This document shows, piece after piece, positions 1 through 61,195 of a stretch of DNA of 61,195 nt. The stretch comes from an uncultured Bacteroidota bacterium (GTDB lineage: Bacteria; Bacteroidota; Bacteroidia; Bacteroidales; F082): contig CAJVXP010000011.1 in NCBI GenBank assembly GCA_913009685.1, forward strand, positions 1 through 61,195. Reading direction: 5' to 3'. Position 1 is the first letter of the stretch. The number at the start of each line of letters is the position of its first letter. The position numbers and the translations under genes are program-made. A model generated the notes under the pieces. The model did no database searches. It saw only the letters and a program-made list of their open reading frames with translations, and was not told where the DNA came from.

Positions 1-627
1 AGAAGAATATCATGTTGAGTAGGATGAGAAATATGTATGGGATTGATTTTTTGAAATGCAATAATAACCTGTCGCTCTTTCAGAGCTTACAGATGTCAGG
101 GTTGATGCACACAGGGTTTCGTTTCACTTCACCCTGTATTATCACCTTTCAGGGCTTCACCCTTGAAAGTATGTTGAATAATGATTTGCAGAATTATTTT
201 CAGCAAAGTTAAAGTTGATGATTCGGACAAAAGCGACAGATTCCATATTGAAAATTATGGCGAAATAATTATTTAGTATGCTAAAATTATTAATTTTATA
301 AACTTGAAAAATCCATGATAAACATGTCCGGCACACAACCTGTCTGTCGCCTCATGCGGAGGAAAAGAAGGTTGTAATATCATTCTGTTATGAGCGTCTC
401 AATGGACAACATTGGGTTCTGACAAATTATTATTATATTACAGTCAATAAGTTATGAAATTTTTAATACGAAAATCCCGAAGGGATGCAAGGTAAAAACA
501 CAGGCCGTAGTTTACGCAGGTCTGTGAAATGATGAGCTTCGACAAAAGGGCTGAAAGCCCGGCAGGTTAATGATAAGTTAATGAATACAATACTGTTTTG
601 CAAAAGTTTAAATTTGGAGAAAAAACC
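1..627. other. Intergenic region with small hairpins, no supported gene
   Basis: I see no convincing gene here. A 66-codon frame at 12-212 has no recognisable protein character. The region holds short palindromes typical of Bacteroidota intergenic DNA: ATCCCGAAGGGAT at 474-486 and GGGCTGAAAGCCC at 548-560. A looser ctttcaggg/cttgaaag pair lies near 146-174. Confidence 0.5.
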
Positions 628-1539
628 ATGAGTTCACCTCCCTCCCTGAAAAAAGGAGATGCCATCGGGCTTGTGGCGCCGGCACGAAGAATTAGTGAAC
701 AAGAGCTGGCCAATGCTGTGGAAATCATTGAAAGCCGGGGATACAAAGTGGTCGAAGGTGAGTATCTCTTTGCTTCGGAAAATCAATTTGCCGGAACAGA
801 TGAAGAGCGAACTGCAGGTTTTCAACAAATGATAGAAAACCCGGAAGTGAAAGCCGTTTTTGCCGTCCGTGGCGGTTATGGCAGCGTGCATATTGTGGAC
901 AGAATAGATTTTCGTCCGTTGTTGAAGAATCCCAAATGGCTGGCGGGTTACAGCGATTTTACGATATTTCATAACCACTTGTTTAACCTGGGTTTACAAA
1001 GCCTGCATGCTACCATGCCCCTGAATTTTACCGGCAATACACCGGAAGCACTTGATTCGCTTTTTAAGACGCTGGAAGGAGAAAAACCGCAGTACCAATT
1101 TGCTTCGAATCCGCTTAACAGGGAAGGGAAAGCGAGTGGAATACTGGCTGGTGGAAACCTGTCGGTTTTGTACAGTCTTATAGGAAGTCGTTCGTTTCCT
1201 GATACTACCGGAAAGATTTTGTTTCTCGAAGATTTGGATGAATATCTTTATCACATCGACCGCATGATGATGGCGTTGAAACGGGCCGGCGTTTTCAGAA
1301 ACTTATCCGGACTAATCATTGGCGGGATGACCGACATGCACGACAACACCATTCCTTTTGGGAAAACCGCCGAAGAGATTATTCGCGAAAGCGTGGAAGA
1401 ATACGGTTTTCCGGTAGCTTTCGGTATTGCAGCCGGACATATTGCCGACAACCGGACACTGATTATGGGGGCAGAAGCCTGTCTCGAAGTAACAGAGAAT
1501 AGTTCGGCTCTTGATTTTAACAAAAAGGCGTATCAATAA
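628..1539 (+). CDS. LD-carboxypeptidase (peptidase family S66)
   Basis: A cytoplasmic serine carboxypeptidase of the LdcA/MccF type, which trims the terminal D-residue from muropeptide tetrapeptides during peptidoglycan recycling. The 303-residue length is normal for S66. Seen directly: the nucleophile motif GGYGS (Ser about 86), a glutamate in LFLEDLDEY (about 201) and a histidine in AAGHIADNR (about 271), in the order of the Ser-Glu-His triad. I chose the ATG at 628 because GGAGA lies 8-12 bases upstream; an in-frame TTG at 598 is less likely. The yraN gene follows on the same strand after 76 bp. MccF-like self-immunity function is possible, but no peptide antibiotic genes are nearby. Confidence 0.9.
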   Translation: MSSPPSLKKGDAIGLVAPARRISEQELANAVEIIESRGYKVVEGEYLFASENQFAGTDEERTAGFQQMIENPEVKAVFAVRGGYGSVHIVDRIDFRPLLKNPKWLAGYSDFTIFHNHLFNLGLQSLHATMPLNFTGNTPEALDSLFKTLEGEKPQYQFASNPLNREGKASGILAGGNLSVLYSLIGSRSFPDTTGKILFLEDLDEYLYHIDRMMMALKRAGVFRNLSGLIIGGMTDMHDNTIPFGKTAEEIIRESVEEYGFPVAFGIAAGHIADNRTLIMGAEACLEVTENSSALDFNKKAYQ

Positions 1540-1547
1540 TTTTAACA

Positions 1548-1612
1548 TCAAACAACTCACATTCAAACATCTCACATCAAACATCCAAACATCTCACATC
1601 CAAACATCCAAA
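1548..1612. repeat. Degenerate short-word tandem repeat before yraN
   Basis: The words ACATC, TCACATC and CAAACATCC recur almost without interruption from just after the LD-carboxypeptidase stop to the yraN start. The array is AT-rich and imperfect. It replaces any normal ribosome-binding region. Confidence 0.6.
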
Positions 1613-1615
1613 ACC

Positions 1616-1981
1616 ATGGCACGTCACAACGAACTGGGAAAAGAGGGAGAACTTTTGGCGCTGAAAATGCTTAAAGCGAAAGGTTACACCATTTTGGAAA
1701 CCAACTGGCGTGATTATAAAGCTGAGGTGGACATCATCGCCACAGATAAAGATGAGCTGGTAATAGTGGAGGTAAAAACCCGCAGCACCGACTACTTCGG
1801 CGACCCGGAAGATGCTGTGGGGCCGGCGAAAGCCCGCAATCTTATCCGTGCCGCCGAGGCATACATCGAGCAGAATGATTTGGATATGGATGTCCGTTTC
1901 GATATTGTTTCCATTATTTTAAAAAACGGAAAAGCCGTAATCCGGCATATTGAAGATGCTTTTTATGCGGCTGATTTTTAG
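1616..1981 (+). CDS. YraN/UPF0102 family nuclease-like protein
   Basis: A 121-residue protein of the UPF0102 (YraN) family, which has a restriction-endonuclease-like fold. Biological function is not settled. Seen: the N-terminal GKEGE glutamate, the aspartate in KAEVDIIA and the VEVKTRS motif, which together give the E-D-ExK arrangement of the PD-(D/E)xK superfamily. The ATG at 1616 (MARHNELG) is chosen because family members start at this point; the open frame continues upstream to 1511 only through the short-word repeat. It probably shares a transcript with the LD-carboxypeptidase gene. Confidence 0.88.
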   Translation: MARHNELGKEGELLALKMLKAKGYTILETNWRDYKAEVDIIATDKDELVIVEVKTRSTDYFGDPEDAVGPAKARNLIRAAEAYIEQNDLDMDVRFDIVSIILKNGKAVIRHIEDAFYAADF

Positions 1982-2009
1982 AATCTTGAAGTTTAATTTA
2001 CTTCTTATG

Positions 2010-2164
2010 CCAATTTGATATCAGAATTACCGTTATAAATTCTAAATATTTTTTTGTTTTACGAACTTCAAATTTTAAGCATAGCAATAGCTACGGTTCA
2101 AATTTTAAGTAAAATAAAACGGAAAAAGATAACGAATTTGTCGATAATTTTGGTGTCAATTTGG
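2010..2164. repeat. Candidate MITE with about 20-bp imperfect terminal inverted repeats
   Basis: The left end CCAATTTGATATCAGAATTA (2010-2029) matches the reverse complement of the right end (2145-2164) at about 16 of 20 positions. The 155-bp AT-rich interior has its own internal inverted words around AATAGCTACGG, a word also found in the MITE at 19205. No target duplication is clear. The element fills most of the gap between yraN and the next gene. Confidence 0.45.
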
Positions 2165-2313
2165 TATTAAATCATGATTCCATGCCTGAGACATGGCAAG
2201 CTGTTGAACGATATTCGATATTCTTTTAATTACAAAAATCTCACAGTCAAAAACAATTTTTTGAACCTGACTTTATTCTTTTTATATTTACAGTGTCCTA
2301 AGTCACACGGCCC

Positions 2314-3135
2314 ATGAAAAGTATCCGGTTTAATACGTCGCTGAAAGAAATACTGCTGATTTTTATCATCTCTTTTGTTTCCGCACTTTTTGCCTGGTAT
2401 ATGCAACGGATTTTGTCCGGCCTGACTACCCTCTATTTCAGTTACGACCTGAATATCAAGGCTATCCTGCATTTGGACGGCATTACTTTCTTTACGCCTT
2501 CGTCTTCACAGGCATGGACACGCGACGCCATTGTAACCATCAACCTTGCCGCCCCTATCATGAATCTCTTTCTCGGGCTGATAATCATGGCTGTTTTCAT
2601 TTTTAGTCGCCGCAAAAGCTGGTCAATGGCCTTTTTTCTGATTTGGCTAATGATTTATTCGTTCACGGGCATCTTCGGTAGCTTTGTGGAAAACAATATC
2701 GCCCGCACCGGACTTTATACCGTCTCCAAACTCATGGATATTGGTGTTGTCTTTCAGATTATTTTCGTCGTACTCGCCCTGTATTTTCTTTATATCATGG
2801 GGCTTACCATCGGGAAACTCGTCATGCTCATCATTCCCGAAAAATTCAAGCAGGAAGACAAAATTAATACCACCTTTTTTCTAACAGCTTTCGTTTTCCC
2901 ATGGTTGCTGGTATTAGCCATTACATTCAAAGGGCTTTCCGCTTCCATCGTGTTTACCTATCTTATCGGGCTGATTGTTCTACTGCCTTTCAACTGGATG
3001 CAGGCGCCGGAGAAAAAAGGTCTTCATCTGAAAACCCTTCCCGGTTTTTTGCGTATCGACGTGCTTAGTCTGCTGGTTTATCTTTTCGGCGTTCTGCTTC
3101 TTCATCAAATGCTTGGCATGGGGATGAGCCTTTAA
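2314..3135 (+). CDS. Polytopic membrane protein of unknown function
   Basis: I do not recognise this 273-residue protein. Hydrophobic segments lie at about residues 12-30, 76-98, 104-123, 142-174, 187-205, 210-226 and 250-266, so about seven membrane spans are likely. A polar loop at about 45-72 and a charged cytoplasmic-type loop at about 175-185 separate them. No catalytic motif is visible. The gene stands alone between the candidate MITE and the BNR-repeat gene. Confidence 0.8.
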   Translation: MKSIRFNTSLKEILLIFIISFVSALFAWYMQRILSGLTTLYFSYDLNIKAILHLDGITFFTPSSSQAWTRDAIVTINLAAPIMNLFLGLIIMAVFIFSRRKSWSMAFFLIWLMIYSFTGIFGSFVENNIARTGLYTVSKLMDIGVVFQIIFVVLALYFLYIMGLTIGKLVMLIIPEKFKQEDKINTTFFLTAFVFPWLLVLAITFKGLSASIVFTYLIGLIVLLPFNWMQAPEKKGLHLKTLPGFLRIDVLSLLVYLFGVLLLHQMLGMGMSL

Positions 3136-3177
3136 GCGGAAACAGTGGCAGGGTTGCTCATTCGCCCCCGCATTTTT

Positions 3178-3236
3178 TCTTCCTCCCTCTCACCTTTCCA
3201 CCTTTCCACCTTTTAGCCTTTTTACCTTTCCCCCAT
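3178..3236. repeat. Pyrimidine-rich short-word array
   Basis: The words CCTTTCCAC and CCTTTTTA recur between the membrane protein and the BNR-repeat gene. The tract is almost pure pyrimidine on the plus strand. Confidence 0.45.
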
Positions 3237-3313
3237 TCATGATTCATTCACTAAAATTCCTTACTTTTAACTTTTTAAAAATCATTATCAACCAACCATT
3301 TAATTTTATTACC

Positions 3314-6300
3314 ATGAAAAATCATTTTACACGTAAAATGTTCTTTGTGTTGCTGGCTTTGCTGGTATCTTTTAGTACCATGCAGGTAGATGCGAAATCA
3401 AAGAAGAAAAAAACCAAACCTGTCCAAAATGAGCTGAAAGCTTCCGTCTTCAGTGGCCTGAAATGGCGGAGCATAGGTCCTGCTTTTACATCGGGACGAA
3501 TTGCCGACATTGCTGTTGACCCGGGCAATCACAGCCGTTTTTATGTGGCTGCAGCTTCGGGAGGCATTTGGAAAACAACCGACGATGGTACCACCTTTAA
3601 ACCGGTTTTCGACCATCATGGCGCCTATTCCATGGGCTGCCTTGCCATGGATCCCAACAACCACCATGTGGTGTGGGCCGGAACCGGTGAGAATAATTCC
3701 CAGCGGGCGCTGGGCTACGGCAACGGTGTTTGGAAAACAACCGATGGCGGAAAAACATGGAAAGATATGGGGCTGAAAACTTCGCGCCAGATTGGCAAAA
3801 TTCTCATAGACCCGCGTAACTCCGACGTGGTTTATGTGGCTGCCGAAGGTTCTGCCTGGGGTCCGGGTGGCGACCGCGGCTTATACAAAACAACCGACGG
3901 TGGAAAAACCTGGAAAAAAGTATTGAACATCTCCGAAAATACCGGCGTAGCCAACATGGTCTTTGAGCCGGGCAACCCGGATGTGATTTATGCCGGCGCC
4001 GAACAACGGCGCAGACGGCAGTTTACCAAAATCGGCGGCGGTCCGGAATCAGCTTATTACAAAACAACCGATGGCGGAAAAACCTGGAAAAAACTTACCA
4101 ATGGCATTCCCTCCGTGGACAAAGGGGGTATGTCTATAACCGTTTCGCCCGCCAACCCCGACATTGTTTATGTCATGTTCCAGGCTTCCAACGGAAAAGG
4201 CGGATTTTTCCGCTCTGCTGACCGGGGCGCTTCTTTCAAAAAAATGAGTAGCTACTTTAGTAGCGGACAGTATTTTAGTGAACTGTATCCCGACCCGGCA
4301 GATCCAAACAAAGTTTATTCGGTGGATACTTACGGACAGGTAACGCTCGATGGCGGAAAAACATGGAAAGCCATTGGCAACAACAAACGTCATGTGGACG
4401 ACCATTCTTACTGGATTGACCCCAAACATACCGACCACATGCTTATTGGCTGTGATGGTGGTGTGTATGAAACCTGGAACGGGGGAAAGACATTTATTTT
4501 CAAAAACACGCTGCCGGTAACACAATTCTACCGCGTCTGGGCCGACAACACCAAACCCTTTTACTGGGTTTACGGCGGTACGCAGGACAACAACAGCCTC
4601 GGCGGACCGTCACGTAACCTTATAAAAGGTGGCGTTACCGGTGCCGAATGGGTTGTTACCGTAGGCGGCGATGGCTTCTGGCAGGCTTCCGACCCCAACA
4701 ATCCGGATATCGTTTATTCCGCTTACCAGTATGGAAACATCTTCCGCTACGACCGGAAATCGGGCGAACGCATTAAGATAAAACCCATGCCCAAAGAAGG
4801 GGAGAAAACTTTCCGCTGGAACTGGAGCGCACCTTTTATTGTAAGCAGTCATCAGGGAACACGCCTTTACATGGGTGCTAACAAGCTTTTTGAAAGTGAT
4901 AACCGCGGCAACAGCTGGCACGAAATCAGCGGCGATCTTACCCGTGACGAAAACCGTAACAAATTCAAAGTTATGGGAAAATACTGGCCTGCCGATGCTG
5001 TGGCCAAAGATGTCTCCACTTCGCAATGGGGTACCATCGTTTCGCTGGCCGAATCCCCGTTGAAAGAAGGACTTCTTGTTGCCGGAACGGACGACGGTGT
5101 TGTTCAGGTTACCGACAATGATGGAAAAACCTGGAACAAAACCACCAAATTCCCAGGGGTTCCCGAATATACTTACGTGAGCGATGTGTTCCCTTCCAAT
5201 TTTAATGAAAATGTCATTTTTGCCTCTTTCAACAACATCAAAAGCAATGACTTCAAACCTTATCTGCTGAAAAGCACGGACAAGGGCAAGACCTGGACTT
5301 CCATTGCCGGCGACCTTCCAAAAGAATCGGTGCATACCGTGGCACAGGATCCGGTAAACAAAAACCTGCTTTTTGCCGGTACGGAATTTGGATTTTATTT
5401 TAGCCTGAACGGTGGACAGCACTGGATTAAGCTCGGCGGCGGCATGCCTGACATTGCCGTGCGTGACATTGCCATTCAAAAACGGGAGAAAGACCTCGTC
5501 ATTGCCACTTTTGGCCGGGGAATTTATATTTTGGATGACTATTCCGCTTTACGCCAGATTACCGCTGAGAAGCTGAAAAATACGGAAGCTATTCTTTTCC
5601 CCACAAGAGATGCGTTGATGTATATCCAGAAAGGCAACCGTTACGGAACCGGTTCGGCTTATTACCAGGCTCCCAACCCTCCTTTTGGCGCTAACTTTAC
5701 CTATTACGTAAAAGATGTTCCGCAAACGCTGAAACAACAGCGTTTAAAAAAGGAAAAAGAGTTGTTTAAAAAGAGTGAACCTATTCCACAACCAACCAAA
5801 GAGGAGCTGGATAAAGAGAAAAATGAAACCGGTCCTTACCTCGTTTTTACCATTAAAAACAAAACCGGGGATGTGGTGCGCAAAATTTATAAACCTGCGG
5901 TAAAAGGTTTCCACCGTGCCAACTGGGATTTACGCTATCTGAGTCCTTCACCGGTACAGTTGAAAAAGGGGAAATTTAATCCGCTGAAAAATGGCTCCAA
6001 AGGTATGCTGGCACTGCCCGGTCAATACACGGTAGCACTTTCGCTCTTCCACAACGGAAAAGAGAAACCGCTTGCCGGACCCATTACGTTTACCGCCAAA
6101 GTGCTGCATAACACCACCTTGCCGGACAAAGACCGTCAGGCTTTGGATGCTTTCTTTGGCGAAATGGCCAACCTGTGGCGTACTACGAGTGGGGCACAGA
6201 AATACCTGAAAAGCCTCAAGAACAAAACGGCTTATATCCAACAGGCAATTCAGATTACCAATGGCGCCGGCCTTGATATGAAAAACAAGGCACAGGCCGT

Positions 6301-6601
6301 GAAAGAGGAAATAGAAAAGATTAACTATCTGTTCCACGGCACGCCGGCCAAAGCCAGTTTCGAGGAAGTCCCGCCCGAGCCTATGCCATTGATGAAACGC
6401 CTCAACGAGGCCATTTATGCTTCGTGGCAATCTACCTCGGCACCCACAGCCATGCAGAAGATGAACCTGAAGATTGTAAAAGATACCATGCCCGCTGTTT
6501 TGGCTCGTATCAAAAAAGTGGATGAGCAGCTGAAAGCTCTTGGAAAAGAATTAGATGCTCTGAAAGCTCCTTATACACCCGGAAGAATACCGCAGTTGTA
6601 A
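3314..6601 (+). CDS. Large secreted BNR/Asp-box repeat (VPS10/sortilin-like) protein
   Basis: A 1,095-residue exported protein built of beta-propeller blades. The start at 3314 gives a clear signal peptide (MKNHFTRKMFFVLLALLV, cleavage near AKS); the open frame runs on to 3239 but that N-terminus is not signal-like. Asp-box motifs such as TTDGGKTW, DGGKTWKA and NGGKTF repeat through about residues 70-700, as in the sortilin/VPS10 and sialidase-like propellers common in Bacteroidota. The last 300 residues lack blades and hold Lys/Pro-rich and helical segments. No sialidase Arg triad was identified, so substrate is unknown; an extracellular binding or hydrolytic role is inferred. No type IX sorting signal is evident at the C-terminus. 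Confidence 0.85.
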   Translation: MKNHFTRKMFFVLLALLVSFSTMQVDAKSKKKKTKPVQNELKASVFSGLKWRSIGPAFTSGRIADIAVDPGNHSRFYVAAASGGIWKTTDDGTTFKPVFDHHGAYSMGCLAMDPNNHHVVWAGTGENNSQRALGYGNGVWKTTDGGKTWKDMGLKTSRQIGKILIDPRNSDVVYVAAEGSAWGPGGDRGLYKTTDGGKTWKKVLNISENTGVANMVFEPGNPDVIYAGAEQRRRRQFTKIGGGPESAYYKTTDGGKTWKKLTNGIPSVDKGGMSITVSPANPDIVYVMFQASNGKGGFFRSADRGASFKKMSSYFSSGQYFSELYPDPADPNKVYSVDTYGQVTLDGGKTWKAIGNNKRHVDDHSYWIDPKHTDHMLIGCDGGVYETWNGGKTFIFKNTLPVTQFYRVWADNTKPFYWVYGGTQDNNSLGGPSRNLIKGGVTGAEWVVTVGGDGFWQASDPNNPDIVYSAYQYGNIFRYDRKSGERIKIKPMPKEGEKTFRWNWSAPFIVSSHQGTRLYMGANKLFESDNRGNSWHEISGDLTRDENRNKFKVMGKYWPADAVAKDVSTSQWGTIVSLAESPLKEGLLVAGTDDGVVQVTDNDGKTWNKTTKFPGVPEYTYVSDVFPSNFNENVIFASFNNIKSNDFKPYLLKSTDKGKTWTSIAGDLPKESVHTVAQDPVNKNLLFAGTEFGFYFSLNGGQHWIKLGGGMPDIAVRDIAIQKREKDLVIATFGRGIYILDDYSALRQITAEKLKNTEAILFPTRDALMYIQKGNRYGTGSAYYQAPNPPFGANFTYYVKDVPQTLKQQRLKKEKELFKKSEPIPQPTKEELDKEKNETGPYLVFTIKNKTGDVVRKIYKPAVKGFHRANWDLRYLSPSPVQLKKGKFNPLKNGSKGMLALPGQYTVALSLFHNGKEKPLAGPITFTAKVLHNTTLPDKDRQALDAFFGEMANLWRTTSGAQKYLKSLKNKTAYIQQAIQITNGAGLDMKNKAQAVKEEIEKINYLFHGTPAKASFEEVPPEPMPLMKRLNEAIYASWQSTSAPTAMQKMNLKIVKDTMPAVLARIKKVDEQLKALGKELDALKAPYTPGRIPQL

Positions 6602-6616
6602 GGATCGCTGTTATTC

Positions 6617-6652
6617 AAAAAAAACCTCCCTGCATCACAGGGAGGTTTTTTT
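6617..6652. terminator. Bidirectional intrinsic terminator
   Basis: The stem CCTCCCTG/CAGGGAGG (6625-6632 with 6638-6645) has a 5-nt loop, an A tract on the left and a T tract on the right. It separates the convergent BNR-repeat gene and metF. Confidence 0.9.
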
Positions 6653-6694
6653 GTTTGGCGTCTTATAAAAACGGTAGCAATTATTTTTTCCGGA

Positions 6695-7657
6695 TTACAA
6701 AATATTTTTAGCAATTTCACGAATATTATCCGACTTGCCCATGGTGTAAAAATGCAACCCCGGCACACCGAATTCCAGCAGTTCTTTGGATTGCTGAATG
6801 GCCCATTCCACACCTACCTGACGAACCTCACGGTTATTTTTACATTTTAATATTTCTTTCACCAAAGCTTCGGGCATATCCACATGAAATGTCTGCGGAA
6901 GCATAACAATCTGATTGCGGATGGTGATGGGCTTTAACCCCGGAATAATGGGCACATCGATACCTTTTGCGCGACAGTTTTTCACAAAATCAAAATATTT
7001 TTGGTTATCGAAAAACATTTGGGTTACAATGTATTTTGCTCCGGCCTCCACCTTTTTCTTTAAAAAATGGAGGTCGCTTTCCAGATTAGGCGATTCGTTA
7101 TGCTTTTCGGGATAACCGGCCACACCGATACAGAAATCGGTGGCACGTTTGTTTTTAATGTCCTTTTCAAGATAATGACCGCGGTTGAGTTCAGCAATCT
7201 GTTTCACCAAATCCAGGGCATGCGCATTACCATCGGGTTCAGGCACGAAAGTTTTCATCCCCACCGGCGGGTCGCCGCGCACTACCAGCAGGTTTTTTAT
7301 TCCCAGGAAGTTAAGGTCGATCAGCGCATTTTCGGTCTCCTCGCGTGTAAATCCGCCACAAATAATGTGTGGCACCACCGGAATACCATAGCGGAATTTG
7401 ATGGCAGCCGAAATTCCCACTGTTCCAGGTCGTTTTCTGACCGTACGCTTTTTCATCAGTCCGTTGTCCAGCGTATCGTAAACCACTTCCTGCTGATGAT
7501 AAGTGATGTTGATAAACGCCGGGTCAAAATCAACGAGCGGGTCGATGGTCTGTTGAATGGCTGAAAAATCCTCACCTTTCAACGGGGGCAACAGCTCAAA
7601 CGAAAACAGTGCTTTGTCGGAACTGACTATATGTTCGGTTACTTTTAATTCGTTCAT
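6695..7657 (-). CDS. metF: 5,10-methylenetetrahydrofolate reductase
   Basis: Reduces methylenetetrahydrofolate to methyltetrahydrofolate, the methyl donor used by MetH. The 320 residues fit the bacterial FAD-dependent TIM-barrel family. Seen: the N-terminal FELLPPLKG strand that carries the catalytic glutamate, the VRGDPP loop, and the QMFFDNQKYFDFV and GLKPI segments. It starts 19 bp after metH on the same strand, so the two form an operon that places the methyl donor next to its user. The S-box leader upstream of metH should control both. Confidence 0.95.
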   Translation of the reverse strand: MNELKVTEHIVSSDKALFSFELLPPLKGEDFSAIQQTIDPLVDFDPAFINITYHQQEVVYDTLDNGLMKKRTVRKRPGTVGISAAIKFRYGIPVVPHIICGGFTREETENALIDLNFLGIKNLLVVRGDPPVGMKTFVPEPDGNAHALDLVKQIAELNRGHYLEKDIKNKRATDFCIGVAGYPEKHNESPNLESDLHFLKKKVEAGAKYIVTQMFFDNQKYFDFVKNCRAKGIDVPIIPGLKPITIRNQIVMLPQTFHVDMPEALVKEILKCKNNREVRQVGVEWAIQQSKELLEFGVPGLHFYTMGKSDNIREIAKNIL

Positions 7658-7676
7658 TGTTTTGATATTATGATGA

Positions 7677-10600
7677 TTATTCGTTTTCCACGATGTTCAT
7701 GTTGAGCAATATTTTTACTTTTTCTAACGGTAATCCTTTGCGACGGGCATAATCTTCCAACTGATCGGGAAGGAGTTTTCCCACATTGAAATATTGTGCC
7801 TGCGGATGAGCAAAATAGTAACCGCTGACCGCGGCAGCCGGATACATGGCGTAATTTTCGGTGAGCCGGATACCGGTTTTTTCTTCTACCTTCAACAAAT
7901 CGAAGATCGTTTGTTTTTCCGAATGTTCCGGACAAGCCGGATAGCCGGGCGCCGGACGGATGCCTCTGTATTTTTCGCGCATGATTTTTTGCATATTCAG
8001 CTTCTCATTAGCTGCATAGCCCCAAAATTCTTTGCGTACCCGTTCGTGCAATTGTTCGGCAAAAGCTTCAGCCAGCCTGTCGGCTATAACTTTTAACATA
8101 ATGGCCTGGTAATCATCATTATTGGCTTCAAAAGCTTTGATGTGTTCTTCGATACCCAAACCGGTTGTAATGGCAAAAAATCCGATGTAATCGGGGATAC
8201 CGGTTTCTTTGGGTGCAATGAAATCGGAAAGACAAAGGTTGGGAGTTCCGGCCTCTTTTTTCTCCTGATTTCGCAAAAAATGAAAGTTTGGCAGCTTTTT
8301 ATTTTCGGGAGAAAATACCTCCACGCTGTCGCCAACGGCATGAGCGGGATAAATACCGATGACGCCTTTGGCCCGGAGCCATTTTTCTGAAATAATTTTA
8401 TCCAGCATCTCCTGTGCGTCGTCATAAATCTTTTTGGCCTCTTCGCCTTTCATGGGATCGTCGAAAATAGCCGGATATTTTCCGTTTAGTTTCCAGGCAT
8501 GGAAGAAAAAAGTCCAGTCGATGTAAGGCCGTAGTTTTTCTAACGGATAATCTTCAAAATATTTTGTTCCGATAAATTTCGGTTTGCTGATATCCGTTGT
8601 TTTCCAATCAGGTTTAAAACGGTTCTCACGCGCTTCTTCCAGGCTGATATATTGTTTCCTTTTTTGCCGCCCGAAATGTTGCTCCCGCATTTTTTCGTAG
8701 GATGTCCTGATATCATTTACAAACTTTTCGTGTTCGGTTGGGGAAAAAAGTTTGGCCAGTATGCCGGTAACTTTAGAGGCATCGCGCACATGAATCACCG
8801 GCTGGTTGTAGCCGGGAGCTATTTTCACCGCCGTGTGGACAGCCGAAGTTGTTGCCCCGCCAATCAGCAATGGTATTTTCAATCCTTTTCGTTTCATTTC
8901 GGAAGCCACCTGAACCATCTCTTCCAGCGAAGGGGTGATAAGTCCGCTGAGGCCTACCACATCAGCATTTTCGTTTTCGGCAATTTCCAGAATTTTTGCG
9001 GCCGGAACCATTACGCCGAGGTCAATTACTTCGTAGTTGTTGCACGAAAGCACCACACCCACAATGTTTTTTCCAATGTCGTGCACATCGCCTTTTACGG
9101 TTGCCAGCACTACTGTTCCGGCATTAGAGGCTTCTCCTTCCTGCTTCTCCGCTTCAATGTATGGCAGCAGAAAAGAAACTGCCTTTTTCATCACCCGGGC
9201 GCTTTTTACTACCTGCGGCAGAAACATTTTCCCTTCGCCGAAAAGGTCGCCCACATGGTTCATTCCGGCCATAAGCGGTTGTTCGATCACATCCAACGCC
9301 CGCGGAAACTGTTGGCGCGCTTCATTCACATCTTGTTCAATAAACTCGGTAATACCTTTAATCATAGCATGTTCGAGGCGTTTGTTGACCGGTTCTTTTC
9401 GCCAGGCATCTGTTTTTATCTCTTTTTTTACGAATTGATTTTTAACTTTATCGGCATATACCAAAAGCCTTTCGGTGGCATCTTTCCGCCGGTTGAGGAC
9501 TACATCTTCCGCCAGCGTACGCAGGTCGGCAGGAATTTCATCATAAATCTGCAACATGCCCGGATTCACAATTCCCATATCCATTCCCGCTTTTATGGCA
9601 TGATACAAAAACACGGAATTGAGCGCTTCGCGCACCGTATTGTTCCCGCGGAAAGAAAACGACAGGTTGCTGACACCACCACTCACCTTAGTGTAAGGCA
9701 GGTTTTTCTTAATCCATTTTGTGGCCTTTATAAAATCGACTGCATAGTTGTTATGCTCATCCATGCCGGTGCCAATAGCGAGAATGTTGGGATCGAAAAT
9801 AATGTCTTCGGGCGGAAAATTCACCTTTTGCGTCAGCAGGTCATAAGCACGTTTGCAAACTGCGATACGCCGCTCATAAGTAGCTGCCTGACCGCTTTCG
9901 TCAAAAGCCATGACCACTGCTGCTGCACCATAATCTCTTATTTTCCGGGCATGTTCGAGAAACTCTTTTTCCCCGTTTTTCAGGCTGATGGAGTTGACAA
10001 TTCCCTTTCCCTGAATGCATTTTAATCCGGCTTCGATGACTTCCCATCTGGAGGAATCAATCATAACGGGCAGTCGCGAAATTTCAGGTTCGGAAGCCAT
10101 CATATTCAGAAAACGAACCATCTCTTTTTTGGCATCCAGCATACCATCATCCATGCTCACATCCAGAATCTGCGCACCATTTTCCACCTGGTTACGTGCT
10201 ACCGAGAGGGCTTCTTCGTATTTTCCTTCGCGAATGAGGCGGGCAAAACGCCGGGAACCGCTTACATTAGTACGTTCGCCGATATTCACAAAATTTTTGT
10301 CTTTTTCGATAACCACAGGCTCCAGCCCGCTCAGTTCGGTTACATGTTTTTTGGGAGGAACTTTGCGTATTTCGGCTTTTTGCGCCAACGCCACCATTTC
10401 GCGAATATGTTCGGGCGTGGTGCCGCAGCAACCACCCACAATATTGGCATAACGGTTGTCAAGAAAATCTTTGATGTGGCCTGCCATTTTGTGCGGACTT
10501 TCATCATACTCGCCAAACTGATTGGGCAGACCTGCATTGGGATAGACGCTTACCGGAAAAGGTGCAATACGCGAAAGCTCAGCGAGATACGGTCTTATTT

Positions 10601-11366
10601 GCTCGGCACCCATGGAGCAGTTAAGCCCGACGCTGAGCAGATCGATGTGTTTTATGGAAGTGAAAAAGGCTGCTAACGTCTGTCCTGAAAGTGTTCGTCC
10701 GCTGGCATCGGTTATGGTTCCGGAAACCATCACGGGAATTTTCTCTCCTTTTTCTTCCATGATTTTTTCAATGGCAAAGAGCGCTGCTTTGGCATTGAGC
10801 GTATCGAAAATGGTTTCCACGAGCAGCACATCCGCTCCGCCTCCGAGTAATGCCGATGCCTGCTTGTAGTAATCTTCCATCAGTCCATCGAAACTCACAT
10901 TCCGGTAACCGGGGTCGTTTACTTTGGGTGACATGGAAGCGGTTTTGCTGGTTGGCCCCATGGCGCCGGCCACAAATCGCGGCTTTTCGGGAGTTATTTG
11001 TGTAAACTTATCCGCAGCGGCACGCGCCAGTTTGGCCGCATTCAGGTTCATCTTATAAACATAATCCTCCAGCCCGTAATCACTCTGCGAGATGCGTGTG
11101 CCGTTGAAAGTATTGGTTTCGATGATGTCGGCACCGGCTTCAAGATACTGCTCATGTATTTCGCGAATAATCTGCGGCTGCGTGATGTTCAGCAGATCGT
11201 TATTGCCTTTGAGCAATTGTTTTACATTTTCAAATTGCTTGCCGCGGTAGTCTTTTTCTTCGAGTTGGTAGCGCTGAATCATAGTACCCATGGCGCCGTC
11301 GAGCACCAGCACCCGTTTTTTTAATTCCTCTCTTATATCAGGTTTTATATTAGTCATTTTAATCAT
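7677..11366 (-). CDS. metH: Cobalamin-dependent methionine synthase
   Basis: Transfers a methyl group from methyltetrahydrofolate to homocysteine through methylcobalamin. At 1,229 residues it is the full four-module enzyme. In order: the homocysteine/zinc domain ([13 protein letters not shown] at the start, zinc cysteines in NCSMGAEQ and [12 protein letters not shown] near 310), the pterin domain ([12 protein letters not shown], about 360 onward), the B12 cap and Rossmann domain with [11 protein letters not shown], and the AdoMet reactivation domain ([15 protein letters not shown] near the C-terminus). Two starts are possible, 11366 or the ATG at 11357. metF follows after 19 bp. The long leader carries a SAM-I riboswitch. 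Confidence 0.97.
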
Positions 11367-11382
11367 AGTTTAAGCGCAACTC

Positions 11383-11403
11383 TCCGGTGAAAATTTCGCC
11401 GGA
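11383..11403 (-). promoter_or_regulatory. Hairpin just upstream of the metH start, possible expression platform
   Basis: TCCGG and CCGGA arms (outer CTC/GAG pairs extend them to 11380 and 11409) flank an AT-rich loop shortly before the metH start codon. No T tract follows, so control of translation is more likely than intrinsic termination. This is inference. Confidence 0.4.
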
Positions 11404-11484
11404 CAAGAGCAAACAGTGGTATAAAGATACTATTTACACGTCTGTTAGACGGATGCGTTTTGTTTTTTCATTGAACTTCTTTTA

Positions 11485-11600
11485 ATTTATCATTTCCCAT
11501 CCGCCAAAAGCGGACGGGTTAGGTATTGGCACCTTTTCCGCTTGTGCGGAAGGTTGCCAGAGCTTCACAGAGCCTAATCTCTCCACCCTTCTTTATAAAT
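11485..11600 (-). ncRNA. SAM-I (S-box) riboswitch in the metH-metF leader
   Basis: Read on the minus strand, the conserved S-box core is visible in order: GGTGGAGAGATTAGGC, GTGAAGC, GGCAACC, the P3 hairpin TTCCGC/GCGGAA, then AAGGTGCCAAT. P4 follows as CCCGTCCGC/GCGGATGGG (9 bp, including one G-U pair). P1 can form from ATTTAT (11600-11595) and ATAAAT (11490-11485). It lies between a TATCTTTG promoter box at 11641-11648 and metH. S-box RNAs bind S-adenosylmethionine and lower expression when SAM is plentiful. Confidence 0.92.
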
Positions 11601-11640
11601 CAAAATACCTCACAGAAAAGGAGGGATTTGAATTATGAAG

Positions 11641-11648
11641 CAAAGATA
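11641..11648 (-). promoter_or_regulatory. -7 box of the metH-metF promoter
   Basis: TATCTTTG on the minus strand matches the Bacteroidota TAnnTTTG element, about 40 bp upstream of the S-box P1 helix. No clear -33 TTTG at the usual spacing was found. Confidence 0.6.
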
Positions 11649-11713
11649 GAAAAAATCTAAACAAGCAGCATCTTTTCGGATTTTTGGGTAAATATTAAAT
11701 TATGCGGAGGCAC

Positions 11714-11885
11714 AGTACGGGCACAAGCGGACGCTTACGCCATTTTTGATTATCCACCGTTTAGCTCCGAGGCAATTGAGGGCGGCACGTGTGTGGCAAT
11801 TGCCGTGGGAGTCGGCTGTATAGAAACGAAATCTTACCGGAATGGGAACAGAAGTACGGGCACAAGCGGACGCTTGCGCCATTTG
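11714..11885. repeat. Paired copies of the ACAAGCGGACGCTT intergenic repeat
   Basis: Near-identical segments reading GTACGGGCACAAGCGGACGC then TT(A/G)CGCCATTT occur at about 11716-11746 and 11855-11885. The core is a partial palindrome (aagcg..cgctt). The same core recurs in the array near manA (20.5-20.9 kb). The intervening DNA has no recognisable gene. Confidence 0.7.
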
Positions 11886-11907
11886 TTAGTGGCCATTTTT
11901 GGTTCCA

Positions 11908-11957
11908 TGCCTCTGAATAAATTCACAGGCAATTGTTGAGTCGTCCCTACGGGACTT
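11908..11957. repeat. Direct repeat module A, left copy (upstream of ahcY)
   Basis: This segment (core AATTCACAGGCAATTGTTGA followed by GTCGTCCCTACGGGACTTT) recurs almost unchanged at 13936-13985, on the other side of ahcY and in the same orientation. The inverted completion of its GTCCCTACGGGAC half is degenerate here. Confidence 0.8.
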
Positions 11958-12022
11958 TGCGGCAAAGTCCCATAGGGAGTTCTGTGTTTAAAAGAAGTGG
12001 GTTGCCGGATTTATAATTGACC

Positions 12023-12081
12023 CCGTCATTGCGATGAGCATCGGGTTGGGCATGTGTGTCAGGGTGAAGAAGCAATCTCTA
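12023..12081. repeat. Dispersed CGTCATTGCGA...GAAGCAATCT repeat
   Basis: CGTCATTGCGATGAGC on the left and GAAGAAGCAATCTC on the right form the widely seen intergenic inverted-repeat pair (cattgcga/gcaat). No gene is associated with it. Confidence 0.5.
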
Positions 12082-12202
12082 AATGGTTTCCGTGGTAATA
12101 ATATGGATAGACATCCGGGCTAGCATATTCGCAAAGAGGCGGTATTCTTTTCCTTTCGTTAAACAAAACCGAGAGTCGGGAAGAGTCTGGCCTCAGCTCC
12201 AT

Positions 12203-12239
12203 CCTTTCAGGAGCAAGGCCACCTGAAAGGTTACCCCGT
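12203..12239. repeat. Direct repeat module B, left copy
   Basis: The hairpin-forming segment CCTTTCAGG...CCTGAAAGG with the tail TTACCCCGT recurs at 14064-14100 downstream of ahcY with two differences. It sits about 70 bp before the ahcY start. Confidence 0.8.
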
Positions 12240-12270
12240 ATATCTATTCTGCACCACTCAGAAAAATGAT

Positions 12271-12278
12271 TAATTTTG
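12271..12278 (+). promoter_or_regulatory. -7 box of the ahcY promoter
   Basis: TAATTTTG fits TAnnTTTG and lies 31 bp before the ahcY ATG. The -33 region is weak (TCTG at about 12248). Confidence 0.6.
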
Positions 12279-12309
12279 CAACCACTTAAACAGAAAACAT
12301 TATAAAACC

Positions 12310-13764
12310 ATGTCAGAAATAGAAACAAAAAACAAACTACAATTTAAAGTTGCCGACCTTCATTTGAATGAATGGGGACGCAAAGAGATTGAAATTGCAG
12401 AAAAAGAGATGCCAGGGCTGATGGCGCTGCGCAGAAAATATGGTGAGCAAAAACCGCTAAAAGGTGCTCGTATCACCGGTTCACTACACATGACCATTCA
12501 AACAGCCGTTTTGATAGAAACACTGGTTGAGCTGGGCGCTGATGTGCGCTGGGCCAGTTGTAATATTTTCTCCACACAGGATCATGCCGCAGCTGCTATT
12601 GCTGTCGGCAAAAACGGCACTCCGGAAAATCCGCAGGGTGTTCCTGTCTTTGCCTGGAAGGGTGAAACACTGAATGAATACTGGTGGTGTACAAACCAGG
12701 CATTGTCGTTTCCGAACGGCAAAGGACATAACCTGATTGTGGACGATGGTGGCGATGCTACTTTGTTGATTCACAAAGGTTTTGCTGCCGAAAACGATCC
12801 TTCAACGATTGATATCAAAGCTGAAAGCGAGGAAGAAGAAGAAATTTTGAGTCTGTTGAAAACTACGCTGGCGGAAGATCCCCAAAGATGGCATAATATT
12901 GTAAAAGAGTGGAAAGGTGTTTCAGAGGAGACTACCACCGGAGTACACCGCCTTTATCAGATGAAAGAAGATGGTACCCTTTTGGTTCCGGCCATCAACG
13001 TGAACGACTCGGTAACCAAATCAAAATTTGATAACCTTTACGGATGCCGCGAATCGCTTGCCGATGGTATCAAACGTGCCACAGACGTTATGATTGCCGG
13101 AAAAGTGGTGGTAGTTGCCGGATATGGCGATGTGGGAAAAGGTTCGTCCAAATCTATGAAATCTTATGGTGCCCGCGTGATTGTTACCGAAATTGATCCT
13201 ATCTGCGCTTTGCAGGCCTCCATGGAAGGATTTGAGGTTACCACGATGGAAGAGGCGATAAAAGAGGGAAACATTTTCGTTACTACCACCGGAAACCGCG
13301 ACATCATCACCATCGACCACATGGCTGCCATGAAAGACGAAGCCATCGTCTGCAACATTGGCCATTTTGATAACGAGATTCAGGTTTCCAAACTGGATAA
13401 TTACCCCGGAATTAAGAAAATCAATGTAAAACCACAGGTGGACAAATACATTTTCCCCGATGGGCATTGTATTTACCTGTTGGCAGAAGGGCGCCTCGTC
13501 AACCTCGGTTGTGCCACCGGACATCCTTCGTTTGTGATGAGCAACTCATTCACCAACCAGACGCTGGCACAAATGGATTTGTGGGAACACCGTGACCATT
13601 ATGACATTGATGTTTATCGCCTGCCGAAATATCTTGATGAGGAAGTGGCTCGTCTGCACCTCGACCAGCTTGGCGTGAAACTGACAAAGCTTTCCCCCGA
13701 ACAGGCAGAGTATCTTGGCCTAAAGGTAGAAGGACCTTACAAACCAGACTTTTACAGGTATTAA
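12310..13764 (+). CDS. ahcY: Adenosylhomocysteinase (S-adenosylhomocysteine hydrolase)
   Basis: Splits S-adenosylhomocysteine into adenosine and homocysteine, removing the inhibitor left by methyltransferases and feeding MetH. At 484 residues it is full length. Seen: the substrate-domain segments [16 protein letters not shown] and [11 protein letters not shown], the NAD Rossmann motif [13 protein letters not shown], the NIGHFDNEI motif and the C-terminal KPDFYRY tail that completes the neighbouring active site. It is divergent from the metH-metF operon, so the three genes make up a methyl cycle block. The gene is enclosed by two copies of repeat modules A and B in direct orientation. Confidence 0.97.
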
Positions 13765-13935
13765 AATGATAATTTTAGTACTGAATTCAAGTCACAGGTG
13801 CAACTTTATGAAAAAATATATTGATTACATATTGAAATAAAGGATGGGGAAAACATAACGCCGGATTCTTATTCAATTTTTCAATATTTTTCTAATTTTA
13901 TCTGGAAATTTCTATCAGCAGGGGTTCAAATACGC
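13765..13935. other. Start of the ahcY downstream gap, no gene seen
   Basis: AT-rich sequence without a convincing frame or hairpin. The gap continues with repeat modules A and B and ends in a terminator-like hairpin before 14469. Confidence 0.5.
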
Positions 13936-14013
13936 TGCCTGGGAATAAATTCACAGGCAATTGTTGAGTCGTCCCTACGGGACTTTTTCCTTAGTCCCGT
14001 AGGGACGACTCAA
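13936..14013. repeat. Direct repeat module A, right copy, with a perfect 21-bp hairpin
   Basis: This copy carries an intact inverted repeat: TTGAGTCGTCCCTACGGGAC plus T (13964-13984) pairs perfectly with 13993-14013 around an 8-nt loop. The left copy near 11.9 kb has lost much of the second arm. There is no T tract after the stem, so I do not call it a terminator. Confidence 0.8.
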
Positions 14014-14063
14014 ACTTAGCTTTGGACTTTCTGTCCAATGCGGGTTTTTGTCCACAGTTCCAA

Positions 14064-14100
14064 CCTTTCAGGGGCAAGGCCACCTGAAAGGTTAACCCGT
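14064..14100. repeat. Direct repeat module B, right copy
   Basis: CCTTTCAGGGGCAAGGCC then ACCTGAAAGGTTAACCCGT. It has the same order and orientation relative to module A as on the left side of ahcY, but the A-B spacing differs. Confidence 0.8.
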
Positions 14101-14406
14101 TCACGTGCAAAGTTTCAGTCCTGCTTCGCTCATTCGAATTTGCAATCCGAATGTTATGGGAAAGGCGATATGTGCCAAAGGCACTCAGGCAGGACGAATA
14201 ATTTCTCGCTTGCGAAAACTCAATAATTCGTTCAATTTGTTCAATTCGACGACAAAAATGATACGATGACCTGACTTTTATTCATTTGAGTTGAAGCAAA
14301 AATGCAATGCGGAAATTTGTACCATGTGAAGCAAAAAACTTTCATGTTGACCAGAATAGTATTTTGAAAATTTTATTGCTTATCCCTCAAAATTTTATTT
14401 AGCCAG

Positions 14407-14438
14407 AAAAAGCGTTTCAACTGTGAAGCGCTTTTTTT
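14407..14438. terminator. Terminator-like hairpin upstream of the fructosamine-kinase-like gene
   Basis: The 9-bp stem AGCGTTTCA/TGAAGCGCT (14411-14419 with 14424-14432, one G-T pair) has a 4-nt loop, a run of A before it and seven T after it. It ends 30 bp before the next start codon on the same strand, so it may end the ahcY transcript or a short RNA. Confidence 0.7.
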
Positions 14439-14468
14439 GTATCTTGCAGGAACCTTAAGCTATGTCTG

Positions 14469-15341
14469 ATGCATTGGAAAACTGCCATAGAAGATTTTTT
14501 GACTGATGAATTTGGTAAACAGGTTCAAATCAGTTCGGTAAATGCTGTGGGTGGTGGTTCCATTAATTCGGCTTACGGTTTGGAAACCAATGTGGGGAAA
14601 TTTTTCGTCAAACTAAATTCAGCATCGCGTTATCCCAAAATGTTTGAGAAAGAGGCGTTGGGGCTGAAAATTCTTTCAGAAGCGGCAGAACTTCCGGTTC
14701 CCGTGGTGGCAGGCTTTGGTGAAAGCCATGCAGAAGCTTTCCTTGTTTTAAAATTTATTGAAACCGGCATGCCCTCTGCCGGATTTTGGGAAAACTTCGG
14801 GCGTGCTCTGGCCCGGCTTCATGGACATACTGCGGATACTTTTGGCCTTGACCATGACAATTACATCGGCTCACTTACCCAAAGCAATGCATTTCATAAT
14901 GCCTGGGAAACGTTTTTTGTGGAAGAAAGGCTGCAACCGCTTATGGGTAGGGCTTTTGATAATAAATTACTGGACAACAGTGACATAAAAGCCTTTGAGA
15001 GCTTTTTTGCCCGAATGGATACACTTTTCCCTAAAGAGCCCCCGGCTTTGTTGCATGGCGATCTGTGGAGCGGGAATTTTATGACAAACCGGGATGGGGA
15101 AGCCGTGCTTATTGACCCGGCAGTGTATTACGGGCATCGTGAAATGGATTTGGGAATGTCGCAGCTTTTCGGAGGATTTCATCGCCGGTTTTACGACGCT
15201 TACAATGAAATTTACCCATTGGAAACGGGTTGGCAAAAACGACTGGACTATTGTAATCTTTATCCGCTATTGGTGCATGTAAATTTGTTTGGTGGAAGTT
15301 ACGTGGGCTCGGTAAGGCAAATTCTTAGGCTGGTTAGCTGA
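14469..15341 (+). CDS. Fructosamine kinase family protein
   Basis: A 290-residue member of the fructosamine/ketosamine-3-kinase family (aminoglycoside-phosphotransferase fold). Characterised members phosphorylate sugar adducts on protein or amino-acid amines, leading to their removal; the exact substrate here is unknown. Seen: a glycine-rich ATP loop (VGGGSINSAYGL, about 26-37), the VKLN lysine (about 48), the catalytic loop HGDLWSGN (about 196-203) and the metal-binding IDPAVYYGHREMDL. It probably has its own promoter, because a terminator-like hairpin lies just upstream. The permease gene follows after 89 bp. Confidence 0.88.
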   Translation: MHWKTAIEDFLTDEFGKQVQISSVNAVGGGSINSAYGLETNVGKFFVKLNSASRYPKMFEKEALGLKILSEAAELPVPVVAGFGESHAEAFLVLKFIETGMPSAGFWENFGRALARLHGHTADTFGLDHDNYIGSLTQSNAFHNAWETFFVEERLQPLMGRAFDNKLLDNSDIKAFESFFARMDTLFPKEPPALLHGDLWSGNFMTNRDGEAVLIDPAVYYGHREMDLGMSQLFGGFHRRFYDAYNEIYPLETGWQKRLDYCNLYPLLVHVNLFGGSYVGSVRQILRLVS

Positions 15342-15396
15342 CGAAAGGAGTATGAAAATATTTTAATCGAACCTTTTTTTCAAACAAATCATTCGT

Positions 15397-15404
15397 TATC
15401 TTTG
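15397..15404 (+). promoter_or_regulatory. -7 box upstream of the AI-2E family gene
   Basis: TATCTTTG, 26 bp before the ATG at 15431, matches TAnnTTTG. It indicates that the permease gene is transcribed separately. Confidence 0.6.
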
Positions 15405-15430
15405 GCAAAGCATTCTGCAAAATACATTTT

Positions 15431-16504
15431 ATGAAACATCTTTTAATCAGCGACCGTATTTTCCGAATAACCCTGTTTACTGCAGCAAGCTTTATAATTA
15501 TTGCCGGCATGATGATGGCCGAATCATTTATCACCCTCATGCTGTTGTCTGTTTTTATCAGTATTATCGGCGTCCATCCTGTCGCCTGGCTTGATAAGAA
15601 AAAGGTTCCACACTGGCTTTCCGTTATTATTATTTTGCTGGGTTTTCTGATTATTATTTCAGGCTTAAGTGGTATTATAGGCAGCTCGGTTAGTAGTTTT
15701 ACCGCCCATCTGGGGAAATATGAATCCCGGTTAGGAGGCATTCTTATATCTATAAACCAGGAATTTAGTCACTATGGTATCAATCTTTCTACTGACCGGC
15801 TGACAAAAATGTTCGACCCTGCCAAGATACTTGATTTTACCGCTTCCACCCTGGGACAACTTGGAAACGTGATGAGTAACACCGCTTTAATCTTTTTTAT
15901 TGTCCTTTTCATTTTGCTTGAAATGAACAGCATAGCATTAAAGGCCAAGATTTTCGGAGCCACGGCCTCTGAAAAGTCGCTTATAAACCTTTCCCGTATT
16001 GAAAAAAGTGTTCGTCACTATCTGGTTATCAAGACTTTTGTAAGTTTGCTGACGGGTGTATTAATTACCTTTTTCTTATGGATTATTGGCGTGGAATATG
16101 CCGTGCTGTGGGGTTTAATCGCTTTTATGCTTAACTACATTCCCAATATCGGTTCTATTATTGCCGCCATCCCCGCCGTACTTTTTGCCTGGATTCAGTT
16201 GGGGTTTGGCCCTGCTGTTTGGGCTTTGGTTGCCTTTGCAGTGGTTAATTTGTTTATTGGCTATCTTGTCGAACCCCGCGTGATGGGAAAAGGTATGGGC
16301 CTTTCGACGCTGGTGGTTTTTCTCTCGTTGATTGTCTGGGGATATGTGCTGGGTATTGTGGGCATGTTTCTTTCGGTTCCGCTTACCATGACACTGAAAA
16401 TTATTCTTGAGTATAATGAAAATACCCGGCCTCTTGCCGCATGGCTGGGAACGGATGAAGATGCGCTGAAACTGATTAACAAAAAAGAAGTCGAAACTTT
16501 CTGA
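15431..16504 (+). CDS. AI-2E family transporter (YdiK/TqsA-like permease)
   Basis: A 357-residue inner-membrane protein of the AI-2E transporter family. Two N-terminal spans (about 11-55), a third at about 60-80, a soluble stretch with amphipathic helices (about 85-145) and a C-terminal bundle of spans (about 150-330) fit the family layout. The conserved block LNYIPNIGSIIAAIPAVLFA is present, as is the late VEPRVMGKGMGLS loop. Members are variously linked to autoinducer-2 export or Na+/H+ exchange, so the substrate cannot be named from sequence. Confidence 0.9.
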   Translation: MKHLLISDRIFRITLFTAASFIIIAGMMMAESFITLMLLSVFISIIGVHPVAWLDKKKVPHWLSVIIILLGFLIIISGLSGIIGSSVSSFTAHLGKYESRLGGILISINQEFSHYGINLSTDRLTKMFDPAKILDFTASTLGQLGNVMSNTALIFFIVLFILLEMNSIALKAKIFGATASEKSLINLSRIEKSVRHYLVIKTFVSLLTGVLITFFLWIIGVEYAVLWGLIAFMLNYIPNIGSIIAAIPAVLFAWIQLGFGPAVWALVAFAVVNLFIGYLVEPRVMGKGMGLSTLVVFLSLIVWGYVLGIVGMFLSVPLTMTLKIILEYNENTRPLAAWLGTDEDALKLINKKEVETF

Positions 16505-16532
16505 TTCCCTTTTACGGAGAATAAAATAATCC

Positions 16533-16562
16533 TTGATTCTGTCTCTTTTCTCAGTACTTTTG
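16533..16562 (+). promoter_or_regulatory. Promoter of glnS
   Basis: TTG (16533-16535), a 19-bp spacer and TACTTTTG (16555-16562) fit the Bacteroidota -33/-7 promoter very well, 31 bp before the glnS ATG. Confidence 0.75.
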
Positions 16563-16593
16563 CTTTTTCATTTGAATTAATTTTTTTACAGTT

Positions 16594-18273
16594 ATGGAAT
16601 CGGCTGAAAACAACGCCCGGTCGCTCAATTTTATTGAAACCATCATTGAGGAAGACCTTCAGAACAATAAAAATAACGGGAAAATACATTTTCGTTTTCC
16701 CCCCGAACCTAATGGTTATCTGCATATTGGCCATGCCAAATCTATCTGCCTGAATTTCGGACTGGCTGAAAAATACAAAGGCTTGTGCAATCTGCGTTTT
16801 GATGACACCAATCCCGCAAAAGAAGATGTGGAGTATGTCGATTCCATTAAAGAAGATATTCAGTGGCTGGGATTTCAGTGGAACGGTGAGCCACTGTTTA
16901 CCTCAAACTATTTTGACCAGCTTTACGGATGGGCTATGCAACTGATAAAACAGGGGAACGCTTATGTGGATGAGCAGCCGCAGGAAGAAATCAGTCGGCA
17001 AAAAGGCGTTCCTACCCGTCCCGGAACGGAAAGCCCTTACCGAAACCGTCCGGAGGAAGAGAACCTGCTGCTTTTCGAAAAGATGAAAAACGGGGAAGTG
17101 GCGGATGGCGCCATGGTTTTGCGCGCCAAAATCGACATGAGTTCGCCCAACATGCACATGCGCGATCCAATTATATACAGAGTCTTGCATGCCGAACATC
17201 ACCGCACCGGAAACAAATGGAACATTTATCCCATGTACGATTTTGCTCACGGACAGTCCGATTATATCGAAGGCATTACTCATTCGCTGTGTACACTGGA
17301 ATTTGAAATTCACCGGCCGCTTTACGACTGGTTTCTCGACCAGCTTGCCGAAGCAGGCCGTCCGCGTCCGCGGCAGATTGAATTTGCCCGGTTGAACCTG
17401 AGCTACACGGTTATGAGCAAGCGCAAACTGCTGGAGATGGTGGAGAAAAACCTGGTTTCCGGCTGGGACGACCCTCGTATGCCTACCATTTCAGGTCTGC
17501 GCCGCAGAGGTTATACACCCGAATCTATTCGCCAGTTCGCCGACCGTATCGGCATCGCCAAACGCGACAATGTGATTGATGTGGGACTTTTGGAATTCAG
17601 CGTGCGCGAACATCTGAACAAAATTACGCCTCGTGTTTTCGGCGTTTTGGACCCGGTGAAGGTGATCATTACCAATTATCCGGAAGACAAAGTGGAAATG
17701 CTGGAACTTATTAATAATCCGGAAGATGAAACTGCCGGAACACGTCAGGTTCCTTTTTCCCGCGAACTTTACATCGAACGCAATGATTTTATGGAAGACC
17801 CGCCACGGAAATTCTTCCGCCTTGGCCCGGGACGTGAAGTACGCCTGAAAGGGGCCTACTTTGTGAAATGCGAAGATTACAAAAAAGATGAAAATGGCAA
17901 CGTTACCGCGATTTATTGTACTTACGACCCTGACACAAAAAGCGGTAGTGGCTCCCAGCGAAAAGTAAAAGGGACATTGCACTGGGTTTCCGTACAACAT
18001 GCCGTGAATGCAGAAGTACGTCTTTATGACCGGCTTTTCCTCGACGAAGATCCGGCCGGTCACAAAGACCGCGATTTTAAAGAATTCCTGAATCCCGATT
18101 CGTTAAAGATTCTCCAAAACTGCAAACTGGAGCCTTCGCTGAAAGAGATTAAACACGGTGATAAATTTCAGTTCCAGCGCCTCGGTTATTTCTGCGTTGA
18201 CAAGGATAGTCGTTCTGAGTATCCGATTTTCAACCGGACCGTGCCTTTGCGGGATAGCTGGAAAAAAATGTAA
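16594..18273 (+). CDS. glnS: Glutaminyl-tRNA synthetase
   Basis: Charges tRNA-Gln directly with glutamine. The 559-residue class I enzyme shows the HIGH signature in [16 protein letters not shown] (about residues 32-47), a FDDTNP motif that discriminates GlnRS/GluRS, and the KMSKS-type VMSKRKL loop (about 272-278). The C-terminal beta-barrel anticodon-binding region follows. Presence of GlnRS suggests the cell need not rely on transamidation for Gln-tRNA. The gene has its own strong promoter and no close partner downstream. Confidence 0.97.
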
Positions 18274-18293
18274 CCTTTCAGTTCATCTACATA

Positions 18294-18517
18294 GGGTCTG
18301 CTGAAAAAGTCCGTAGTGCATCAGATACAAGGCCGCAAGGCGAAGCTGTATACTAATACTGCGAGCCATAGCAACGAAGTAGATGATGTGCTACGGGCTA
18401 ACTAAACAAAAAATGCAGGGAAATTAACGTCTTTCAGTCAAAAACTTTGCATTTGAAGTTGCTGAGTTTAATATATCTTATTGATTATTATCTAATAGAG
18501 TGTTTTTCAGCAGACCC
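18294..18517. mobile_element. MITE-like element with 15-bp inverted repeats and TACATA duplication
   Basis: The 224-bp element starts with GGGTCTGCTGAAAAA (18294-18308) and ends with its exact reverse complement (18503-18517). The hexamer TACATA directly repeats on both sides (18288-18293 and 18518-18523), which is the mark of transposition. No transposase frame is present inside, so it must be mobilised by an enzyme encoded elsewhere. The insertion is 14 bp after the glnS stop codon. Family assignment is not possible without a search. Confidence 0.88.
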
Positions 18518-18526
18518 TACATATAT

Positions 18527-18548
18527 ATTCGGGCGTGAACGCCCGAAT
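18527..18548. repeat. Palindrome ATTCGGGCG/CGCCCGAAT
   Basis: Nine-base arms around a 4-nt centre, immediately after the MITE. No T tract follows. It could still slow transcription between the convergent glnS and hotdog genes. The rest of the gap to 18651 shows nothing recognisable. Confidence 0.5.
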
Positions 18549-18651
18549 CTGATTAGGAGAATAAGGATTTTAATCCGTGGCCAAAAGTCGGGATTGTCCC
18601 TGCGCACCCCAGCACCTCTAAAGGGGGACCTTACCGCACGTTAGCTTGTTC

Positions 18652-19185
18652 TCATTTTACCACTTTGCCTAATCGCTCTTTCTCATTTTTTTTTCGTTTT
18701 TCTTTATAAAAGGCCTTATCCGCCACATATAGTTTTTTATCCAATTCGGCATAGACCTTTCCTGCTTTGTCCTCAAAATGCACTGGCAGACTCAGGGTCA
18801 TTTCTTTTTGCTTTGCCACTGTTTCTTTTATTTCGGCAATCAGTTCATCGGTTACCAAAAAGCGGGCACAAACCTGATGACTTATGGGGCGTATAAACTT
18901 CACGACAGCTTCTTTGTCCCAAACCACATAACCGGAGCCGAGGATGCGTATTAGTTGAATCATGTATATGGGGTCAAGAGCCGAATAGATACTTCCGCCA
19001 TAGACGGTTCCTACATAATTCCTTGTTTTCCAGGTGAGTTTAACCGACACATGAATCTCTTTCCAGTCATTGGAGATAAAACGAACCCTGCCACCGGAAC
19101 GATGATAAGCGGGAAAAAGATTGAAACCGAACCGTTCTGTTTTTGTTTTGAAGCTTTCTGCTTTTTCTGTCTTAAAACACTTCAC
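18652..19185 (-). CDS. DUF4442 hotdog-fold thioesterase-like protein
   Basis: A 177-residue protein resembling the DUF4442 family of hotdog-fold putative thioesterases. Seen: a segment FISNDWKEIHVSVKL, the NYVGTVYGGSIYSALDPIY helix typical of the fold (compare HGGxxxxLAD in acyl-CoA thioesterases) and a downstream strand VVKFIRPI. Substrate unknown. The first codon is GTG at 19185, and no in-frame ATG exists upstream before a stop. The gene was probably originally 15 bp behind manA, but a MITE now separates them. The C-terminal 30 residues are very Lys/Glu-rich. Confidence 0.8.
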   Translation of the reverse strand: MKCFKTEKAESFKTKTERFGFNLFPAYHRSGGRVRFISNDWKEIHVSVKLTWKTRNYVGTVYGGSIYSALDPIYMIQLIRILGSGYVVWDKEAVVKFIRPISHQVCARFLVTDELIAEIKETVAKQKEMTLSLPVHFEDKAGKVYAELDKKLYVADKAFYKEKRKKNEKERLGKVVK

Positions 19186-19204
19186 ATCGCAGTTATTAAA
19201 TTAA

Positions 19205-19466
19205 GGGGACTTCTAATAATTCCTTTCTTTCAAGAAACAAATGAGATAAACAAGATACAAGGCATAAATTTTTCTGAATAGCCGTAGCTATTGATAAAAA
19301 TTTTAACGCTGTCAGATTGTTTATCTCATTTGTTCCCATGGGGTTTCCAGAGTTTTTCATATACTTCTTCAATTTTTCTTGCATTATCCCGATAGTACAT
19401 CAAAAATTTTCATCGTCTATAAAAAACTCTGAAAATCTTGATGCGAAGTAATTATTAGAAGTTCCC
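19205..19466. mobile_element. MITE-like element inserted at the manA stop codon (TTAA duplication)
   Basis: The ends GGGGACTTCTAATAATT (19205-19221) and the matching right end (19450-19466, one mismatch) are inverted. TTAA repeats directly on both sides (19201-19204 and 19467-19470). The right TTAA contains the manA stop codon, so the insertion preserved the stop exactly. The interior (262 bp in all) holds nested inverted words, AACAAATGAGATAAACAA against TTGTTTATCTCATTTGTT, and CAGAGTTTTT against AAAAACTCTG, so it can fold into a branched structure. No transposase is encoded. A 56-bp relative is at 48892. Confidence 0.9.
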
Positions 19467-20447
19467 TTAAGCCAGATAAATCTCAAGCAATTTTGCCGTA
19501 CCTGTTGGTTTGAGTTCAATTTGGTTGATTATGTTGGGAAGAACAACTGCTTCGCCTGTATTAATTTCCTCTTCGCCATCCGGCCATTTCAGGGTACTCT
19601 GACCTTCAATGCCCATATAAATGACAAATGAATCAAGCTCTTCAAAATTTTTCTTCATAGGCCGGTCGTATTCTAACAGGTTAGTGGTAAACTGCGGGCA
19701 CTGCACCAGCGAAACGGTTTTATTTTTTTCCGGTTTGTACCGGGTTTTGTACTCTCCGGCTACCTCAAAATCGATGGCATCCAATGCTTTTTCTGTGTGA
19801 AGGTCCCTTTTCATGCCGCTGGCATCAATACGGTCCCAATCGTAAATGCGGTAGGTGGTGTCGGAAGTCTGCTGAATTTCGGCCAGCAAAATACCGGGGC
19901 CGAGGGCATGAACGCGCCCTGCAGGAATAAAAAACACATCGCCTTTTTCTGCTTTTTCGAAGTTGAGAATCTCTTTTAACCTGCTCTCATTCAAATATTT
20001 CTTGTAGGTTTCTTTGTTCACTTTTTTGCTGAACCCACTGATGAGTTCCGACTCTTTTTCGGCTTCCATGATGTACCACATTTCGGTCTTTCCCCGTCCG
20101 ATTCTACGTTTGGCGGCCAGCTCATCATCCGGGTGTACCTGAATGGAAAGCCAGTCGCTGGCATCGATATATTTTATGAGCAGCGGAAACTCATCGCCGA
20201 ATTTCTCATACACTTCATCGCCGACTAAATCGCCCATGTAAATGCTCACCAGCTCATTCAGCTCGTTGCCGGTCAGAAAACCGTTTGACACCAGTGTGGG
20301 ATTACCTTCCACACCCGAAACCACCCATGCTTCACCGCAGTTGGGCAACTTTCCGTAATCCATTCCGAGGACTTCTTTTATCTTACGTCCGCCCCAGATT
20401 TTGTCTTTGAAAACGGGCTGAAATTTTAACGGGTAAAGTGTGTTCAT
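19467..20447 (-). CDS. manA: Mannose-6-phosphate isomerase, class I
   Basis: Interconverts fructose-6-phosphate and mannose-6-phosphate, supplying mannose for glycans. The 326-residue length matches the short bacterial type I enzyme. Seen: the N-terminal PVFKDKIWGG, the zinc-binding SIQVHPDDELA (about residues 95-105), the glutamate in GKTEMWYIMEAE and the second histidine in PAGRVHALGPG. Its stop codon overlaps the target duplication of the MITE. A TAACTTTG promoter box lies directly upstream. Confidence 0.95.
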   Translation of the reverse strand: MNTLYPLKFQPVFKDKIWGGRKIKEVLGMDYGKLPNCGEAWVVSGVEGNPTLVSNGFLTGNELNELVSIYMGDLVGDEVYEKFGDEFPLLIKYIDASDWLSIQVHPDDELAAKRRIGRGKTEMWYIMEAEKESELISGFSKKVNKETYKKYLNESRLKEILNFEKAEKGDVFFIPAGRVHALGPGILLAEIQQTSDTTYRIYDWDRIDASGMKRDLHTEKALDAIDFEVAGEYKTRYKPEKNKTVSLVQCPQFTTNLLEYDRPMKKNFEELDSFVIYMGIEGQSTLKWPDGEEEINTGEAVVLPNIINQIELKPTGTAKLLEIYLA

Positions 20448-20464
20448 ACCAAAAATATTTTGAG

Positions 20465-20472
20465 CAAAGTTA
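20465..20472 (-). promoter_or_regulatory. -7 box of the manA promoter
   Basis: TAACTTTG on the minus strand, 17 bp before the manA start. A TTG (complement of 20491-20493) lies 18 bp further upstream, inside the ACAAGC repeat, so the repeat may supply the -33 element. Confidence 0.6.
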
Positions 20473-20487
20473 AGAAATTACTCACAG

Positions 20488-20874
20488 GCACAAGCAGACG
20501 CTTGCGTAATTTATAGGAAAGACACAAGCGGACGCTACGCAATTTACAGGAAGGACACAAGCGGACGCTACGCAATTTACAGGAAGGACACAAGCGGACG
20601 CTTGCGCCAGTATTTATTACAAATCCCCCACTTGTCCCACCACAATCACAATTTCCCCTTTCACGGTTTTTTCTTTGTAAAAGTCGTAAACTTCTGTTAG
20701 CGTTCCGCGGATGGTTTTCGTGGAAAACTCATGGCACAAGCGTCCACAAATCAATGGCGCAAGCGTCCGCAAATCAATGGCGCAAGCAGACGCTTGCGTA
20801 ATTTACAGGAAGGGCACAAGCGGACGCTACGCAATTTACAGGAAGGACACAAGCGGACGCTTGCGCCAGTATTT
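20488..20874. repeat. 33-bp repeat array (ACAAGCGGACGCT family) interrupted by a gene fragment
   Basis: Units of 33 bp (starts at 20524, 20557, 20590 and again 20816, 20849) carry the core ACAAGCGGACGCTACGCAAT and a TTTACAGGAAGGAC spacer. A related 23-bp unit, ATGGCGCAAGCGTCCGCAAA, repeats at about 20731-20780. Units are contiguous with no unique spacers, so this is not a CRISPR array. The array brackets a duplicated rsmI 3' end. Confidence 0.85.
20617..20723 (-). pseudogene. Duplicated 3' fragment of rsmI
   Basis: About 107 bp copy the end of rsmI (20876-20985) with three substitutions and one 2-nt deletion. The fragment includes the stop codon and about the last 35 codons, but no start and no upstream gene body. 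The offset between copies is exactly 259 bp and includes adjoining repeat units, so it looks like a tandem duplication mediated by the repeats. It is not expected to make a protein. Confidence 0.88.
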
Positions 20875-20875
20875 A

Positions 20876-21553
20876 TTACAAATCCCCCACTTGTCCCACC
20901 ACAATCACAATTTCCCCTTTTACGGTTTTTTCTTTGTAAAAGTCGTAAACTTCTGTTAGCCTTCCGCGAATGGTTTCTTCGTGGATTTTGGTCAGCTCGC
21001 GGGAAACGGTAACTGGACGTTCCGGGCCGAGAAACTCAGTTAGCTGCTCCAGCGTTTTTACCAGCCGGTGTGGCGATTCGTAAATAATCAAAGTGTGTGG
21101 CAGTTGGGCAAGTTCTTTCAGGCGGGTCTGGCGTCCCTTTTTGTGGGGCAGGAAACCTTCGAAAAAGAACCTGTCGGACGGAAATCCGGAGTTTACCAAC
21201 GCCGGGACAAAAGCCGTGGCTCCCGGCAGTGTCTCCACCGGAATACCGTTTTTCACACATTCGCGCACCAGCAAAAACCCGGGATCGGAAACCGAAGGCG
21301 TGCCGGCATCGCTCACCAGCGCCATCTCTTCACCATCAGACAATCGTTGTACAATATTTTTCAGCGCCTTATGTTCGTTGTGGATGTGATAGGCCTGCAG
21401 TTTGTTGTGTATATCATAGTGCTTCAGCAGGTTCCCCGTTGTACGTGTGTCTTCGGCAAGAATCAGCGATACTTCTTTCAAAATACGTAGCGCCCGCAGG
21501 GTGATATCCCCGAGGTTGCCGATGGGTGTGGGAACGAGATAAAGTTTGGCCAT
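20876..21553 (-). CDS. rsmI: 16S rRNA (cytidine(1402)-2'-O)-methyltransferase
   Basis: Methylates the ribose of C1402 in the ribosomal P site using SAM. The 225 residues form the tetrapyrrole-methylase-like fold: N-terminal PTPIGNLGDITLRALR, the AEDTR motif (about 35-39), LVSDAGTPSVSDPG (about 79-92) and GATAFVPALVNSGFPSD. This copy is complete, and a 3' fragment of it lies downstream in the repeat array. The acidic hypothetical gene ends 13 bp upstream, so the two are probably co-transcribed. Confidence 0.95.
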   Translation of the reverse strand: MAKLYLVPTPIGNLGDITLRALRILKEVSLILAEDTRTTGNLLKHYDIHNKLQAYHIHNEHKALKNIVQRLSDGEEMALVSDAGTPSVSDPGFLLVRECVKNGIPVETLPGATAFVPALVNSGFPSDRFFFEGFLPHKKGRQTRLKELAQLPHTLIIYESPHRLVKTLEQLTEFLGPERPVTVSRELTKIHEETIRGRLTEVYDFYKEKTVKGEIVIVVGQVGDL

Positions 21554-21566
21554 TTCCGAAAGTTTT

Positions 21567-22370
21567 TCAGGTAAATTTTATTTCCAGCAGAACATTCAGC
21601 TTTTGGTACGCCGGACCGTTTTCTGCCCATTGATACTGCACCTGCAGTTCGGTGAGGTACGTCTGCGCACCGGAGAGACCCGAAAAGCCGTTCAGCTCAT
21701 CGATGACTTTGTTGTACCGTCCCAGGTCGCCGTTGAAAAGCTCATTGATAAACAAAAATTTGTCGTTGATACCAATAGCTTCCCGCAAATCGTTGATGCC
21801 ACTCATTTGCAGTCTGTCCACTACGGCTGGTTTTTCGGCGGGCATAAGCGTGTCGCCCAGCGTTTCGGGTGGTGCTTCCGAGAAAAGGTCCAGCGTTGTT
21901 TTGGGTGGTTCGACAGGTTTCTCTGTTTCTTCAACCGGCTCGGGTTTTTCTTCAACCGGTTCCTCTTCTGTCGCCTGTTCTACCGCTTTTCCTTCCGTTA
22001 CCGGGACTTCCTCTGTTTCAGGTTCCTCTTCCGGCTTCGAAACCGTTTCTTCCGGTTCTGCTTCCGGCATTTCCCGGCTTTCGTCCGTTGGTGTTTCAGC
22101 AACAACATCTTCCTTCTCTACAACCGTTTCGGTTATTTCCTCAACAGCAGGAACCTTTTCTTTCGGTGCCGGCGCCGGCCAGGGCGCTTTTTCTTCCTGG
22201 CGGGTATGCTCCAGTGCCATCATTTGCTCATACAACGCCCGTGTCTTTTCCAACAGCAGGTCTTTGTCGATTTGATGTAGTGGTTGTTTTTCTTTTTCCA
22301 GCTGTTGCGTTTGGCTGAGCAACCCTTCCAAAGCGGTTTTTATCTGATTTAATAACGATACTTTATCCAT
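21567..22370 (-). CDS. Hypothetical protein with acidic Glu/Pro-rich linker
   Basis: A 267-residue protein with three parts. Residues 1-55 look like a coiled coil (LNQIKTALEGLLSQTQQLEK). Residues about 60-180 are low-complexity, rich in Glu, Pro, Val and Thr with repeated EEP/VEE words, and probably disordered. Residues about 190-267 form a compact conserved-looking domain containing LREAIGINDKFLFINELFNG. There is no signal peptide or membrane span, so it is cytoplasmic. I do not know its function. Similar C-terminal segments are familiar from Bacteroidota hypotheticals. It lies just before rsmI on the same strand. Confidence 0.8.
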   Translation of the reverse strand: MDKVSLLNQIKTALEGLLSQTQQLEKEKQPLHQIDKDLLLEKTRALYEQMMALEHTRQEEKAPWPAPAPKEKVPAVEEITETVVEKEDVVAETPTDESREMPEAEPEETVSKPEEEPETEEVPVTEGKAVEQATEEEPVEEKPEPVEETEKPVEPPKTTLDLFSEAPPETLGDTLMPAEKPAVVDRLQMSGINDLREAIGINDKFLFINELFNGDLGRYNKVIDELNGFSGLSGAQTYLTELQVQYQWAENGPAYQKLNVLLEIKFT

Positions 22371-22478
22371 GATGTACTTTTTATCTGTTTGGAACTTTAG
22401 GTATTATCACCGAAACTATGAACCTGAAAAAACAAAAAGATTGCTCATTATCATCGGCAAATACTAAGCAGATTTGGT

Positions 22479-22486
22479 TAAATTTG
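22479..22486 (+). promoter_or_regulatory. -7 box of the tdk promoter
   Basis: TAAATTTG fits TAnnTTTG, 37 bp before the tdk ATG. Confidence 0.5.
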
Positions 22487-22523
22487 TCCTTTCAAAAATA
22501 GTAAGAAAATTAACATTTAATTC

Positions 22524-23108
22524 ATGTTTCTCGAAAAAGAGCGAAACAATTCAGAGCGTACCGGTTGGATAGAAGTAATATGTGGTTCCATGTTCTCCGG
22601 AAAGACCGAAGAGCTTATTCGCAGACTGAATCGTGCACGTATTGCCAGGCAGAAGGTAGAGATTTTTAAACCGGCGGTGGATACTCGTTACGATGAAACC
22701 AATGTAGTTTCGCACGATGCCAAGGCCGTTTCGTCCACGCCGGTGGAAAACGCTACCCAGATATTGTTTTATGCGCAGGATTTTGAAGTAGTAGGCATCG
22801 ACGAAGCTCAGTTTTTTGGTGAAGAACTGGTATCGGTCTGCAATGAACTGGCCAGGAACGGTAAACGTGTGATTGTGGCCGGTCTTGACATGGACTATCT
22901 CGGCAATCCGTTTGGGCCTATTCCCAAACTAATGGCTACCGCCGAGTATGTTACCAAGGTACACGCTATTTGCATCCGCTGCGGCAACCTGGCCAACTAT
23001 TCGCATCGAACCGTAAAAGATGACAACCTCGTGGTGCTGGGCGAAACGGATGTTTACGAACCGCTTTGCCGCCAGTGTTTTCTGAAAGCACGCAAAGAAC
23101 AGCAGTAA
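22524..23108 (+). CDS. tdk: Thymidine kinase
   Basis: Phosphorylates thymidine to dTMP in pyrimidine salvage. The 194-residue type II enzyme shows the P-loop [11 protein letters not shown] (about residues 22-32), the DEAQFF motif that carries the catalytic glutamate, the lasso-type loop with YSHRT, and zinc cysteines in CIRCG and CRQC. The first 15 residues are polar and precede the usual start of the domain. It may work with cytidine deaminase (58 kb) in nucleoside salvage, although the genes are not linked. Confidence 0.95.
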
Positions 23109-23128
23109 CCTTTTCCGCCGGCTTACCT

Positions 23129-23162
23129 TTTGTTTCCCGTATCTTTCTTTTTCCTAATTTTG
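23129..23162 (+). promoter_or_regulatory. Promoter of the cyclophilin-pheS unit
   Basis: TTTG (23129-23132), a 22-bp spacer and TAATTTTG (23155-23162), 24 bp before the ATG at 23187. The box lies inside the longer open frame and so supports the later start. Confidence 0.65.
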
Positions 23163-23186
23163 CCCCGTGAAGCAAGCTTTTTACAA

Positions 23187-23816
23187 ATGAAAAAATTAAT
23201 CTTCATCTTTGGACTTTTTTTAAGTTTATCACTTATGGCTCAGACAAATAAACCCGAAACAATCATCGTTATTCATACCAAATTCGGAGATATGATGGCG
23301 GTTTTATACAACGATACGCCAAAATATCGCGACAATTTTATCAAACTGATTAAAGAAGGATGGTACAACGGCTCCACCTTTCACCGGGTGATTAAAGATT
23401 TCATGATTCAGGGAGGCGGGAACAAGGATGGGCGCACCGATCCCGGTTATACCATCCCGGCCGAAATTCGTCCCAACCATTTTCATAAAAAAGGCGCGTT
23501 GGCTGCCGCACGAATGGGCGATAATGTGAATCCCGAAAAACGTTCCAGCAGTTCGCAATTTTACATTGTGCAGGGACAAGTGGTGGACGATCAATATCTC
23601 GATGCCGTAACGGCAAGTACCGGTCATGTGTTTACCAAAGAAGAACGCGAAACGTATAAAACTATTGGTGGTACACCACATTTGGATGGCGGATATACGG
23701 TTTTCGGCGAGCTGCTTTCGGGCTTTGATGTGCTGGATAAAATCGCTTCAGTCAAAACCGATGCCAGTGACAAGCCGTTAGAACCCGTAACCATGACCAT
23801 TGATATTGTGGAATAA
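23187..23816 (+). CDS. Exported peptidyl-prolyl cis-trans isomerase (cyclophilin type)
   Basis: A 209-residue cyclophilin with a signal peptide (MKKLIFIFGLFLSLSLMAQ), so it acts in the periplasm on newly exported proteins. Seen: the catalytic strand FHRVIKDFMIQGGG (Arg plus the FMIQGG core), SSQFYIVQG, and HLDGGYTVFGELLSGFDVLDKIA near the end. Between the last two is an insertion (about residues 139-165) that is common in Bacteroidota members. The ATG at 23187 is preferred to 23130 because it begins the signal peptide and sits behind the promoter. pheS follows after 12 bp. Confidence 0.92.
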   Translation: MKKLIFIFGLFLSLSLMAQTNKPETIIVIHTKFGDMMAVLYNDTPKYRDNFIKLIKEGWYNGSTFHRVIKDFMIQGGGNKDGRTDPGYTIPAEIRPNHFHKKGALAAARMGDNVNPEKRSSSSQFYIVQGQVVDDQYLDAVTASTGHVFTKEERETYKTIGGTPHLDGGYTVFGELLSGFDVLDKIASVKTDASDKPLEPVTMTIDIVE

Positions 23817-23828
23817 CCGAACATAAGA

Positions 23829-24848
23829 ATGAAGAATAAAATAAACAACCTTCTAAAAGAGGTAGAAGCTTTTTCAGCTGAAAACCCGGAACAGCTCGAA
23901 GCTTTCAGAATTAAATTTTTAAGCAAAAAAGGACTGGTTCCGGCGTTATTCGTTGACTTCAAAACCGTGGCGCCTGAAGACCGCCGCGAGATGGGGCAGC
24001 TGATTAACACGTTGAAACAGGCTGTTCAGAATAAAATTGTCAACCTCAAAGATAAACTGGATGAGCAACCGGTTTCGCAGAGCAGCGGTTTTGACCTGAG
24101 CCTGCCTGCCTCAAGTCCGCTTGGCACCAGACATCCGCTCGCCATTGTACGCAACGAAATTATCGATATCTTTTCCAGAATCGGATTTACGGTTTCGGAA
24201 GGTCCCGAAATCGAAGACGACTTTCACAACTTCACGGCGCTGAACTTCCCCAAAGAGCACCCTGCCCGTGACATGCAAGATACTTTTTTCATTGAAAAAG
24301 ACCCTGACCTTGCCTTGCGCACGCACACTTCGTCGGTGCAGGTGCGGGTGATGGAAAAAACGCAACCGCCCATCCGGACTATCTCGCCCGGTCGCGTGTT
24401 CCGTAACGAAGCCATTTCAGCACGGGCACACTGCATTTTTCACCAGGTTGAAGGCCTTTATGTGGACGAGGAAGTATCGTTTACTGACCTGAAACAGACG
24501 CTTTTCTATTTTGCCCGCGAGCTTTTCGGTGAGCATACCAAAATCCGTTTCCGTCCGTCCTATTTCCCATTTACCGAACCGTCGGCAGAAATGGATGTCT
24601 CATGTAACATTTGTGGCGGCAAAGGATGTAACATTTGTAAATATACCGGCTGGGTTGAAATTTTGGGTTGTGGGATGGTAGATCCGAATGTACTGGAAGC
24701 CTGTCATATCGACAACAAGAAATATACCGGATTTGCCTTTGGAATGGGCATTGAACGGATTACAATGCTGAAATATCAGGTGAACGACCTGCGGCTTTTC
24801 TTCGAAAACGACCTCCGTTTCCTGAAACAATTTGAATCGGCACGCTAA
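23829..24848 (+). CDS. pheS: Phenylalanyl-tRNA synthetase alpha subunit
   Basis: Catalytic subunit of the heterotetrameric class II PheRS. The 339 residues comprise an N-terminal coiled coil that binds tRNA (about 1-85) and the aminoacylation core. Class II motifs are present: motif 2 RVFRNEAISARAHCIFHQVEG and motif 3 GFAFGMGIERITMLKY near the end. A Cys-rich loop CNICGGKGCNICKYTGW (about residues 258-274) may bind zinc. pheT is not in the window, so the two subunits are encoded apart, which is usual in this phylum. Confidence 0.96.
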   Translation: MKNKINNLLKEVEAFSAENPEQLEAFRIKFLSKKGLVPALFVDFKTVAPEDRREMGQLINTLKQAVQNKIVNLKDKLDEQPVSQSSGFDLSLPASSPLGTRHPLAIVRNEIIDIFSRIGFTVSEGPEIEDDFHNFTALNFPKEHPARDMQDTFFIEKDPDLALRTHTSSVQVRVMEKTQPPIRTISPGRVFRNEAISARAHCIFHQVEGLYVDEEVSFTDLKQTLFYFARELFGEHTKIRFRPSYFPFTEPSAEMDVSCNICGGKGCNICKYTGWVEILGCGMVDPNVLEACHIDNKKYTGFAFGMGIERITMLKYQVNDLRLFFENDLRFLKQFESAR

Positions 24849-24977
24849 AAGTTAATTATGCTGGAAACCTTTTTCTCTTTCCGGAGCCCGGAGTTTTGTT
24901 TTGCACGTGATAGAAGGTTCTATACGGATTCCTAAAGTGTTTTATATCGGAGGATGTGATAATTATCCTAAATTTAA

Positions 24978-24985
24978 TAGCTTTG
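24978..24985 (+). promoter_or_regulatory. -7 box of the spt promoter
   Basis: TAGCTTTG fits TAnnTTTG and lies 53 bp before the ATG at 25039. Confidence 0.6.
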
Positions 24986-25038
24986 CATTGCTTTGTCCTT
25001 TTGTGCATAAGCAGCAGTATTAATGTAATTAAGAGAAG

Positions 25039-26235
25039 ATGAGTGATTTACAAAAACGGGCTGAGAAATTTACCGAACCTCAGAAATACAAAAAGCTGGG
25101 GCTTTATCCCTATTTCAGAGTTATTGAATCGGGACAGGATGCTGAAGTGGAGATTCGGGGACACAAAGTTTCCATGTTCGGCTCAAACAGTTATCTCGGA
25201 TTGACCAGCCATCCTAAAGTAAAAGAAGCAGCGATAGCCGCCATAAAAAAATACGGCACGGGAACAGCAGGTTCGCGTTTTTTGAATGGCACTCTGGATA
25301 TTCATGTTGAACTGGAACACCGGCTGGCTCGTTTTGTAAACAAAGAGGCTGCACTCGCCTTTTCCACAGGTTTTCAATCCAACCTCGGAGCCATCCCTAC
25401 CGTGGTCGGACGTAATGATGTAGCCATTATTGATGAGCAAAGCCACGCCTCTATTATTGATGCCACTCGTCTTTCATTTGGTCGTATTTTGAAATATCGC
25501 CACAACGACATGGCTTCGCTGGAGAAAGTTCTGAAAAATCTTGGCGAAAACCACAGCACCGATTCCCTCCGGCTCATTGTTACCGATGGCCTTTTCAGTA
25601 TGGAAGGCGACATTGCCCATGTGGACAAGATTGTGCAGTTGGCTGAAAAATATGATGCTTCGGTTATGATTGACGATGCCCATGGGCTGGGTGTTCTGGG
25701 GAAAAACGGCTCAGGTACCGTAAACTCCTTCGGTTTGGATGGCGAAGTGGAGATGATTATAGGAACATTTAGCAAATCGCTGGCTTCCATAGGCGGATTT
25801 ATTGCCGGGAGTTATGATTTGGTCAACTACCTGCAACACAATGCCCGTTCTCTGATTTTCAGCGCCAGTCTGCCGCCTGCTTCTGCTGCCAGCGTAATTG
25901 CCGCACTCGACATAATCGAAAACGAGCCTGAGCATGTGGAAAAACTTTGGGAGAATACTAATCACGCCATAGATCGTTTTAAAGAATTGGGAATGGATAT
26001 TGGGAAATCAGAAACACCCATTATTCCGGTTTATATCCGCGACAACGACAAAGCTTTTATCATCTCCAGAATGCTGTTCGACAACGGTGTTTTTGTGAAT
26101 CCGGTGATTTCACCGGCCGTACGCCCTGAAGATTCGCTGCTGCGGTTTTCGCTTATGGCCACGCACTCCATCGCCCTAATCGATGATGCCATTGACAAGA
26201 TTTATGCCGCCGGAAAAGAGCTTGGCATTTATTAG
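25039..26235 (+). CDS. spt: Serine palmitoyltransferase-like alpha-oxoamine synthase
   Basis: A 398-residue PLP enzyme of the alpha-oxoamine synthase family (SPT, KBL, BioF). The sequence is closest in style to the bacterial serine palmitoyltransferases that start sphingolipid synthesis by condensing serine with a long-chain acyl-CoA. Seen: the PLP lysine in GTFSKSLASIGG (Lys 246), the aspartate/histidine pair in IDDAHGLGVLG, and DEQSHASI with the stacking histidine. It lacks the extra N-terminal domain of KBL fusions. It is monocistronic here. Glycine C-acetyltransferase is the main alternative, but sphingolipids are standard in this group. Confidence 0.85.
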   Translation: MSDLQKRAEKFTEPQKYKKLGLYPYFRVIESGQDAEVEIRGHKVSMFGSNSYLGLTSHPKVKEAAIAAIKKYGTGTAGSRFLNGTLDIHVELEHRLARFVNKEAALAFSTGFQSNLGAIPTVVGRNDVAIIDEQSHASIIDATRLSFGRILKYRHNDMASLEKVLKNLGENHSTDSLRLIVTDGLFSMEGDIAHVDKIVQLAEKYDASVMIDDAHGLGVLGKNGSGTVNSFGLDGEVEMIIGTFSKSLASIGGFIAGSYDLVNYLQHNARSLIFSASLPPASAASVIAALDIIENEPEHVEKLWENTNHAIDRFKELGMDIGKSETPIIPVYIRDNDKAFIISRMLFDNGVFVNPVISPAVRPEDSLLRFSLMATHSIALIDDAIDKIYAAGKELGIY

Positions 26236-26454
26236 CGGATAAGTACCAATCACTTAATAATTTATTTCTACTCGGCCAATTTTTCGAATTTGCCCTTCGG
26301 AAGTTATGGGTATGAGGTTTTTTATCCGGTTGTTATACCGCGGTAAAACAAACATCGCTTTTCCCTTAAACTGGTATTTTCTCTTTTCCACGGCAGGGAA
26401 ATGAGAAAATGCTTATTTTTATTGTTGGTTTTCCCCGTACTGAATTATTATCTA

Positions 26455-26616
26455 AGGATTTGTAACGAAATAAAGTGACGGGGATCGACGAAGTAATTTT
26501 ATGGTTTTTCAAGACGCGAAAGTTGCGAATAGCCACTGTTTATTTAAAACTTTTGCAACGAAGAAAAAGCGCAAAAGAACAAGTCGAAACCGTTAGGTTA
26601 TTTCGTTACAATTCCT
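26455..26616. repeat. Candidate MITE with inverted AGGATTTGTAACGAAATAA ends
   Basis: The left end (26455-26474) and the reverse complement of the right end (26597-26616) share GTAACGAAATAA exactly and most of the preceding bases. The 162-bp interior has no frame of note. No convincing target duplication is present; a TA duplication is possible. The remainder of the gap between spt and the sigma factor shows nothing. Confidence 0.5.
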
Positions 26617-26695
26617 AAAACAATATTAGCCGTTTTGGAATAAAACAAACTTTGTGATTGTCAATTATTAAAACAGAAGCCTTTTGGAAAAAGAG

Positions 26696-27238
26696 ATGGG
26701 TAAATATGCGGATGATATGTCTTGGGTGAAGGCCGCAATAGCAGGAGACCAAAAGGCTTTTGAACAGATTGTGGACAAATACCGGACGATGGTGGCCAAA
26801 GTGATTGTAGGAATGCTGGGCAACCGTACCGACGCGGATGATGTCGGACAGGAGACGTTTCTGCGGTTTTACCGCTCTATGTATCAATACAAGGGCGATG
26901 CTGCTTTAGGAACTTATCTCACAAGAATTGCTATTAACCTGTCGCTCAACGAGCTGAAACGCAGAGCATCACGAAAATGGCTGAGTCTCGAAAAAAAGCA
27001 CGACAACAATCACGCTGACAACCATTCTTATCACGACAGCGATAATACTGAACTGGTGGAAAAAGCGTTGGCACAGCTGGATACAAAATATCGCACGGTG
27101 GTAGTTCTTCGTATGATACAGGGCTTTTCTACCAAAGAAACCGCCGAAATGCTGAAATTACCCATCGGCACAGTACTCTCGCGACTGGCGAGGGCACAGG
27201 ATAAATTAAAACAGATTATTCGTAAACTGGAGGAATAA
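26696..27238 (+). CDS. ECF RNA polymerase sigma factor
   Basis: A 180-residue extracytoplasmic-function sigma factor. Region 2 is visible as VDKYRTMVAKVI...DADDVGQETFLRFYR and region 4 as LRMIQGFSTKETAEMLKLPI followed by TVLSRLARAQDKLK, the DNA-binding helix-turn-helix. The ATG at 26696 is preferred over a TTG at 26684 because a GGAAAAAGAG purine tract precedes it. It is followed after 4 bp by a small one-span membrane protein and then a Spy-like protein, giving the usual arrangement of sigma factor, membrane regulator and envelope target. Confidence 0.93.
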   Translation: MGKYADDMSWVKAAIAGDQKAFEQIVDKYRTMVAKVIVGMLGNRTDADDVGQETFLRFYRSMYQYKGDAALGTYLTRIAINLSLNELKRRASRKWLSLEKKHDNNHADNHSYHDSDNTELVEKALAQLDTKYRTVVVLRMIQGFSTKETAEMLKLPIGTVLSRLARAQDKLKQIIRKLEE

Positions 27239-27242
27239 AGTT

Positions 27243-27620
27243 ATGGAAGATGTAAAACAATTATTGTTGCGCTCGTATAATGAGCCGCTGAGTGAAGAAG
27301 AAAATTTTCGTCTCGAACAGAGTCTGGCAGAGTCAGAGGCCTTGCGAAAGGATAAAGATGACATGGACAACGTGCGGATAAAAATAGCTGCTTTTGAGAC
27401 AGACTTCTCCGCCGGGTTTACCGAAAGGCTTATGCAACGTATTGCCGGCGAAACAGGCACTGCCTTTCAGTCGGTCTTTCGCACCATTGCCTTGTCGGGG
27501 GTGGCGGCTATTATCCTTGTTCTGTTGAGCGTATATTTTGTGGATGGCAGTCTGAATCTGGACAGCCTGCTTGGCATCAACGGTTATGCACCTGATTTGG
27601 GACTTCTTAGCTTTTTTTAA
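27243..27620 (+). CDS. Small one-span membrane protein, probable anti-sigma factor
   Basis: A 125-residue protein with a polar N-terminal half (about 1-80), one membrane span at about 83-101 (IALSGVAAIILVLLSVYFV) and a short extracytoplasmic tail. The position 4 bp after the sigma gene and this topology suggest that the cytoplasmic part holds the sigma factor. No zinc-binding HxxxCxxC motif is present, so it is not a ZAS-type anti-sigma; the assignment rests on context. Confidence 0.7.
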   Translation: MEDVKQLLLRSYNEPLSEEENFRLEQSLAESEALRKDKDDMDNVRIKIAAFETDFSAGFTERLMQRIAGETGTAFQSVFRTIALSGVAAIILVLLSVYFVDGSLNLDSLLGINGYAPDLGLLSFF

Positions 27621-27635
27621 ACAAAAAATATTGAC

Positions 27636-28064
27636 ATGAATACAAAATTAAAATACACCCTGGCTTTTATTGCCGTTTTGCTGATTGGTTTTGCCCTGGG
27701 CTTTTTGGTAAGTGGAAGGCTTATACACAACCGTGTGAACCGTATGCAGAACTATTATACCAAAAAAGGATTTCGCTATGAGTTTAGGCGCCTGTTACAT
27801 CCATCTCCGGAGCAATTGGAGAAAATGAGACCCATCCTGGAAGATTATGCCCAAAAAAACCGTGAAAACATTATGTTTTTTCGTGAACAGCAGCGGCAAC
27901 TCATGAAAAATCTACACCACGACCTGAAACCTTTTCTGGCGCCGGAACAAGTTAAACGGCTTGAAATCATGGAACACCGGCGGATGCGCTTTTTGAGAAA
28001 CAGCCCTATGCACCGCCGGCGCATGCATCCTCCGCACGGCAGACCTCGCGGGCCGGGATTTTAA
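27636..28064 (+). CDS. Spy/ZraP-like envelope protein, membrane-anchored
   Basis: A 142-residue protein with an N-terminal anchor (about residues 8-28) and a helical, very basic extracytoplasmic part. The segment SPEQLEKMRPILEDYA followed by APEQVKRLEIMEHRR resembles the paired LTxxQ-type repeats of Spy/CpxP/ZraP chaperone or metal-sensor proteins. The C-terminal 25 residues are His/Arg/Met/Pro-rich (MHRRRMHPPHGRPRG), suggesting metal binding. It lies in one unit with the sigma factor and putative anti-sigma factor. Confidence 0.75.
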   Translation: MNTKLKYTLAFIAVLLIGFALGFLVSGRLIHNRVNRMQNYYTKKGFRYEFRRLLHPSPEQLEKMRPILEDYAQKNRENIMFFREQQRQLMKNLHHDLKPFLAPEQVKRLEIMEHRRMRFLRNSPMHRRRMHPPHGRPRGPGF

Positions 28065-28157
28065 CCTGCATCACTATAACCCGCTTCGCCTGAATCAAAC
28101 ATTATCTGCTCTTTGCATATCTCAAATTTTTGGTAAATTCGTTTCAAATTTATTCTC

Positions 28158-28589
28158 ATGCCATACATCTATAAATATCCCCGGCCGGCGGTAACGGTTG
28201 ACACACTTGTGGTCAGGAAAACAAAAGATGATTTGCAGCTTTTGCTCATTCAACGCGACCGCGAACCTTTTCAGGGATTTTGGGCTATCCCTGGAGGGTT
28301 TATGGATATGGATGAAACCCTTGAAGAAGCCGCTGTTCGCGAGTTGGAAGAAGAAACCGGATTGCAAAACATCGCCCTGACGCAAATGAAAGCCTACAGC
28401 GCCCCCGATAGAGACCCGCGCCAAAGAACAGTTTCCGTGGCTTTTGTAGGGTTTCTTACAGACAATCAACAAATTAAAGCCGGTGATGATGCCCGCAAAG
28501 CACAATGGTTTTCCGTCAACCGGCTCCCTTCCCTTGCCTTTGACCATGCGCAGATTATTGCCGATATATTGTCAAAAATCCACTCCTGA
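28158..28589 (+). CDS. Nudix hydrolase (ADP-ribose pyrophosphatase-like)
   Basis: A 143-residue Nudix protein. The Nudix box is complete, from GGFMDMDETLEEAAVREL to EEETGL (about residues 45-68), with the RELEEE metal ligands. The N-terminal pattern PRPAVTVDTLVV and the later APDRDPRQRTVSVAF strand are typical of the Nudix subfamily related to ADP-ribose pyrophosphatases and NrtR regulators. There is no DNA-binding C-terminal domain, so it is an enzyme rather than an NrtR repressor. The exact nucleotide substrate is unknown. Confidence 0.9.
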   Translation: MPYIYKYPRPAVTVDTLVVRKTKDDLQLLLIQRDREPFQGFWAIPGGFMDMDETLEEAAVRELEEETGLQNIALTQMKAYSAPDRDPRQRTVSVAFVGFLTDNQQIKAGDDARKAQWFSVNRLPSLAFDHAQIIADILSKIHS

Positions 28590-28641
28590 GATAGAGAAAA
28601 AATATTTTTTTTGATTTAGTTTTTTGCATCATGAAAGATAA

Positions 28642-28649
28642 TACTTTTG
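28642..28649 (+). promoter_or_regulatory. -7 box upstream of the heptamer array
   Basis: TACTTTTG fits TAnnTTTG. Transcription from here would start just before the heptamer repeats and place them in the leader of the YitT-family gene. A TTTG at 28623-28626 is closer than the usual 19-21 bp. Confidence 0.5.
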
Positions 28650-28669
28650 CTGGCTTTTAATTTAAGAAA

Positions 28670-28732
28670 TCTAAAATCTAAAATCTAAAATCTAAAATCT
28701 AAAATCTAAAATCTAAAATCTAAAATCTAAAA
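28670..28732. repeat. Perfect heptamer tandem repeat (TCTAAAA)9
   Basis: Nine exact copies of TCTAAAA (63 bp) end 9 bp before the start codon of the YitT-family gene. A repeat this uniform can change copy number by slippage. It lies where the ribosome would bind, so a change in copy number could alter expression. Confidence 0.95.
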
Positions 28733-28741
28733 TCCCAGGTT

Positions 28742-29635
28742 ATGGCTTTCCTTCGTAAAGAAAAGGTATTCAGTAAGAAATGGCTTATTGATTACACGCT
28801 CATTATTGTGGGCTCGTTTATCCTCGCATCCGGCTTTGTTTTGTTTATCACGCCGTACAAAATTGTTCCCGGCGGCGTTTACGGGGTTTCCATCGTGTTG
28901 CATTATGTGCTGGGAACGCCGGTGGGACTAATGGCGCTGGCTTTTGATATCCCGCTGACCATCATTGGTATCAAAATCCTCGGGCCGCGTTTTGGCATGA
29001 AAACCGTCGTGGGATTTGTGCTAACAGCGTTTTTTAACGATGGGCTAACTTATATTTACGGCTATGAGCCGCTGGTTCATGGCGATGCGCTGCTCTCTTC
29101 TATTTTTGGCGGACTGTTTCTTGGCGTTGGCCTGGGTCTGATTTTCAAATCGAAAGCCACCTCAGGAGGCAGCGATATCATTGCTATGATTATCAGCAAA
29201 TATACGCGTATGCCTGTAGGACAGTTAATGATTATGGTCGATTCCACCATCGTACTGCTGGCGCTTATTGTGTTTAAAGACTGGAAAATACCGCTCTATT
29301 CGCTTATTGTTATCTTTATTACCGGAAAAGTTGTCGATACTATTCTTGAAGGGCTGAATTACGATAAAGTACTCTTTATTATTTCTGATAAATCTGATGA
29401 GATTGGAGATAAAATTATCCGTGATTTGAACCGGGGAGGAACACTTTTTAACGGAAAAGGAATGTATAACAAAAGAGAAAAACAAGTCATCTTTACCGTG
29501 GTAAACCGACGCGAAGTAACGATTCTTCATGAATATATCCGGCGGGTAGATCCGCATGCCTTTGTAACAGTATTGAATTCAAATGAAATTCTGGGAGAGG
29601 GATTCAAATCGCTTGATTCAAAACTCAATATTTAA
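28742..29635 (+). CDS. YitT family membrane protein
   Basis: A 297-residue inner-membrane protein with about five spans in the first 200 residues (for example TLIIVGSFILASGFVLFI, and repeated GG/G-rich helices such as GGLFLGVGLGLIFKS) followed by a soluble DUF2179 domain (about 215-297, with FTVVNRREVTILHEYI). The YitT_membrane plus DUF2179 layout is widespread; the transported substrate is not established. The gene is unusual for the nine heptamer repeats in its leader. A strong bidirectional terminator follows. Confidence 0.92.
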   Translation: MAFLRKEKVFSKKWLIDYTLIIVGSFILASGFVLFITPYKIVPGGVYGVSIVLHYVLGTPVGLMALAFDIPLTIIGIKILGPRFGMKTVVGFVLTAFFNDGLTYIYGYEPLVHGDALLSSIFGGLFLGVGLGLIFKSKATSGGSDIIAMIISKYTRMPVGQLMIMVDSTIVLLALIVFKDWKIPLYSLIVIFITGKVVDTILEGLNYDKVLFIISDKSDEIGDKIIRDLNRGGTLFNGKGMYNKREKQVIFTVVNRREVTILHEYIRRVDPHAFVTVLNSNEILGEGFKSLDSKLNI

Positions 29636-29640
29636 AAACA

Positions 29641-29678
29641 ACAAAATCCGGTAACTGCAAGCAGTTACCGGATTTTGT
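29641..29678. terminator. Bidirectional intrinsic terminator
   Basis: The perfect inverted repeat ACAAAATCCGGTAACTG against CAGTTACCGGATTTTGT lies between the convergent YitT-family gene and transaldolase. Confidence 0.9.
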
Positions 29679-29698
29679 TTCGGTATGAGAAAACGGTT

Positions 29699-30655
29699 TT
29701 AAAGTTGTTCCCGAAGATATTTTTCCAGTGTACGTATATCGTTGCTAAAACGGCGGATTCCTTCCGCAAGTTTTTGGTTGGCCATGGGATTTTCATTCAT
29801 GTGCCAGCGGAAAGACATCTGGTCCAGGGTTACCTTTTCCATTTTTGATTGCGCTGCTTTCTCCGGTGTAAGGGATGGTTTCAACGGTTCGTTAGAGTTT
29901 TCAAGCTCTTCGAGCAAATTGGGCGAAATGGTTAACAGGTCACAACCGGCCAGCGCCATAATCTCCTCTTTATTACGGAAACTGGCTCCCATAATCTGGG
30001 TTGTATAATCAAATTTTTTATAATAATTGTAAATTTCGCGTACCGACAGAACGCCCGGATCCTGCCCGGCAGGAATGTGGTCAACGCCCTTTTCTTTTTT
30101 GTACCAGTCCAGAATGCGTCCTACAAAAGGTGATATCAGGGTAACATGTGCATCAGCACAGGCGATGGCTTGTGTGAGACAGAAAAGCAGGGTTAGATTG
30201 GTATGAATTCCCTCTCTTTCAAGAATTTCCGCAGCCTGGATGCCTTCCCATGTTGCTGCTACTTTTATGAGTACCCTGTCACGCGAAATTCCCTCTTTTT
30301 CGTACAGGCGAATCAGCCCTTTGGCAAAAAAAATCGTGTCATAAATCCGAAACGAAAGGCGGGCATCGACTTCAGTGGAGACTCTTCCGGGGACAATCTT
30401 TAAAATTTCGGAACCGAAATTCACAAAGGTCTTCTTCAGTCCTTCCCGCAACTTCTGTTTTTCGTCGCCTTTTGCTTTTTTGGCATAATTCACGGCATCA
30501 TCCACCAGCCATTTGTATTTTGGCGTCAGCGCCGCTTGTAAAATCAACGACGGATTGGTGGTGGAATCCTGCGGTTTATATTTTTCAATAGATTGAAAAT
30601 CACCGGTATCGGCAACAACGGTAGTATATTTTTTTAATTGTTCAAGCGTGTTCAT
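29699..30655 (-). CDS. tal: Transaldolase
   Basis: Moves a three-carbon dihydroxyacetone unit between sugar phosphates in the non-oxidative pentose phosphate pathway. The 318-residue length is that of TalB-type enzymes. Seen: TTNPSLIL (about residues 32-39), the Schiff-base lysine in RVLIKVAATWEG and the phosphate-site segment SPFVGRILDWYKK. The ATG at 30655 starts the conserved sequence MNTLEQLKKYTTVVADTGDF; the frame stays open to 30748 but that extension has no family match. It stands alone. Confidence 0.95.
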   Translation of the reverse strand: MNTLEQLKKYTTVVADTGDFQSIEKYKPQDSTTNPSLILQAALTPKYKWLVDDAVNYAKKAKGDEKQKLREGLKKTFVNFGSEILKIVPGRVSTEVDARLSFRIYDTIFFAKGLIRLYEKEGISRDRVLIKVAATWEGIQAAEILEREGIHTNLTLLFCLTQAIACADAHVTLISPFVGRILDWYKKEKGVDHIPAGQDPGVLSVREIYNYYKKFDYTTQIMGASFRNKEEIMALAGCDLLTISPNLLEELENSNEPLKPSLTPEKAAQSKMEKVTLDQMSFRWHMNENPMANQKLAEGIRRFSNDIRTLEKYLREQL

Positions 30656-30821
30656 AGTCCATCTTTTTTCTCCAATCAAAGATAAACGAACTTCTTTAAA
30701 AACAGGAAAGTTTGTCGTTTTTATCGTGAAATAATTTTTTGTCAGCAAAAAGTAGTGCTAAATGCTGAATGGAAACTGGAGCTTGTGTCGCTTTTGTTAT
30801 ATGATAAGACCGTCCGGAAAA

Positions 30822-32396
30822 CTAAAACTCAGAGGTGAAATAAAATTGAATATCCGGATATTTCTCCTGAGCCATCTGCAACGAAAAGGGTGAATCGGCA
30901 AGAAAAACTTCCCTCCCCTCTTTGTCCACGGCAATTTGTCCCCGCTTGCGTGCTCTGAAATCCTCTAACTGTGTTTTGTTATCGCTGATAAACCAGGCCG
31001 TTTTGTACAGCGTAATCGGTTCGTAGCGACATTTGGCGTTGTACTCGTGCTCCAGCCGGTATTGAATGACTTCAAACTGTAATGCGCCCACAGTTCCGAC
31101 AATCTTCCGGCCACTCAGTTTTCCGGTAAAAAGCTGTGCCACCCCTTCGTCCATAAGCTGATCTATTCCCTTTGCGAGCTGCTTTGCCCGCATGGGATCG
31201 GCATTTACCACATAGCGGAAAAGCTCTGGTGAAAAACTGGGAATGCCTTTAAAAAGCAAAACTTCCCCTTCGGTGAGGGTATCACCGATTTTAAAATTAC
31301 CAGTGTCGTGCAGCCCTACTATGTCGCCTGGATAAACGACTTCTACTACCGATTTTTTCTGTGCCATGAATGCTGTCGGGCTGGAAAATTTCAATAACCG
31401 GTTTTGACGTACATGCAGGTAGTTGGTATTTCGTCTGAAAACACCGGAAACCACCCGTACAAAAGCAATGCGATCGCGATGTTTGGGATCCATGTTGGCA
31501 TGGATTTTAAAGACAAAACCGGTGAATGACTCCTCTTCCGGTTTTATGAACCGCCTGTCGCTTTCGCGCCCCAGCGGTGCGGGTGCAATCTCGATAAAAA
31601 CATCCAGCAACTCTTTCACCCCGAAATTGTTCAACGCACTGCCGAAAAACACAGGTGAAATATCTCCCGAAAGGTAGGCTTCCTTCTGAAACAATGGATA
31701 AACACCCTGCACCAGCTCCAGCTCTTCGCGTAGGTTTCCGGCATCATCGCCAAGATAATCTTCCAGTTCGGGATTGTTCATGTCGTCAAACCGGATGCTC
31801 TCCTCAATAGTCTGTCTGCCGGGAGAAAACAGCTGCAGGTTTTTGTAATAAACATTGTAAACGCCTTTAAATCCGCTTCCCATGCCAATGGGCCAGCTCA
31901 GCGGAGTTACTTTCAAATTCAGCTTCTGTTCAATTTCATCCAACAAATCGAAAGCATCTTTGCCGGGGCGGTCCAATTTATTGATAAACACCATAATGGG
32001 TGTCTTGCGCATACGGCAGACTTTGACCAGCTTTTCGGTTTGCGGTTCCACGCCTTTGGCCACATCGATCACTACAATCACACTGTCCACAGCGGTGAGT
32101 GTCCGGAATGTGTCTTCGGCAAAATCCTGGTGGCCGGGGGTGTCAAGGATGTTGATCTTGGTGTCGCGGTATTCAAAACCCATGACGGATGTGGCAACAG
32201 AAATTCCTCGCTGCCGTTCAATTTCCATCCAGTCGGAGGTGGCTGTTTTCTTAATTTTATTGGATTTCACCGCGCCGGCAACCTGAATGGCCCCGCCATA
32301 AAGCAACAGTTTCTCCGTCAGGGTGGTTTTCCCTGCATCCGGATGACTGACAATGGCAAAGGTACGTCGGCGTGCTATCTCTTTTTTATTAACCAT
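30822..32396 (-). CDS. prfC: Peptide chain release factor 3
   Basis: A translational GTPase that recycles RF1/RF2 after termination. The 524 residues show the G-domain motifs [15 protein letters not shown] (G1), DTPGHQDF (G3) and NKLDRPG (G4), then the EF-G-like domains II and III. The ATG at 32396 is preferred over an in-frame upstream start at 32417 because a TAATTTTG promoter box covers 32415-32422, so a start at 32417 would lie outside the transcript. Confidence 0.96.
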
Positions 32397-32414
32397 GGGT
32401 GAAATTTGAGGGTG

Positions 32415-32422
32415 CAAAATTA
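32415..32422 (-). promoter_or_regulatory. -7 box of the prfC promoter
   Basis: TAATTTTG on the minus strand, 18 bp from the prfC ATG. This implies a very short leader and settles the start. Confidence 0.65.
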
Positions 32423-32457
32423 GAAAAAGCCGGGCAATAACCTAAGCCGGGAAAAAA

Positions 32458-32587
32458 CAAATCGCAAAAAACAAAATCCAAATAGAATTTAATTTTCTAA
32501 AAATTTAAATCACAAATGGCTAATTTGAGATTTTAACATTGTGTTTTGTGATTTATTTGAGATTTGGGTTTTGTTAATTGTGATTTG
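32458..32587. repeat. 130-bp imperfect inverted repeat between prfC and the M16 pair
   Basis: Arms of 26 bp (32458-32483 and 32562-32587) agree at about 22 of 26 positions, and inner words (AAATCACAAA against TTTGTGATTT) pair as well. It may act as a factor-dependent end for the M16 operon, or be a decayed inverted-repeat element. Confidence 0.55.
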
Positions 32588-32614
32588 ACAAAACATGGAC
32601 GAAGGTCATGTAGT

Positions 32615-33919
32615 TTAAACTAACTTCGAGATGTCGCCGACAATTAGTGTTTTCATGTTGGCAGGATTCAGATATTTCCCAGCCAGCGCAAGCAAATCGT
32701 CCGGAGTGTGCTGCATCATCTGTTCCAGGCTCTCTTTGTAAAATGAGAAAGGAATTTCCAGCTCGGCACTCTTCTTAAATCTTTCGGCCAGCCGGACAGA
32801 TCCGTCAAAATTGCTAAGGTAAGTACCGTAAACATAATTTTTTACCGTGTTCAGCTCTGTTTCGCTGATTTTCTCTTCACACAGGCGCCACATTTGATGT
32901 TTGATTTCCAGCAAGGCTTCGGCTGTATATTTTGCGTTTACTTCGGTAGCTACGGCAAACAAACCGGCATGACGGTGGTTTTGGATAGCAGAAAAGATCC
33001 CGTAAGTGTAACCTTTTTCTTCCCTGATACTGCTCATGAGTCGTGAGCCGAAATAACCGCCCAGCACAGTGTTCAGCAAGTTAAGTCCGGGATAATCGGG
33101 ATGCCGGCGTGAGATGCTGAGGGTGCCGAGTCGGAGTGCAGACTGTAGCGCCTCTTTTTTCTCAATAAGCTGCTGCTGTTGCGGTTCGGGAAGTACGAAA
33201 TCTGTGGCTGTCGTAACCGTTTCCTGTTGTTTTTTCCGCTGGATGGCACCCAGTATCCGGTTCAGGTTCTGCAAAAGCGCGTCATCAATTTTTCCACTCA
33301 GGATGATGAAAAAATTGCGATAATGGTGATGGTAAAAATCCAGCAGGCTTTCGCGGATGAGTTTTCTAAAGTCGTCAGCTTCCGCCACCTGACCGTAAGC
33401 CGAGTTCTCTCCGAAAATCAATTTATTAAAAGCCTGCGAAGCTTTGTAATGTACTTTTTGTATGTTGACCAGGTATTCCTGCTTTTTCCGGTCGGTATAA
33501 ATAGCAAGTTCCTCTTCCGGAAAGATTGCTTCCGTAATCAGTTCGCCCATGAGCGGTAGCAGGCGGTCGTAATATTTTGTGAGGCCGTAAAGTGTGATGC
33601 CAGCTGTATCTTTGGTAAGAAAATAATCGGTATAAGCGCCGTGGAAATCCAGTATTTCGGCAATTTGAACCGATGTATGACTTTGTGTTCCCTCGCTTAG
33701 CAAATTGTTGACGGCTGCAGCCTGTAACTTAGTGTCCTGAAAAGATGTGCCGGCATCAAAAACCATATCGAGACGAGTAACTTCCTGGTTTTCTTCCGGA
33801 ATGATGTACGCGGCAAGTCCGTTATCGAGAATGATTTTTTCCGGGTCTGCGATATTTAGCTTTTCGAAACCGGCAGGCTGCGGCATTTTTGTCCGGTCGG
33901 GATGAATTATTTTGCTCAT
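32615..33919 (-). CDS. M16 family protein, non-catalytic partner
   Basis: A 434-residue M16-fold protein that lacks the HxxEH zinc motif; the equivalent region reads NNLLSEGTQSHTS. It keeps the R/Y substrate-side pair near residue 310 in GSRLMSSIREEKGYTYG. Such a protein pairs with a catalytic M16 subunit to close the peptidase chamber. Its start overlaps the stop of the catalytic partner by 4 bp, so the two are translationally coupled and probably make a heterodimer. No signal peptide is visible, unlike many bacterial M16 pairs. Confidence 0.9.
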   Translation of the reverse strand: MSKIIHPDRTKMPQPAGFEKLNIADPEKIILDNGLAAYIIPEENQEVTRLDMVFDAGTSFQDTKLQAAAVNNLLSEGTQSHTSVQIAEILDFHGAYTDYFLTKDTAGITLYGLTKYYDRLLPLMGELITEAIFPEEELAIYTDRKKQEYLVNIQKVHYKASQAFNKLIFGENSAYGQVAEADDFRKLIRESLLDFYHHHYRNFFIILSGKIDDALLQNLNRILGAIQRKKQQETVTTATDFVLPEPQQQQLIEKKEALQSALRLGTLSISRRHPDYPGLNLLNTVLGGYFGSRLMSSIREEKGYTYGIFSAIQNHRHAGLFAVATEVNAKYTAEALLEIKHQMWRLCEEKISETELNTVKNYVYGTYLSNFDGSVRLAERFKKSAELEIPFSFYKESLEQMMQHTPDDLLALAGKYLNPANMKTLIVGDISKLV

Positions 33920-35160
33920 AATTTCTTTTTGGCTTTGTAATACAACACATTTTTTCTATCCGGCTGAAACAACGTGGCGGCTGTTTTCTGAATGTCCTCT
34001 GTTTGCACATTCAGATAACGTTCCACCTCGCTGTTGAACATCTCCGCATTGCCCAACATCTCGTAGTAGCTGAGCGCCATAGCCCTTCCCAATACCGAAA
34101 TTTCCGAAAAGACAAGAGCTGCCTCGGCTTTGTTTTTCACTTTTTGCAATTCCTCTTCCGGCACAGGTTTCGTTGTTAGATTATTTAATTCCTGCATAAC
34201 GGCTTTTTCGGTTTCCCCGAAAGTTACCTCCGGATAGAGTTTCCCGGAAACGAGAAACATGCCGCCATCCAAATCGCCGGAGATGTAAGCATTGACTTCC
34301 GAAAGAAGTTGTTTCTCCTTTACCAGCCGCCGGAAAAGGCGCGAAGAGTTACCGTTGGAGAGAATATCGCTGAGCAAATCACAGGCGTAATAATTCTTAT
34401 CCGTTCGTTTAGGCATGTGCCAGGCCATGTAAAAGGCGTCCTGTGGAACATCGCGTTCCACGGTAAGCAAACGGGCTTCCGTTTGTTTCGGTTCCTGCGG
34501 ATAGTGATGCTGTAGCTTTTCCCCGGAAGGGATTTCGCCAAACCATTTTTCGGTTAGTTGTTTGATCTCTTCGGTCTCCACATCGCCGGCCACGCAAAGG
34601 ATAGCATTGTCAGGATTGTAATATTTTTTGTAGAACGCTTTGACGTCCGGCATGGTGGCTTTTTCGATATGGCCAATATCCTTTCCAATGGTATTCCACC
34701 GATAGGGATGTTTTTTGTAAACCAGCGGTTTCAGCAACAGGTAAACATCGCCGTAAGGCTGATTCAGGTAGTTTTGTTTAAATTCTTCGATGACCACCTG
34801 CCGCTGTACATCCAGACTTTTCGGGCCGAAGGCTAATGAGAGCATACGGTCCGATTCAAGCCAAAAAGCTGTTTCCAGACTGGTCTTGGGCAGTGTCAGG
34901 TAGTAATTGGTAAAATCGCTGTTAGTAAAAGCATTGTTCTGACCGCCGGCATTTTGCAAAGGTTTATCGAACTGCGGAATGTTTACCGAACCGCCAAACA
35001 TGAGATGCTCAAACAGATGAGCAAAACCGGTTTTGTCCGGTTCCTCATCGCGGCTCCCCACTTTATACAGAATATTCATCGCCACAATGGGCGTTGTTTT
35101 GTCGTGATGCACCAACACCTGCAACCCGTTGTTTAGTTTGAAACGATCGAAAGAGATCAT
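33916..35160 (-). CDS. M16 family zinc peptidase, catalytic subunit
   Basis: A 414-residue zinc peptidase of the pitrilysin/insulinase clan. The inverted zinc motif is seen as HLFEH (His 48, Glu 51, His 52), with the third ligand glutamate near 126 in VIEEFKQN. It lacks a signal sequence, so cytoplasmic action on peptides is inferred. It forms an operon with the inactive M16 partner just downstream (4-bp overlap). A TACCTTTG promoter box precedes it. Confidence 0.93.
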   Translation of the reverse strand: MISFDRFKLNNGLQVLVHHDKTTPIVAMNILYKVGSRDEEPDKTGFAHLFEHLMFGGSVNIPQFDKPLQNAGGQNNAFTNSDFTNYYLTLPKTSLETAFWLESDRMLSLAFGPKSLDVQRQVVIEEFKQNYLNQPYGDVYLLLKPLVYKKHPYRWNTIGKDIGHIEKATMPDVKAFYKKYYNPDNAILCVAGDVETEEIKQLTEKWFGEIPSGEKLQHHYPQEPKQTEARLLTVERDVPQDAFYMAWHMPKRTDKNYYACDLLSDILSNGNSSRLFRRLVKEKQLLSEVNAYISGDLDGGMFLVSGKLYPEVTFGETEKAVMQELNNLTTKPVPEEELQKVKNKAEAALVFSEISVLGRAMALSYYEMLGNAEMFNSEVERYLNVQTEDIQKTAATLFQPDRKNVLYYKAKKKL

Positions 35161-35193
35161 AAAAAGCCTGTTAATTCAAAATGAAAAAGTGCG

Positions 35194-35201
35194 CAAAGGT
35201 A
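35194..35201 (-). promoter_or_regulatory. -7 box of the M16 operon promoter
   Basis: TACCTTTG on the minus strand, 33 bp upstream of the catalytic M16 start codon. Confidence 0.6.
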
Positions 35202-35217
35202 CGAAGTGCCGGTAAAC

Positions 35218-35244
35218 AAAAAAAGCCCCGCCGTGAGGCAGGGC
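35218..35244 (-). terminator. Intrinsic terminator of the repeat-protein gene
   Basis: On the minus strand GCCCTGCC, loop TCAC, GGCGGGGC (one G-T pair), followed by seven T. It ends the transcript of the 135-residue secreted protein before the M16 promoter. Confidence 0.85.
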
Positions 35245-35287
35245 ATCAGAAAATGTTAATTTAACTAAAAATTATCAATAATGCTCT

Positions 35288-35695
35288 TTATTTTTCTGTT
35301 GTGTTAACAAGCCGTTTCTGCTGATATTTTTTCATAGCCTTCAATATGGCCGGAGGAATATCATTAATATAAGCCTCGTCTTTCTCTTTAAAAATAGATT
35401 TTATTACCTTCTGAGAAAGGTGATGTTCAGCAATTTTCCGGGTGTTGAAAGGTATATCATTAATACGTTTCTCTTTGTTATGCGAAAAAGTAGTTTTAAC
35501 CAGCTTTTGAAACATGGCTTCCGAAGCAATGGCTGTCGTGTTGAGCGGAATGTCGTTTACATTTTCTTCCTCATCAGCGCGAAAGAGGGTGTTTAAATAT
35601 TCATCCTGATTTTTCTCAGGTTGGGCACTCAGGATACCGATTCCCGTAAAAAGGAGTATCACTAAGACCGGGAAATATGTTTTTATTGTTTTCAT
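35288..35695 (-). CDS. Small secreted protein made of 32-residue NDIP repeats
   Basis: A 135-residue protein with a signal peptide (MKTIKTYFPVLVILLFTGIG, cleavage after LSAQ). The mature part is built from a repeat of exactly 32 residues: the motif (V/I)NDIP stands at residues 46-50, 78-82 and 110-114. Each copy is preceded by an amphipathic KxxF...E segment and followed by a helix with NT..IA. I do not know a function. The regular spacing suggests an extended or stacked repeat fold with each NDIP as a turn. It is monocistronic, with its own terminator. Confidence 0.85.
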   Translation of the reverse strand: MKTIKTYFPVLVILLFTGIGILSAQPEKNQDEYLNTLFRADEEENVNDIPLNTTAIASEAMFQKLVKTTFSHNKEKRINDIPFNTRKIAEHHLSQKVIKSIFKEKDEAYINDIPPAILKAMKKYQQKRLVNTTEK

Positions 35696-35852
35696 GACCT
35701 TTTTATTTTTTATTACATCTTAGGTTCATCCATAAGCATGCCATAAATTATAAATTATTATAAACCAGGATATTATAATGGGTCTTGGTTTGATATACCT
35801 AACGGAAAATGTCTGGTAACAGGACACCGTTGTCCGGTAGCGAACAGTTAAA

Positions 35853-36953
35853 CTATTTCGGGAAAGAAAGGAAATAAAAATCCAGAAGTTTTTGGGAAGC
35901 TTCGTAAGGCGACAGTTGCCGGTTCAGTATTTGGTTTTTGTATTTTGCCAGCCGTTTTTTTATTTCCGGAAGGTTAAAGAAATGGTCGTGAATGGCCTGG
36001 TGAATGGTCTCTTCAAACAAGTTGTAATCCTGATGTTTGCGGTTTTTTACGAACGAGCCGTTTTCTTTGGTCAAATGCAAAAACTTTTCAATCTGCTGCC
36101 AGACTAACGACAGATTTTCGCCGTAGAGTGCTGAAGCGGTCATCACTGAAGGCTGCCATCCGTTGGTAAATGGTGGAAAAAGGTGGAGAGCATTTTCATA
36201 CTCGCGTTTTGCCAGGTTGGCTCTGTTTTTATTTTCGCCATCGGCTTTGTTGATAACAATCAGGTCGGCCATTTCCATAATACCGCGTTTGATACCCTGT
36301 AGTTCATCACCACCGCCGGCAAGCATGAGTAACAGGAAGAAATCGACCATTTGTGCTACAGCGGTCTCCGACTGGCCGACACCTACCGTTTCCACAAAAA
36401 CAGTATCATAACCGGCCGCTTCGCACAAAATCATGGCTTCGCGGGTTTTGCGGGCCACACCGCCCAATGTCCCGGCGCTGGCCGAAGGACGGATAAAAGC
36501 ATTTTCGTTAACGCTGAGTTTTTCCATGCGGGTTTTATCGCCAAGAATGCTGCCACGGCTGCGCATGCTGCTCGGGTCGATGGTGAGCACCGCCACCCGG
36601 TGTCCTTTTTCGATAAGAAACAGTCCGAAACTTTCGATAAAAGTACTTTTTCCTACGCCGGGCACACCCGTAATGCCAAGGCGCAATGCTTTCCCCGAAA
36701 GGGGAAGACACAACCGGATTAATTCGCTGGCAATCTCGTGGTCTTTGGGCAAAGTGCTTTCAACCAGCGTAATGGCCTGGCTAAGCATGGTGCGGTTACC
36801 GGTTTGTATAGCCTTGAAATATTCCCGGGGATTTGCATGGTTTTTCCTAAACTTATCCGGTTTTTGCTGCAGCAAAGGGTTAACGGCCTCTGGTTTTTCC
36901 ACTCCGGCATTTACCCTGAGGGCACTTTTCTTATGTGATTTTCCGCTGTTCAT
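35853..36953 (-). CDS. meaB: MeaB-type GTPase (methylmalonyl-CoA mutase chaperone)
   Basis: A SIMIBI-class GTPase that protects and reloads B12-dependent methylmalonyl-CoA mutase. Of 366 residues, the first 40 are a variable basic extension. The GTPase core follows: P-loop GITGVPGVGKST (about 94-105), Mg-site IDPSSMRSRGSILGDKTRM, FVETVGVGQSE (switch), and NKAD (about 239-242). The C-terminal arm used for dimerisation is present. The mutase genes are not in the window. The B12 link to MetH is notable, because both depend on cobalamin supply. Confidence 0.93.
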   Translation of the reverse strand: MNSGKSHKKSALRVNAGVEKPEAVNPLLQQKPDKFRKNHANPREYFKAIQTGNRTMLSQAITLVESTLPKDHEIASELIRLCLPLSGKALRLGITGVPGVGKSTFIESFGLFLIEKGHRVAVLTIDPSSMRSRGSILGDKTRMEKLSVNENAFIRPSASAGTLGGVARKTREAMILCEAAGYDTVFVETVGVGQSETAVAQMVDFFLLLMLAGGGDELQGIKRGIMEMADLIVINKADGENKNRANLAKREYENALHLFPPFTNGWQPSVMTASALYGENLSLVWQQIEKFLHLTKENGSFVKNRKHQDYNLFEETIHQAIHDHFFNLPEIKKRLAKYKNQILNRQLSPYEASQKLLDFYFLSFPK

Positions 36954-36963
36954 TTACGAATAA

Positions 36964-36971
36964 CAAAAGTA
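36964..36971 (-). promoter_or_regulatory. -7 box of the meaB promoter
   Basis: TACTTTTG on the minus strand, 10 bp before the meaB start, implying a very short or absent leader. Confidence 0.55.
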
Positions 36972-37035
36972 CGAAAATAGAGGAGATGGTGAATGGTGAA
37001 CACGGATTTCTGAATACAAAGCGGTTCTAAAATCC

Positions 37036-37878
37036 TTATCCCAGCCGTTGCAGCATGTTTACCTCTTTTTCGGAGAGGAAGCGCCATTTGCCGCGGGGCA
37101 GGTCTTTTTTGGTGAGGCCGGCAAGAAAAACGCGGTCCAGTTTAATAACCTGGTATCCGAGATGTTCAAAAACACGACGGACAATTCTGTTTTTACCGGA
37201 ATGAAGTTCTATCCCGATTTGTTTTTTATCCTCTGCGCCGGCCACATAAGCAATGCTGTCGGGAACGATCTTTCCGTCTTCAAGGTCTATGCCATCGGCA
37301 ATGCTGAGCATGTCGTTTTTGGTGAGATTTTTGTCGAGAAAAACATGGTAAATCTTCTTAATGCGAAATTTGGGATGCATCAGTTTTTTGGCCAGCTCGC
37401 CGTCATTGGTAAACAGCAGCAGTCCTATGGTGTTGCGGTCGAGCCGGCCTACCGGATAAATACGTTCCGGGCAGGCTTTTTCTACCAGGCTCATCACTGT
37501 GCGCCGGTTAAACGGATCGTCGGAGGTGGTCAGAAAGCCTTTAGGTTTGTTGAGTAACAGGTAACGTGGCTTCTCCTGTTTCAGTGTCTGCCCGCCAAAC
37601 TTTACTTTGTCGCCGGGCATAACCTTGGTCCCCAACCGGGTAACCACTTCTCCGTTTATTGTTACCGCGCCACCTTCGATAAGCTGGTCGGCAGCACGGC
37701 GGGAAGCTACCCCTGCGTTAGCAAGATATTTGTTCAGGCGAATGCCTTCGCTGGGTTTTTCCAATTTCATCCTCTTTTTTTCCGGTTTTTCACCCTTTTT
37801 CCATTGCTTCGGTTTTCCGGGTTTTGAAAAGGATTTTTTTTCTTTTTGCGGTCTTTGTGGTCTTTTCTGCGCTGTCAT
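37036..37878 (-). CDS. Ribosomal large subunit pseudouridine synthase (RluB/RsuA family)
   Basis: A 280-residue pseudouridine synthase. The first 45 residues are very Lys/Pro-rich, typical of Bacteroidota members. An S4 RNA-binding domain follows (RLNKYLANAGVASRRAADQL, about 47-66), then the catalytic domain with the aspartate in PVGRLDRNTIGLLLFTNDGE. It most likely modifies a uridine in 23S rRNA. The ATG at 37878 is chosen; an upstream ATG-frame start at 37902 falls within the promoter -7 box. Confidence 0.92.
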   Translation of the reverse strand: MTAQKRPQRPQKEKKSFSKPGKPKQWKKGEKPEKKRMKLEKPSEGIRLNKYLANAGVASRRAADQLIEGGAVTINGEVVTRLGTKVMPGDKVKFGGQTLKQEKPRYLLLNKPKGFLTTSDDPFNRRTVMSLVEKACPERIYPVGRLDRNTIGLLLFTNDGELAKKLMHPKFRIKKIYHVFLDKNLTKNDMLSIADGIDLEDGKIVPDSIAYVAGAEDKKQIGIELHSGKNRIVRRVFEHLGYQVIKLDRVFLAGLTKKDLPRGKWRFLSEKEVNMLQRLG

Positions 37879-37899
37879 AATTTCCTTAAAATGAGGCTG

Positions 37900-37907
37900 C
37901 AAAATTA
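37900..37907 (-). promoter_or_regulatory. -7 box of the pseudouridine synthase promoter
   Basis: TAATTTTG on the minus strand, 21 bp from the ATG at 37878. It overlaps the alternative start at 37902 and rules it out. Confidence 0.65.
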
Positions 37908-37980
37908 ATTAATCCTCCATAATGGTTGCTATGCTTTATAGAATTTATTATATTTACCTGATTTTTTGACCGGCACACCT

Positions 37981-39114
37981 ATGAAAAATGAATTTATCAC
38001 CCTTGCCACGCTGACTTATATGCGGGCACAACTGCTGAGCGCACGGCTGGAGCAGAAAGGCATAGAGAGTTTTATGACCAATGTTAACCGGATAAAAGAA
38101 GGCCCCGGAGGCGTTCAGGTTATCATTAATGCAGATGATTTGGAAAGAGCCATGACGGTTTGGGAAGACTTTAAAAGCGCTTATGGCAAAGAAAAACAGG
38201 AAGCCATTGACTTTATGCGCATTGCCCGGCGGATTTTGGTGCCATTCGACTTTACGCCCCATGCTGAAAACGCTGCCATCTACGCTTTGCAAATTGCATC
38301 TAAAATGAAAGCCGATGTGCAGTTGCTGAATGTCTATTTCGACCCGGGCATTACTCCCTTTGCACAATTGGAAAGTTTTACCTTTACGGTGAGCTTCGAT
38401 GATATTGGCCGCGAGGTGGAGCAGGAAACCGCCGATAATCTGAAAGCATTTTCCGAAAAATTAAAAAAAGTCCTGAAGCAACGCAAAATTCGCGGGGTGA
38501 ACGTGTTTTACGATTTGGTAAAAGGAAGTGCATCGCCCACAATTCTGGCCTACATCAGGGAATACAAACCCGGGCTGGTGATTATGGGAACGCGTGGAAG
38601 CGAACTGGAGGGACTGCGTTCTTTTGGCAGCGTAACAGCTAAAGTGATGAAAAAAGCCAAAACTCCTGTCCTTGCTGTTCCTAAAGATTACCCGGCAGGT
38701 AATTTCAAATCGCCTGAAAAAGTACTCTATGCCACCGACCTTGATCAATCTGATTACTGGGCACTGAGTAAACTGGCTTCATTTGTGAAGCCTTTTAATT
38801 CAAACATTTACTGCGTTCATGTTTCGGAAGAAATTGAAAAACACGAAGAGGTTTACATGCACCGGATGAGGGAGTTTGTAACGAAGACGCTGGGAGTGAA
38901 AAAGCTGGAATGCGGCCTGCTGGAGTGTCTTGACCCGCAGCTTGGGCTGGAGGATTTTATCAAAGAGAAGAAAATTGATATCGTCGCCATGACCACCCGT
39001 CATCACAGTCTGATATCCCGTTTTTACACACCAAGTGTAACCCAAAAATTCCTTTTCCAGACCACCATCCCGTTGTTGGTGTTCCATGCACTACCCCCGG
39101 GAGACAAAAAGTAG
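37981..39114 (+). CDS. Three-domain protein: DUF2007-like module plus two universal stress domains
   Basis: A 377-residue cytoplasmic protein. Residues about 1-65 (LATLTYMRAQLLSARLEQKG, then VQVIINADDLERAM) resemble the small DUF2007 signal-transducing domain. Residues about 78-225 form a universal stress protein domain with the nucleotide-site motif GTRGSELEGLRSFGS, and residues about 235-377 a second, more degenerate USP domain that lacks the Gly-rich motif. The first domain may bind ATP. The DUF2007-USP-USP fusion is unusual and suggests a ligand sensor. The start at 37981 (ATG) is preferred over a TTG at 37966. Confidence 0.85.
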   Translation: MKNEFITLATLTYMRAQLLSARLEQKGIESFMTNVNRIKEGPGGVQVIINADDLERAMTVWEDFKSAYGKEKQEAIDFMRIARRILVPFDFTPHAENAAIYALQIASKMKADVQLLNVYFDPGITPFAQLESFTFTVSFDDIGREVEQETADNLKAFSEKLKKVLKQRKIRGVNVFYDLVKGSASPTILAYIREYKPGLVIMGTRGSELEGLRSFGSVTAKVMKKAKTPVLAVPKDYPAGNFKSPEKVLYATDLDQSDYWALSKLASFVKPFNSNIYCVHVSEEIEKHEEVYMHRMREFVTKTLGVKKLECGLLECLDPQLGLEDFIKEKKIDIVAMTTRHHSLISRFYTPSVTQKFLFQTTIPLLVFHALPPGDKK

Positions 39115-39467
39115 CTGAGATTCAATGAAATAAAGATGTTTCTTGTAGATTTTTAGTTTAACTTTAAACAACTTCTTCCATAACAAACATTCAAGTTACA
39201 CTGCAAGCAAACTTATTATTTGAGGTTCTACTACCATTTTAGTGGATAAATTTCTTTTGCAGTACCATAAGTATCTCTTTGGGAGAAGTCAGAAGACCGA
39301 AGACGGAAGTTTTTCATTAACACAATAGCTAATAAATCTATTATTCATACCGGTTATTGCATGTTAAAGAAACTATTGTCAGGATGCTATTTTCTTCCGA
39401 CTTCTGACTTCCGGCTATTTAATAATTATACGATGCAATAGTTTTCCATAAAATTTGCAGTAGCACC
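39115..39467. other. Convergent gap with an 11-bp inverted repeat
   Basis: No gene seen. GAAGTCAGAAG (39285-39295) pairs exactly with 39401-39411, and related GGAAG/CTTCC words flank both arms. The word TTTGCAGTA occurs near both ends (about 39257 and 39458). The region separates the convergent stress protein and proC genes and may hold a factor-dependent terminator. Confidence 0.5.
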
Positions 39468-40271
39468 TTATTTTACCTCTTTAATTTTCTCAAAAGATGC
39501 CAGGACTCCCTGCACCAACGAGGAGCTGAAACCATGTAATTCCATTTTACTTAAACCGGTTATGGTTATCCCTCGCGGAGTTGTTACCTTATCTATTTCC
39601 GACTCAGGATGAATATTATTTTCCTGCAACAGAATAGAGGCCCCTTTTACTGTCTGGGTAACAATTTGTTTCGATAATTCAGAACTAAAACCAATCTCTA
39701 TTCCGGCTTGCATTGCAGCTCTAATGTATCGCATAGCGAAAGCTATACCGCTGGCTGCCAAAACGGTAGCGGCCCCCATTAAATCATCATCAACAAAAGC
39801 CGAATGACCCATCACATTAAACAGGCCTGCAATGGTATTATTTTGTACTTCATCCTGGCTATTGGTTGAAATACAAGTCATGGATTCCCCAACCGATATC
39901 GCAATATTAGGCATAGCCCTGTACAAACTAATCGTAGTGCTGCCCAAAATACCCGCTAATTCTGTTAGTTTCACTCCGGTTACGGTAGAAATAACAATGG
40001 GTTTCTTTTTTAAGATATCTGATTTTACCGACGACAATATATCATTTATTTTATGTGGCTTTACACAAAAAATAACAATGTCCGACTCATTAACGGCTTT
40101 ATGATTATCGCTTGTTACATTCACCCCCTGCTCAGAAAAAGATAAAAGAAATTGTATTTTTCGACGGGTAATTGTTAAATCTTCAGGACGCACTGCGTTA
40201 GCTCGCAAAAGACCCGTGGCAATTGATTTTCCCAGGTTTCCGCCTCCTATGATGGCTATTTTTTTGTTCAT
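39468..40271 (-). CDS. proC: Pyrroline-5-carboxylate reductase
   Basis: Last step of proline synthesis, reducing pyrroline-5-carboxylate with NAD(P)H. The 267 residues show the N-terminal Rossmann motif IAIIGGGNLGKSIATGLL, the FCVKPH loop, MPNIAISVGESMT and the C-terminal helical dimer domain with SGIAFAMRYIRAAMQAGIEIG and the KVTTPRGIT motif. The sequence around the substrate motif is TTPRGIT rather than the usual SPGGTT, so the specificity deserves caution. It is followed by no close gene on the minus strand. Confidence 0.9.
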   Translation of the reverse strand: MNKKIAIIGGGNLGKSIATGLLRANAVRPEDLTITRRKIQFLLSFSEQGVNVTSDNHKAVNESDIVIFCVKPHKINDILSSVKSDILKKKPIVISTVTGVKLTELAGILGSTTISLYRAMPNIAISVGESMTCISTNSQDEVQNNTIAGLFNVMGHSAFVDDDLMGAATVLAASGIAFAMRYIRAAMQAGIEIGFSSELSKQIVTQTVKGASILLQENNIHPESEIDKVTTPRGITITGLSKMELHGFSSSLVQGVLASFEKIKEVK

Positions 40272-40367
40272 AAGCGATACATTTAAAATATAAAATGATA
40301 ATTTTTGACAAATTAAAAGAATAACCTCTTACAATGCTAATAAAACAGAAAAAAAAAGCCATCAAAT

Positions 40368-40408
40368 AAAAAAGGAACGTATCCTTCTCATTGGATGCGT
40401 TCCTTTTT
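40368..40408 (-). terminator. Terminator of the tRNA-Arg gene
   Basis: On the minus strand AAAAAGGAACGCATCC pairs with GGATACGTTCCTTTTT (one mismatch) around an 8-nt loop. It follows the tRNA directly and ends in a T run. Confidence 0.85.
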
Positions 40409-40411
40409 CAG

Positions 40412-40483
40412 TAGCCTCACCAGGACTCGAACCTGGATCTAGAGTTTAGGAAACTCCTATTCTATCCCTTGAACTATGAGGCC
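40412..40483 (-). tRNA. tRNA-Arg (anticodon CCU)
   Basis: A 72-nt cloverleaf on the minus strand. The acceptor stem is GGCCTCA with TGAGGCT (one G-U pair) and discriminator A. The D-arm is GTTC/GAAT, the anticodon arm GGAGT-TTCCTAA-ACTCT gives anticodon CCT, and the T-arm is CCAGG-TTCGAGT-CCTGG. CCA is not encoded. It reads AGG arginine codons. Confidence 0.96.
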
Positions 40484-40552
40484 AAAATACCGGGCTGCAA
40501 AATTAAACTTTTTAGTAAAGCAGAAGTCATAACCCGGTATGTACTATTTTGT

Positions 40553-41737
40553 TTATCCTTCGATGGCGGCTACTCCGGGGAGTGTTTTCCCCTCAATATA
40601 TTCGAGCATGGCACCGCCGCCGGTAGAAACGTAACTTACCTTATCCTGCAAGTGGTATTTGTTCACCGCCGCTACAGAATCGCCGCCGCCAACCAGCGAA
40701 AAAGCACCTTTTGCCGTAGCGCGGGCAATAGCCTGGGCGACATCTATCGTGCCTTCGGCAAAATTATCCATTTCAAATACGCCCATAGGTCCGTTCCAAA
40801 GAATGGTAGCAGAGTTTTCAATAACTTTCCTAAAGGTCTCACTGGCCTCCACACCAATATCCAATCCCATCCAGCCATCGGGAATTTCATCGGAGGGACG
40901 GCATTTTTGGTTAGCATCGTTGGCAAATTTATCGGCAATAACTGCATCTTGGGGGATGTATAGATGAACGCCCAGTTTCTCGGCTTTTTTTATGGCTTCG
41001 CGGGCTGTGTCGATCAAATCGTCTTCCACCAGCGAATTTCCCACCTGGCCGCCTTTGGCTTTGATAAATGTAAACATCATTCCCCCGCCGATAATCAGGT
41101 TGTCCACTTTGTCGAGCAGGTTGTTGATGATTTCGATTTTACCGGATACTTTGGCTCCTCCCAAAATAGCGGTGAAAGGTTTTTCGCCCTCTTTCAGCAC
41201 TTTGTTGATGCTTTTCAGCTCATTGCCCATCACATAACCGAACATTTTAGCTTCGGGGAAGAATTGAGCTATAACTGTAGTGGAAGCATGGGCGCGATGA
41301 GCCGTACCAAAAGCATCATTTACATATACGTCGGCCAGTTCCGAAAGTTTTTTGGCGAAAGCTGCATCCCCGGCAGTCTCTTCTTTGTAAAAACGGAGGT
41401 TTTCCAGCAACAGTACTTCACCGGCTTTTAAAACAGCTGCTTTTTCACGGGCTTGTTTGCCAATGCAGTCATCGGCAAACTGAACTTCCGTTCCCAGTTT
41501 CTCCGAAAGGTTTTTCACAACATGTTTCAACGAAAATTTCTCTTCCGGCCCGTTTTTGGGACGTCCCAAATGCGACATGAGTATCACGGCAGCGCCCTCT
41601 TTGCGGAGTTTCTGAATAGTAGGAATGGTTGCCCGTATGCGGGTATCATCGGTTATTTCAAAGTTTTCATTTAACGGCACGTTAAAATCCACACGTACCA
41701 ATACTTTTTTACCTTTAAAATCATAATTATCAATCAT
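40553..41737 (-). CDS. pgk: Phosphoglycerate kinase
   Basis: ATP-forming step of glycolysis, 1,3-bisphosphoglycerate to 3-phosphoglycerate. The 394-residue enzyme shows [20 protein letters not shown] at the start, [16 protein letters not shown], the LLLENLRF motif, the hinge [11 protein letters not shown] and the C-terminal GGGDSVAAV loop. I chose the ATG at 41737; an ATG at 41743 and a TTG at 41749 are in frame. A TAGTTTTG box lies upstream, in the 100-bp region shared with the divergent aminotransferase gene. Confidence 0.96.
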
Positions 41738-41772
41738 CTTCATCTTCAATAGGTTTTAAAAATTAATTTGTG

Positions 41773-41780
41773 CAAAACTA
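41773..41780 (-). promoter_or_regulatory. -7 box of the pgk promoter
   Basis: TAGTTTTG on the minus strand, about 35 bp from the pgk start. It lies back to back with the aminotransferase promoter. Confidence 0.6.
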
Positions 41781-41824
41781 AGAAGATAAAGCATAGCTTA
41801 CGCTCCATAAGCGTATAAAATCTG

Positions 41825-41832
41825 TACTTTTG
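41825..41832 (+). promoter_or_regulatory. -7 box of the aminotransferase promoter
   Basis: TACTTTTG, 16 bp before the ATG at 41849. Confidence 0.6.
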
Positions 41833-41848
41833 TGGCTCAATTTTCAGC

Positions 41849-43006
41849 ATGGAAGCATTTAAAGGAACCATACATACCAAGTTGCCGGAGACCGGCTCCT
41901 CTATTTTTGCCATTATGTCGCAGCTGACAGCGGAAAACAACGCGGTGAACCTGTCGCAGGGCTTCCCCGACTTCCCTGTTTCGGAGGAGCTTATTGAGCG
42001 TGTTCACCACTATATGAAAGAAGGGATGAACCAGTATGCACCCATGCCGGGTGTAAAACCGTTGCGCGAGGCCATTTCTCACATGTTCAACGACAAATAC
42101 GGTGTTACGTACGATGCAGATACGGAAATAAACATTACGGCCGGCGCTACACAAGCGTTATACGCGGCTATTTCAACTTTTATCAAAGAGGGAGATGAGG
42201 CCATTATTTTTGAACCGGCTTACGATTGTTATGCGCCTGCAGTTACGCTGAACGGAGGTCTGGTAAAATATTCCCGGTTGCAATTTCCCGATTTCAGTAT
42301 CAACTGGGACGAGCTGCCGCGCATGATTACACATCGTACCCGGCTGATTATCATTAACTCACCGCAAAATCCTACCGGTAGTGTGCTGAGTCGTGAGGAT
42401 ATGGAACGGCTGGAAAGGATTACCCGCGATACTGACATCATTGTTCTGAGTGATGAGGTTTACGAACATTTGATTTTCGATGGACTGACGCATCAAAGTG
42501 CCTGCCTGTTTCCGGAATTGGCGCAGCGAACACTGGTTATCGGCTCGTTTGGAAAGACTTTTCATGCCACCGGATGGAAAACCGGTTTCGTGCTGGCGCC
42601 CGAAAAATTGATGACCGAATTCAGAAAAGTACACCAGTTTGTGGTTTTTGCCAGTAACACACCGGTGCAGTATGCTATTGCAGATTTTATCGGTAACAAA
42701 GAAAATTATCTCCATCTCGGAACTTTTTATCAGGCAAAAAGAGACCTTTTCGCGGAGGGGCTGAAAGATTCGCGTTTCAAGGTGCTTCCGGCTCACGGAA
42801 CCTATTTTCAACTGCTGGATTACAGCGCTATTTCCAATGAAACGGAAATGGATTTTGCCCGCCTGCTTGTAGAAAAACATAAAATTGCCGCCATTCCCAT
42901 TGCGCCTTTTTACCAAAACCACGACGATCACAAAGTGCTGCGTTTCTGCTTTGCCAAAAAAGAGGAGACGCTGATCAAAGCAACAAAGATCTTGTCGGGG
43001 ATATAA
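41849..43006 (+). CDS. Methionine-type aminotransferase (glutamine transaminase K / YbdL family)
   Basis: A 385-residue class I PLP aminotransferase of the YbdL/KAT family, whose members transaminate the methionine-derived keto acid, often with glutamine as amino donor. Seen: LSQGFPDFPVSEELI (start of the domain), NSPQNPTGSVLS, DEVYEHLIFDG, the PLP lysine in GSFGKTFHATGWKTG (about 232) and the late arginine in LRFCFAKKEETL. The omega-amidase gene follows after 55 bp containing a perfect palindrome. That amidase removes the ketoglutaramate made from glutamine, so the two probably act in sequence in methionine salvage. Confidence 0.9.
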   Translation: MEAFKGTIHTKLPETGSSIFAIMSQLTAENNAVNLSQGFPDFPVSEELIERVHHYMKEGMNQYAPMPGVKPLREAISHMFNDKYGVTYDADTEINITAGATQALYAAISTFIKEGDEAIIFEPAYDCYAPAVTLNGGLVKYSRLQFPDFSINWDELPRMITHRTRLIIINSPQNPTGSVLSREDMERLERITRDTDIIVLSDEVYEHLIFDGLTHQSACLFPELAQRTLVIGSFGKTFHATGWKTGFVLAPEKLMTEFRKVHQFVVFASNTPVQYAIADFIGNKENYLHLGTFYQAKRDLFAEGLKDSRFKVLPAHGTYFQLLDYSAISNETEMDFARLLVEKHKIAAIPIAPFYQNHDDHKVLRFCFAKKEETLIKATKILSGI

Positions 43007-43035
43007 ATGCCAAGGGGTCATGACCCCTTGGCATT
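43006..43035. repeat. Perfect 30-bp palindrome between aminotransferase and omega-amidase genes
   Basis: AATGCCAAGGGGTCA is followed at once by its exact reverse complement. The palindrome begins at the last base of the aminotransferase stop codon and ends 26 bp before the omega-amidase ATG. As RNA it makes a 13-bp stem with a 4-nt loop; as DNA it is a two-fold symmetric site. There is no T tract, so it is not a classic terminator. Confidence 0.92.
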
Positions 43036-43061
43036 CAACCATTCATGGAAAAGTTACGACT

Positions 43062-43856
43062 ATGAAAAATCTCGAAATTCTTTATATTCAATCCGACCTG
43101 GCCTGGGAAAATCCGGTACAGAACAGGGAGAACTTTGAAAAGAAAATTCTGGGACAGGGACAGGGCTGCGATTTAATCGTATTGCCTGAGACTTTCACCA
43201 CCGGTTTTCCGGTTGACCCGGCTCCTTTTGCCGAAACTACCGACGGAGAAAGCCTGCAATGGATGCAACACCTCGCAGTCGAAACCGGAGCGGTTGTAAC
43301 CGGAAGTCTTTTGCTAAAAGAGGCAACAACTTATTTTAATGCCCTTATCTGGATGCGGCCGGATGGAATCTTTGAACGCTACGACAAACGGCATGTCTTC
43401 TCCATGGGCGGGGAACACAAACACATAAAAGCCGGTGAACACCAATTGGTTGTGAAGCTCAAAGGATGGAAAATCAAGCCCATGGTTTGCTATGATCTGC
43501 GCTTTCCGGTGTGGAGTAAAAACCGGTATGAAAACGGAGCTTTTGAATATGATCTCGCCATTTATGTAGCCAACTGGCCGGCCGTGCGTGTTTATCCGTG
43601 GGATGCGCTTCTAGTAGCCCGCGCCATCGAAAACCAGGCTTACGTACTGGGTGTCAATCGGGTGGGCCTTGACGGGCAGGGAAACAACTACTGCGGCCAT
43701 TCCAAACTAATAGATGCCAAAGGAGCCATTGTATCGGAAGCACCGGAGAGCAAAGAGGCATCCATGCGTGTAAGCCTTTTGGGAAAGCAATTACAGGAAT
43801 TCAGAAATAAATTTAACGTGGGCATGGACTGGGATGTGTTTGAAATTACCAGATAA
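43062..43856 (+). CDS. Omega-amidase of the nitrilase family (YafV/Nit2-like)
   Basis: A 264-residue carbon-nitrogen hydrolase. The Glu-Lys-Cys triad is visible: Glu in VLPETFTTGF (about 41), Lys in YDKRHVFSM (about 109) and Cys in KPMVCYDLRFPV (about 141). The YafV/Nit2 branch hydrolyses alpha-ketoglutaramate or ketosuccinamate, the products of glutamine or asparagine transaminases. The ATG at 43062 is used because the upstream open frame (from 43020) runs through the palindrome. Its place behind a glutamine-transaminase-type enzyme supports this function. Confidence 0.92.
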   Translation: MKNLEILYIQSDLAWENPVQNRENFEKKILGQGQGCDLIVLPETFTTGFPVDPAPFAETTDGESLQWMQHLAVETGAVVTGSLLLKEATTYFNALIWMRPDGIFERYDKRHVFSMGGEHKHIKAGEHQLVVKLKGWKIKPMVCYDLRFPVWSKNRYENGAFEYDLAIYVANWPAVRVYPWDALLVARAIENQAYVLGVNRVGLDGQGNNYCGHSKLIDAKGAIVSEAPESKEASMRVSLLGKQLQEFRNKFNVGMDWDVFEITR

Positions 43857-43860
43857 ATTG

Positions 43861-43893
43861 ATGGAATGTGAGAATGTGAGAATGTGAGAATGG
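43861..43893. repeat. Short tandem repeat GAGAATGT x3
   Basis: Just after the omega-amidase stop, the 8-bp word GAGAATGT repeats three times with partial copies on both sides. The rest of the gap to corA shows nothing. Confidence 0.6.
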
Positions 43894-43986
43894 GGTAATG
43901 TATTGGAGGAATAGACATTTTTGCAAAACCATTATTCTAAACTTCAGCTCATTTTGGTTAGGCACTCCAAACCGGGAAAAACTCTT

Positions 43987-44898
43987 TCACATCCAGTGTT
44001 TTTTCTTAAAATAGACCACCATCCCCACGCCGAGGCTAACCATAAGTGTCAGTAAAATCCAAAAAGCGGTACGCTCTTCCTGAAGGGGAAGTGTAACATT
44101 CATTCCGTAAAGGCCGGTGAGAAAAGTCAGTGGCAGCACAATGGATGAAATCAGGGTGAGAATTTTCATTATCTCGTTGGTTTTGTTGGTCTGCATGGAG
44201 TCGAAAGTGGTGGACAATCCTTCAATCAGCTCACCGTAATCTTCGGTCATGTCCCAGATTTTGTTGTAATAGTCGAGGATATTTCCCCAGTAATCTTCCA
44301 TGTTGTCGGCAAAGCCCTCAATACTTCCCGACTCGAATTTGTTAAAAACCCGCAACTGCGGTTTAAACATGGTGTTGAGCACAATAATATTTTTCCGCGT
44401 AGCCGAAAGGCGTTCGATAACAGTTTCGGCACGTGAATTGAAAAGCTCGCGGTTGATAAGCTCCAGCTCCAGCCCCACTTTACGAAGCAGATAAACGGCT
44501 TGTGTCATCAGATGCTCCATAACAGTATAGAGCAGCGCATCGGAAGTGGCAATTTCGAAATCATCACCTTTTTTTTCCTGTTTCCCCGCTTCATCAAAAA
44601 GATTATCAACTACCCAATGGGTTTTGCCTACGGTAATAAAGTAGTCTTCACCCCAGAAAATTTTCACCTCTTTTGGCTTTACAAAACGGTTTTGTTTATC
44701 GAAATTCGGAAAGTTAAGGATGAGAAAATAATAATCGTCATAAACGTCAATTTTCGGGCGCTGGCCCGTCTGCCGGCAGTCTTCAATGTCCAGTGCGTGA
44801 AAATGAAAAGTGTTTTCCAAAAATTCCAAATCCCGTTCGGAAGGCCTCGCGATATGGTACCATTTCAATCGTCCACCCAGTTTTACTGTCTCTATCAT
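43987..44898 (-). CDS. corA: CorA family magnesium transporter
   Basis: A 303-residue pentameric Mg2+ channel of the CorA/MIT family. The cytoplasmic alpha/beta domain and long stalk helix cover about residues 1-240, then two spans (about 240-262 and 275-297). The signature GMN is present in LTGLYGMNVTLP between them. The C-terminal tail is basic (FKKKHWM). It has no close neighbours on the same strand. Zinc or cobalt transport is a known alternative in the family. Confidence 0.94.
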   Translation of the reverse strand: MIETVKLGGRLKWYHIARPSERDLEFLENTFHFHALDIEDCRQTGQRPKIDVYDDYYFLILNFPNFDKQNRFVKPKEVKIFWGEDYFITVGKTHWVVDNLFDEAGKQEKKGDDFEIATSDALLYTVMEHLMTQAVYLLRKVGLELELINRELFNSRAETVIERLSATRKNIIVLNTMFKPQLRVFNKFESGSIEGFADNMEDYWGNILDYYNKIWDMTEDYGELIEGLSTTFDSMQTNKTNEIMKILTLISSIVLPLTFLTGLYGMNVTLPLQEERTAFWILLTLMVSLGVGMVVYFKKKHWM

Positions 44899-45135
44899 AG
44901 GTTTTACCTCCCGTTTTTTGTCAGGAATATTCCATTGGTTTACTTCTGCCGGTCAAAAATAATCAAATAAATCAAGTCTGAAGAAAATGCCGGATGGAAA
45001 AGACAATATTATGACAGCGAAGCGAATGACAAAGTAACCTGTTTCAGGACAAGACAATCAATTACCAGGAATTACCAACTGCCCGACAATTGTTTGACAA
45101 CTGTTTTCCAACCGAACACCAGTGGCAAAACCCTA

Positions 45136-45732
45136 TTACTTCTTTGCCGGCTTTTTCCACTGAAAAGTTTTGATAAGATGACGGATATCATCTTTTATAA
45201 ATTGAATCACGGGTTCCAGCGAGTCGTTGTTAGGAACCACATAAAAATAGAGCGAGCCACGCAAAAAGTTACGGCTGCTGTCGGTAAGGATAAACTGATA
45301 CGGCGAGGCCACACCGCTTCCTTCGATGTCGTAAGTCATGCCATAAAGTTTCCGCTGCGGGTCGATGATAAGGCTGTCGTTGATGGCACTGGCTTTCGCA
45401 ATGTGTTTTACTACCATTTTGCGCGAATCTTCAAGATATTTTCTAAGATTATGATTGACAACTTTATAGCTGATATGCAGAGCGGCTTTGAACTGAGGAT
45501 AACGAATGTCTATCCAATATTTTTGTTGAGGAGAGTTAGGATCGTTGGTGATACGGGCATACGTTGGATACTCAAAGCTGTATGGAAAAGTGCTGTCGAA
45601 CCGGCGATATTGGTGTTGGGGCAGGTCGATACGAAAATAGCCGCGCGGTTTGGGAGTGTAATGGCTGTTACAGGAAAAAGCAAGAAAAAGCAGGGGCAGC
45701 AGGAAAAAAGTCCAGAAAGTTTTTTTATTCAT
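45136..45732 (-). CDS. gldD: Gliding motility lipoprotein GldD
   Basis: A 198-residue lipoprotein. The signal peptide ends in a lipobox LAFSC (Cys about 21), so the mature protein is membrane-anchored in the envelope. The conserved features of GldD are visible: PKPRGYFRIDLP after the signal, FPYSFEYPTYA and YDIEGSGVASPYQF. GldD is needed for gliding in Flavobacterium and is kept in many non-gliding relatives with a type IX secretion system. Its start overlaps the gldE stop by 8 bp, so the two are co-translated. Confidence 0.93.
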   Translation of the reverse strand: MNKKTFWTFFLLPLLFLAFSCNSHYTPKPRGYFRIDLPQHQYRRFDSTFPYSFEYPTYARITNDPNSPQQKYWIDIRYPQFKAALHISYKVVNHNLRKYLEDSRKMVVKHIAKASAINDSLIIDPQRKLYGMTYDIEGSGVASPYQFILTDSSRNFLRGSLYFYVVPNNDSLEPVIQFIKDDIRHLIKTFQWKKPAKK

Positions 45733-47080
45733 TTTTCTCCTCCGGGTTGAAGGTGATTTTTATCTTATTTATTTTTCGCACATCGGCATCCACAATCTCA
45801 AACGTAAACTGCCGGTATTTTATTTTCTCACCCTTTTCAGGAATCTTACCTTGTAGTTCCAGTACCAGTCCTCCCAGCGAATCAGACTCACCACGGTCGT
45901 TGTCAAAAATGTCGTCATCAATTTCCAGAATTTTACACAGGTCGTTTAGCGGGGTTTTCGCATCAAAAAGATAGGTATTATTATTCAGTTTCTTATAGTT
46001 AAAAGCTTTATCTTCCACATCAAACTCATCACTTATTTCTCCCACAATCTCTTCCAAAATATCCTCCAGTGTAATGATTCCGGATGTGCCGCCATACTCA
46101 TCCACCACAATGGCCATGTGGATTTTCTTTTCGCGAAACTCCTGCAACAAGTCGTTTATTTTTTTGTTTTCAGGCACAAAAAAGGCAGGACGAACCAGCG
46201 GTTTCCATTCCAGCTCTTCCTGTTTTTCAATCAATGGCAACAGGTCTTTAATATACAACAACCCTTCCACATGGTCAAGATTTTCTTTATAAACCGGAAT
46301 ACGTGAGTACCCCGATTCGGTTACAATCTGTATAACTTCGTGGAAAAGCATTTCTGTGTCGATAGCGGTAACATCTACCCGCGAGCGCATCACTTCGCTG
46401 GCTTCCTTTTCGCCAAAAGTGGCAATCCCTTTCAAAATCTTTTTCTCTTCTTCGGGAGTGGAGTCATCAACGGTCATGTCGATGGCATCGGAAAGCTCGC
46501 TCATGCTTACAAGGACTTTCTTCGCTACCAGTCGTTTGTCGATAACAGCGGTAGATTTAACGAGAATCATACTCAGTGGCTTGAAAAACCACAGCAAAAC
46601 GGCAATGGCATCTACCATAAAAAGCGAAAAAGCAACCGGTTTTTTGTTGGCGTAAATCTTAGGGAGAATCTCGCCGAAAATCAGCAGAAGCGAGGTAACA
46701 GTTACAATTTGCACCAGAAAAGTAAGTACAGGATGACTCGTCAGGTTAAACATCAACGTGGTGAGGTAGGTGGAGATAATCACAATTCCCACATTGATAA
46801 AATTATTGGAAATCAGTATGGTAGCCAGCAATTCCTTAGGCTTGTTACGCAGCATAATTACCTTTTTACCTCTTTTCCCGTGGTTTTTCTTCAGTTTATT
46901 CAGGTCAGCCGGCTGAAATGAAAAAAATGCTGTCTCCGAGCCGGAAATCAGTCCTGAAACTATAAGCATTACGATAAGTATGACTATGGTAATGACCGCT
47001 TCGGGCGGGAAGCCCTTATAAAAGTTACTGATCATTACTGACAAAAGGTGAGGGTCAGGATCCAAAGCAATCTCTTCCAA
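45725..47080 (-). CDS. gldE: Gliding motility-associated protein GldE (CNNM/CBS hemolysin family)
   Basis: A 451-residue membrane protein: a CNNM (DUF21) domain with about four spans (residues 24-190), two CBS domains (about 215-345; MRSRVDVTAIDTEM, and VVDEYGGTSGIITLEDILEE) and a CorC_HlyC C-terminal domain. The start is a TTG at 47080, because the family motif LDPDPHLLS begins at residue 6; a later ATG at 47035 would remove it. A TACTTTTG promoter box is 30 bp upstream. Ion efflux or envelope support for GldD is inferred. Confidence 0.92.
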   Translation of the reverse strand: MEEIALDPDPHLLSVMISNFYKGFPPEAVITIVILIVMLIVSGLISGSETAFFSFQPADLNKLKKNHGKRGKKVIMLRNKPKELLATILISNNFINVGIVIISTYLTTLMFNLTSHPVLTFLVQIVTVTSLLLIFGEILPKIYANKKPVAFSLFMVDAIAVLLWFFKPLSMILVKSTAVIDKRLVAKKVLVSMSELSDAIDMTVDDSTPEEEKKILKGIATFGEKEASEVMRSRVDVTAIDTEMLFHEVIQIVTESGYSRIPVYKENLDHVEGLLYIKDLLPLIEKQEELEWKPLVRPAFFVPENKKINDLLQEFREKKIHMAIVVDEYGGTSGIITLEDILEEIVGEISDEFDVEDKAFNYKKLNNNTYLFDAKTPLNDLCKILEIDDDIFDNDRGESDSLGGLVLELQGKIPEKGEKIKYRQFTFEIVDADVRKINKIKITFNPEEKNE

Positions 47081-47109
47081 AACAATGAATTTCGTTCAAC
47101 AATATGCAG

Positions 47110-47117
47110 CAAAAGTA
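47110..47117 (-). promoter_or_regulatory. -7 box of the gldE-gldD promoter
   Basis: TACTTTTG on the minus strand, 30 bp upstream of the TTG start of gldE. It shows that gldE-gldD can be transcribed independently of ssb. Confidence 0.6.
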
Positions 47118-47176
47118 AAAAGAATTGTATTACAATGGTAAACCGGTTAAAGTCAGCCTGCCGGCTCTTCTTTATT

Positions 47177-47833
47177 TTATAACTTAAAAGCGACTATCAT
47201 TCTGAAATAATTGCCCGGCAGCACATCCATATAGTCATAAACCGGCACCAACCCCTGTTTGTAGTCCGGTTTGATGATGAGATAATGTTTTCCCATGGGG
47301 ATGCTGATACCTATTCCGGCTGAAAACCCGTAATTGAAACCGGGAATATCTCCCTTTTCATTATATCGGGTCTCTTTGGAATAGGTGCTGTCATTCTCAC
47401 CTGAAGGATAAAACCAGGTAACGGAGGTTCCTTTTTCCCTTCCGCCGATATTTACCTCGAAAAAAACACCGGTTTCCAGGAAAAATTTCACCCGCTTTCC
47501 CATGTTCACCCTGACGGTAAATGGCATAGAGATGCTGCTGACGGAATACGTTACATCATAAGCTGTAGAATATTTGCCCTTGAATAGCTGTTTAGTAAAA
47601 CGACTGGTGTAGTTGTATTCAATCCCGAACAGGATGTTTACCCTTTTTTGGGGCAGCATGGTACGGTATAATCCGAGCCCGAAACCAGCCCGGCTATCCA
47701 CCCGGCCTCCTCTGACATAAGTCATATTGACGGAAGCAGCAAACGTATCAAAGAAGAAGGTGGTATCCTTTTGTTGAGCGAAGACCCAAATTCCGGAAAG
47801 AACCAGCAGCAACGTTAAAAAACATCTTTTCAT
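47177..47833 (-). CDS. Outer-membrane beta-barrel protein (porin-family-like)
   Basis: A 218-residue protein with a signal peptide (MKRCFLTLLLVLSGIWVFAQ). The rest is a series of alternating hydrophobic/polar strands such as GFGLGLYRTML, NILFGIEYNYTSRF, FFLETGVFFEVNIGG and GFSAGIGISIPMGKHYLIIKP, and it ends in a strand with an aromatic-hydrophobic C-terminus (MIVAFKL). This fits the small OmpW/OmpA-like 8-stranded barrels of Bacteroidota. Function unknown. It sits between gldE and ssb, where related genomes normally have no gene, and looks like an insertion. Confidence 0.8.
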   Translation of the reverse strand: MKRCFLTLLLVLSGIWVFAQQKDTTFFFDTFAASVNMTYVRGGRVDSRAGFGLGLYRTMLPQKRVNILFGIEYNYTSRFTKQLFKGKYSTAYDVTYSVSSISMPFTVRVNMGKRVKFFLETGVFFEVNIGGREKGTSVTWFYPSGENDSTYSKETRYNEKGDIPGFNYGFSAGIGISIPMGKHYLIIKPDYKQGLVPVYDYMDVLPGNYFRMIVAFKL

Positions 47834-47892
47834 GAGCTTCTTAGTTAATGACCGGCAATCTGTAACAGTCTATGCTTCCTAATATCGGAAAA

Positions 47893-48252
47893 TCACTGTT
47901 TTTCAAAAGTTATTTCCTCAGAATTAAAGCCATAGCACATTTTATTACGAAAATCTATAATTAATTCCAGGTTATTGAGATAATATTTATGTTTTGTCGG
48001 CTGAACAAGTATCATTAAAGTTCCGCGGTACCTGATTTCAATGGAGTCCTTATCCAGATGATAGTCGTAGTGTTCGTATCTCATGGTTTTATTTGACTGA
48101 TAAAAACTGCTGTTATCAACAAAAGAAAGTGTATCCGTTTTATCCAAAGAGATCCAGGTACCAAGAATTTTGTTTTGGTCAAATTTCGTACAGGCTGCAA
48201 ACACCAGAAAAGCAAGAAAAAGAAAAGGCAGTAATTTTTGTATTGTTTTCAT
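47893..48252 (-). CDS. Small lipoprotein of unknown function (lipocalin-like)
   Basis: A 119-residue lipoprotein: hydrophobic signal MKTIQKLLPFLFLAFLVFAA followed by the lipobox cysteine (Cys 21). The mature 98 residues contain the ILGTWIS start that is common in lipocalin-like/DUF4488-type domains, then predicted beta strands. No ligand or partner can be named. It is next to the barrel protein on the same strand, and the two may be co-transcribed. Confidence 0.75.
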   Translation of the reverse strand: MKTIQKLLPFLFLAFLVFAACTKFDQNKILGTWISLDKTDTLSFVDNSSFYQSNKTMRYEHYDYHLDKDSIEIRYRGTLMILVQPTKHKYYLNNLELIIDFRNKMCYGFNSEEITFEKQ

Positions 48253-48301
48253 TTCGTACCTTTATTTTGTTGTTTCGCCTGCCCGAAACAAGGACAAGCC
48301 G

Positions 48302-48745
48302 TTAAAACGGTAAGTCGTCTTCCGGAGTAGCAGCAACATCCGGTGTATCCTGCGTCGGCGGCTGTTGCTGTGTCGGCGGCTGAGGTGCACTTTCGCTTCC
48401 GTAAGAACCACTATCGGCAGATTTGCGCAGCAGAATGTTGATTTTGTCTGCTATGATTTCGGTGATATAGCGTTCGTTCTGTTCTTTATCGGTGTATTTC
48501 CGGGTTTTTATTTTCCCTTCCACATACACCAGATCGCCTTTGGCAAATGTTTTGTCGGCAAGATAACGGTAACCGGCAATGTTGTGCCATTCGGTTTGTT
48601 CAATCCACTCGTTTTTGTCTCTGTCGCGATAACTTTCAGTAGTTGCCAACGAAAAACTGATCTTTTTGTTTCCGTTATCAAAAACATAGGTGTCGGGGTC
48701 TTTTCCAATGCGCCCGATAAGCATTACTTTGTTTAATCCAGCCAT
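48302..48745 (-). CDS. ssb: Single-stranded DNA-binding protein
   Basis: A 147-residue SSB. Residues 1-105 form the OB fold (MAGLNKVMLIGRIGKDPD, WHNIAGYRYLADKTFAKGDLV, VEGKIKTRKY). A Gln/Pro/Ser-rich linker follows, and the tail ends in the acidic DDLPF motif that recruits replication and repair proteins. I chose the ATG at 48745, where the family begins; the open frame continues to 49063 across the 56-bp MITE without protein-like sequence. In many Bacteroidota ssb is preceded by mutY and followed by gldE; neither adjacency holds here. Confidence 0.95.
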   Translation of the reverse strand: MAGLNKVMLIGRIGKDPDTYVFDNGNKKISFSLATTESYRDRDKNEWIEQTEWHNIAGYRYLADKTFAKGDLVYVEGKIKTRKYTDKEQNERYITEIIADKINILLRKSADSGSYGSESAPQPPTQQQPPTQDTPDVAATPEDDLPF

Positions 48746-48835
48746 GATATTGTTCTGTTTTATGATTTTTTGATCCTGTAAATAACGGGTAATGAGCCGC
48801 AGAACAGGAAAGTTTATTAATTGCTTTTGCTGAAC

Positions 48836-48843
48836 CAAAGATA
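48836..48843 (-). promoter_or_regulatory. -7 box of the ssb promoter
   Basis: TATCTTTG on the minus strand, about 90 bp before the ssb start and about 50 bp from the 56-bp MITE. Confidence 0.55.
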
Positions 48844-48891
48844 GTGAATTTTTTGCAGCCTTGTTTAAAAAGCTCCAATAAAAAAACATAA

Positions 48892-48947
48892 GGGGACTTC
48901 TAATAATTACTTTGTTTCTTGAAAGAAAGTAATTATTAGAAGTCCCC
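48892..48947. mobile_element. Minimal 56-bp MITE with 22-bp perfect inverted repeats and ATAA duplication
   Basis: The left arm GGGGACTTCTAATAATTACT plus TT (48892-48913) is the exact reverse complement of the right arm (48926-48947) around a 12-nt centre. ATAA repeats directly at 48888-48891 and 48948-48951. The ends match those of the 262-bp element at 19205, and the centre (reverse strand TTTCTTTCAAGAAACAAA) matches that element just inside its left end, so this is an internally deleted relative. It is the smallest form one could expect to move. Confidence 0.9.
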
Positions 48948-48951
48948 ATAA

Positions 48952-49429
48952 AACAAGCCGAAACTTTTACGTGAGAAAGTTGCTGCCGGCAAAAGGGCGA
49001 AGGCGCTCCGGTGGTGAACGGAAGCTTTGACCAGCGAAAAAACATCGGGCAGGGCCTCAACAAACCGGTGATAATACGCTCTCTGATTTACAGGCGTTTG
49101 CTGTAAAATAATTTCGGATAATCATATTTTATGGTTCTATGTCAAATTCTGTGGGTAATTCTAAGGATTTGAAATTTCGTTATCGCACTTAACGACACAG
49201 AACCTGTTTTTACGGGTTGCGAATGCTTCGCCGGGGCAGCTGTTGCTTGTTTTGGGCATACCAGATCGTTAATTTTTCTTCAAAATCTACATTCACAAAA
49301 CGAAATGTGTTAAAAAAGAACTCATTAGAATAACTTTTTTTGTTTTTTTAATACAACTGATACAAATTCTTCTTATTTTTGTCGCCCAAATTAGTAAACT
49401 AATTTTTAACATTTTAAAAACATACAGAA
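48952..49429. other. Gap upstream of HU with a candidate small inverted-repeat element
   Basis: No gene is supported. GGTTCTATGTC (49133-49143) pairs with 49194-49204 at 10 of 11 positions and bounds a 72-bp stretch. No target duplication was seen. The rest is AT-rich promoter-like sequence for HU. No recognisable mutY remnant was found, although that gene is often located near here in the phylum. Confidence 0.4.
49374..49381 (+). promoter_or_regulatory. -7 box of the HU promoter
   Basis: TATTTTTG fits TAnnTTTG, 48 bp before the HU ATG, in a T-rich context. Confidence 0.5.
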
Positions 49430-49714
49430 ATGACAAAAGCAGAAATTGTATCAGACATTGCAAACAAAACAGGAATTGAAAAAGTAGCTGTACAGGCTGT
49501 AGTTGAATCTTTCATGGATAGTCTGAAAGAAACCATGGTCAATGGTGAAAACGTTTACTTAAGAGGTTTTGGGAGTTTCATCATCAAAGAGAGAGCAGAA
49601 AAAACCGGTCGTAACATTTCAAAGAACACCACGATTGTTATCCCCGCACACAAAATTCCTGCTTTTAAACCTGCAAAATCGTTTGTGAACGAAGTTAAAA
49701 GCAACGTAAAATAA
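49430..49714 (+). CDS. hup: HU family DNA-binding protein
   Basis: A 94-residue nucleoid protein. It shows the HU/IHF pattern: MTKAEIVSDIANKTGI helix, LRGFGSFIIKERAEKTGRNI arm start, and the DNA-intercalating loop with IVIPAHKIPAFKPAKSF near the C-terminus. It bends and compacts DNA as a dimer. The mS38-like gene follows after 22 bp and rng after that; the HU-mS38-rng order is a familiar trait of Bacteroidales. Confidence 0.94.
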   Translation: MTKAEIVSDIANKTGIEKVAVQAVVESFMDSLKETMVNGENVYLRGFGSFIIKERAEKTGRNISKNTTIVIPAHKIPAFKPAKSFVNEVKSNVK

Positions 49715-49736
49715 TTTATCTTAAAAATTTATCACT

Positions 49737-49826
49737 ATGCCAAACGGAAAAAAGAGGAAGAGACATAAGATGGCGACACACAAACGCAAAAAACGTTTGA
49801 GGAAGAACAGGCATAAGAAGAAATAA
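49737..49826 (+). CDS. 29-residue basic protein, mS38/COX24 (AURKAIP1)-like, likely ribosomal
   Basis: A tiny frame, ATG to TAA, encoding a peptide rich in Lys, Arg and His (starting MPNGKKRKRHKMATHKRKKR). The (H)KMxTHKRKKRLRKNRHKKK pattern is that of the AURKAIP1/COX24 C-terminal domain, known as mS38 in mitochondrial ribosomes and related to bacterial bS22. It is very likely a small-subunit ribosomal protein. It lies 22 bp after HU and 161 bp before rng. Standard gene length cut-offs miss it. Confidence 0.85.
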   Translation: MPNGKKRKRHKMATHKRKKRLRKNRHKKK

Positions 49827-49987
49827 TTATTTCTTAATATGAAATAGCCGGCATTATGCAGGGTTATAAAGCCGGCTATTGTTTTTTTTATTCCACACCT
49901 TAAAATGTGGCTTAAATTTTCTATTTATCCCTCCAAAATTTAGGTTACAAGTAAATATTATAAATATAAGTAAATCAATATTAAAAA

Positions 49988-51538
49988 GTGAACAAAGAAT
50001 TAATTATCGATTCAAATGTTACAGAGGTTAATATTGCGCTACTTGAGGATAAACATCTGGTTGAATTACATAAGGAACAAAACAACAATAATTTCTCTGT
50101 AGGCGATGTGTTTCTGGGAAAGGTGCATAAAATTATGCCCGGACTGAATGCTGCTTTTGTGAAAGTAGGTTATGAGAAAGATGCTTTTTTGCATTACCTC
50201 GACCTGGGACCACAGATTCGCACCATGAATAACTACACAAGATTGCTGCAGCAGGGAAGAGGAGACAGGATTTCTTATGCAAAGTTTAAACCGGAACCGG
50301 ATATTGAAAAAAGCGGTAAAATAACTAAAATTCTCAGCCCCGGGCAGGAGATACTGGTTCAGATAGCCAAAGAACCTATTTCTACCAAAGGACCGCGAAT
50401 TTCCACGGAAATTTCCTTCCCGGGAAGATTTTTGGTACTACTGCCTTTTTCAAATAAAATATCCATTTCACAAAAGATCAGAAGTAAAGAAGAAAGAGGA
50501 AGGCTGAAACGCCTGATAATGAGTATTAAACCGGATAATTACGGCGTAATTATCCGCACAGTGGCCGAAAACAAGAAAGTGGCCGAACTGGATACCGACC
50601 TCCGCAATCTGGTTGAGAAATGGGAAAGAATATCCACCAAATTACCTAACCTCAAGGCACCGCAGAAAGTTTTAAAAGAACTGGGTCGTACCTCTACAAT
50701 TTTAAGGGATCTCCTTAATGAATCGTTCAACAACATTTATATCAACGACCCCGTATTGTATGATGAAATAAGAACCTATATTCAACGGATAGCTCCCGAC
50801 AAAAAAGAAATTATTAAGCTTTATAAAGGACAGGAACCCATATTCGAACATTTTCATGTCGATAAACAGATAAGAAATTCTTTTGGTAAAAATGTTACCA
50901 TTAAAAGTGGCGTTTATCTCATCATCGAACACACCGAAGCTCTGCATGTTATTGACGTAAACAGCGGACATCGTGTTAACAAAAACAATTCCCAGGAACA
51001 AAATGCGCTGGCCACCAACCTGGAGGCGGCTACAGAAATAGCCCGCCAGCTGCGCTTACGTGATATGGGCGGTATTATTGTTATCGATTTTATCGATATG
51101 CATGAATCCAAAAACAGGCATACCCTTTTTGAACATCTCAAAACAGAAATGTCCAAAGACAGGGCTAAACATACCATCCTTCCCCCTTCAAAATTTGGAC
51201 TTATTCAGATTACACGGCAACGTGTACGGCCTGAAATGTCTATTTCCATGGTGGAGAAATGTCCCGTTTGTAATGGTACAGGCCAGATTAAATCCAGCAT
51301 CAGCGTGATTGACGACATCGAAAACAACCTGGAATATCTGCTCCTTGATCAAAATGAAAAGGGGCTGACGTTGAGTGTACATTCCTATATTTATGCTTAT
51401 CTCATCCATGGACTGATTTCAAAACAGCTAAAATGGCTTGTTGAATATAAAAAATGGATTAAAATTAAAGAGATGAAAAATTATCACATGCTTGAATTTC
51501 ATTTCTTTGATAAAAATGGTGGTGAATTGAAACAATAA
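49988..51538 (+). CDS. rng: Ribonuclease G/E family protein
   Basis: A 516-residue endoribonuclease for rRNA maturation and mRNA decay. The start is GTG. The N-terminal S1-like domain (VGDVFLGKVHKIMPGLNAAFVKVG, about 39-62), the 5' sensor/RNase H-like region and the catalytic DNase I-like domain are present, with the magnesium aspartates in VIDVNSG and IVIDFIDM. The zinc-link cysteines are seen in CPVCNGTGQI (about 424-433). Its length fits RNase G rather than RNase E because the long C-terminal scaffold is absent. Confidence 0.95.
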   Translation: MNKELIIDSNVTEVNIALLEDKHLVELHKEQNNNNFSVGDVFLGKVHKIMPGLNAAFVKVGYEKDAFLHYLDLGPQIRTMNNYTRLLQQGRGDRISYAKFKPEPDIEKSGKITKILSPGQEILVQIAKEPISTKGPRISTEISFPGRFLVLLPFSNKISISQKIRSKEERGRLKRLIMSIKPDNYGVIIRTVAENKKVAELDTDLRNLVEKWERISTKLPNLKAPQKVLKELGRTSTILRDLLNESFNNIYINDPVLYDEIRTYIQRIAPDKKEIIKLYKGQEPIFEHFHVDKQIRNSFGKNVTIKSGVYLIIEHTEALHVIDVNSGHRVNKNNSQEQNALATNLEAATEIARQLRLRDMGGIIVIDFIDMHESKNRHTLFEHLKTEMSKDRAKHTILPPSKFGLIQITRQRVRPEMSISMVEKCPVCNGTGQIKSSISVIDDIENNLEYLLLDQNEKGLTLSVHSYIYAYLIHGLISKQLKWLVEYKKWIKIKEMKNYHMLEFHFFDKNGGELKQ

Positions 51539-51567
51539 AAAAAAACCGGCCAAAAGCCGGTTTTTTT
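51538..51567. terminator. Bidirectional intrinsic terminator
   Basis: AAACCGGC and GCCGGTTT (51543-51550 with 51556-51563) with A and T tracts on the two sides. It separates rng from the convergent stress-protein operon. Confidence 0.9.
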
Positions 51568-51579
51568 ATTGACGTTGTT

Positions 51580-52428
51580 TTACATCAGGTATCCGGTGTT
51601 AGCAATGTGCACGCTTAAAACGGGAATGGGAGAATGGTTAACCATTTGTGCCGCATAGGGGCCAAGCCAAAGGTTAGCGGTGGTTGTTTCCTGCTCGGTC
51701 ATTATTGAAATCAGGTTGGCGTTTACTTTTTTGGCATAATCCAGCACGGCATCGGTAATGTTACTGGCATCAAGGTAAACAATGCGGTAACGAATCTCGT
51801 TTTCTTTCAGATAATCTTCTGCTTGTGCAACATAATTCTTAATGCGGTAGCGGACGTCGTCCTGGGGAGAAGTATATACGCCGAGGACATGAATTTCCGC
51901 ATCAAAATATTTAGCGAGCAAAGCGGTTATAGGAAGTTTTTGACGGGTTATCTTGGTACTATCAAGCGGCATAACAATGGTTTTGAGCTCTTTGTTTGAG
52001 TCCACGCCCGCCCTGATGGTGATAATAGGAAGCCTGCTGGCAGCGACAATGCGGTTGGCGTTGCTGCCAATCCAGAATTCCTCAAAACCCGATGAGCCAT
52101 GGGTTCCAATTACTATAAGAAAGGCATTCACCTCTTTGGCCACATTACAAATCACTTTATAAACTTTGCCCTTCTCCAAGCGGAAATCAATGTCGGTGTC
52201 AGGAGCTAATTGCGGGCGGTATTTTTCAATAAGTTTTTCGAATCGTTTTTGAACTTCAGCGCGAATATTATCAGGCTCCACAGAAAATATTTCTTTGGAA
52301 TAGTCCAGATGATTGGCCCAAACCATGGTGATTCCGGCATTTGCGTGACAGGCAATGATGACAGCATGTTCAAGTGCATTCATAGAGCAATCGGAAAAAT
52401 CGACCCCAACAACAATTTTTTTACACAT
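51580..52428 (-). CDS. Universal stress protein, two USP domains
   Basis: A 282-residue tandem USP. Domain 1 (about 1-145) has the ATP-site GTHGSSGFEEFWIGSNANRI with the G..G........GS pattern. Domain 2 (about 150-282) ends in WLGPYAAQMVNHSPIPVLSV. The closest paralogue in the window is the USP at 52888-53727, which has the same EEFWIGSNA(N/Y)RI block. It is the last gene of a three-gene unit with a SPOR protein in the middle. Stress or dormancy function is known for the family; the ligand is unknown. Confidence 0.92.
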   Translation of the reverse strand: MCKKIVVGVDFSDCSMNALEHAVIIACHANAGITMVWANHLDYSKEIFSVEPDNIRAEVQKRFEKLIEKYRPQLAPDTDIDFRLEKGKVYKVICNVAKEVNAFLIVIGTHGSSGFEEFWIGSNANRIVAASRLPIITIRAGVDSNKELKTIVMPLDSTKITRQKLPITALLAKYFDAEIHVLGVYTSPQDDVRYRIKNYVAQAEDYLKENEIRYRIVYLDASNITDAVLDYAKKVNANLISIMTEQETTTANLWLGPYAAQMVNHSPIPVLSVHIANTGYLM

Positions 52429-52449
52429 GATATTTGGTTTTAATGTTAG

Positions 52450-52872
52450 CTATTTGGGAATTTGAATATCATCTTTTATCTCCCATGCCAGCGGATAGAC
52501 TCGTTTTATTTTTTCCAGAAAACGAATGGCATCCAAACGTGTTCTGAAGTCGCCCACACGCACCCTGTAGTAGGGCTCATTAAAAGTAATGTAGCCGGGG
52601 ACATTGTATCTTTTCTCGAAGTTATCACGAATAGTCAGCGCTTTATCCAATGCCGTATTTCCTGATTCTTTGTAAATTTGAATCCGGTATCCGGGAATAA
52701 CGGGAAATTTTTCATTTTGTAAAACGTGTAGTTTTAACAGGGTGTCAATGCGTGCATCCCCAATAAAATCACTATGGACTATTTGCAAACTGTCCTGAGC
52801 AAAAAGGGCTCCTGTTATTAATAAAAACAGGGCTAAAACAAAAATCTTTTTACTTTCTCTGTCTTTTTTCAT
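52450..52872 (-). CDS. SPOR domain envelope protein
   Basis: A 140-residue exported protein: signal peptide or anchor (about 9-25, IFVLALFLLITGALFAQ), a short linker, and a SPOR-like domain (about 56-135; GYRIQIYKESGNTALDKALT, then YYRVRVGDFRTRLDAIRFLE). SPOR domains bind glycan strands lacking stem peptides at division sites. It lies between two universal stress protein genes with spacings of 15 and 21 bp, an unusual placement for a cell-wall-binding protein. Confidence 0.85.
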   Translation of the reverse strand: MKKDRESKKIFVLALFLLITGALFAQDSLQIVHSDFIGDARIDTLLKLHVLQNEKFPVIPGYRIQIYKESGNTALDKALTIRDNFEKRYNVPGYITFNEPYYRVRVGDFRTRLDAIRFLEKIKRVYPLAWEIKDDIQIPK

Positions 52873-52887
52873 TCTTTTCTTTGTTAA

Positions 52888-53727
52888 CTATTCGTCATCA
52901 TAATCCATAGCACGCAGACTCATAACCGGAATTTTTGCATTGTTGATAAGTTGTTGCGCATAGGGTCCCAGAAAACGGTTTGCCGTGGTGGTTCCCTGCT
53001 CGGTCATAATGGCAATTAAATCAATATTTTTTTTCTGAGCATAGGTTAAAATTCCCGAAACCACATTCGTTGCTTCCACTTCTTCGATCTCAAAATTCAC
53101 CGCATGGTCTTTTAGGAAACTGACGGCTTCTTTTGCATACCTGTCAATCCGGTTGCGAATAACGCTGAGCGGTGTGTTATACATCTTGAGTAATTGAATA
53201 GTCGCCCCGAAATCCTGCGCCAGATCTGCTGTAAAAGGCAGTTTCTCATTGGTTTCCAGCGAGCTGTCAAGGGGTAAAAGAATTTGTGAAATACTTTCCG
53301 TAATTTGGTAATTGTTATTCACGGTAACTACCGGGCATGGCGCTGTAGTGGTGATACGATAGGCATTGCTGCCAATCCAAAACTCTTCGAAACCGGTAAC
53401 GCCGTGCGTGCCGGTGAAGATAAGCCCGGCTTTCAGGCGACGGGCAATTTTAGCAATTTCCTGATAGATTTTCCCTTTTCCAAGATACAGGTCAAACGAA
53501 ATTTCCGGATACCGGGAAGCGTAATCAATAATAATATTTTTCAGGTAATTTTTCTTTTCAATACGCAACTCTTCATCGATGGTGTGAATAAGACTGTCGG
53601 CAGGCAGGGAGTTATCAACCCACACGAGATATACCTTGGCCTCCAGCTTTTTGGCGTAAACCAAAGCATAATCCAAAGCATGAATGGCATTCTTTGAAAA
53701 GTCAAAAGCTACAACTAATGTTTTCAT
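52888..53727 (-). CDS. Universal stress protein, two USP domains
   Basis: A 279-residue tandem USP, first gene of the USP-SPOR-USP unit. Domain 1 has GTHGVTGFEEFWIGSNAYRI, and the C-terminal domain ends in FLGPYAQQLINNAKIPVMSL. The ATG at 53727 (MKTLVVAFDFSKNA) is chosen; an upstream start at 53754 would lie in the TAACTTTG promoter box at 53752-53759. Confidence 0.92.
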   Translation of the reverse strand: MKTLVVAFDFSKNAIHALDYALVYAKKLEAKVYLVWVDNSLPADSLIHTIDEELRIEKKNYLKNIIIDYASRYPEISFDLYLGKGKIYQEIAKIARRLKAGLIFTGTHGVTGFEEFWIGSNAYRITTTAPCPVVTVNNNYQITESISQILLPLDSSLETNEKLPFTADLAQDFGATIQLLKMYNTPLSVIRNRIDRYAKEAVSFLKDHAVNFEIEEVEATNVVSGILTYAQKKNIDLIAIMTEQGTTTANRFLGPYAQQLINNAKIPVMSLRAMDYDDE

Positions 53728-53751
53728 CGTACATAAACTTTGGTTACCGCA

Positions 53752-53759
53752 CAAAGTTA
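53752..53759 (-). promoter_or_regulatory. -7 box of the USP-SPOR-USP operon
   Basis: TAACTTTG on the minus strand, 24 bp before the USP ATG. It settles the start of the first gene. Confidence 0.65.
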
Positions 53760-53920
53760 CAACACAATTTCATTGCAAAACGTGTGTGTCTGCTAATTTA
53801 CAAAAAATTTACGAATTCACAAGAGCGTAATTTTTGTATTGATAAGCAGGTTTCCGTTAAATAATTTTAAAATCACCGTTGTTTTGGTAACCGGATGAAA
53901 AAGCGTTGGATAAATCCGCG

Positions 53921-53928
53921 TATTTTTG
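53921..53928 (+). promoter_or_regulatory. -7 box of the rnpA-yidD promoter
   Basis: TATTTTTG fits TAnnTTTG, 20 bp before the proposed rnpA TTG start and inside the longer open frame. Confidence 0.55.
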
Positions 53929-53948
53929 CAAGAGAAAATCAGACTAAA

Positions 53949-54347
53949 TTGAAACAGACTTTCACCAAAGAGGAACGGCTTTATGAGAAGAAGTTGCTGG
54001 AGCAACTTTTTAAAGATGGAAAATCTTTTTTCATCTTTCCTTTTAAGGTGTTTGTTTTCCCTCTCAAAACAACCGCCAAATATCCGGCCAAGGTGTTGAT
54101 TTCTGTTCCAAAACGGAATTTTAAAAGAGCCGTTGACCGCAACCGTATCAAGCGACTTGTGCGGGAAGCTTACCGGCACAACAAATATATTCTGTGGCCG
54201 CCCGGCAAAAAAGCCGGCTGTATCTATCCGCTACTTATCGGGTTGATATATACAGCAAAAGTCCACTTGGATTATGAGGAAGTGGAAAGGAAAATAATCC
54301 TAATTTTGCAGCAAATACTTGAAAAAAATGAGCAGGTTACTGAGTAA
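53949..54347 (+). CDS. rnpA: Ribonuclease P protein component
   Basis: Protein subunit of RNase P, which matures the 5' ends of tRNAs. With the TTG start at 53949 the product has 132 residues, beginning [11 protein letters not shown] (read as Met), which is where family members start. An ATG at 53895 would add 18 residues with no family match, and a promoter box lies between the two. Seen: the RNR-like motif [20 protein letters not shown] (about 72-91). It overlaps yidD by 20 bp. rpmH and dnaA are not in the neighbourhood. Confidence 0.88.
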
Positions 54348-54549
54348 GTTTTTTATTTTATTAATCAGGGTTTATCAATACACCTTATCGCCTTTCATTG
54401 GTCGCTCGTGTCGTTATACGCCAACCTGTTCGGTTTACAGTGTGGAAGCCATCAAAAAATACGGGCCTTTTAAAGGCGGCTGGATGGCATTGAAAAGGAT
54501 TCTTTCGTGTAACCCGTGGGGAGGCAGCGGTTACGACCCCGTTCCCTAA
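54328..54549 (+). CDS. yidD: Membrane protein insertion efficiency factor YidD
   Basis: A 73-residue peripheral membrane protein that assists YidC-dependent insertion. The conserved family pattern is complete: [20 protein letters not shown] (cysteines at about 28 and 34), [20 protein letters not shown] and [13 protein letters not shown] at the end. It overlaps the rnpA end by 20 bp, the usual order in bacteria. The ATG at 54328 is preferred to a TTG at 54319. Confidence 0.94.
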
Positions 54550-54562
54550 AACATTATTGACT

Positions 54563-56230
54563 ATGGTAAAAAAACATATTTTATTATTAGGCCTTTTTTT
54601 GCTGGCCACAGTTGGGCTGAGAGCCCAGAATTACAATAATTTTAAAGTTGCAAAAAGCATTGAGATTTTTTCCAGTGTACTGAACCAGCTCAACCTCAAC
54701 TATGTGGACACGATTCATCCGGTGCAGCTGACCCAAACGGCCATTGAAGACATGTTGGGAAAGATGGATCCATACACAGTTTATGTTCCCGAAAAAAACA
54801 TGTCCGCCTTTAATTTAATGCTTAGTGGTATTTACGGCGGAATTGGCTCCATGATTCAGAAACAGGGAGATTATGTGGTTATTACAGAACCTTATCAGGG
54901 TTTCCCCGCACAAAAAGCCGGATTAAAAGCCGGAGACAAAATTATTGCCATTAACGGGAAACCTGCTAAGGGCATGCCCTCGTTAGCGGTTAGCAAGCTG
55001 CTAAAAGGTGATCCGGGGTCGCATTTTCAACTTACTGTCAGACATTTTGGTGCGGATAAAGACACGACTTTAACCCTTACCCGCGAACAGATAAGGATTC
55101 CCAATGTGCCGTACTATGGTGTGGTAGGCGGCGATATCGGTTACATTCGGCTCACTCAGTTTAGTCCTAATGCTGCCAACGATGTGCGTAACGCTTTCGT
55201 TGCTCTGAAAGAAAACCATGATATTAAGGGCGTAATTCTTGATTTGCGTAACAACGGTGGCGGTTTGTTGAACGAAGCGGTTAAAATTGCCAATATTTTT
55301 GTTAAAAAAGGGCAGACCATCGTTACCACAAAAGGCAAGCTTTCGTCGAACAACCGTGTTTATAAAACACCCGGGCCGGTTATTGATCGTAAAATTCCCC
55401 TCGCTATTCTGGTAAACGGAAATACGGCTTCCGCTTCGGAAATTGTTTCGGGTTCCATGCAGGATCTTGACAGAGGAGTTGTCATCGGCCAGCAGACATT
55501 TGGGAAAGGGCTGGTACAAAACACTGTTTCTTTGCCTTATGGTGGTAAAATTAAAATTACCATTGCAAAATATTATATCCCCAGCGGACGCTGTATCCAG
55601 GCAATCGATTATTTTGGCAGATACAAAAACGGCCGCCCGGAAAGAGTGCCCGATTCGCTGACACACGCATTTAAAACAGCCGATGGCCGGACAGTGAAAG
55701 ATGGCGGCGGAATAAAACCCGATATCATTATGAAACCAATAGTGTTTAGCCAGGTATCTGCCGATTTGTATGCACAGAACTACATTTTCGATTTTGCCAA
55801 TACGTTTTGCCTGCAACATAAAACCATTGCTCCGCCAATGAAATTCCGTATCAGCGACTCTGTTTTTAATCAGTTTAAGAAATTTGTGCTTGATAAAGGC
55901 TTTAGTTACAAAACCGAAACCGGCTCTCTGATTAAAAGGCTCCGGCAAAGTGCCAAAAGAGAAAACTATTTCAAAGTATTGGAACCAACCATCGACAGCC
56001 TGCAGAATACTCTTAAAGCCGAAAAGAAAAAAGATATCGACAAACATAAAAAAGAGATAGCTGAAATGCTCCGTGTGGAAATAGCTACCCGCTATTATTA
56101 CCAAAGGGGAAAAACCGCGGCATCTTTAGTAAATGATGATGAGGTGAGCAAAGCCGTAGGCGTTTTGAAAGACAAAGCTTTGTACGAGTCTGTCTTGGCT
56201 GGTAAACATAAAAAAAAGAAAACAAAATAA
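54563..56230 (+). CDS. Carboxy-terminal processing protease (S41 family)
   Basis: A 555-residue exported serine protease of the CtpA/Tsp family. A signal peptide (about 1-22, ending LRAQ) leads to a helical bundle, a PDZ domain (about 84-170; GGIGSMIQKQGDYVVI, AGLKAGDKIIAINGKPAKG), then the S41 catalytic core with the serine in GNTASASEIVSGS and the lysine in QTFGKGLVQ. The C-terminal 150 residues are Lys-rich helices. It cuts periplasmic proteins at their C-termini. The gene starts 13 bp after yidD, so it is probably in the same operon. Confidence 0.93.
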   Translation: MVKKHILLLGLFLLATVGLRAQNYNNFKVAKSIEIFSSVLNQLNLNYVDTIHPVQLTQTAIEDMLGKMDPYTVYVPEKNMSAFNLMLSGIYGGIGSMIQKQGDYVVITEPYQGFPAQKAGLKAGDKIIAINGKPAKGMPSLAVSKLLKGDPGSHFQLTVRHFGADKDTTLTLTREQIRIPNVPYYGVVGGDIGYIRLTQFSPNAANDVRNAFVALKENHDIKGVILDLRNNGGGLLNEAVKIANIFVKKGQTIVTTKGKLSSNNRVYKTPGPVIDRKIPLAILVNGNTASASEIVSGSMQDLDRGVVIGQQTFGKGLVQNTVSLPYGGKIKITIAKYYIPSGRCIQAIDYFGRYKNGRPERVPDSLTHAFKTADGRTVKDGGGIKPDIIMKPIVFSQVSADLYAQNYIFDFANTFCLQHKTIAPPMKFRISDSVFNQFKKFVLDKGFSYKTETGSLIKRLRQSAKRENYFKVLEPTIDSLQNTLKAEKKKDIDKHKKEIAEMLRVEIATRYYYQRGKTAASLVNDDEVSKAVGVLKDKALYESVLAGKHKKKKTK

Positions 56231-56267
56231 TACTTACCTTGCACCGCTTGTTTAAGAAGGGGCCCCT

Positions 56268-57992
56268 ATGACAATCGGCACAAAAGATATTTTCCGGCAG
56301 ATATACCTTTGGACTCTGATTCTTATTGCTGTCGCACTACCGCTTTCAAAATATTTTATGAGCGTAGGCTCTTTTTTGCTGTTGGCTTTGTGGCTTTGGT
56401 CTGATTTTCAAATTATTGTGGCAGTCCGTTTTTTTAAACAAAAAGGTTTCTTCCGGGGCTTTTTCATTTTGGTAAAATATTTGTGGGCGCTGGCAAAAGA
56501 GAGCAGCGTGGAAAAAACAAAAATTTTTCTGCACAACAAAGCTGCCGTAGTCTTTGCGTCTGTTTTCCTTCTGAGCATTGCGGGGCTGTTGTTCACGGCT
56601 AACTTCGACCATGCTACCAACGTCCTGCGTATTAAGCTGCCATTGATACTGTTCCCTATTGTTTTTTCCAGCTCCGAAAAAATTGATAGCCGAGGTTTCC
56701 GTAAATTAATGCTGTTTTATTTTGCTGCCCTGTTGGCGGGTACTCTGATTGGAAGCTATAAACTCTTTACCGGAAACTATATCAATGTTCGTGAGTTTTC
56801 ACCTTTTATCTCCCCCGTCAGGTTTGGTTTGAACATTAGTTTCGGCATTTTAAGCCTCGGTTATTTTGTGATAAAAGACAGGAGTTTCAGCCGTAAACAG
56901 AAGCTTTTTCTGAGCATGCTGATAGTCTGGTTTGTTTGGTTTCTGATAAAAATGGAATCGGTTACATCCCTGAGCCTGTTGCTAATTATTGCGTTGGGAA
57001 TACTAGTTTACATAGGATTTCAGACAAAAAAACTTTGGCCGAGAACAGCTATTGTGTTGGTGGTTATTCTGATTCCTGCCGGTTCGTATTTTTATTTGAA
57101 AAAAGAAATTACGCACATGACCCATGTCCCTGCCGTTGCTTTGAAAAATCCTGTTCGGCATACCCCCTTGGGGAATATTTACGTTTTCGACACAATTAAT
57201 TATGGCATTGAGGATGGCCGTTATGTGGGAGCCTATCTTTGTATTCCCGAACTAAAGCAGGCCTGGAACAAGCGTAGCAGCATAAAGTTCAACGGAACGG
57301 ACAAAAAGGGAAGTCCCATAAAATACACGCTGATACGCTACATGACCTCAAAAAATCTGCACAAAGATGCTGCCGGGGTCAGCCAGCTTACAGGAAAAGA
57401 CATAGAAAATGTTGAACATGGTATTGCCAACTTTCAATATGTAGCGCATCCCGGACTGCACAGCCGATTGCTGATGATGGTAAAAGGATGGCAGGTATAT
57501 CGGAAAACAGGAAACGCCGGAGGCAGCTCTGCTTTGCAGCGTTACGAATTTCTGCGGGCTGCTGTGATACTCATTCGACAAAATTTCTGGACCGGCGTGG
57601 GAACTGGTGATTTAATAGAAACCCTTGGTGAGCAGTACCGTTTAATGCATTCGGGGATGGAAAAATATTACGGCTTTATTGCCCATAACGAATACGTAGA
57701 TACGTTTGTGGCTTTCGGCGTTTTCGGCTTTCTGTATTTTCTTTTTGCGCTGGTATATCCGCCTTTGAAAACGCATAGTTTTAACGACTATTTCTTTGTA
57801 ATTTTTTACGCTATTATGCTCCTTTCCATGCTTTCTGATGACACACTGGAAACCCATGCCGGGCTTACTCTTTTTGCGTTTTTTCTTTCCTTACTTATGT
57901 TTGGGAAGAAAAAAGATACGCATGGAAAATTTTTGTCTCACGATTTTGAAAAACAGCATTCTTCGTTTGAGCTTAGAAAAAATAAAAGTTAG
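56268..57992 (+). CDS. O-antigen ligase/polymerase-like membrane protein
   Basis: A 574-residue protein with about ten or more membrane spans (for example about 11-45, 85-105, 118-165, 180-205, 225-275, 480-520) and a large extracytoplasmic loop (about 285-430). The late segment NFWTGVGTGDLIETLGEQYR followed by HNEYVDTFVAFGVFGFL resembles the Wzy_C motif of O-antigen ligases (WaaL) and polymerases. It may ligate or polymerise a surface glycan, but no glycosyltransferase genes are nearby. It starts 37 bp after the protease gene. Confidence 0.82.
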   Translation: MTIGTKDIFRQIYLWTLILIAVALPLSKYFMSVGSFLLLALWLWSDFQIIVAVRFFKQKGFFRGFFILVKYLWALAKESSVEKTKIFLHNKAAVVFASVFLLSIAGLLFTANFDHATNVLRIKLPLILFPIVFSSSEKIDSRGFRKLMLFYFAALLAGTLIGSYKLFTGNYINVREFSPFISPVRFGLNISFGILSLGYFVIKDRSFSRKQKLFLSMLIVWFVWFLIKMESVTSLSLLLIIALGILVYIGFQTKKLWPRTAIVLVVILIPAGSYFYLKKEITHMTHVPAVALKNPVRHTPLGNIYVFDTINYGIEDGRYVGAYLCIPELKQAWNKRSSIKFNGTDKKGSPIKYTLIRYMTSKNLHKDAAGVSQLTGKDIENVEHGIANFQYVAHPGLHSRLLMMVKGWQVYRKTGNAGGSSALQRYEFLRAAVILIRQNFWTGVGTGDLIETLGEQYRLMHSGMEKYYGFIAHNEYVDTFVAFGVFGFLYFLFALVYPPLKTHSFNDYFFVIFYAIMLLSMLSDDTLETHAGLTLFAFFLSLLMFGKKKDTHGKFLSHDFEKQHSSFELRKNKS

Positions 57993-58115
57993 CGTACTGA
58001 ATTTTCAAAGAGAGTGGGTAAAAACAGTGTTTCTGCGTTTTTTCTAAGCAGAGCTTATACTTCAAACGTATAGAACACCATTATTTTTCCTATTTTAGCT
58101 CTAAACTTTTTGAGC

Positions 58116-58607
58116 ATGAACACCAAAGAAATAAAAATAAAAATTACGGAGTTCTCCGGAACTTCCGAGTTGCCTGAAGAAGAACAGGATTTATTACAAC
58201 AAGCTGCCAAAAGCGCTTCTAATTCCTATGCCCCTTATTCGGAATTCCATGTCGGGGCTGCTGTTTTACTTGAAAACGGAGAGATCATTTGTGGTTCAAA
58301 CCAGGAAAACGCTGCCTATCCGTCCGGCCTGTGTGCTGAACGTGTGGCCATGTTCTACGCCAACTCGAGATATCCCGGAGCGAAAGTGAAAACGCTGGCC
58401 ATTTTCGCACATGCCGATCATTTCCTTATTGACAAACCCATCTCCCCTTGTGGTACCTGCCGCCAGGTTATTGCAGAGACAGAAAACAGACAGAAAAGTA
58501 AAATCAGGATTCTTATGCAGAGTGAAACCGGTCCGGTCAACATGACTGAAGGGATCGAAAACCTGCTACCGCTCACTTTTTACGAAGAAAAATTAAAGAA
58601 AAAATAA
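58116..58607 (+). CDS. cdd: Cytidine deaminase
   Basis: Deaminates cytidine and deoxycytidine to uridine forms in pyrimidine salvage. The 163-residue homotetramer-type enzyme shows YAPYSEFHVGAAVLLENG, the zinc/catalytic motif CAERVAMFYANS (Cys, Glu) and PCGTCRQVIAE (two Cys). The ATG at 58116 is preferred to a TTG at 58110. The following ChaN-like gene starts 11 bp after its stop, so the two are probably co-transcribed. Confidence 0.95.
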   Translation: MNTKEIKIKITEFSGTSELPEEEQDLLQQAAKSASNSYAPYSEFHVGAAVLLENGEIICGSNQENAAYPSGLCAERVAMFYANSRYPGAKVKTLAIFAHADHFLIDKPISPCGTCRQVIAETENRQKSKIRILMQSETGPVNMTEGIENLLPLTFYEEKLKKK

Positions 58608-58618
58608 ATCCAAATCCC

Positions 58619-59482
58619 ATGAAAAAACCACTACTCTTTTTAAGTCTTTTTATTGTTTTTACCGCTTTTAAAAATGACAAACCCGCCTATCGCCTCTTCA
58701 ACGCCAAAGGGAAAATGGTTAAATACCGAAAAATGATTAATGCAGCCAAAAATGCTGATGTGGTTTTTTTTGGCGAGCTGCATAATAACCCCATTAGTCA
58801 TTGGCTTGAACTGGAAATTACTAAAGACCTTTACAAGGCTCGCAATGGAAATATCATCCAGGGGGCAGAGATGTTTGAGCGCGATAATCAGTTGATAATG
58901 AACGAATACCTTAAAGGAAATATTACACGCAAAATTTTTGAAAAGGAAATCCGGCTTTGGCCCAATTATAAAACCGATTACAAACCGCTGGTGGAATTTG
59001 CCAAAAAACACAAGCTTCCTTTTATCGCAACAAATGTTCCCCGCAGATATGCTAATATTGTTTACAAACATGGCTTTGGCGCGCTGGATACACTCACTGC
59101 AGAAGCAAAATCCTATATGGCGCCGCTGCCTGTTCCTTACGACCCCAACGTTAAATGTTATAAGGATATGCTCAAAGAGATGAAAGACACTGAGCACAAC
59201 AATCCTAACCTGCCAAAAGCACAGGCATTAAAAGATGCTACCATGGCCGCTTCCATTGCAAAATATGCCGGAAACGGAAAACTTTTTATCCATTACGAAG
59301 GATCTTATCACTCCGATCATTACCAGGGAATTCTGTGGTATTTGAATAAATACAAGCCCGGGTTAAAAATTACTACCATTTCAACTGTGGAGCAAAAAAG
59401 TGTGGACACGCTTGCCAGAGAATCTGTTAATCTGGCCGATTTCATCGTAGTGGTTCCCGACGACATGACCTCTACCCACTAA
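58619..59482 (+). CDS. ChaN-family (haem-binding uptake, Tiki-like) lipoprotein-like protein
   Basis: A 287-residue exported protein with an N-terminal signal segment (about 1-18; no lipobox cysteine is visible). The PF04187 (ChaN/EreA-like) pattern is present: VVFFGELHNNPISHWLELEI (about 49-68), then GAEMFERDNQLIMNEYLKG, and HYEGSYHSDHYQGI late in the protein. Characterised ChaN of Campylobacter binds haem as a dimer, so iron uptake is a possible role. It stands 11 bp behind cytidine deaminase, a pairing that does not itself explain the function. Confidence 0.85.
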   Translation: MKKPLLFLSLFIVFTAFKNDKPAYRLFNAKGKMVKYRKMINAAKNADVVFFGELHNNPISHWLELEITKDLYKARNGNIIQGAEMFERDNQLIMNEYLKGNITRKIFEKEIRLWPNYKTDYKPLVEFAKKHKLPFIATNVPRRYANIVYKHGFGALDTLTAEAKSYMAPLPVPYDPNVKCYKDMLKEMKDTEHNNPNLPKAQALKDATMAASIAKYAGNGKLFIHYEGSYHSDHYQGILWYLNKYKPGLKITTISTVEQKSVDTLARESVNLADFIVVVPDDMTSTH

Positions 59483-59576
59483 CCCCTGAACATCGGTTGA
59501 TGATTTAAGAATTTCGAACAATCCCGGCTTCAAAAACTTCATCATCTGCCATTCATTATTCGCCGTTCGTCATTCC

Positions 59577-61115
59577 TTATTCCCCCCAGTTTTCCCGGTC
59601 GAGGCTGCGGTATTGGATAGCTTCAGCCAGATGTTGCGACTGAATGTTCTGACTGTTTTCTAAATCGGCAATGGTTCTCGACACTTTGATGATACGGTCG
59701 TAAGCGCGTGCCGAAAGGCTTAACCTTTCCATCGCTGTTTTCAAAAGCTGACGACTTTGCTTGTCCAACCGGCAGAAACGGTTTAGGTCGTTGCGTGTCA
59801 TCTGGGCATTACCGTGTATCTTTTTGCTGTTTTCAAACCGTTCTTTCTGGATTCTCCTTGCCTGAAGAACCCTTTTCCTGATATCAGCACTGGATTCTCC
59901 CGGACGGGCTTCGGCCAAATCTTTAAAGGGTACAGGAACCACCTCAACATGCAAATCGATGCGATCAAACAAAGGTCCTGAAATGCGGTTCAGGTATCTT
60001 TTAACCGCACCAGGCGAACAAACACAGGCACGAGTGGGATGGTTGTAATAACCACATGGACATGGGTTCATTGCTGCTACCAGCATAAAGCCAGCCGGAT
60101 ACTCCACGGTAATTCTCGCCCTTGAAATGGTAACCACCCGGTCCTCCATAGGCTGACGCATCACCTCCAGTACTGTACGTTTGAATTCAGGCAACTCGTC
60201 GAGAAATAAAACGCCGTTGTGTGCCAGCGAAATCTCTCCCGGTTGCGGATAAGGCCCTCCTCCTACCAGACCGGCATCGCTAATGGTGTGATGCGGCGAA
60301 CGAAACGGGCGGGTAATGATAAGCGAAGTGCTGCTTTTCAAAATTCCTGACACCGAATGAATCTTAGTTGTTTCAATAGCCTCTTCCAGCGACAAGGGCG
60401 GCAGGATAGAAGAAATGCGTTTGGCCAACATGGTTTTTCCCGAACCGGGCGGACCAATCATAATCACATTATGCCCGCCTGCTGCAGCAATTTCCAGCGC
60501 TCGTTTAATATTCTCCTGCCCTTTCACCTCCGCAAAGTCAAAATCAAAATGGTTAAGGTTTTCCAGAAACTGTTCTTCCAGGTTTCCCTGAAATCTTTGC
60601 AGCGGCTTTCGATCATCCAAAAAATCACAGACCTCTAACAGATGATGTGCCCCGTACACTTCCACATCGTCCACAATGGAAGCTTCAGGAGCATTTTCAA
60701 CAGGAACAATAACTCCTTTGAATCCCTGCTGTTTGGCAACCAATGCTATTGGCAACGCCCCTTTTATGGGTTTTATGGTTCCGTCCAGCGACAGTTCGCC
60801 CATCACAACATACTCGTGAAGGCGCTCGCTGCTGAGCTGTGATGAGGCCGCCAGGAGTCCCAGCGCAATAGGAAGATCGTAAGCAGAGCCCTCTTTTTTA
60901 ATGTCGGCAGGAGCCATATTGATGACAACCCTGCGTTTGGGAAACTTCTTCCCCACATTGCTGAGAGCTGCCAAAATCCGTTCATGGCTCTCTTTTACCG
61001 CGTTGTCGGGCAATCCCACCAGAAAAAATTTGGAACCTTTTCCCACGTTGACTTCAATGGTAATAATCAGTGCATCAATGCCGTATATTGCACTACCGTA
61101 TGTTTTGGCGAGCAT
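59577..61115 (-). CDS. YifB/ComM family AAA+ ATPase (Mg chelatase-like)
   Basis: A 512-residue protein with an N-terminal Lon-like fold domain (about 1-170), the Mg-chelatase AAA+ ATPase core (Walker [15 protein letters not shown] about 213-226, Walker [12 protein letters not shown] about 295-305) and a C-terminal domain with [15 protein letters not shown] zinc-type cysteines (about 348-362). ComM promotes branch migration during natural transformation in other bacteria; in Bacteroidota the role is not established. A TATCTTTG promoter box lies 28 bp upstream. Confidence 0.92.
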
Positions 61116-61143
61116 CGGGGTTTTCTTTTAAGTTCGTTTCCCA

Positions 61144-61151
61144 CAAAGATA
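61144..61151 (-). promoter_or_regulatory. -7 box of the yifB promoter
   Basis: TATCTTTG on the minus strand, 28 bp before the start codon, matching TAnnTTTG. Confidence 0.6.
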
Positions 61152-61195
61152 AAGAAAATTAAACAATAAAGAAGATACCGGTTATTGAACTTACG

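Follow-up and report, generated by a model that had tools for sequence, protein, structure and literature searches.

What is the 262-bp element that lies between manA and a gene for a DUF4442 protein in an uncultured member of the Bacteroidota, how did it come to sit exactly on the manA stop codon, and what did its arrival do to the two genes? We addressed these questions in a window of 61,195 nucleotides, the whole stretch of DNA analyzed here. Our reading, which we hold with high confidence, is that a non-autonomous IS5-type miniature inverted-repeat transposable element (MITE) inserted into the TTAA at the manA stop, that the stop was rebuilt and that the effect on the genes was most likely small.

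The element at the manA stop codon

The junction comprises the following features.

19205..19466, no strand: MITE of 262 bp, with inverted ends, TTAA flanks and near-full copies elsewhere
19205..19221, plus strand: left terminal inverted repeat, 17 bp, GGGGACTTCTAATAATT
19450..19466, minus strand: right terminal inverted repeat, GGGAACTTCTAATAATT, 16/17 identical to the left
19201..19204, no strand: left copy of the TTAA target duplication
19467..19470, no strand: right copy of the TTAA target duplication, which holds the manA stop codon (19467-19469, minus strand)
19236..19334, no strand: internal long hairpin A, arms 19236-19273 and 19297-19334
19344..19435, no strand: internal long hairpin B, arms 19344-19388 and 19391-19435
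19467..20447, minus strand: manA, type I phosphomannose isomerase, 326 aa, intact (PF20511, PF21621)
18652..19185, minus strand: DUF4442 protein gene, GTG start, 177 aa, intact (PF14539)
19186..19200, minus strand: 15 nt that formerly separated the manA stop from the DUF4442 start

An earlier, sequence-only reading had described a 262-bp element with 17-bp ends carrying one mismatch and a TTAA duplication, and we recovered all of these at the coordinates it claimed; when TTAA is counted in, a repeat finder gave the element inverted arms of 35 nt that are 83% alike. The exact placement at the manA stop also held, as on the minus strand the final three bases of the right TTAA are the manA TAA. 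The MITE transposed into a TTAA made up of the TAA stop and the base just before it, with which the sense codons of manA end, and the stop was retained because insertion duplicated the TTAA. Removing the element together with one TTAA leaves 15 nt (19186-19200) from the manA stop to the GTG at 19185, which reproduces the spacing given earlier, whereas the gap with the element in place is 281 nt. The proposal that manA escaped damage is likewise borne out: its product has 326 aa, the same as in six of eight relatives, the other two having 327 and 331. The open reading frame list of the window holds no frame of at least 80 aa inside the element, and a 108-aa frame that comes from outside overlaps its left part. 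A 24-codon minus-strand frame within it (starting MYYRDNARK) is broken in several copies and was, by eye, rejected as non-coding.

Other features of the neighbourhood were recorded separately. Upstream of manA, positions 20482-20960 carry an array of 33-bp and 23-bp repeats together with two 164-nt copies that are 98% alike (20538-20701 and 20797-20960) and look like a duplication; the second copy extends into the adjacent gene, which we take to be rsmI-like, at its 3' end. A SAM riboswitch lies at 11484-11601 on the minus strand (RF00162, 70.2 bits).

The gene pair without the element in related genomes

A search with the DUF4442 protein covered 60 genomes, 11 of them of the same genus besides the host genome. 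Matches were found in eight of these 11 and were absent from G003, G009 and G010. In all eight, manA lies directly upstream, and the gap from its stop to the aligned DUF4442 start is 2-19 nt: 18 nt in G002, G011 and G005, 19 nt in G004 (where the true DUF4442 start may be several codons earlier than the aligned one), 17 nt in G008, 16 nt in G001, 9 nt in G007 and 2 nt in G006. In four genomes outside the genus that have a DUF4442 match, the flank examined holds no manA. With the pair present in all eight congeners and the insertion in none, the manA-DUF4442 pair is, on gene order, a feature of the genus, and the insertion is absent from all sampled relatives that have the pair.

These junctions agree with the expectation that relatives would carry an empty site with short spacing, and none of them has a long gap without the element, the pattern that had been named as a refutation. 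A TTAA stands at the manA stop in two of the eight empty sites (G011 and G008) and is missing from the other six, the spacers having diverged among the eight; in G011, 18 nt separate this stop from a GTG. That the two genes were formerly a tight pair is therefore supported by all eight congeners with a DUF4442 match, and the claim that an operon was split stands as far as gene order goes, and for gene order alone. By comparison with the empty sites, insertion shifted the DUF4442 start 266 bp further from manA. The site may have been tolerated because almost nothing else can be interrupted in so packed a pair and because the duplication restores the stop.

Copies and spread of the element family

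The 270-bp stretch gave 61 BLASTN matches in the host genome, a count in which incomplete copies are included, as are matches in reverse orientation, some of which are to the arms of the element itself. Near-full copies lie on contigs C1, C26, C22 and C7 at 91-97% identity, and in the same-genus genomes G011 (three) and G002 (two) at 90-94%. The 17-base end pattern, with at most two mismatches, occurs 82 times in the host genome against three times for the reversed pattern. These counts set chance aside as an explanation. Identical 4-bp duplications flank 14 of 18 distinct paired copies (248-329 bp), namely nine TTAA, two TAAA and one each of TTAC, TATA and TTTA; in the remaining four the flanks are non-identical. 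The identification as a MITE is upheld by short length, inverted ends, the lack of a transposase gene, the TTAA duplication, dispersed copies and the empty site in relatives.

Among named GTDB genomes, in a scan that may omit the host genome, the end sequence preceded by WWA was found in 62 stretches. Going by the record labels, and taking the binning of these metagenome-assembled genomes as given, 47 of these belong to Bacteroidota groups, 13 to one Delongbacteria genome, one to Chlorobi and one to BMS3Abin04. Alignment to the window element extends over 31 bases or more in 41/62 stretches, and over 60 or more in 31/62; the other 21 have little in common with it besides the end.

Shorter derivatives were also observed. 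A 56-bp near-perfect palindrome at 48892-48947 of the window is built from this inverted end, present twice, with ATAA on both sides, and is a minimal form of the family; minimal forms of 46-56 bp occur at five loci of other genomes (L129, L132, L143, L144 and L150). On C22 and C21, the same outer repeat carries the element in three states, complete at 262 bp, reduced to 52 bp and as a remnant (L042 and L049 on C22, L091 on C21), a series that looks like stepwise internal loss. Many ends in the host genome are solo, the 17-base end being followed by unrelated DNA without a partner and the kept lengths varying, and these are probably truncated copies. One solo end in the host (L062, on C44) has, over the stretch compared, 60 bases inside and 12 outside that are identical to those of a solo end in another genus (L030, in G012), a likeness that reflects either shared DNA or a binning error.

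Consequences for the downstream gene

The suggestion that the insertion had deprived DUF4442 of its promoter or supplied another was not borne out, since scans of the element found no pattern facing DUF4442, whether of a promoter or of a terminator, that exceeded chance. The manA-sense strand of the element carries neither a terminator-like site nor an above-chance promoter-like one, and we judge read-through from manA to be the most likely way in which DUF4442 would be transcribed. The two genes may still share one message, now with a long folded spacer, or DUF4442 may be expressed at a lower level.

Termination past manA, with DUF4442 silenced as a result, is unlikely. The long hairpins within the spacer would suit it, as might a slight divergence of the protein: DUF4442 is 65.0-71.6% like its relatives (four comparisons), and these are 68.2-80.5% like one another (six comparisons). 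However, no terminator-like site was found in the element on either strand, and the DUF4442 reading frame is intact. An outward promoter donated to DUF4442 by the MITE is somewhat harder still to credit. The minus strand of the element does hold one weak sigma-70-like match (19329-19300, 9/12), but the 2.5-kb region as a whole has four such matches against 4.9 in shuffles. The Bacteroidetes promoter consensus is TTTG-N17-23-TANNTTTG; the element holds no exact instance of it, and its best match to the consensus (8/10) is equalled by 85 of 100 base shuffles, although pattern scans of this kind are weak evidence either way.

Folding and paired changes

The fold predicted for the element, its TTAA copies included, has two long hairpins and an outer stem (-97.6 kcal/mol, z -10.8). 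For counts of base pairs we aligned 15 of the 18 distinct copies, which range from the host's own genus to Flavobacteriaceae, omitting L117 (large internal deletion) and L094 and L095 (329 bp). Pairing was kept in 92.1% of cells against 89.5% in shuffles of the 15 copies. The first figure benefits from the structure having been derived from the window copy, and the shuffle control is inflated by relatedness. Both sides had changed in 19/101 pairs (7.2 in shuffles, 4-8 in slid controls) and in 36 cells (9.2 and 4-10, respectively), while the number of further pair types was ordinary (40 against 37.1, a value reached by 51/500 shuffles). The hairpins thus seem to have been kept by paired changes across the 15 copies.

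Among the 94 pairs that are mostly Watson-Crick, we counted 23 G.T cells, 22 A.C cells and 48 other mismatches. G.T and A.C are therefore equal and no RNA strand is favoured, a balance that suggests folding as DNA over folding as RNA. Selection on the folded DNA and template switching in imperfect palindromes would both fit this mismatch pattern.

The same counts bear on the possibility that the element is a conserved RNA structure of this locus (a leader, attenuator or mRNA-stabilizing hairpin) that regulates DUF4442, which we regard as very improbable. The highly stable predicted fold and the paired changes among copies are what such a structure would have, but the stems hold G.T and A.C mismatches equally, where a single folded RNA strand would be expected to show more G.U, and no Rfam family reached its gathering score here. 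The sequence also recurs at many other loci and is missing from the junction in 8/8 relatives, so that it is not conserved at the orthologous place; a conserved RNA had been named as grounds for abandoning the MITE reading, and the empty sites refute an RNA feature specific to the locus.

The likely mobilizer

By way of a genome that carries the MITE end we reached L217, where a partial transposase sits behind an end with two mismatches to that of the MITE. It scores as NF033581 (transpos_IS5_4, IS5 family; 175.5 bits, cut-off 140), and its relatives were found at 21 loci in 16/393 genomes of the order (E 1e-30). End-like matches with at most four mismatches, many with exactly four, accompany 17 of these 21 loci, as against one of 27 other DDE_Tnp_1 loci of the genus. 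The complete copy at L241 (1289 bp) has TTAA on both sides and ends at one and three mismatches; one end each of L241 (GGGGACTTCTAAAAATT) and L237 matches the MITE end at 16/17 positions, and their duplications (TTAA in L241, AATA in L237) are 4 bp long and A+T-rich, like those of the MITE copies. These insertion sequences differ from the MITE, which has no transposase gene, in encoding a transposase and in measuring about 1.3 kb.

Searches with DDE_Tnp_1 and one IS5_4 query found no transposase with MITE ends in the host genome, which is 88% complete, and the IS5_4 query had no match there at E 1e-30. A parental transposase in the same genome is usual for a MITE but not required. Several candidate partners were rejected. 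The MITE end flanks none of 28 DDE_Tnp_1 matches in 12 genomes of the genus, several of which lie on short contigs; the sole DDE_Tnp_1 gene of the host (L071) has, by eye, different ends (GAGTCTGCTGA and GGGTCTGCTGA); genes adjoining the ends at 10/62 named-genome loci do not look transposase-like, by eye, in their first 120 residues; and a candidate insertion sequence at L093/L227 is cut off at a contig end. A second, unrelated MITE of 224 bp lies downstream of DUF4442 at 18294-18517, with ends GGGTCTGCTGAAAAA and a 6-bp duplication, TACATA, so that DUF4442 lies between two MITE families. It has 16 matches in the host genome, five others being near full length at 97-100% identity, and its ends match those of the L071 region (on C6; NF033578, IS5 family).

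Judged by its ends and duplications, the MITE appears to be an IS5-type derivative, a family link that we consider good. Extrapolating from other families of the order, mobilization by an IS5-type transposase is likely; an enzyme of that family acting on the same kind of ends would have moved the element, and has probably been lost since or lies in the missing part of the assembly. A piggyBac-type element can hardly be entertained: the duplication is TTAA here and in 9/18 paired copies in all, but piggyBac requires strict TTAA, other copies have matching TTAC, TATA, TTTA and TAAA duplications, and the MITE ends resemble those of IS5_4 insertion sequences.

Element edges and stop codons

Of the 82 end matches in the host genome, 72 entered an analysis of edges, the remaining 10 (two-mismatch matches) being left out; three with short flanks and six with no called gene were then set aside. 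This gave 63 edges bordered on the outside by a called gene, and 26 of these face a stop codon. Eight of these 26 lie at -1 to +3 nt of the stop against 6.5% expected (P=1.7e-4), or 8/63 of all edges against 2.9% expected (P=5e-4). The null comprised all non-coding positions of the window alone, weighted by observed target words, with genes called by a home-made finder trained on this window and the two edges of one element scored separately. Two edges with the stop inside the inverted end (gap -12) are impossible under the null and are not among the eight. In the -1 case the TAG is partly composed of element sequence, and its stop may therefore be new.

A second example is found on C39 (L032), where a copy of the element adjoins a gene with orthologs in relatives. 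The G003 ortholog stops at the same residue, with T-TAA and without an element there; the three remaining ortholog loci, two of them in G007 and one in G001, terminate elsewhere. The excess at stop codons may reflect selection against other sites, and we do not claim targeting as shown. A broader proposal, that the family keeps its two hairpins as a folded single DNA strand, required for mobility or arising from template switching at replication forks, and also prefers stop codons, which the duplication can rebuild, is put forward tentatively, as we think it possible but on balance doubtful.

Relation to known elements

None of three 17-letter forms of the MITE and insertion sequence ends was found in the open-licence literature, with subscription journals, supplements and databases such as ISfinder beyond the scope of the search, and the family may be undescribed. 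The insertion event itself is of an ordinary kind, and MITEs are an already known type. Cardinium, from which one such element has been described, also belongs to the Bacteroidota. The Cardinium element MITECca01, in an endosymbiont, resembles ours in being about 240 bp long, derived from an insertion sequence and mostly intergenic; it differs in having as likely parent an IS982-family element that is still intact in the same genome (PMC9769881). MITEAba12 is similarly conserved in many genomes and a second genus, with one copy at a gene 3' end, but it is 111-114 bp long with a 9-bp duplication, its likely mobilizer is ISAba12 and outward transcripts are reported for it (PMC6382973). REPINs share with our element a palindromic mobile DNA, solo remnants and compensatory changes in hairpins, for which they are a published precedent in mobile palindromes; they are linked to RAYT tyrosine transposases, whereas the present element has DDE-type ends and 4-bp duplications (PMC3116915).

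Set beside its empty counterparts in relatives, which confirm it, the junction is a clean example of a mobile element that came to lie within a tight gene pair and left both reading frames unharmed, because the target sequence of the element and the stop codon coincide. If the excess at stop codons and the strand-symmetric paired changes are also seen in complete genomes, they would bear on where elements can live in gene-dense genomes and on which of their DNA is constrained.
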